Source: a virus
Strand: one strand, 5' to 3'
Length of the DNA: 21,200 bases
Virus record (IMG/VR): IMGVR_UViG_3300008627_000071
Coordinates: 1-21,200 of that record
In this document: piece after piece, positions 1-21,200 of the stretch
Numbering within the stretch: the stretch's first letter is position 1
How the letters are laid out: the number at the start of each line of letters is the position of its first letter
Notes under the pieces: generated by a model
Seen by the model: only the letters and a program-made list of their open reading frames with translations
Database searches by the model: none
What the model was told of the DNA's origin: nothing
Translations under genes and position numbers: made by a program

Positions 1-2
1 CA

Positions 3-89
3 GTTTATCTTCGTTTACCTCCTGTCCCACTAAAATTTAGAGAGGCTATAACAAGACAGAACTATTCAAAGGCTAAAAGAACAGCATGA
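3..89 (+). pseudogene. N-terminal fragment of TET/JBP-like oxygenase, cut by in-frame TGA
   Basis: The frame is open from the window edge and ends at a TGA at 87-89. The same frame then continues without any stop to 707, where the oxygenase core lies. The fragment is basic (ending in a Lys/Arg-rich stretch, NYSKAKRTA) and reads naturally into the sequence after the TGA. I infer that it is the upstream part of the same protein rather than a separate gene. It is 5'-incomplete because the window begins inside it. The TGA could be a real nonsense mutation, an assembly error or a read-through site. Neighbouring genes use TGA as an ordinary stop and TGG for Trp. Confidence 0.45.
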
Positions 90-707
90 TTAATCACATA
101 CTCTAAGATATTTGGATCTTCACCTAGAGAACAAATCAGAAAAGATTATTGCTCCACTACTGCTTTTGCTAGAGATGATCCTGACGGTCATGCTGCCGTT
201 TGTAAATACGCAGAAAATTTAGCAGATTATTATCAAGAGTTTTGCCCGGAGATATTCGACTTTCATAAATCTATCATAGATGAGAAAGTGAGAGATGATT
301 GGGTTATAGAAAAATCACCATTTACCTCCGGGATAATTAACAAAAATAATGCCTTAAACTATCACTTTGATAGAGGAAATTTCAGTGACGTTTACTCCAA
401 TATGGTCGCATTGAAACACGATGTTAGAGGAGGATATTTGTCTATGCCTGCTTATAATATCGGATTAGAAATTGCAGATAATTCCGTTTTATTCTTTGAC
501 GGTCAAAAGATTCTACATGGAGTCACACCAATTACTTATCTGAATAGAGATTCTTACAGATACACGATTGTATATTATTCCCTTAAACAGATGTGGAAAT
601 GCGAATCACCGGAGGAGGAATTGAACCGGATCAAAAAGAGAAAAACTGAAAGAGAAACAAAAAGACTTCATAGATTACAAGGAAAAATACCTCAAGAAAT
701 TGTTTAA
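90..707 (+). CDS. TET/JBP-family 2-oxoglutarate/Fe(II) dioxygenase, catalytic core
   Basis: Predicted to oxidise the methyl group of 5-methylcytosine in viral DNA to 5-hydroxymethylcytosine, using Fe(II) and 2-oxoglutarate. The double-stranded beta-helix signature is visible. Numbering from the GTG at 288: H26-x-D28 in YHFDRGNF, then a GG turn (48-49), an FFDG strand, the distal H77 in ILHGVTPI, and R91 in the last strand (SYRYTIVYYS), which would bind 2-oxoglutarate. The frame is open from 90, but the only canonical start after the TGA at 87-89 is GTG 288. That start would give 139 residues and drop a conserved-looking upstream part (FGSSPREQIRKDYCS). The C-terminus is a Lys/Arg/Glu-rich tail. 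The gene overlaps the next by 8 nt and heads the modification cassette. The family call is fairly firm; the substrate is inferred from phage TET clusters. Confidence 0.75.
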   Translation, partial: LITYSKIFGSSPREQIRKDYCSTTAFARDDPDGHAAVCKYAENLADYYQEFCPEIFDFHKSIIDEKVRDDWVIEKSPFTSGIINKNNALNYHFDRGNFSDVYSNMVALKHDVRGGYLSMPAYNIGLEIADNSVLFFDGQKILHGVTPITYLNRDSYRYTIVYYSLKQMWKCESPEEELNRIKKRKTERETKRLHRLQGKIPQEIV

Positions 708-1425
708 TGAAGAATTAGGAGTTTTCATAGGAATACCCTCAAAAAGCCGTCCCTTTAGAGTAAAAGAACAAGAAAAACTAATGGGTTGTAAGCCTACTTG
801 GTTTGTTCCAAGAGAGGAGGTTAAACAATATGAGGATGAAGGAGCCATTACATTTCCTTGCGATGAAATAGGTTTACCTCAACAAAGAAATTATGCGCTA
901 GAGGAGGCTTTCAAGAATAATCAAACTGCCGTATTATTGGACGATGATCTAATTGGATTTAATTTCATATACCATGATAAAACTCTAAAACCATTAACAT
1001 TCGTAGAAACCGTCCAAGCGATGAAAAGAGAGGTTAACATATTCAAATTAGCCGGAAATTCATCAGGCACTAATCTATTTTGGTATGATCCTAAAAGACC
1101 AACCTCAAAAAAATCTCCGGTTGGAGGCATATTCCTAATAAAACCAAGTGAGCCAAGATATGATCCGGCTCTAAGATATAATGAAGATATGGATTTTAGT
1201 ATTCAGCATTATGTAAAATACGGAGGATTAATCAAAATAAACTATATTCAAAATAAATTCTTTGAAGCAACTATTGATATGGAAACAAAGAAAGTCAAAA
1301 AACCACTTGAAGGAGGTATTGATTACAATGATGATGATTTTGAAAATGCCTTTAATCATCTTCTAAATAAATGGGGAAACAGAATAAGGCGTTCAAAAAC
1401 AAAATACGAAGTGATTATGAGATGA
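700..1425 (+). CDS. TET-associated GT-A glycosyltransferase
   Basis: Predicted nucleotide-sugar-dependent transferase that adds a sugar to the hydroxymethyl group made by the upstream oxygenase. Visible features in 241 residues: an N-terminal beta strand with GIPSKSRP, a GLPQQRNYALEEA segment at about 58-70 (like the nucleotide-contacting GxxxxRN helix of GT-A enzymes), a metal-binding DDD at 81-83 after a hydrophobic strand, and an acidic NEDMDFS motif at 161-167 typical of GT-A active sites. The start is TTG at 700, because the ATG at 707 is in another frame. It overlaps the oxygenase stop and ends in ATGA with the next gene. Families of this kind beside phage TET genes are called TET-associated glycosyltransferases (TAGT). 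The sugar cannot be told from sequence. Confidence 0.75.
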   Translation: MFNEELGVFIGIPSKSRPFRVKEQEKLMGCKPTWFVPREEVKQYEDEGAITFPCDEIGLPQQRNYALEEAFKNNQTAVLLDDDLIGFNFIYHDKTLKPLTFVETVQAMKREVNIFKLAGNSSGTNLFWYDPKRPTSKKSPVGGIFLIKPSEPRYDPALRYNEDMDFSIQHYVKYGGLIKINYIQNKFFEATIDMETKKVKKPLEGGIDYNDDDFENAFNHLLNKWGNRIRRSKTKYEVIMR

Positions 1426-2366
1426 ATCTTTTACATCTATCAGAGCCAAAATTTGGAGGTTGGGTTAGTTATACGGCTCATTTAATGCTCCGTGATTATT
1501 CCGGAGAGCATATTTACAAGACTTCAAAACGATTAGAGAAAAAAACAAGAGATTTTGGCTTTGGAGTTAGGTATCAGAATATTCCAAAAGAGGCTATGAA
1601 GATGATGGATAACCAAATAGTATTGTCATTTGATCCTAAACATGAGGATTGTATTCCATATCTTAATGAGCCAACTCTATTAATGCACGATACAGCAGAA
1701 CCTAAAAGACGTTTAACGGATTTTTATCAATCCTGTAAAAGAATCATAGTAAATAGAAAAACCCTCAAAACTTTTCTAAAAGAGGAGTATGAACTTGAAT
1801 CTGATCACGTTGAAATGCCCTTTAATCCCTATCCAATACCGGAAACAGATTGGAGTAAAAAGACAAAGGCTCTAAATTTGGCTAGAGTAGAATACAGAAA
1901 AAATCAAGATATTATCTGTATTGCAAATCAAACTCTAGGAGATAAATTCATTGAAATATACGGTAAACGTAATTTGCTCTATGTCTTTCATAATCTCAAA
2001 GATTTAGGCTTTGATAAATACGCAAGAGGACAAAAGAATACAGGAGCATATCCCCATGATTTTGAAACTCATACTAAAATGCTAGAAGATTGTAAATTTG
2101 TAGTAGATTTAGCAAAATATGTTAGAGATGGAGGAGGTATGCAATATACATTCTTAGAGGCTATTCATCAAGATTGTGCCTTAATTCTACATAGGGATTG
2201 GATAAATCAACCGGGATCAGATTGGAAAGAAGGCTACAACTGTTTTGGAATAGATAATCCTAATGAATTAACCCGGCTTATTCAAGAGAATCCAGATACA
2301 GAAAAGATTTGCCGTAATGCTAAAAAACTATTGGATAAACATATCAATTCGGAGTTTAACTTTTGA
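1422..2366 (+). CDS. GT-B type glycosyltransferase (GT4-like)
   Basis: A second sugar transferase of 314 residues. I chose the ATG at 1422 because it overlaps the previous TGA (ATGA), as many genes here do; an ATG at 1371 would overlap the previous gene by 55 nt. The N-terminus has the EPKFGGWVSYT segment typical of the acceptor-side glycine-rich loop of GT-B enzymes. The C-terminal half has GGGMQYTFLEA (Glu at about 246), which corresponds to the donor-binding acidic motif of GT4-like enzymes, followed by a strand (CALILHRDW). Likely role: extending or branching the sugar placed by the preceding enzyme, or using a different donor. The call as glycosyltransferase is by fold motifs; donor and acceptor are unknown. 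Confidence 0.65.
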   Translation: MNLLHLSEPKFGGWVSYTAHLMLRDYSGEHIYKTSKRLEKKTRDFGFGVRYQNIPKEAMKMMDNQIVLSFDPKHEDCIPYLNEPTLLMHDTAEPKRRLTDFYQSCKRIIVNRKTLKTFLKEEYELESDHVEMPFNPYPIPETDWSKKTKALNLARVEYRKNQDIICIANQTLGDKFIEIYGKRNLLYVFHNLKDLGFDKYARGQKNTGAYPHDFETHTKMLEDCKFVVDLAKYVRDGGGMQYTFLEAIHQDCALILHRDWINQPGSDWKEGYNCFGIDNPNELTRLIQENPDTEKICRNAKKLLDKHINSEFNF

Positions 2367-2965
2367 ATATTCTAGCCATTGGCGCACACCCGGACGATAT
2401 TGAGGAAGGTTGTGCAGGATATTTAATCAAGAAACAAGCGCAAGGGCATAGAATTGGACATTGTTTAGTCACTGACGGATCTAATAGAGGATTAAAAGAG
2501 ATTAGAGATGTAGAACAAAAGAACGCATTAAACAAATTCCCTTCAACCGTTAAATCATGGAGTCTTGAATACGTTGATTGTCTTACAGAAGGCAATTTAC
2601 AGGATATTATAGAGGATTTAGAGAAAATAATTAATGAGTTCAAACCGGATATTATCTTCACTCATTTCCCGGAGGACACACATCATGATCATAGATTAAT
2701 CTCAAAAGCAACTCTTGAAGCCGGACGATACAAAGGACGGATATTTTTTTATGAATCTGCCATAACTAGAGGTTTTGAACCTACTCATTATTGCGATATT
2801 ACTAGTCATATTGATACTAAAATGGAAATAATTTCATGTTTTGAATCTCAAAGAGAAGTTATTGGAATAAAAGGAGTAAAAGCATTAGCACTATACAGGG
2901 CAATACAAAGTAAACAAGAGGCTAAATTTTCAGAATCCTTTAAAGCGTACAGGGATATTCTATAA
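2363..2965 (+). CDS. PIG-L/LmbE family N-acetyl-sugar deacetylase
   Basis: Zinc-dependent de-N-acetylase of the PIG-L/LmbE superfamily, which removes acetyl from GlcNAc-type sugars. The 200-residue protein has the hallmark AHPDD at 8-12 after a first beta strand, a VTDGS turn at 37-40, a long helix, and the second metal/catalytic motif HHDHR at 107-111. These residues match the zinc ligands and general base of the family. The start is TTG in a TTGA overlap with the previous stop. Position between two glycosyltransferases and a sulfotransferase suggests that it frees the amine of an N-acetylated sugar attached to DNA. PIG-L genes are known in phage TET clusters. Family call strong; substrate inferred. 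Confidence 0.85.
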   Translation: MNILAIGAHPDDIEEGCAGYLIKKQAQGHRIGHCLVTDGSNRGLKEIRDVEQKNALNKFPSTVKSWSLEYVDCLTEGNLQDIIEDLEKIINEFKPDIIFTHFPEDTHHDHRLISKATLEAGRYKGRIFFYESAITRGFEPTHYCDITSHIDTKMEIISCFESQREVIGIKGVKALALYRAIQSKQEAKFSESFKAYRDIL

Positions 2966-2973
2966 TTACGGAA

Positions 2974-3534
2974 ATGCAATCAAGTGAATATACTCCTTAT
3001 TTGTGTGGGTTTCAAAAATGTGGACTCAATAGTTTAATCAAATGGTTCCAAGAAACTAAAGGCATTACAGATATTCATACAACAGAAGATATTACAAGCG
3101 TCAACTGTATTCCTACTTACAAACCATTTCAGGATAAATGCTATCCAATAGCAATAATTCGGGATAAAATAGAGGCAGTATGGTCAATGTATTGGTTCTT
3201 TGGCTATTATCGACAATTTACGCTAGAGGAGTTTATGAAAATAGACAAACCTTCAATTCAATACGGTAATGAAAATCCATGTAATAGAGTAGATTTTGAC
3301 TATCACTTATCCAAGTTTGAGATTTATTGCGATGAAAAACCGGTTGTCTATAATTTAGATGAACTAAGAAAATTAAAGGAATTTCCAAAAAAGAATATCA
3401 CTTTTGATATGTTTAAGGAGTATGAAGATCATTTTGGATATAGAGAAATTAACAAAGAGGATAAATCAATCATTAAGGAGGCTCTAAAGAACTACAACAG
3501 GGACAATCTAAAGCATAAGGTGAAACTGATATGA
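2974..3534 (+). CDS. Putative PAPS-dependent sulfotransferase
   Basis: A 186-residue protein with the two phosphate-binding elements of PAPS sulfotransferases. Near the N-terminus, GFQKCGLNSL (12-21, Lys15) matches the 5'-phosphosulfate loop (family form GxPKSGTTSL). At 60-73, AIIRDKIEAVWSMY matches the 3'-phosphate motif (IRdPxxrawSmY), with Arg63 and Ser71 in the expected places. The rest is charged and short for the family, so the acceptor-binding part is reduced. The ATG is 8 nt after the deacetylase stop, and the gene ends in ATGA with a zinc microprotein. By context it would sulfate the sugar made by the upstream enzymes. No PAPS synthesis genes are seen, so PAPS would come from the host. 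Moderately sure of the family; role is inference. Confidence 0.6.
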   Translation: MQSSEYTPYLCGFQKCGLNSLIKWFQETKGITDIHTTEDITSVNCIPTYKPFQDKCYPIAIIRDKIEAVWSMYWFFGYYRQFTLEEFMKIDKPSIQYGNENPCNRVDFDYHLSKFEIYCDEKPVVYNLDELRKLKEFPKKNITFDMFKEYEDHFGYREINKEDKSIIKEALKNYNRDNLKHKVKLI

Positions 3535-3701
3535 CTCCATATAATAATCTCAAAGATGTTCCTCACTGGAAATGTCCTAATTGTAATGGATTAAACTCCG
3601 AACCTAGAGAAAAATGCCTTGAATGTGATCTACCAAAACCTGAAAAACCTCAATACCGACATAAATTCCATAAACCAAAAGGAAGATTTCAAGAGGCATG
3701 A
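3531..3701 (+). CDS. Zinc-ribbon microprotein (56 aa)
   Basis: A 56-residue protein starting in an ATGA overlap with the sulfotransferase and ending in ATGA with the next gene. Two Cys pairs, CPNC at 15-18 and CLEC at 29-32, form a compact treble-clef or rubredoxin-like zinc site, followed by a basic His/Lys tail. Function unknown; nucleic-acid or protein binding is the usual role for such ribbons. Chained overlaps on both sides support a real gene. Confidence 0.65.
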   Translation: MTPYNNLKDVPHWKCPNCNGLNSEPREKCLECDLPKPEKPQYRHKFHKPKGRFQEA

Positions 3702-3835
3702 ATGAAGCACTATGCCCTCAATGTAACACAATTTTTATCCAAAGATCTTCTAGACAAAAATACTGTAACACCTGTATCATATTAAGACGTAAGAAGCAGA
3801 AGGAACCTTTCAGAATAGTGAATATGGTAATATGA
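3698..3835 (+). CDS. Zinc-finger microprotein (45 aa)
   Basis: Translationally coupled to its neighbours by ATGA overlaps on both sides. CPQC at 6-9 and CNTC at 23-26 bracket a Ser/Arg/Gln loop, then a very basic helix (LRRKKQKEP) that could touch nucleic acid. This is the form of many viral zinc-knuckle proteins. No family recognised. Confidence 0.6.
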   Translation: MNEALCPQCNTIFIQRSSRQKYCNTCIILRRKKQKEPFRIVNMVI

Positions 3836-3999
3836 GATTATGTAAATGGTGTTATCACGTTAGGATTAAACTCCAAAAAGACCACCCTTATCACCCTAGA
3901 TGTAAAGGATTATGGGAATGTGAATGTCAATGTAGAGAAAAGATGAGCACTCCTAAAGGTTACAATACTATGCACTATGTAGCAGATGGAATCTTTTAA
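3832..3999 (+). CDS. Cys/His-rich microprotein (55 aa)
   Basis: Third member of the chained zinc cluster, starting in an ATGA overlap. CKWC near the N-terminus (4-7), three His, then Cys at 24, 30, 32 and 34 (CECQC) could hold one or two zinc ions. The C-terminal 20 residues lack Cys. Function not recognised. 48 nt separate it from the terminase block; they hold no clear gene. Confidence 0.55.
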   Translation: MRLCKWCYHVRIKLQKDHPYHPRCKGLWECECQCREKMSTPKGYNTMHYVADGIF

Positions 4000-4047
4000 C
4001 CCAAAGTTTAATAATCATTAGTGCAAGTTTGCCAATAGGTATAATCA

Positions 4048-4482
4048 TTGGTAAGAAGTAAAAGGTTTGAAGAACGCAAAAACGAAGAAAAAAGATTGGT
4101 ATTACACACTATTTGTATGCGTATGAGTGAACGTGAGGCTCTAGTTTATCTGAAAACTAGGAATCATGAAATGGGAGTTAACAAATATTATAATCTAAAA
4201 GAGGAGATAAAAACCTCCAAAATTAAAACATTACAGGATATAGCATTACATGACGGCTTAATTGAACAGCATTTAGATCGTATTCATAATTTAGAAGTCA
4301 TAGAACACGAACTATGGCTTACATTCAACTTAGAAACCGATAATTACAAACGTGCCTCAATTCTAACTAAAATCGCAGAAATGCAACCGTATATCTCCGG
4401 AGCCTATGACATGACTAGAGTTATCATGGAAAAACAGGTAGAACTGAAGACAGGATATGAAATGCCACAAATACGCAAATGA
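4048..4482 (+). CDS. Putative small terminase subunit
   Basis: A 144-residue, charged, mainly helical protein directly upstream of, and overlapping by ATGA, the large terminase gene, which is the usual place of the DNA-recognition small subunit. The N-terminal part (SEREALVYLKTRNHEMGVNK) reads as a helix-turn-helix-like segment, and the centre (about 75-125) as an oligomerisation helix pair with heptad-like Leu/Ile spacing. The start used is TTG at 4048; no ATG lies close to the frame opening. Evidence is position, size and helical character, not a recognised motif. Confidence 0.5.
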   Translation: MVRSKRFEERKNEEKRLVLHTICMRMSEREALVYLKTRNHEMGVNKYYNLKEEIKTSKIKTLQDIALHDGLIEQHLDRIHNLEVIEHELWLTFNLETDNYKRASILTKIAEMQPYISGAYDMTRVIMEKQVELKTGYEMPQIRK

Positions 4483-6284
4483 AAGATCCAAACCGTAGAA
4501 TCCCATTTTATGGGTTATTAGAAGATGAACTATCAATAAACGAACTAGGCACTGAATTACCTGAACTGCCCAAAAATATGCTAGAGTGGATAGCAGAAGC
4601 AAGACCACTAGTTATGGGACGTCCAAGAAACTTTGATTTATTCCCTTTTTACATTCCATTCTACGAAGATAATCACCCTAACATAATGGCAGTTAACGGA
4701 CGTCAAACCTTCAAAACTACAACCTGTTCAGATATTCTAGGAAATGCCGTTACAGCGTACAATAACGTTGAAGCCGGTTATGTAGCAGATAATGAAGCCC
4801 ACTTGGGAGCCTTTTCACTACAAAGATTTAGGAAACAAACTATGATACAGAATCCTAAATTAAGACAATTCTTGCCCGGAAAGGGCAGAGCCAATATTGG
4901 ATCTACTGTTTTACTAAATGACTCAATCGCTTATCTAATGACAGATGAGAATGAATACAACAAAGTTGAAGGCAAATCACTATCTGTCCTAATGTTAGAT
5001 GAGGCACAATATCAAGATGTGCAGTTCTTATCTAAAGCCTTTTACACCTTATCTCAAACTCATGGAAGATTTTATTGCTTTGGTATTGGAGGAGAAGCAG
5101 GATCTCCTTACAATGAAATGTGGGAAAGAACAGATCAAAGGGAATGGGTTTATGATGATCCTGAATGGCGTACTAGATTAGAGTTTGATAATAGAGGCAC
5201 GATAATTAATGAGCCGGACGAACTAAAGAGCATACTAGCAGGAAGATGGACTCCAAGAAAACCGGAGAATACTCAATACAGAGGTTATCATATGCCTCAA
5301 GAGATGTTCGCAACTATTCCGTTAACAATTCGGGACGCCATAGACAAATACAAAGTTCAACCGGAATTATCTATTGAATGGCAACGTGAGAATAATCCTA
5401 AATCCATTTATCTTTCTCACTGTAAAGGAGAATTTTTCAAAGCAGAAAGACGTCCAATTACTCCGGAAATGGTCAAGAATTGTATGAATCCTTATCGCTA
5501 TATGCCTTTAATGACTACCAATGAGATTAAAGAAATTAAAGAAACCTTTGGAAATGAGGTTAGAATCCTTATGGGAGTCGATTTTGGTAGTGGTAGTTCA
5601 GCTGGATCATTAACTGTAATATCTGTAATAATTCATTGGCGTAAATCAAAAAGATACCAACTAGCATACATTGATAGACGTCCTCAAGAGAATCAGATTG
5701 ACCAATCCCGATATATCGCAGATTTATTCCGTAGTGCTAAATGTGACTTTGGAGTAGGCGATTTAGGTTATGGACAGATTCAGGTTAAGTTAATTCAAGA
5801 TGGAGGCAGAGATTCTAAAGACAATCCATTTAGTGGATTAGGATCTTCTCACTTTGTAGGAGCAAGATCAACCGGAGATCTTCATAAAGAGAGTTCAGAA
5901 TTTAGAGAAACAACTGACGAGCATGGAACTGAAATATCTAGGATTAATGTTTCCAAAACGGCAGCAATTCAAAAGTTCATAGACCTACTAGAGTGGAATG
6001 TATCTCACCCTAATTTCCCGGAGGATAAAACATACAACCGTCCTAAACTTATGATCCCATATCAGAATGATTATGAAGTTGACTTTTTGGTAACTGACCT
6101 ATGTGCTACAACTAGAAAAGATTTGGAACAGGACGCAGATTTAACAGTTGAAGATCCTAGACAAATGGCTAAAAAAGAGTTTAATCACCCGGCAGATTCT
6201 ATGATGAGTTTAATCTATTGCTTTTCAGCAGATGAGAACTTTGATGAAGGAGCATATTCGATTAGCAGGACTTCACGCAGTTGA
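4479..6284 (+). CDS. terL: Terminase large subunit (packaging ATPase/nuclease)
   Basis: Motor that cuts concatemeric DNA and pumps it through the portal. The 601 residues are a normal length. The ATPase has a variant Walker A, GRQTFKTT at about 74-81 (the Arg-Gln form typical of terminases), and a Walker B with catalytic acid, LMLDEAQ at 171-177. The C-terminal RNase H-like nuclease shows Asp368 in GVDFGSG, Asp428 in GVGDLGYG and a late Asp573 in NHPADSMMS, the usual metal-binding set. It overlaps the small-subunit candidate (ATGA) and a tiny Cys ORF (TTGA). Genes for packaging, portal and capsid follow in order. Very secure call. Confidence 0.95.
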   Translation: MKDPNRRIPFYGLLEDELSINELGTELPELPKNMLEWIAEARPLVMGRPRNFDLFPFYIPFYEDNHPNIMAVNGRQTFKTTTCSDILGNAVTAYNNVEAGYVADNEAHLGAFSLQRFRKQTMIQNPKLRQFLPGKGRANIGSTVLLNDSIAYLMTDENEYNKVEGKSLSVLMLDEAQYQDVQFLSKAFYTLSQTHGRFYCFGIGGEAGSPYNEMWERTDQREWVYDDPEWRTRLEFDNRGTIINEPDELKSILAGRWTPRKPENTQYRGYHMPQEMFATIPLTIRDAIDKYKVQPELSIEWQRENNPKSIYLSHCKGEFFKAERRPITPEMVKNCMNPYRYMPLMTTNEIKEIKETFGNEVRILMGVDFGSGSSAGSLTVISVIIHWRKSKRYQLAYIDRRPQENQIDQSRYIADLFRSAKCDFGVGDLGYGQIQVKLIQDGGRDSKDNPFSGLGSSHFVGARSTGDLHKESSEFRETTDEHGTEISRINVSKTAAIQKFIDLLEWNVSHPNFPEDKTYNRPKLMIPYQNDYEVDFLVTDLCATTRKDLEQDADLTVEDPRQMAKKEFNHPADSMMSLIYCFSADENFDEGAYSISRTSRS

Positions 6285-6337
6285 CAAAATCTTTCCATAA
6301 ATGTCCTAAATGTAAGGAGCCGGACGATGAGATGTAA
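6281..6337 (+). CDS. Very small Cys-pair ORF (18 aa)
   Basis: An 18-residue ORF starting at TTG in a TTGA overlap with the terminase stop. It holds one CPKC pair and an acidic end. It overlaps the following gene by 11 nt. It may be a real leader-like peptide that couples translation from terL to the zinc cluster, or chance. Low confidence because of size. Confidence 0.3.
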   Translation: MTKSFHKCPKCKEPDDEM

Positions 6338-6461
6338 GATTTGTAAAAAATGCACTACATTAAGCCGTGCTAAAAAAAGACACTGTTGGGAACATAACCA
6401 TTGTCCAAGATGTCACTATCTAGGAAAAACCGGAGCAGGAAGAAAATATGCGTTGTTGTAA
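6327..6461 (+). CDS. Zinc-binding microprotein (44 aa)
   Basis: CKICKKC at 3-9 and a CxxxxxCxxC set (Cys20, Cys26, Cys29), with His at 19, 23, 25 and 30, give enough ligands for two metal ions. The rest is Lys/Arg-rich with a Gly-rich tail. It starts with an ATG inside the preceding mini-ORF and overlaps the next gene by 14 nt. Likely nucleic-acid binding, by analogy only. Confidence 0.55.
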   Translation: MRCKICKKCTTLSRAKKRHCWEHNHCPRCHYLGKTGAGRKYALL

Positions 6462-6624
6462 ATGTAGAAAAGTATCAAGAAGTCCAAAGGCTCCAAATTG
6501 GATTGATTATCAGATGTGTTATCGCTGTTACTGTATTAATGTCCTAAATTCTTTGCCAAAAAAAGGCACAGGTGGAACTTACATGGGAGAGCAGAAATAC
6601 AATGATTTTCACTCAAATTCTTGA
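6448..6624 (+). CDS. Cys-rich microprotein (58 aa)
   Basis: Starts MRCCKC and carries a second set CYRCYC at 24-29, so four to six Cys form a zinc site in the first half. The C-terminal half is polar with a KKGTGGTYMG loop. Its N-terminus resembles that of the preceding protein (MRCKIC against MRCCKC), which suggests duplication. It is the last gene before the 6626 promoter region. Confidence 0.55.
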   Translation: MRCCKCRKVSRSPKAPNWIDYQMCYRCYCINVLNSLPKKGTGGTYMGEQKYNDFHSNS

Positions 6625-6625
6625 T

Positions 6626-6679
6626 TCTTTTATATACGAAAAACAGAATAGTTAAGTAGTAAACTAGTAAACTAATAGT
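6626..6679 (+). promoter_or_regulatory. TATA promoter with GTAAACTAGT operator-like repeats
   Basis: A good archaeal TATA box (TTTATATAC, 6628-6636) predicts a transcription start near 6658. Right there are tandem copies of AGTAAACTAGT (about 6657-6676) running to within a few bases of the ATG at 6680. Nearly the same block (AGTAAACTAGTNAACTAATAG then TATG) lies before the gene at 12973, also behind a TATATAC box. Repeats over the start site suggest repressor binding. Confidence 0.6.
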
Positions 6680-6865
6680 ATGAATAAAACCGAAATGCAA
6701 CAAAAAAAATGCGAAGATTGTGAAAGAGTAGCAAAATTCTATTCTTTCATAAGAGGAGATAACCGAATTATTTTCAAATGTGGTTATCATACTTGGTGGA
6801 ATGGAACGTTAATGGAAACAGAAAGCAAAGAACAACTAAAACGGGAGTTTGCTATTCATGGTTAA
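6680..6865 (+). CDS. Zinc-binding small protein (61 aa), first gene of a regulated operon
   Basis: CEDC at 11-14 and CGYH at 34-37 form a likely zinc site, followed by an aromatic patch (WW) and a charged tail. Its N-terminus (TEMQ) resembles that of the protein at 12973, which has the same promoter type, but the rest differs. The next gene overlaps it by 8 nt. First gene of a chain of five small ORFs to 7346. No family recognised; by context it may be an early or accessory viral gene. Confidence 0.6.
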   Translation: MNKTEMQQKKCEDCERVAKFYSFIRGDNRIIFKCGYHTWWNGTLMETESKEQLKREFAIHG

Positions 6866-7013
6866 TCTTAACTGTCCTAAATCCGATTGCTCCTTTGAGC
6901 ATAACAACCTAGACGATTTTATTGACCATGTAAAGACTCATGGAGTCAAAACTCCGGGAATTGAGAAAGTTTCTGGAACCTACAAAATTATAGCAAGGAG
7001 TTATAGAGATTGA
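6858..7013 (+). CDS. Classical C2H2 zinc-finger protein (51 aa)
   Basis: The first 28 residues fit the classical pattern Cys6-x4-Cys11-x12-His24-x3-His28, with hydrophobic residues at the usual core positions (Phe13, Leu18, Phe21). A short basic tail follows (residues 40-50). Single C2H2 fingers occur in several archaeal virus proteins and usually bind DNA. The ATG lies within the end of the 6680 gene and the stop overlaps the next start (TTGA). Confidence 0.65.
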   Translation: MVNLNCPKSDCSFEHNNLDDFIDHVKTHGVKTPGIEKVSGTYKIIARSYRD

Positions 7014-7120
7014 GCCTTCCAAGTGGAAAAAATATTGATTTGTGTAACTCACTTCAATATCAAACTAGAATTGGGCAAGTTTTTGTTTGCCAAATGAAAA
7101 GTGAGGTTAATGATAAATGA
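7010..7120 (+). CDS. Small ORF of unknown function (36 aa)
   Basis: Begins at TTG in a TTGA overlap and ends in ATGA, so both junctions follow the local coupling rule. Polar, with two Cys (12, 27) and no recognised motif. It may only keep ribosomes moving through the operon. Confidence 0.4.
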   Translation: MSLPSGKNIDLCNSLQYQTRIGQVFVCQMKSEVNDK

Positions 7121-7200
7121 GCCTCATAGAATCCCTTGATAGAGTTATTGAAGCCCAACTCAAAGCAATCGAACTAGCAGTGGAGGAGATCTGCAAATGA
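7117..7200 (+). CDS. Small helical ORF (27 aa)
   Basis: Predicted single amphipathic helix rich in Leu, Ile, Ala and Glu (SLIESLDRVIEAQLKAIELA). Coupled by ATGA at both ends. Could be an oligomerising or anti-host mini-protein; no function can be given. Confidence 0.4.
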   Translation: MSLIESLDRVIEAQLKAIELAVEEICK

Positions 7201-7346
7201 GTCACGAACACGATTCATCTGTTGATATTGATGAGGATATTCCGGAATTTGATGAAGCAGATGGATTTGGATATGGGCTTTGTCGTGCCTGTAAAAAATA
7301 CGGCAACTGTTCTAATGACGACGGCTATTGCACTGATTGCAATTAG
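7197..7346 (+). CDS. Acidic zinc-binding microprotein (49 aa)
   Basis: The first half is strongly acidic (DIDEDIPEFDEAD); the second holds five Cys (CRAC at 29-32, C38, C45, C48), enough for one zinc site. The acidic part suggests interaction with a basic protein or DNA mimicry, but this is speculation. Last gene of the 6680 chain; its stop lies directly after a terminator hairpin. Confidence 0.55.
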   Translation: MSHEHDSSVDIDEDIPEFDEADGFGYGLCRACKKYGNCSNDDGYCTDCN

Positions 7347-7372
7347 CCTAACACCTTTATTTTATTATTTTT
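7327..7372 (+). terminator. Hairpin plus T-rich terminator at operon end
   Basis: A perfect 6-bp inverted repeat, ATTGCA-CTGAT-TGCAAT (7327-7343), covers the last codons of the preceding gene, just before the TAG. A T-rich run follows (7356-7372). The same arrangement ends three other operons in this window. Confidence 0.5.
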
Positions 7373-7382
7373 GAATACGATT

Positions 7383-7454
7383 ATGCACTCACTCATTCCT
7401 CATGTTCCTACATGGGCAGGAATTGCTATTGCCGTTGGCTTAGCAATAGTTTAA
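7383..7454 (+). CDS. Single-pass membrane mini-protein (23 aa)
   Basis: A 23-residue ORF that is mostly one hydrophobic segment (WAGIAIAVGLAIV). A TATA-like AACACCTTTAT is centred about 26 bp upstream of its ATG, the spacing expected for a leaderless archaeal transcript, which is the main support. Similar tiny membrane proteins occur at 15462 and 17472. Confidence 0.4.
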   Translation: MHSLIPHVPTWAGIAIAVGLAIV

Positions 7455-7502
7455 TCCGGTTAGGATAACATCAATTTATTCTACAAACCTAACTTTCCAC
7501 AC

Positions 7503-7545
7503 TTTTTTATAAACACTTTTAGCAATAAACAAGGCAGATAAAACA
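7503..7545 (+). promoter_or_regulatory. Promoter of the portal/head operon
   Basis: Two candidate boxes are seen: TTTTTATAAA (7504-7513), and an AAACA-C-TTTTA element (7511-7521) matching the repeated element at 12074, 13505 and 18516. Measured from the TTTTA box, a start site about 26 bp on would fall at the TTG start at 7546, giving a leaderless message. Confidence 0.5.
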
Positions 7546-9126
7546 TTGACTTGGAAGAGCCGTTTGGCAAATAGTTTAGGCAAATTGGGTATTCAATCCG
7601 AATCTCCTTATCAAAGAAATAATGGAACATCTATGGATATTAATGCTGTAAAAGACGCAATGGCAGGATTTAGTCAGCCAGTTTGGGGAGCAGAAATTAA
7701 TACAGTTGGAGCATATTCCCGTGAAGGTTATACTTCTAAAACTAGAGATACACCTGTCGTCAAATTTAGAACTCAAGCAAAGGCTATGGAACAAGATGAG
7801 GACGTTCAACTAGCAATTAATCACTTATCATCTAAAGTTACAGGAGGAGCGCATTATTGGAAGGCTCAAGACGATATGGTTGAAGATCATATTTCTAAAT
7901 TCTCTAAACAAATTGACTTTGATTGGTTTGATACTATTTTGGTTAAGGAATTATTAGGCTATGGAAATTCAGTTTGGAAACCACGTTTGGGAATTGCTAA
8001 CATTAGAAATAAAGACGATTTAATGCAGATACCAATTTCATCTTTTGTCGCAGTATGGTGGGACAGGCAAAGACGTCCTTACAAGTATGAATTTAGAGGA
8101 GCAGAATATCAAGGCTATCATAATCCTCAAGACATTATTGCTTTTAATTGGAATCCAGTAAATGGTAGTGTAATTGGTAATGGCTTCATTACTGCTTTAA
8201 CAGTGCAAAAAACATTTGATCAAATTACACCGGCAGGAACTGAAACTAACACTTTGCCTTCACTACTTGATAGAAAATACTCAACTCACATGACCATGCA
8301 CATAGCAGAAAGAAGATACATACCTCATAATGTCTATGTCGCAGAAGGAGCAAACCAAGATGAAAGATCTCAACTTGCTAGTGATGTAAATACGCTTAAT
8401 CCGGGTGAGGACTTTGTAGTTGGTAAGAAAGTAGAAGTTCAAGAATTAGGATCTGGACAGAGAGCCTTTGATCCAACATTATTTAGTGATTTGACTCAAG
8501 GAGGAATTTTCAAGGCATTGAATGACTTTAGAGGCAAAATGGCGCAAGAGAGTTCACATCAATTTGCCAATGCCGAAGAATCATCAGTGTTAGACGAAAT
8601 TGGGCTTGCGTCCTTCCCATTAGCAGTCACTAGACAACTTGAAGCCAAACTTTTCAAACCTTGGTATAATTCCAATCCTATGTATTCAGCCAATTATGGA
8701 GGAGGCTTAATTGCTATGCCTTATGATGAGTGTGAATTTGAACTAAACTTTGGACGACAAAAGAAAGTCGATATAGAACCGGAACAGGCTATGAAATTAA
8801 TTGAAATAGGTATTAGTTCAGGAGCAATTCAAGATCCTAATGAGATAAGAGAATTGCTTGAAGATCATGGACTAGGATTAAGAAAAGAATTTGCAATGGC
8901 TCTAATGAATCAATATAATCCTGTCATGCCCGGAATGCCTCAAGTAATGCCTCAACAACCATACCAATTCGATAATCAAACAATGGGCAATCCTCCAATG
9001 AACAATCAGAATTATAATACAGAAGGCAATAGATTTGTCCCTGAAAGATATGACGGTCAACCTTCCAATCCAAGACAAAACTTTGCTTGGACTAAAACGC
9101 AGTACACGAAAAAACCTCAATTATAG
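7546..9126 (+). CDS. Portal protein
   Basis: Forms the dodecameric ring at the capsid vertex that docks terminase and tail. Length (526 residues) and position directly after terminase and before minor head, scaffold and capsid genes fit. Typical portal features are an N-terminal segment with AMEQDEDVQLAINHLSSKVTGG, an early alpha/beta core with WWDRQRRPYKYEFRG and DIIAFNWNPVNGS, a long central helix (about 320-345, GIFKALNDFRGKMAQESSHQ), and a Pro/Gln/Asn/Met-rich flexible C-terminus (460-526). The start is TTG at 7546, which fits the promoter spacing; a later ATG would remove N-terminal residues with no gain. High confidence from context and layout. Confidence 0.85.
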   Translation: MTWKSRLANSLGKLGIQSESPYQRNNGTSMDINAVKDAMAGFSQPVWGAEINTVGAYSREGYTSKTRDTPVVKFRTQAKAMEQDEDVQLAINHLSSKVTGGAHYWKAQDDMVEDHISKFSKQIDFDWFDTILVKELLGYGNSVWKPRLGIANIRNKDDLMQIPISSFVAVWWDRQRRPYKYEFRGAEYQGYHNPQDIIAFNWNPVNGSVIGNGFITALTVQKTFDQITPAGTETNTLPSLLDRKYSTHMTMHIAERRYIPHNVYVAEGANQDERSQLASDVNTLNPGEDFVVGKKVEVQELGSGQRAFDPTLFSDLTQGGIFKALNDFRGKMAQESSHQFANAEESSVLDEIGLASFPLAVTRQLEAKLFKPWYNSNPMYSANYGGGLIAMPYDECEFELNFGRQKKVDIEPEQAMKLIEIGISSGAIQDPNEIRELLEDHGLGLRKEFAMALMNQYNPVMPGMPQVMPQQPYQFDNQTMGNPPMNNQNYNTEGNRFVPERYDGQPSNPRQNFAWTKTQYTKKPQL

Positions 9127-9128
9127 TA

Positions 9129-10664
9129 ATGGACGAATCAATAGCAATCTCCGGTAATTTATCAAGAGTAAAAATTGGAGAAACTGTTTACATGGGTAGG
9201 AATATCTCAAGAGATCTTTCTGATAGAATTAATGAAAGAGCAGAAGAATTAGCAAAATATGATTTAACGGAATCAGAAATTATGTTCCAAATTATGAAAG
9301 AGTTTGCTAATGGCTCTCATCACGATTTAGCAAGAGAAGATTGGGGAGATACAAATGGTGAATATGATGAAGCCGGCAATCAAACCAATAGTGTCGTAGA
9401 TACAGGCAAACCGTCCGGCTATTTAGGAGATGATACAAATTGGACGGCAACCGGAGCAAAGATCAATTCAGAGCCATATCCAACTAATTTAGAACCGGCT
9501 ATCAATCAAAGAAATATTCCGGAGGAGTCATATTTTCCAGAAGTTCCACTTTATGAGGCAAGAAGTAATGAAAGACACGATATGCCTGATTTACTAAAAA
9601 AGAGCAATAAAGACGATCAACCCTACATACCTGTAAGAATTATCAATGATGATTTGGAAATGGAAGTTCCAAAGAATGAGCAGATTGAAGATTTAGCAGA
9701 TGAGGAAGGTGAGCCGGATAAACTGTATTTGGAAACTCCTGAACTAGATGAAACAGAAGATCCTATTACAGAAACTGATGATGATATTACTTGGATAACA
9801 GTAAAAGGATCTCATATTCCTGTAAAAAAAGGTGAATCTAATGAGGTGGCTATCAGCAATTTCTTTCACGAAAAACATAAGAAAAGAAAAGCAGATGAGA
9901 AAAAAACTCGAGATGATAATAGACGAAGCAAACAAGATCTAATGAAATATGGATTAGATAAGGGTAAAATCAAAACACTAGAAAATAACTACATGAAATC
10001 AGATTTATCTATCACAGGTAAAAAATTTGAAACTCACGAAATAACTAAAAGTGAATATAGAAAGTTAATGGGAAATATTGGCGCAGTTGAATATGATATG
10101 GCATTAAGAGATTCAAATCATAAAGAAGCAGATAAAATATTTATGAATGCCATTAAGAAGGATTCTGAAAAACTAAATCAATTCAAGAAGGAAATGGAGA
10201 ATGTAATAGCATTTAACAATGTATTGAAGGATAAGTTAGATAAAGCAACTCATGTTTATAGATTTGTGTCATTTTCAGAATTGGGTAATATGGTAGATGA
10301 TGGAGTATTTGAAAATAAATATTCTGACTTTAAATCGTTCACTGTTGAGAAACAATCAGATTATTTTAGTGAAAGAGATGTAACAATATCTGTTCCAACA
10401 AAAGATATTAAAAATGAATTAACTCCTTTAGAATATACACCGTTTTTTAGAAATACGGATTATTCAAATGAAAAATTAGGAGATTCTAAAAACTCTGAAT
10501 TTGCTTCTGAAACAGAAGTAAGAATGAAAAATAATACTAAGATACCAAAAGGACTATCCATAACAATTAACACATCTGTTTCAGAAAGTAAGAAAAAAAG
10601 AATACAAGAAAGATATGGAAGTCTTGGTAAAATAACATTTGCAGATGAGGAATGGTCACCATGA
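9129..10664 (+). CDS. Minor head protein with possible ADP-ribosyltransferase domain
   Basis: 511 residues, 2 nt after the portal stop. Residues 1-215 are acidic and disordered-looking; a TWITVKGSHIPVKKG segment (221-235) has the form often seen in phage head-associated proteins. Residues 240-370 are charged helices. The C-terminal 140 residues resemble the R-S-E class of ADP-ribosyltransferases: Arg378 in THVYRFVS, SFT at 403-405 in a strand, and an E-x-E pair at 461-463 in ASETEVRM. If active it would be packaged and could modify host proteins on entry. The DNA for the second half is unusually A-rich and lacks CCGG, unlike neighbours, so that domain may be a recent acquisition. The virion role is from position; the ART call is tentative. 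Confidence 0.55.
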   Translation: MDESIAISGNLSRVKIGETVYMGRNISRDLSDRINERAEELAKYDLTESEIMFQIMKEFANGSHHDLAREDWGDTNGEYDEAGNQTNSVVDTGKPSGYLGDDTNWTATGAKINSEPYPTNLEPAINQRNIPEESYFPEVPLYEARSNERHDMPDLLKKSNKDDQPYIPVRIINDDLEMEVPKNEQIEDLADEEGEPDKLYLETPELDETEDPITETDDDITWITVKGSHIPVKKGESNEVAISNFFHEKHKKRKADEKKTRDDNRRSKQDLMKYGLDKGKIKTLENNYMKSDLSITGKKFETHEITKSEYRKLMGNIGAVEYDMALRDSNHKEADKIFMNAIKKDSEKLNQFKKEMENVIAFNNVLKDKLDKATHVYRFVSFSELGNMVDDGVFENKYSDFKSFTVEKQSDYFSERDVTISVPTKDIKNELTPLEYTPFFRNTDYSNEKLGDSKNSEFASETEVRMKNNTKIPKGLSITINTSVSESKKKRIQERYGSLGKITFADEEWSP

Positions 10665-11815
10665 GTGAGTATAATGGATCATCGAGAGATCCTAAAATCA
10701 ACCCTATTGTTGCTATTTTAAGTAAACGTGATTCTATGATGAAAGGTAATGTAATGTCACAGATACAAACTTGGTATGATGTAGATCCTGAACCTATTTT
10801 CAATGCCTCAATGGAAAATAATATTATTAAAGTTAAAGATGATTATTGGTCATTATCAGAACCACATATCAAGGAAACAAAACAAGAACAAAACCTAGCA
10901 ACCTTCATTTATCTTGAGAAGGGTAATTGCCCTATTTGTAAGCCGTTTAGCAAGAAAGTATTTGATCTAAATGATAAAGTTCATCGTCCTATTATCCCAA
11001 GTGAAGGATTAGGATATACAACAACTCACCCAAACTGCTTATGTCAATATAAGGAAGTAAAAACCACTAAAAAGAAAACTAGCGTATTAACAAAGAAACA
11101 GCAAAAGACTTCAACTGCTATAATTAGAGATATTGGAAGGCAAGCCAAGAAGGGCAAACTCCATACCGTTCATCAGGACGGTCACATGAGCAAAAGGACA
11201 CGAAAAACCAATCCAATTTATGAGATGATTAAACTAAGAGAATCAGTTACAGGAATCAAAAAAGACTTTCAGTGGCTAACAGAATCATATATTTCAAGAC
11301 TCAAGAAAGTATCTCAAAAAGAAGGTGGTAAATGGCTTATCATAAGAGCCAGTGAAGAAACTGTCACTGACCATAGATCCGAAGGTGAACCGTATAGACG
11401 TAAACTATCAGGCATGGAATTATTTGCTACAACTAGAACCTCCATAGGCAAGGATATGGACATTAATCATTATGGAAGGGATTATGCGACAGGAGGTAAA
11501 ATTGTTGACGCAGAATATGATCCAGAATTGGGACAATCTCAAATGCTAGTTCTTGAACAAGATCCAGAAATATTGGACGCCATTAAGGACGGAACCATTG
11601 ACGCTGTATCTATTAACGGTGGTGCGCCAAGAGAGTCTAACATTGAATGTGGATCAGATGAGTGTTTTGTAGTCCCTAAAGGAGTGGTTTTGGGTGAAGA
11701 TGATGGAATAGCATTGACTTATGTAGTGACCAATCCTCAAGGAATGTATTGGAAAGGCAAACACATACCAAACGCAGAGCCGGGAGTCAAGACAACCAAA
11801 ATAGAAATTCTTTAG
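10661..11815 (+). CDS. Mu gpF-like minor head protein fused to prohead protease
   Basis: 384 residues from the ATG at 10661, chosen because it overlaps the previous stop (ATGA); an ATG 9 nt upstream is possible. The N-terminal part has CPIC (90-93) and a THPNCLC motif (122-128), the Cys/His pattern of Mu gpF-like minor head proteins. A basic linker (about 130-185) follows. The C-terminal part resembles HK97-type prohead proteases: His270 in DINHYG, a GG-strand-Glu stretch, a helix EILDAIKDGTIDAVSING with Ser317 as the likely nucleophile, and further strands. It would clear the scaffold during head maturation. Gene order (portal, minor head, protease, scaffold, capsid) supports this. The fusion is inferred by eye. 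Confidence 0.65.
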   Translation: MSEYNGSSRDPKINPIVAILSKRDSMMKGNVMSQIQTWYDVDPEPIFNASMENNIIKVKDDYWSLSEPHIKETKQEQNLATFIYLEKGNCPICKPFSKKVFDLNDKVHRPIIPSEGLGYTTTHPNCLCQYKEVKTTKKKTSVLTKKQQKTSTAIIRDIGRQAKKGKLHTVHQDGHMSKRTRKTNPIYEMIKLRESVTGIKKDFQWLTESYISRLKKVSQKEGGKWLIIRASEETVTDHRSEGEPYRRKLSGMELFATTRTSIGKDMDINHYGRDYATGGKIVDAEYDPELGQSQMLVLEQDPEILDAIKDGTIDAVSINGGAPRESNIECGSDECFVVPKGVVLGEDDGIALTYVVTNPQGMYWKGKHIPNAEPGVKTTKIEIL

Positions 11816-11823
11816 CATACTGT

Positions 11824-12009
11824 ATGTGTGAAGAAGATTTTAACCAATGCCAGTGCGATTCTCATAATTGTCCTAAACATAACAAAACTATTCAACGTCC
11901 AATTCCTTCAATTCAAAATACTTGGATTGGGTTAAGTGACGCAACCGGAACATCTAGCGCAACTCAAACAGTTTCATTTCCTCCGGGATCATTACTAGAT
12001 GAAGTTTAA
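11824..12009 (+). CDS. Small Cys-rich protein of the head operon (61 aa)
   Basis: Begins MCEEDFNQCQCDSHNC and has a His two residues on, so the first 20 residues can hold zinc; the rest (QNTWIGLSDATGTSSATQTV) looks like beta strands of a small virion protein, ending in PPGSLLDEV. The ATG at 11824 is preferred over an upstream in-frame ATG at 11749 that would overlap the protease gene by 67 nt. Function unknown. Confidence 0.5.
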   Translation: MCEEDFNQCQCDSHNCPKHNKTIQRPIPSIQNTWIGLSDATGTSSATQTVSFPPGSLLDEV

Positions 12010-12091
12010 TCCATTACTCTGTTCTCCAAGTCCAAGAGATATTAGAGAAATATACAGATTTTATCAAGAAGTGAAAACAGTTTTATCCTAA
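11999..12091 (+). CDS. Small ORF (30 aa) of unknown function
   Basis: A short helical peptide (RDIREIYRFYQEVKTVLS) overlapping the previous gene by 11 nt. Its last codons contain the promoter element at 12074. Real but functionally opaque, or a coupling peptide. Confidence 0.35.
   Translation: MKFNPLLCSPSPRDIREIYRFYQEVKTVLS
12074..12090 (+). promoter_or_regulatory. Repeated late-promoter-like element, copy 1
   Basis: AAAACAGTTTTATCCTA. Its TTTTAT is centred about 26 bp before the ATG at 12109, the spacing of an archaeal TATA box to a leaderless start. Two near-identical copies lie at 13505 and 18516. The core AAAAC-A-GTTTT is also a dyad that a regulator could read. Confidence 0.6.
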
Positions 12092-12108
12092 ATTACCACC
12101 GTAAAAAT

Positions 12109-12891
12109 ATGAAATACTGTAAAAAAGATCTGCTTAATTGTAGAACTTTAACCGAGGCAAACGCCATTCTTGAATCATTAAGACCTTCTGAATCTGCTAG
12201 AAAACTAGTTGAAACAGCAATTCCCTTAATGACTTCAACTGACGGACGCCAAAGAAGTATTGCACTAGACTTTATGCACACTGCAATCAAAGAGATTGAT
12301 GATGATAATGACGTAAAACCAAAGAATGGTAGCGTTGAACCACCAACCTCAGAAGCAGTGGAAACCTCCAATACTCAACCGGGTGATTCTACTAACCACC
12401 AATCCACTTCTACCACAGGATTGACAGGTGAAGGAACCGAAGAACCTGTTGAAGCCGGAGCAATCGCAACTGAAAATCAAATGAAAGAAGGATTTGGTCA
12501 ACCGGGAATGCCTCAAGGTGTTCCACCTCAAATGGATCCTGCTTTACAACAAGCAATGGTTCCACCGGGCGCAATTCCTCAAATGAACAATGAACAAATG
12601 ATGCAACAAATGCGTTACACTGTTCAGGAATCATTAAGACCAATCGTTTCAGAGATTAAATCACTCAAAGAAGGATTAGTTGCTTTAGATGGTAAAGTTC
12701 AAGAAACCGTGCAATCACAAACCGTCGCATTAGATATTCCTATGAAATCAAATGCAATTCCTGTAAGAATCCAAGAAACAGAACCGGGCGCAAAATCAAG
12801 TCCTGCTGAAAAATCTAGATTCAATAAACAAGAAGTAGCATTATCAATGGAAAGAATGAACGACGAATTATCAAGACCGGGTGTCCAATAA
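12109..12891 (+). CDS. Putative capsid scaffolding protein
   Basis: 260 residues with no enzymatic motif. The N-terminal 70 residues are helical; the middle (75-190) is low-complexity, rich in Thr, Ser, Gly, Gln, Pro and Met (for example GMPQGVPPQMDPALQQAM). Residues 185-230 form a coiled-coil-like helix (MRYTVQESLRPIVSEIKSLK). The C-terminus is charged and ends in RMNDELSRPGVQ. Position after the protease and before the capsid protein, with an acidic and disordered nature plus coiled coil, is the usual profile of a scaffold. It has its own promoter element and ends at a hairpin terminator. Assignment by position and composition only. Confidence 0.5.
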   Translation: MKYCKKDLLNCRTLTEANAILESLRPSESARKLVETAIPLMTSTDGRQRSIALDFMHTAIKEIDDDNDVKPKNGSVEPPTSEAVETSNTQPGDSTNHQSTSTTGLTGEGTEEPVEAGAIATENQMKEGFGQPGMPQGVPPQMDPALQQAMVPPGAIPQMNNEQMMQQMRYTVQESLRPIVSEIKSLKEGLVALDGKVQETVQSQTVALDIPMKSNAIPVRIQETEPGAKSSPAEKSRFNKQEVALSMERMNDELSRPGVQ

Positions 12892-12910
12892 ACACCGGAT
12901 TTTTCTTTTT
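12877..12910 (+). terminator. Hairpin/poly-T terminator at the scaffold-gene stop
   Basis: CCGGGTGT and ACACCGG pair with one bulged G around the TAA stop in the loop (12877-12898), followed by TTTTTCTTTTTT. This is the strongest of four stop-codon hairpins. Confidence 0.65.
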
Positions 12911-12972
12911 TATTATATACTAAAATGCAGTAAACTAGTAAACTTATTATAGTAAACTAGTTAACTAATAGT
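12908..12972 (+). promoter_or_regulatory. TATA promoter with GTAAACTAGT repeats, second copy
   Basis: TTATATAC (12912-12919) is followed by AGTAAACTAGTAAACTTA (12929-12946) and AGTAAACTAGTTAACTAATAG (12951-12971) just before the ATG at 12973. The arrangement matches the region before 6680, so both genes are probably under one regulator and on a schedule different from the head genes around this one. Confidence 0.6.
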
Positions 12973-13482
12973 ATGATTACCGAAATGCAACATTTAGAAA
13001 TGACCGAGCAGATCATTTCTAAGCACGAAAAATCTATGGAACCACTTTTTGGAGTGGACTATGGAATAGCAAAATTAGTCAGAGACGGCAGATCTTTCCG
13101 TATTTTTGTAAAAGAGATCGAAAAAACAAAAAGTGGCAAAGCAATTTTAGCAGATGTTGAAGTCTTTGTAGATAAGGACAATAAACCTTTTGCTAGAATT
13201 AGTGGCGTGACTTATCTCCCAAATTTTGTAGTGGATAACAAGGACGTTTACTGGATCCTTGAAAATAAAATCTCCGGTAAATTAAGTGACGAACCGGAAT
13301 ATATGCAAATTACAGGTGAGTATATTCCTAGAAAATATACTGCTAGAATGTATCGTCATGCCTACGATACTTCAAAGAGTGCCGAACAAACTCACCTTGA
13401 CTTCCTCAAGTCTTTTTATGAGGATAAAAATCGAGTTGAAGCAAAAATCAATATCGAGATTGCCCTTCAAAACTGGGCTTAA
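12973..13482 (+). CDS. Unknown protein with own regulated promoter (169 aa)
   Basis: A 169-residue soluble protein inserted between scaffold and decoration genes, bounded by a terminator and its own TATA promoter on the left and a poly-T terminator on the right. It therefore behaves as a separate transcription unit (moron-like). The centre (about 35-110) alternates hydrophobic and charged residues as in a beta-rich fold; the end (120-165) is helical. The N-terminus MITEMQHLEMTEQ shares TEMQ with the protein at 6680. No family recognised. Candidate early, regulatory or anti-host function, from the promoter only. Confidence 0.65.
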   Translation: MITEMQHLEMTEQIISKHEKSMEPLFGVDYGIAKLVRDGRSFRIFVKEIEKTKSGKAILADVEVFVDKDNKPFARISGVTYLPNFVVDNKDVYWILENKISGKLSDEPEYMQITGEYIPRKYTARMYRHAYDTSKSAEQTHLDFLKSFYEDKNRVEAKINIEIALQNWA

Positions 13483-13504
13483 TTTTTTTCTTTTTTCTTT
13501 TTTC
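13462..13504 (+). terminator. Poly-T terminator with weak hairpin
   Basis: A 4-bp GCCC/GGGC stem (13462-13478) ends next to the TAA. It is followed by a 22-nt tract that is nearly all T (13483-13504). Confidence 0.55.
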
Positions 13505-13521
13505 TAAACAGTTTTATCCTA
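13505..13521 (+). promoter_or_regulatory. Repeated late-promoter-like element, copy 2
   Basis: TAAACAGTTTTATCCTA, 16 of 17 bases as in copy 1. The expected start site about 26 bp after the TTTTAT lies near 13540, downstream of the ATG at 13528 and just before the in-frame ATG at 13546. Confidence 0.55.
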
Positions 13522-13527
13522 TTTCTC

Positions 13528-14010
13528 ATGAGTCAAGTTAAGAAAATGACTGACTTATATCCCGGTGTATATGATGGCGCTGTCGACGAGGCAGCAACCG
13601 TCATAAACGCTATCGCAGACGAATCCATTACAATCGGATCTCCTGTAATTTTGGTCGCAGCAGGCACAGGTGAATTGGCTCCTAGAGTCGAACCTAATGC
13701 CTCACAAGGCGCATGGGCTTATGGCGTATGTGTTGGTGGTCAAGATAATGGCACATACGGAGGCAGTTCAGAAGTTGCAGCAAGTGCAGCAGGCGAATCT
13801 GTCAAAATATGTACTAAGGGCAGATGTAAGGTTAGAGTCAACGGTTCCACAGGATCTATTGCTATTGGAGCAAAACTTACTATTGACGCAGTTGATGGTA
13901 TTGCCGAAGTAGCAGCAGCAAGTGATGAAGTCTTCGGACGTGCATTACAAGCCTCCACAGGAGCAAGTGACTTTATCTTATGTGATGTCAACAGTGAGGG
14001 AGTTGTATAG
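13528..14010 (+). CDS. Capsid decoration/stabilisation protein
   Basis: 160 residues (154 if translation starts at ATG 13546, as the promoter spacing suggests). Rich in Gly, Ala, Val and Ser with alternating strands, for example SITIGSPVILVAAGTGELAPRV, then GVCVGGQDNGTYGG, then VKICTKGRCKVRVNGSTGS and IAIGAKLTIDAVDG. This is the pattern of the beta-barrel decoration proteins (lambda gpD/DUF2190-like) encoded just upstream of capsid genes. It would trimerise on the outside of the expanded head. Two close Cys (KICTKGRC) may bridge. It is 2 nt from the capsid gene. Confidence 0.65.
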   Translation: MSQVKKMTDLYPGVYDGAVDEAATVINAIADESITIGSPVILVAAGTGELAPRVEPNASQGAWAYGVCVGGQDNGTYGGSSEVAASAAGESVKICTKGRCKVRVNGSTGSIAIGAKLTIDAVDGIAEVAAASDEVFGRALQASTGASDFILCDVNSEGVV

Positions 14011-14012
14011 AT

Positions 14013-15188
14013 ATGACATACAAGGACAAATACACACGCAGTTCAATACTTGATCTCCCAGAGTTCAACCACGTTAAAGAAACACTCCAAGTGAGTGCAG
14101 AAATTCGTGCTAACGCAGGAGAGGAGTTCAACATTTGGAAGCCTATTAGAGAAACACCACTCAAACTATTCTTCGATAAATCCGAAGGATCTATGCTACA
14201 AAACCGTCCAAACCCACATCTTTCTGAGATTTGGAAAAGACAGTTTGGTATTCGAATGGGAGATTATGCTAAAGGCAGTGCTTCAAAATTGCAAGAAACA
14301 GTTTCTGTTCCCGGCACACTCTCTGCTTTGAAAATTGCAGATGAGATTATCGAAGGCGCAGAACCTTGGAGTGATTGGAAACAATACTCTCACTTGATCA
14401 ATATGGACACTCCAAAAGTGAACGTACCAAAGACTAGATACAATAATCAAGTTGGAGGCGCAAGTGCTGACACCATTAACATCTTCAAAGAAGCAGGAGG
14501 AAAACCACCTGTAATGGGAGGTAAAATGGAAACTATTGAGTTGGATTGTAGCAATACAGCAAACTCATTTAGAGGCACTATTCAAGTTGAACGTAATGAT
14601 GTAAAAGACAATAACTTCCTAGCCGTTGAACAACCACTCAAAAACGGTGGAAATCTATTCTATTACTTAGCAGGCAAGAGAATCATTGATGATATGGTTA
14701 CTGATACTGCCACAAATACTGATACAAGAGCCAACTTGGATCTTGGAACAAGTGTTCATTCAGAATTTGAAGCACTATCTAACGTTATCAGATCACAATT
14801 CCCCGGCACTCAAAGAAATAGAGCAGATACAATGTTCATCAATCCATCTGATGCAAATCAGGCAATCAGTACTTCTACTGGCGCAAGTGGAACATATCCA
14901 TTCTTGTCCAGATTCATACTTGGACCAACTGACGACAGAGATGTTGTTAATAATTCAGGTTTGGCAGGAGCATTAGGATTGAAAAACGTATGGGAAACAC
15001 CTCAAATTACAGCAGGAACAGTAATGATCACAAAACGTGACGTTGCACAAGTTGTAGGTGTAAGAGAAGATCTCACCCTTGAGAACTTTGACCTTACAGT
15101 AGGTGGATTGTATAACACTGACTTAGTAATGAGATTTGATGTTCAGGAAGCAGATGAGAATGGAGCCTACAAGGTAACATCATTCTAG
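14013..15188 (+). CDS. Major capsid protein, HK97-fold type
   Basis: 391 residues, the expected size, after scaffold and decoration genes. The N-terminal region (1-45, DKYTRSSILDLPEFNHVKETLQ) is helical. A central domain includes VGGASADTINIFKEAGGKPPVMGGKMETIELDCS (like the E-loop/P-domain border) and the long spine-like helix after GGNLFYYLAGKRIIDDMV. It ends with the A-domain pattern common to these capsids: TMFINPSDANQAI, GALGLKNVWETPQITAGTVMI, then a C-terminal strand set with DLVMRFDVQEAD. A purine-rich GAGGGAGTT precedes the ATG at 14013. The fold is inferred from layout and these segments; its role as capsid is very likely. Confidence 0.8.
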   Translation: MTYKDKYTRSSILDLPEFNHVKETLQVSAEIRANAGEEFNIWKPIRETPLKLFFDKSEGSMLQNRPNPHLSEIWKRQFGIRMGDYAKGSASKLQETVSVPGTLSALKIADEIIEGAEPWSDWKQYSHLINMDTPKVNVPKTRYNNQVGGASADTINIFKEAGGKPPVMGGKMETIELDCSNTANSFRGTIQVERNDVKDNNFLAVEQPLKNGGNLFYYLAGKRIIDDMVTDTATNTDTRANLDLGTSVHSEFEALSNVIRSQFPGTQRNRADTMFINPSDANQAISTSTGASGTYPFLSRFILGPTDDRDVVNNSGLAGALGLKNVWETPQITAGTVMITKRDVAQVVGVREDLTLENFDLTVGGLYNTDLVMRFDVQEADENGAYKVTSF

Positions 15189-15195
15189 GAGTGAA

Positions 15196-15390
15196 ATGAA
15201 TATGTCAAAACTTTTCTGTAAAAGATGTAGAGCCGAAGCAGAAGGCAAGAACTTCGCAGAATGTGACTCCAAAATAGACCACGCAAGAGGTTTATCCATT
15301 GGACGCAAATGTGCAGGACTTGAATCTGATTTAGTTTTCACTGATACAGCAAAAGCCAAAGTGATAGCAAAAAAGTCCACTAGCAAATAG
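15196..15390 (+). CDS. Cys-containing small protein after capsid gene (64 aa)
   Basis: CKRC near the N-terminus with Cys23 and Cys39 gives a possible zinc site; the rest is basic and polar. A clear ribosome site (AGGAG, 15187-15191) lies 4 nt before ATG 15196; a second ATG at 15202 is also possible. Last gene of the capsid operon; its stop sits inside the terminator hairpin. Function unknown. Confidence 0.6.
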   Translation: MNMSKLFCKRCRAEAEGKNFAECDSKIDHARGLSIGRKCAGLESDLVFTDTAKAKVIAKKSTSK

Positions 15391-15417
15391 TGGCAAACCT
15401 TTTTTCCTTTTTATTTT
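15377..15417 (+). terminator. Hairpin/poly-T terminator ending the capsid operon
   Basis: A perfect stem CCACTA-GCAAA-TAGTGG (15377-15393) includes the TAG stop, followed by a run of mainly T (15400-15417). Confidence 0.65.
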
Positions 15418-15461
15418 AATAAACACCTAAATCCTTTATTTATGATTAAAACAATAATTGA

Positions 15462-15662
15462 ATGAACTGGACAAAACGTGGAGCAAAACTTTTAGCAACT
15501 TATATCACAGGATATTCCGGTGGAATGGGAACACTTCTAGCATTGGGTGTAATGGACTCTCATGTAACATTCCATTTACTATTTACGATCCCAAATATAA
15601 CGGGATTAATCACGGCTCTGCCACAATTAGGGAAAATATTGAATGAATATGGGACAGAATGA
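15462..15662 (+). CDS. Small membrane protein (66 aa)
   Basis: Two hydrophobic stretches (about 8-28 and 37-55) separated by a short turn, with a basic start (MNWTKRGAK) and acidic end, suggest a two-pass inner-membrane protein with both ends inside, holin-like in shape. An AT-rich leader with an AAACACCTAAATCC sequence (15421-15434) resembles the late element. Next gene starts in an ATGA overlap. The other long frame here (15458) gives no sensible protein. Role uncertain; a holin or superinfection factor is possible. Confidence 0.5.
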   Translation: MNWTKRGAKLLATYITGYSGGMGTLLALGVMDSHVTFHLLFTIPNITGLITALPQLGKILNEYGTE

Positions 15663-15775
15663 TGAATTTTAAATCTTTTCTAGAAAATAAAATTAACTCA
15701 TATTATTCCAATGGTAAAAAATCTAAATGTTGGAAATACAACTTTTGTAATCTTTTTGACAGTGTTGATGATTAA
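15659..15775 (+). CDS. Small basic ORF (38 aa)
   Basis: Starts in an ATGA overlap with the membrane protein and stops in TAATG with the next gene. Lys/Asn/Ser-rich with two Cys, no motif. Coupling on both sides is the only support. Confidence 0.4.
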   Translation: MMNFKSFLENKINSYYSNGKKSKCWKYNFCNLFDSVDD

Positions 15776-15900
15776 TGTCTAACCCTGAAAGAGTCTTTGG
15801 AACATTAAACTCAGAAGGTGTTTTCCTGTTTCAGGAGGGTTCAAACTGTATCTTATATCTACTAATTCATCATGGTAAACCTTTAGTCAATATTATTTAA
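15775..15900 (+). CDS. Small ORF (41 aa) of unknown function
   Basis: Begins in a TAATG overlap. The sequence FGTLNSEGVFLFQEGSNCILYLLIHHGKP reads as four short beta strands. Followed directly by the repeat region at 15899. Unrecognised. Confidence 0.4.
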   Translation: MSNPERVFGTLNSEGVFLFQEGSNCILYLLIHHGKPLVNII

Positions 15901-15933
15901 TTACAAAACTACATAATTACAAAATTACAAAAC
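15899..15933 (+). promoter_or_regulatory. Triple ATTACAAAA repeat, probable operator
   Basis: ATTACAAAA occurs at 15900, 15916 and 15924, so spacings are 16 and 8 bp. It lies immediately before the gene for the ribbon-helix-helix protein and behind an AT-rich ATATTATTTAA that may be its TATA box. Short regularly spaced repeats are the usual target of such regulators, so autoregulation is likely. Confidence 0.5.
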
Positions 15934-15939
15934 GCCATA

Positions 15940-16047
15940 ATGACAAAAACCCTAACTATTAGTGACGACGTACATAGAAAACTCAAAATGGAAGCAGCAA
16001 AAAGAGGCATTTCCATTAGTGAACTAGCAGAGGAGAAACTGAAATGA
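15940..16047 (+). CDS. Ribbon-helix-helix DNA-binding protein (35 aa)
   Basis: A minimal MetJ/Arc-type fold: strand TKTLTIS (2-8), helix DDVHRKLKMEAAKRG (9-23), turn, and helix SISELAEEKLK (25-35). The strand of a dimer would enter the DNA major groove. Thirty-five residues is near the lower limit of the family. No toxin gene is seen next to it: the following gene encodes a secreted protein. A transcription regulator is therefore more likely than an antitoxin. ATGA overlap with 16044. Confidence 0.7.
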   Translation: MTKTLTISDDVHRKLKMEAAKRGISISELAEEKLK

Positions 16048-17066
16048 AGATTGCAATAATGTTTGTAATTGCTTTTCTAGTAGGATCTTATGCCTATGTT
16101 TATGCCGAAGAACAAACAGTTGACGAATCAGTTATTGTTCCGTTTGAGTTCAATGGTAGAGTTTGTGGAATGTTAGAGAATGGTAATTTTGTTTGTGAAT
16201 GGGATCCATCAATCATTGATCTAAATGATATTATGGCTAACGGAACAACAGCAATCCCTAATCCAACCGAAGCAAGCACAACCGTTAATCAAACAGAAGC
16301 AGAACCTGAACCAACAGTTGAGGAAGAACCTGAAACAATCCTTACAAAGTTTGAGAAAGATCTTGAAAGATTAGAACAACAAGAAAAACTCAATTCAATA
16401 GATAAGGAATATTTGGCGCTGCTAAAGAACTTAGCAGAATGTCAAAGAGGTTATGCTGAATCATTCGGAGTAATGGAACCCTCATCATTCCCAATATCCT
16501 ACACTTGGATAAATGATAGAAATGGCGAATCTCCTGAATGGACTAAATCCTTTGATTATAAAGGACGACACGCTGAACTCAAAAAAGGTATTGAAGAATG
16601 TAAAGCCATTCGCACGATCCTCAATCCAGTGACTTTAGGAGTTTATACATTACACATGGGACAACACTTTGGATCTATCCAACCTCATCATTCTGAAAAG
16701 GCAATAGTTGATGAAGGTAGATGGCTAGATGTTAAGACTCATGTTCCACTCAATGAACACAATTTCATAGAGTCACTTGAGGACGCAAAGAACGCAATTT
16801 GTAATCATACCTTATACGAACAACGAACAAAGGATTATGCAAATTGTCCTCCTATCCAATATCCCGAAGGTGATATTGTAAACCAAAAGAGATTCATCGA
16901 ATATGGATCATCAGTTGAAGATAAATGGAAAAACTATCTCACTGACGGAGGTTTACAACAGGCTAAGCAAATAATGGGTGAAAAACTAAGAGAGAAGGCA
17001 GAACAACTTAGAGAAACCCAAGCAATACAAAGTCAACAATACACTGGCGAAGGTTACGGACAATGA
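16044..17066 (+). CDS. Secreted or virion surface protein (340 aa)
   Basis: A clear signal peptide (MKIAIMFVIAFLVGSYAYVYA, likely cleaved after Ala21) is followed by a folded start with two Cys, then an acidic Thr/Pro/Glu linker (about 65-98) carrying N-x-T sequons (NGT, NQT). The C-terminal 230 residues are helical, with Cys at several positions and a charged coiled end (QQAKQIMGEKLREKAEQLRE). Overlaps the metalloprotease gene (ATGA), so the two may act together outside the cell, for example on the S-layer or as an adhesin. No domain recognised. DNA here is free of CCGG for about 1.6 kb. Confidence 0.6.
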   Translation: MKIAIMFVIAFLVGSYAYVYAEEQTVDESVIVPFEFNGRVCGMLENGNFVCEWDPSIIDLNDIMANGTTAIPNPTEASTTVNQTEAEPEPTVEEEPETILTKFEKDLERLEQQEKLNSIDKEYLALLKNLAECQRGYAESFGVMEPSSFPISYTWINDRNGESPEWTKSFDYKGRHAELKKGIEECKAIRTILNPVTLGVYTLHMGQHFGSIQPHHSEKAIVDEGRWLDVKTHVPLNEHNFIESLEDAKNAICNHTLYEQRTKDYANCPPIQYPEGDIVNQKRFIEYGSSVEDKWKNYLTDGGLQQAKQIMGEKLREKAEQLRETQAIQSQQYTGEGYGQ

Positions 17067-17482
17067 GTCCAACCACTTTATTTTTTCTAATCGTAGTTAT
17101 AGCAATTTTTGTAATTGGAGTCATGAAAGTTTATGGGGATACTCCGGACGAAATTATTTGGGCAGTAAATGAAGAACATGGATTGAGAGCCGTCCCGATT
17201 TACTATGTAGATGAGATTGAAAATCATGGAGAGCATACTAAAGGTGTTTACAATCCTGTATTAGATGAAATTAGAATACTTAAAGGAGTAGGCGATTTTT
17301 ATGCTGTTCCCGGTTGCACTATTCGAGATCACGAAATATTACATGCTTGGGGATATGACCACGTATCCATGCAGGAGTTTAATTGCCCAAATCCAAACGT
17401 AGATTATGACGCTTTACAGTATAGAGAAACTTTTGTTAAACACTGGAATCCGAATTATGAGTGGAATGGTTATGAACGATAA
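17063..17482 (+). CDS. Membrane-anchored zinc metalloprotease (HExxHxxGxxH)
   Basis: 139 residues with an N-terminal membrane helix (6-22) and a complete metzincin-type zinc motif: His90-Glu91-x2-His94-x2-Gly97-x2-His100 (DHEILHAWGYDH). Preceding segments (VPIYYVD, VYNPVLDEIRIL) look like the strands that form the substrate cleft. The orientation puts the catalytic domain outside the membrane. The host envelope has an S-layer and no peptidoglycan, so a protease that opens the S-layer for exit is an attractive role. Overlaps the secreted protein upstream and a membrane peptide downstream. Motif call is firm; substrate is inference. Confidence 0.75.
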   Translation: MSPTTLFFLIVVIAIFVIGVMKVYGDTPDEIIWAVNEEHGLRAVPIYYVDEIENHGEHTKGVYNPVLDEIRILKGVGDFYAVPGCTIRDHEILHAWGYDHVSMQEFNCPNPNVDYDALQYRETFVKHWNPNYEWNGYER

Positions 17483-17573
17483 TACTTACAAAGCCTTATT
17501 CACTGGACTAGTGATAGGCATGGTTTTCTCAATAGTCACTTTCTCAATAGGATATTATGTGATTCCAAAATGA
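17472..17573 (+). CDS. Single-pass membrane peptide (33 aa)
   Basis: Mostly one transmembrane helix (LFTGLVIGMVFSIVTFSIGYY). It starts inside the protease gene (ATG 17472; an ATG at 17466 in the same frame is also possible) and ends in an ATGA overlap. Could be a partner of the protease or a holin-like peptide. Confidence 0.45.
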   Translation: MNDNTYKALFTGLVIGMVFSIVTFSIGYYVIPK

Positions 17574-17710
17574 AACCTACTTGTCCTCACTGTAATAGTG
17601 AAAACTTGGATCAAGGATTAAACGGAAATATTCTTTGCCATAATTGTAAAAACTTCTTTAGGTTACTAGCCACATGGGTAGATCCCTGTTCAATCACTAG
17701 TAATAACTAA
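17570..17710 (+). CDS. Zinc-ribbon microprotein (46 aa)
   Basis: CPHC at 5-8 and CHNC at 22-25 form a standard zinc ribbon, followed by a hydrophobic/aromatic stretch (FFRLLATWV). Starts in an ATGA overlap with the membrane peptide. Looks like the ribbons at 3531 and 6281-7346. Function unknown. Confidence 0.6.
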   Translation: MKPTCPHCNSENLDQGLNGNILCHNCKNFFRLLATWVDPCSITSNN

Positions 17711-17734
17711 ATAATATCACTATGAGGATTTGAT

Positions 17735-17974
17735 ATGGGAAATTTACCATTTGATAAATCCGACACTGCTTTAATTGTCGGATTAGTCTTTTTGGGAATA
17801 TTCGCAGGATTAGTCGTTTACATTATTGCTGACGCAGATCTAACAGAAATTAAGATCACAGGTAATATTGACGCAAACTACATCTTTGGAATATTTACCG
17901 GAATAGTAATTGCCTTTATTGGATTCATCGGAATCACTAGAGGTAAAGTAACAACTCAAGGAAGTCAAAATTGA
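17735..17974 (+). CDS. Two-pass membrane protein, holin-like (79 aa)
   Basis: Two transmembrane helices (about 11-32 and 48-67) linked by a polar segment (ADADLTEIKITGNIDAN), with a short charged N-terminus and a polar tail; size and shape fit small holins. GAGGA lies 6-7 nt upstream of ATG 17735, a proper ribosome site. The next gene overlaps (TTGA). With two HExxH proteins and other membrane peptides nearby, a role in egress is plausible. No holin family can be named. Confidence 0.55.
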   Translation: MGNLPFDKSDTALIVGLVFLGIFAGLVVYIIADADLTEIKITGNIDANYIFGIFTGIVIAFIGFIGITRGKVTTQGSQN

Positions 17975-18516
17975 CTTTCATTTTTTCTACTGACAACATA
18001 AATCCGAAAGTCTATGAAAAGATTTTCAGAAGATTCTTTATGCTTCAATTTGGTTGGGAGGATTGGGTTGTTTTCAATAGAGAGTTTGACGTCCATATAG
18101 TCCCGGTTGAAAAATCAGATCAATATCGTCAAATGTATGGATTAACTTCTTGGAATACTTCTAATGCTATACCTTGGGGATTCACTCAACCTCCAAATGT
18201 CGTATCAAATAACACTGTAAAAGGTAGGGTATTTTGGTTCGTTAATGATACTAAAAACCCGTTTATTCTAAGACAGAACGCTGAAAAGGGACTCCATGAA
18301 GCACTCCATGCCGGTTGTTGGATAGTATTCGGGACGGAACGTATGAAAAGGAAATATGATGATCCTCAAGCAAAAGCCGGAACAGAAGGAGCAAAGTATG
18401 TTATTGTTCCACATGATGTAGCATACGGCACTAAAGAAACTATCACTTTTTGGATTAGATATGGAATAATTTGGCTTCCAATAAAGGCATTATCCGTTAG
18501 AAATTATTTGCCTTGA
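17971..18516 (+). CDS. HExxH zincin-like protein (181 aa)
   Basis: Begins at TTG in a TTGA overlap. It contains His109-Glu110-x2-His113 in KGLHEALHAGCWIVFG, in a helix after a strand (GRVFWFVND), as in minimal zinc proteases; the third ligand is not obvious (His148 in VPHDVAYG is a candidate). No signal peptide; a hydrophobic segment near the end (FWIRYGIIWLPIKAL) may sit on the membrane. It is the second HExxH protein within 1.5 kb, though the two share no other similarity. Possible roles: S-layer or scaffold cleavage, or release. The family is not recognised beyond the motif. Confidence 0.55.
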   Translation: MTFIFSTDNINPKVYEKIFRRFFMLQFGWEDWVVFNREFDVHIVPVEKSDQYRQMYGLTSWNTSNAIPWGFTQPPNVVSNNTVKGRVFWFVNDTKNPFILRQNAEKGLHEALHAGCWIVFGTERMKRKYDDPQAKAGTEGAKYVIVPHDVAYGTKETITFWIRYGIIWLPIKALSVRNYLP

Positions 18517-18532
18517 AAACAGTTTTAACCTA
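18516..18532 (+). promoter_or_regulatory. Repeated late-promoter-like element, copy 3
   Basis: AAAACAGTTTTAACCTA, one base different from copy 1. It begins at the last base of the preceding stop. The TTTTAA is centred about 26 bp before ATG 18551, as in copy 1. Confidence 0.6.
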
Positions 18533-18550
18533 ATATGATAAATCAACCTC

Positions 18551-19111
18551 ATGGGATTCTTACATGAAATAGATCTTTTCTTGGGAAAGGCATTACAGAA
18601 TCTTCAATGGTATTTCAATCACGAACTGCCAATAGCATTAGGCATGAAAGAAAATAGTATTTCTCAAGGACGATTAACTGTTATTAAAAATAAAGGTAAA
18701 TGGAATGAAGAAATTATTTGTGAAAATAAAAGAAATTTGTTAACTGACGCAGGACGAACTAAAGCCCATGCACAAATTTACACTAATACCTCAGCAGGAG
18801 CCAGAGGTTGTGGATACATTGCCGTCACTGTAAATACTGGAACTCCGGCAGATGGTGATACTGTTCTTACAGGTGAAATCACGACAGGAGGTTTAGCAAG
18901 GGCTGACGCTTCAACAAAATCTACTTCAACAAATACTACTACAATATCTCACACTTTTACTGCTTCTGCAACTCATACTGCCGTCCAAAAAGCAGCATTA
19001 TTTGACGCAGCAAGTTCAGGGACAATGTATCATATTAACACCTTTACAGCAACAACTTTAATCTCATCTGACACCTTAACTGTCACATGGACTTTGACTT
19101 TAGACGATTAG
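18551..19111 (+). CDS. Virion appendage (tail/fibre base) protein
   Basis: 186 residues. The first 35 are helical (LFLGKALQNLQWYFNHELPIAL) and could anchor to the tail. Residues 40-70 include a strand and NLLTDAGRTKAHAQIY. The rest is a Thr/Ser/Ala-rich beta domain (GYIAVTVNTGTPADGDTVL and HTFTASATHTAVQKAALFDA) like those in phage fibre or baseplate proteins that present receptor-binding parts. It starts a new unit with late-element copy 3 and is followed by a fibre gene. Function by composition and position. Confidence 0.55.
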   Translation: MGFLHEIDLFLGKALQNLQWYFNHELPIALGMKENSISQGRLTVIKNKGKWNEEIICENKRNLLTDAGRTKAHAQIYTNTSAGARGCGYIAVTVNTGTPADGDTVLTGEITTGGLARADASTKSTSTNTTTISHTFTASATHTAVQKAALFDAASSGTMYHINTFTATTLISSDTLTVTWTLTLDD

Positions 19112-19125
19112 AGGAATTACAATAA

Positions 19126-20493
19126 ATGACTCTTGCCTCAACTTCTTGGAAAGAAGCAACAGATACAACAGAAGGCGATTCTACCAAATACGGAGTCCCT
19201 GACGGATTATTACTTTATGCACAATTATTCAATGGAGATCTTAATGTTGATAATGTAGATATTAACTCACCTTGGTTTTTTAGGACAGGCAAATGTCAAT
19301 TTCAGAATACTGCTAACACTTTTGGATTTAACATAGATTCAAGTGCTGCTATTGTAGCCGACAGAGATGTAGCATTTCCACTCTTAACTGGAAATGATAC
19401 CTTTGTTACAGAAGCCATGATACAATCCATTTCCTCTAAAAAGATTGGTAATTGGTTAGATTCAGTTGAAATTGCTGCTCCATCTAGTCCGGCAGCAAGT
19501 GAACATAGATTATACTTTGATTCCACTTCAAATAATCTTACTACAAAGAACAATGCAGGAACAGTAGAAGAATACACCACAAACTCCGGAACTCAAACTT
19601 TAACTAACAAAACAATAACCACTCCAACTTTAACAATATTAGACAACGCATTAACGATTCAAGATAATGCTGATAATACCAAACAAGCCGTATTCCAATT
19701 ATCAGGAATCACTACTGCTACAACTAGAACATATACACTTCCTGACGCAGATACCACTCTAGGAGGAGGGGACGCTTTAACAACAAACGGATTAGATCAA
19801 TTTGCTGCTACAACTTCTGCTGAATTGGCAGGAGTAATATCAGATGAGTCAGGATCTGGAGCATTAGTATTTGCTACAAGTCCAACTTTAGTCACTCCGG
19901 CTCTAGGCACTCCGGCAAGTGGAACTATGACTAATGTTTCAGGAACCTCCGGAATAACAGGCTTGGGAACTCAAACTCAAGACTTGGAAATGGGAGGGCA
20001 AAATATTCAGAACGGTGGAGTTATTTTCCTAGCAGAACAAGCAGAGGCTGACGCAGATGTAGCCGGTGAGGGACAGATTTGGGTAGATACAGCAACTCCA
20101 AATACTTTGATGTTTACAGATGATACAGGAACTGACTTTCAAGTAGCCTCTAAAACAGGAACTCACTCTGCAACAGAAGCACTAATAATTGCAGCCAGTG
20201 ATGAAACAACAGCACTAGCAGGAACAGAAACAGCAAAATTTGTATTACCTTATGGATTTGAAGTAACTAAAGTTAAAGCATCATTAAACACCACAGGAGC
20301 AAGTAATGTAGTAGTCACAGCAACGATGGGTGGTTCAGCATTAGCAACTGTGACAGTTAGTGGAACTGTGGCAGATGATTCTTCCCCAACAAATACAACT
20401 GGAAGTGAAAATGATGTTGTATCAATATCCATTGGTGGTGCAGATGCAACAGCTACTGGATTAAAGGTCTATTTAATAGGTTATCAGGTGTAG
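19126..20493 (+). CDS. Tail-fibre-like protein with TLTNKT / [10 protein letters not shown] motifs
   Basis: 455 residues, Thr/Ser/Ala/Gly-rich. Residues 150-180 carry [19 protein letters not shown], and 250-290 carry [19 protein letters not shown] followed by [19 protein letters not shown]. These stock sequences occur in tail fibres of many marine bacteriophages, which suggests a shared fibre module. The last 110 residues (from about 345, [37 protein letters not shown]) look like a beta-sandwich tip common at fibre ends. GAGGA lies about 10 nt before the ATG. Likely trimeric and involved in host binding. Confidence 0.7.
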
Positions 20494-20503
20494 TTAAAGA
20501 ATC

Positions 20504-21200
20504 ATGATTCGTGATTCATTCTTAAAGAAAAATAGGGAAACAAAATCTCCATTCATTACAAATCCATACAGATTTGCAGCAGCAGCAGTAGGTGGTTGGG
20601 TAGAACTTGGAAGAACTACTTTGGAAGAAGAAGGAGATGATATTGATGTAGATGATTTAGATGATAAGCGATACTATATGATTTTAGGAGATATGAGAGA
20701 TGGAACTGGAGACCACGGAAGCGGTATCATATTAAACAATGACACTGGAAGTAACACCTATGCTGTAAGGAGAAATGTAAATGGTGGTAGTACTGATTCT
20801 ACAAATACTAATCTAAGTTCAAGTGGTGGATATATCACAGATGTTCGTTCAACCCATAATTTTAACGTCACATATTTGTCTAACTTATCATCAAAAGAAA
20901 AACTTTGGATAAATCAAAATGTTCATCAAAGTACAGCAGGAGCAGGAACCTCACCAGCAAGAGAAGAAGGAGTGGGAAAATATACAGGAACAGCAAGTGC
21001 TGTGAATAGATTTGCTTATCATAATTGGCACACTGGTAACTATGGAACTAATTCAGAATGTGTCGTACTTGGTTGGGATGAATCAGATACACATACTGAT
21101 AATTTTTGGGAAGAATTGTACTCACAAGAATTAACAAGTACAGGTTCATTAGATACAGGAGTTGGTGGAATAGCAGCAAAAAAATACTTATGGATTCAAC
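20504..21200 (+). CDS. Fibre/virion surface protein, 3' end beyond window
   Basis: An ORF open from ATG 20504 to the last base (232 codons so far). Starts MIRDSFLKKNRETKSPFITNP, then WVELGRTTLEEEGDDIDV with a strongly acidic loop (DDIDVDDLDDKR), then YYMILGDMRD and GIILNNDTGSNTYAVRRN followed by NGGS. These are the strand pairs of a jelly-roll module seen in phage tail-fibre and carbohydrate-binding proteins. The later part repeats beta-strand patterns (FNVTYLSNLSSKEKLWI, KYTGTASAVNRFAYHNW). It lies 10 nt after the previous fibre gene; CCGG is absent from it. Family by resemblance only. Confidence 0.6.
   Translation, partial: MIRDSFLKKNRETKSPFITNPYRFAAAAVGGWVELGRTTLEEEGDDIDVDDLDDKRYYMILGDMRDGTGDHGSGIILNNDTGSNTYAVRRNVNGGSTDSTNTNLSSSGGYITDVRSTHNFNVTYLSNLSSKEKLWINQNVHQSTAGAGTSPAREEGVGKYTGTASAVNRFAYHNWHTGNYGTNSECVVLGWDESDTHTDNFWEELYSQELTSTGSLDTGVGGIAAKKYLWIQ

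Follow-up and report, generated by a model that had tools for sequence, protein, structure and literature searches.

A candidate DNA-hypermodification cassette ending in a sulfotransferase-fold gene in a tailed virus of Nitrosopumilales

Sugar-bearing DNA bases protect viral genomes against nucleases, and the locus described here raises the question of what a viral DNA-sugar pathway would make if its last enzyme were a sulfotransferase. The window, by which we mean the whole 21.2-kb stretch of an IMG/VR viral record that was analyzed, carries five consecutive plus-strand genes at positions 3-3534, in the order TET/JBP oxygenase, GT-A, GT-B, PIG-L deacetylase, and sulfotransferase-fold protein (Table 1). 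A preliminary description, made from the sequence alone, had read these genes as a chained DNA-hypermodification cassette of a probable archaeal virus which would place a sulfated sugar on DNA cytosines. Our current reading, to which we give not quite an even chance, is that the cassette serves the post-replicative DNA hypermodification of a Nitrosopumilales tailed virus and would yield a 5-hydroxymethyl-pyrimidine bearing an amino sugar that is deacetylated and then sulfated.

The host was read from the large terminase subunit (TerL). With a TerL profile, 71 viral contigs were found to carry relatives. A search of 84,980 species genomes gave nine further carriers, every one of them a Nitrosopumilus, a Nitrosarchaeum, or an unnamed thaumarchaeon. 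Because the cellular relatives of this terminase were found in these nine thaumarchaeal genomes only, the window is assigned by its terminase sequence to a tailed virus of Nitrosopumilales, an order of ammonia-oxidising archaea, and the archaeal origin that had been called probable is thereby firmed up. APS kinase scored above the cut-off in 8 of the 9 TerL-carrying host genomes, so the sulfate donor PAPS should be available.

Table 1. Features of the cassette and the adjoining terminase genes in the window
Feature	Position (nt)	Strand	Basis
TET/JBP-type 2OG-Fe(II) oxygenase	3..707	+	Pfam Tet_JBP 8.7e-13; relatives 91-94% identical; HxD at nt 363, His at nt 516
GT-A-type glycosyltransferase, TAGT-like, DDD motif	700..1425	+	Pfam TAGT 0.0029 (window); alignment
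GT-B-like putative glycosyltransferase	1422..2366	+	Family adjoining TET in relatives; weak match of a relative
PIG-L/LmbE N-deacetylase (amino-sugar de-N-acetylase family)	2363..2965	+	Pfam 1.7e-23; PDB 2ixd 9e-17
Minimal sulfotransferase-fold protein, 186 aa	2974..3534	+	AF2 model; VIA-align PDB matches; profile matches
Probable small terminase subunit (TerS)	4048..4482	+	Position, conserved directly before TerL; without family match
Large terminase subunit (TerL)	4479..6284	+	PHROG 675 terminase 8.9e-22; host/lineage marker

The five genes are chained as the preliminary description had them. The TET frame and the TTG start of the GT-A gene overlap by 8 nt, the stops of GT-A and GT-B overlap the following starts by 4 nt each, and an 8-nt gap separates the PIG-L gene from the sulfotransferase gene; the GT-B start was placed at 1422 by homology instead of 1371. 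No RNA families or tRNA were found within the window.

The first protein is a TET/JBP-type oxygenase by its Tet_JBP match, which lies above the Pfam cut-off (48.3 bits versus 34.9), and the iron ligands present in the window are invariant in the five aligned rows. The dN/dS of the window TET against L001, L002, and L005 is 0.06-0.08. A PDB sequence search with the TET profile returned nothing useful, and no TET was found in the 400 Nitrososphaeria genomes searched. The identity given to this gene at the outset therefore stands, but its reading frame is not intact in the window. The 5' end lies off the contig, so that the gene's own start is absent, and an in-frame TGA stands at 87-89, where L001 has GGA and L002 and L005 have GGT (Gly); in these relatives the frame is intact. 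From the sequence, the TGA could be either a real nonsense change or a contig-end error, and if it is real, the window copy may fail to start the pathway. Both iron-ligand sites lie 3' of the TGA, and the downstream start listed for the gene is GTG 288. The TGA was read as Gly solely to carry the TET frame through. Genuine recoding of TGA as Gly was rejected because GT-A and GT-B of the same cassette stop with TGA and because the relatives carry GGA or GGT.

The sugar genes are assigned with differing firmness. GT-A matches Pfam TAGT weakly in the window, under the cut-off, and TAGT is above the cut-off in the GT-A relatives of L005 and L001 (4755); the adjacency of a TAGT-like glycosyltransferase to TET, a trait of Burke-type clusters, is thus found in this lineage. 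The GT-B protein had no direct family match. Since PDB profile searches with GT-A gave nothing useful and with GT-B no sequence match, GT-B is assigned as a putative glycosyltransferase from its motifs, from its context, and from a relative in L014 (41% identical) that weakly matches Glyco_trans_1_2 (0.0024), which makes it the weakest assignment of the cassette. The GT-B family adjoins TET in L002, L005, L010, L014, L022, and L040. The PIG-L match is strong (84.0 bits versus a cut-off of 28.2), the AHPDD metal-site motif is present, and the relatives include characterised GlcNAc-type deacetylases, with diacetylchitobiose deacetylases and BshB-type enzymes beside 2ixd among those in the PDB.

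The last gene returned no Pfam, NCBIfam, PHROG, or PDB sequence match, with no Pfam hit even at E 10; no Pfam sulfotransferase family was matched above cut-off, and by sequence the protein lies outside the known Pfam sulfotransferase families. Its fold was approached by modelling. With an input of four near-identical sequences, AF2 gave a pLDDT of 49.8, and a nine-sequence alignment raised this to 84.2 with a pTM of 0.82. Foldseek matches to the model were individually weak (best E 0.024) and at the top were mostly sulfotransferases. With VIA-align 2, all 50 of the 50 PDB entries listed were sulfotransferases, led by NDST1 (Z 9.5) and heparan-sulfate 3-O-sulfotransferases (9.2-9.4), with cytosolic sulfotransferases about 2 Z units below this group. 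Because the NDST and 3-OST rows are tied in Z, N- versus O-sulfation is not readable from these matches. In addition, a profile of the last-gene family had five matches in the 400 Nitrososphaeria genomes, and all five were Pfam sulfotransferases. The protein carries the 5'-PSB motif GFQKCGLNSL, Glu38, and the 3'-PB motif IIRDKIEAVWS; Lys15 of the 5'-PSB, Glu38, Arg63, and Ser71 are invariant across nine sequences and alignable with cellular sulfotransferases. In one of these, the counterpart of Glu38 is the Glu of the sequence KEIHFF, and it is at this position that 3-OST has its catalytic base. By its modelled fold, then, the last gene encodes a real sulfotransferase.

A protein of this kind could also be a former PAPS enzyme which now serves as a binding protein or persists as a relic. 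It is short, it escapes Pfam altogether, GLN replaces the usual-loop GTT, and the Pro of the 3'-PB is absent in the window. This alternative is very unlikely given that the dN/dS of the gene (0.10-0.16, window versus L001, L002, and L005) reveals strong purifying selection, that the four PAPS-site and active-site residues do not vary, and that the homologue in L098 keeps the canonical RNP form.

Taken together, the TET, glycosyltransferase, PIG-L, and sulfotransferase identities proposed beforehand were right, as judged by Pfam, relatives, and fold. The Pfam expectation held for Tet_JBP and PIG-L, was weakly borne out for TAGT in the window, and gave no direct match for GT-B or the sulfotransferase; for the last protein it is the modelled fold and the invariant residues that bear the identity out.

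The same gene order was then found to recur in viral contigs, with the middle genes swapped. L001 has TET, GT-A, a radical SAM gene, a second GT-A, PIG-L, and sulfotransferase; L002 has TET, GT-B, a different PIG-L, and sulfotransferase; L005 has TET, GT-A, GT-B, the same different PIG-L as L002, and sulfotransferase. The order is not due to chance, since it recurs in these three relatives, and together with the TET, GT, and PIG-L identities the recurrence upholds the view of the cassette as one of DNA-hypermodification type. TerS and TerL follow the cassette in the window and in all three relatives, and in the two contigs that include the upstream region, L001 and L002, TET is preceded by a ParB-like gene, so the lineage layout reads ParB-TET-GT(s)-PIG-L-sulfotransferase-TerS-TerL. 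Relative to the window, the three contigs are 91-94% identical in TET, 89-95% in the sulfotransferase, and 90-98% in TerL. The sugar genes are far more divergent from those of the window, at 63-65% for GT-A, 55% for GT-B, and either 66% or 27% for PIG-L (25% over the full alignment). Differences between the window and L001 along the sulfotransferase gene fall from 27 to 14, 3, 2, 0, and 0 per 93-nt block, and this drop inside the gene is the mark of recombination exchanging the cassette.

These patterns bear on whether the sulfotransferase belongs to the DNA-sugar pathway at all. Its conservation (86-95%) resembles that of TerL and TET, whereas the GT and PIG-L genes have been exchanged, so that its variation is not coupled to theirs. 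The same sulfotransferase stands behind two unlike PIG-Ls, 25% identical to each other, as would fit an enzyme needing a freed amine; the evolution of the sulfotransferase with the backbone instead of the sugar genes speaks against sulfation of such an amine. It is a serious possibility, on balance doubtful, that only the first four genes are devoted to DNA hypermodification and that the sulfotransferase, as a backbone gene close to the terminase, lies at the edge of the cassette by chance and works independently on another target, such as a virion or tail glycan, a host surface glycan, or a lipid. Homologues with 53-60% identity occur immediately behind TerL in the TET-less L098, L100, L104, L116, and L132; of the records that bear such a TerL-adjacent sulfotransferase, those of 30.3 kb and 38.3 kb yielded no TET, and both are fragments. 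These TET-less carriers are the main evidence against sulfated DNA, and they are not decisive, since DNA-modification status is not readable from fragments; one of them also has a methyltransferase and a neighbouring protein of unknown family. Elsewhere, related viruses have sulfotransferases within their tail modules: ordinary ones in L058 and L141, and two diverged family copies in L114, which has the cassette TET-FkbM-UGD-GT-B. When 45 further records, almost all of which carry TET, were searched, the family turned up in the L114 record only, and neither a genome-contig scan nor the phage collection gave a match to the sulfotransferase. Against an independent role stand the short distance to PIG-L, 8-9 nt in the window and in L001, and the nearest folds, which are amino-sugar sulfotransferases. 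It should be noted that further observations also count against our preferred reading, namely the interrupted TET of the window, the PIG-L to sulfotransferase distance of ∼150 nt in L002 and L005, and the TET-GTB-PIG-L sets of L010 and L011, which have no adjoining sulfotransferase.

The base that would be modified was considered next to the methyltransferase content of TET-bearing records. Phage sets of C5-MTase, TET, and glycosyltransferase lead to glycosylated cytosine, as recounted in PMC12730594 (citing Burke et al. 2021), and these sets, together with Tet_JBP family membership, speak for a TET which acts on 5-methylcytosine like characterised phage TETs and would give a (sulfated) glycosyl-5hmC. 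C5-MTase (PF00145) was found in 3 of the 49 TET records, which are mostly fragments. A set of 13 key records yielded no hit; it comprises the window, its lineage, the complete genome of Mycobacterium phage Prince, and two archaeal-virus contigs, one of 78 and one of 100 kb. The co-occurrence that characterizes Burke-type clusters was thus not seen in this mostly fragmentary set. A methyltransferase may come from the host or lie off the contig. Among named relatives, the TETs of mycobacteriophages come closest (∼33% identical). The Prince TET is annotated as "thymidine hydroxylase" and lies between ParB and a thymine-pyrophosphorylase-family protein (annotated "DNA glycosylase"), a P-loop kinase, and terminase, and L013 has the same pyrophosphorylase-family and kinase pair behind its TET. 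By genomic context, close TET relatives in L013, G054, and Prince are thus coupled to thymine-hypermodification genes.

The TET tree sharpens this point. The window TET falls in a nine-row clade (support 95/93) in which L010, with GT-B and PIG-L, stands beside L013, with pyrophosphorylase and kinase (TETs 78% identical), and L012, with UGD and two GTs, stands beside G054, with a kinase (TETs 87% identical). A change of base between such close TETs is unlikely, so the GT-type cassettes of this clade most likely act on 5hmU, as judged by genomic context; an annotation such as "thymidine hydroxylase" does not have the weight of an assay. Thymine is therefore the likelier target base, the cytosine of the preliminary description is weakened, and an origin of the product from 5-methylcytosine appears improbable.

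From these data we infer a base, a sugar, an acceptor, and a set of activities as follows. The TET/JBP enzyme would hydroxylate a 5-methyl-pyrimidine in viral DNA, with thymine (giving 5hmU) favoured over 5mC. One or two glycosyltransferases would attach a sugar to the hydroxymethyl group, and PIG-L would strip the acetyl from an amino sugar to leave a free amine. The sulfotransferase would then transfer sulfate from host PAPS to the sugar, by N- or O-sulfation, much as in the heparan-sulfate deacetylase/N-sulfotransferase pair. That the cassette oxidises a DNA base and adds a trimmed amino sugar is very probable. The final step, in which the sulfotransferase acts on the DNA-linked sugar, is possible, at somewhat less than an even chance, and we hold equally tentatively to its outcome, a viral genome with a sulfated (N- or O-sulfo) amino sugar on a 5-hydroxymethyl-pyrimidine, probably 5hmU.

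If this is true, the product would be the first natural sulfate-bearing DNA base modification, formed by a heparan-sulfate-like deacetylase/sulfotransferase pair, and sulfation would give DNA a permanent negative charge, which would be new DNA chemistry. What is new here is that a DNA-sugar cassette of the TET type occurs in a new host group and has as its final gene a sulfotransferase outside known families. A literature search that covered neither Burke 2021 nor Iyer 2013 found no paper in which a sulfotransferase is linked to a phage genome and to DNA hypermodification, and we make no claim of priority. With this locus, TET/JBP cassettes reach the viruses of Nitrosopumilales, a host group with a central place in nitrogen cycling, and some of the viral enzymes called "TET" may in fact oxidise thymine.

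The cassette can be set beside several known systems. Like the phage cytosine clusters of Burke et al. 2021, it has a Tet_JBP oxygenase adjoining a TAGT-like GT and sugar-tailoring genes; unlike them, the window lineage lacks a C5-MTase in the records searched, has an archaeal host, and carries a terminal sulfotransferase, a comparison which leaves aside the full list of tailoring genes in that source. The Prince locus, from the phage group with the closest named TETs, shares the ParB-TET-tailoring-terminase layout, but Prince has a bacterial host and tailors by kinase and pyrophosphorylase, whereas the window does so by GT, PIG-L, and sulfotransferase. Kinetoplastid base J (JBP1/2 and JGT) likewise combines an oxygenase and a glycosyltransferase on a DNA base, with thymine suspected in the window; the window, in contrast, is viral and has an extra GT-B, a deacetylase, and a sulfotransferase. 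The PIG-L protein shares its family and AHPDD motif with the LmbE-type enzymes (2ixd, diacetylchitobiose deacetylase, and BshB) but is viral. Finally, NDST1 and the heparan 3-O-sulfotransferases are the nearest folds of the last protein and offer the parallel of a deacetylase paired with a sulfotransferase, whereas the window has separate genes, a PIG-L-type deacetylase, and a minimal enzyme with 11-16% structural-alignment identity to them. By adjacency and fold, the two proteins of the window are possibly an NDST-like pair acting on one amino sugar.

The TET gene of the window contains an in-frame TGA where relatives encode Gly, which represents either a true nonsense change or an error at the contig end. 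In two other TET-bearing viral contigs, L012 and L014, the cassettes include genes resembling UDP-glucose dehydrogenase, which suggests that these sister viruses carry a uronic-acid sugar, likewise anionic, on their DNA. Additional genes within or near TET cassettes, and sulfotransferase genes elsewhere in related viruses, are listed below.

Positions of accompanying genes and sites
Contig	Positions	Feature
Window	87-89	TGA within TET
L001	3803-4792	Radical SAM/SPASM protein between two GT-A genes of one cassette
L012	3158-4009	UDP-glucose dehydrogenase-like
L014	2472-3374	UDP-glucose dehydrogenase-like
L002 (same lineage as window)	4071-4916	PAPS-reductase/SspD-like ATP-pyrophosphatase (SspD match 1.4e-08), closely 5' of ParB-TET
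L058	1486-2265	Ordinary sulfotransferase (Pfam above cut-off), tail-gene module
L141	10518-11339	Ordinary sulfotransferase (Pfam above cut-off), tail-gene module
L098	5210-5572	Short ORF, possible second sulfotransferase-like, 3' of TerL and immediately 5' of sulfotransferase
Window	17063-17482	HExxH protein
Window	17971-18516	HExxH protein
L013	5765-8242	TET locus

The two HExxH proteins of the window (HEILHAWGYDH, HEALHAGC) had no Pfam match and are possibly metalloproteases of the virion or lysis region.

In viral contig L013, the genes behind TET encode a protein of the thymine-pyrophosphorylase family and a P-loop kinase, and this locus is a candidate post-replicative 5hmU hypermodification pathway with TET/JBP as the starting enzyme.
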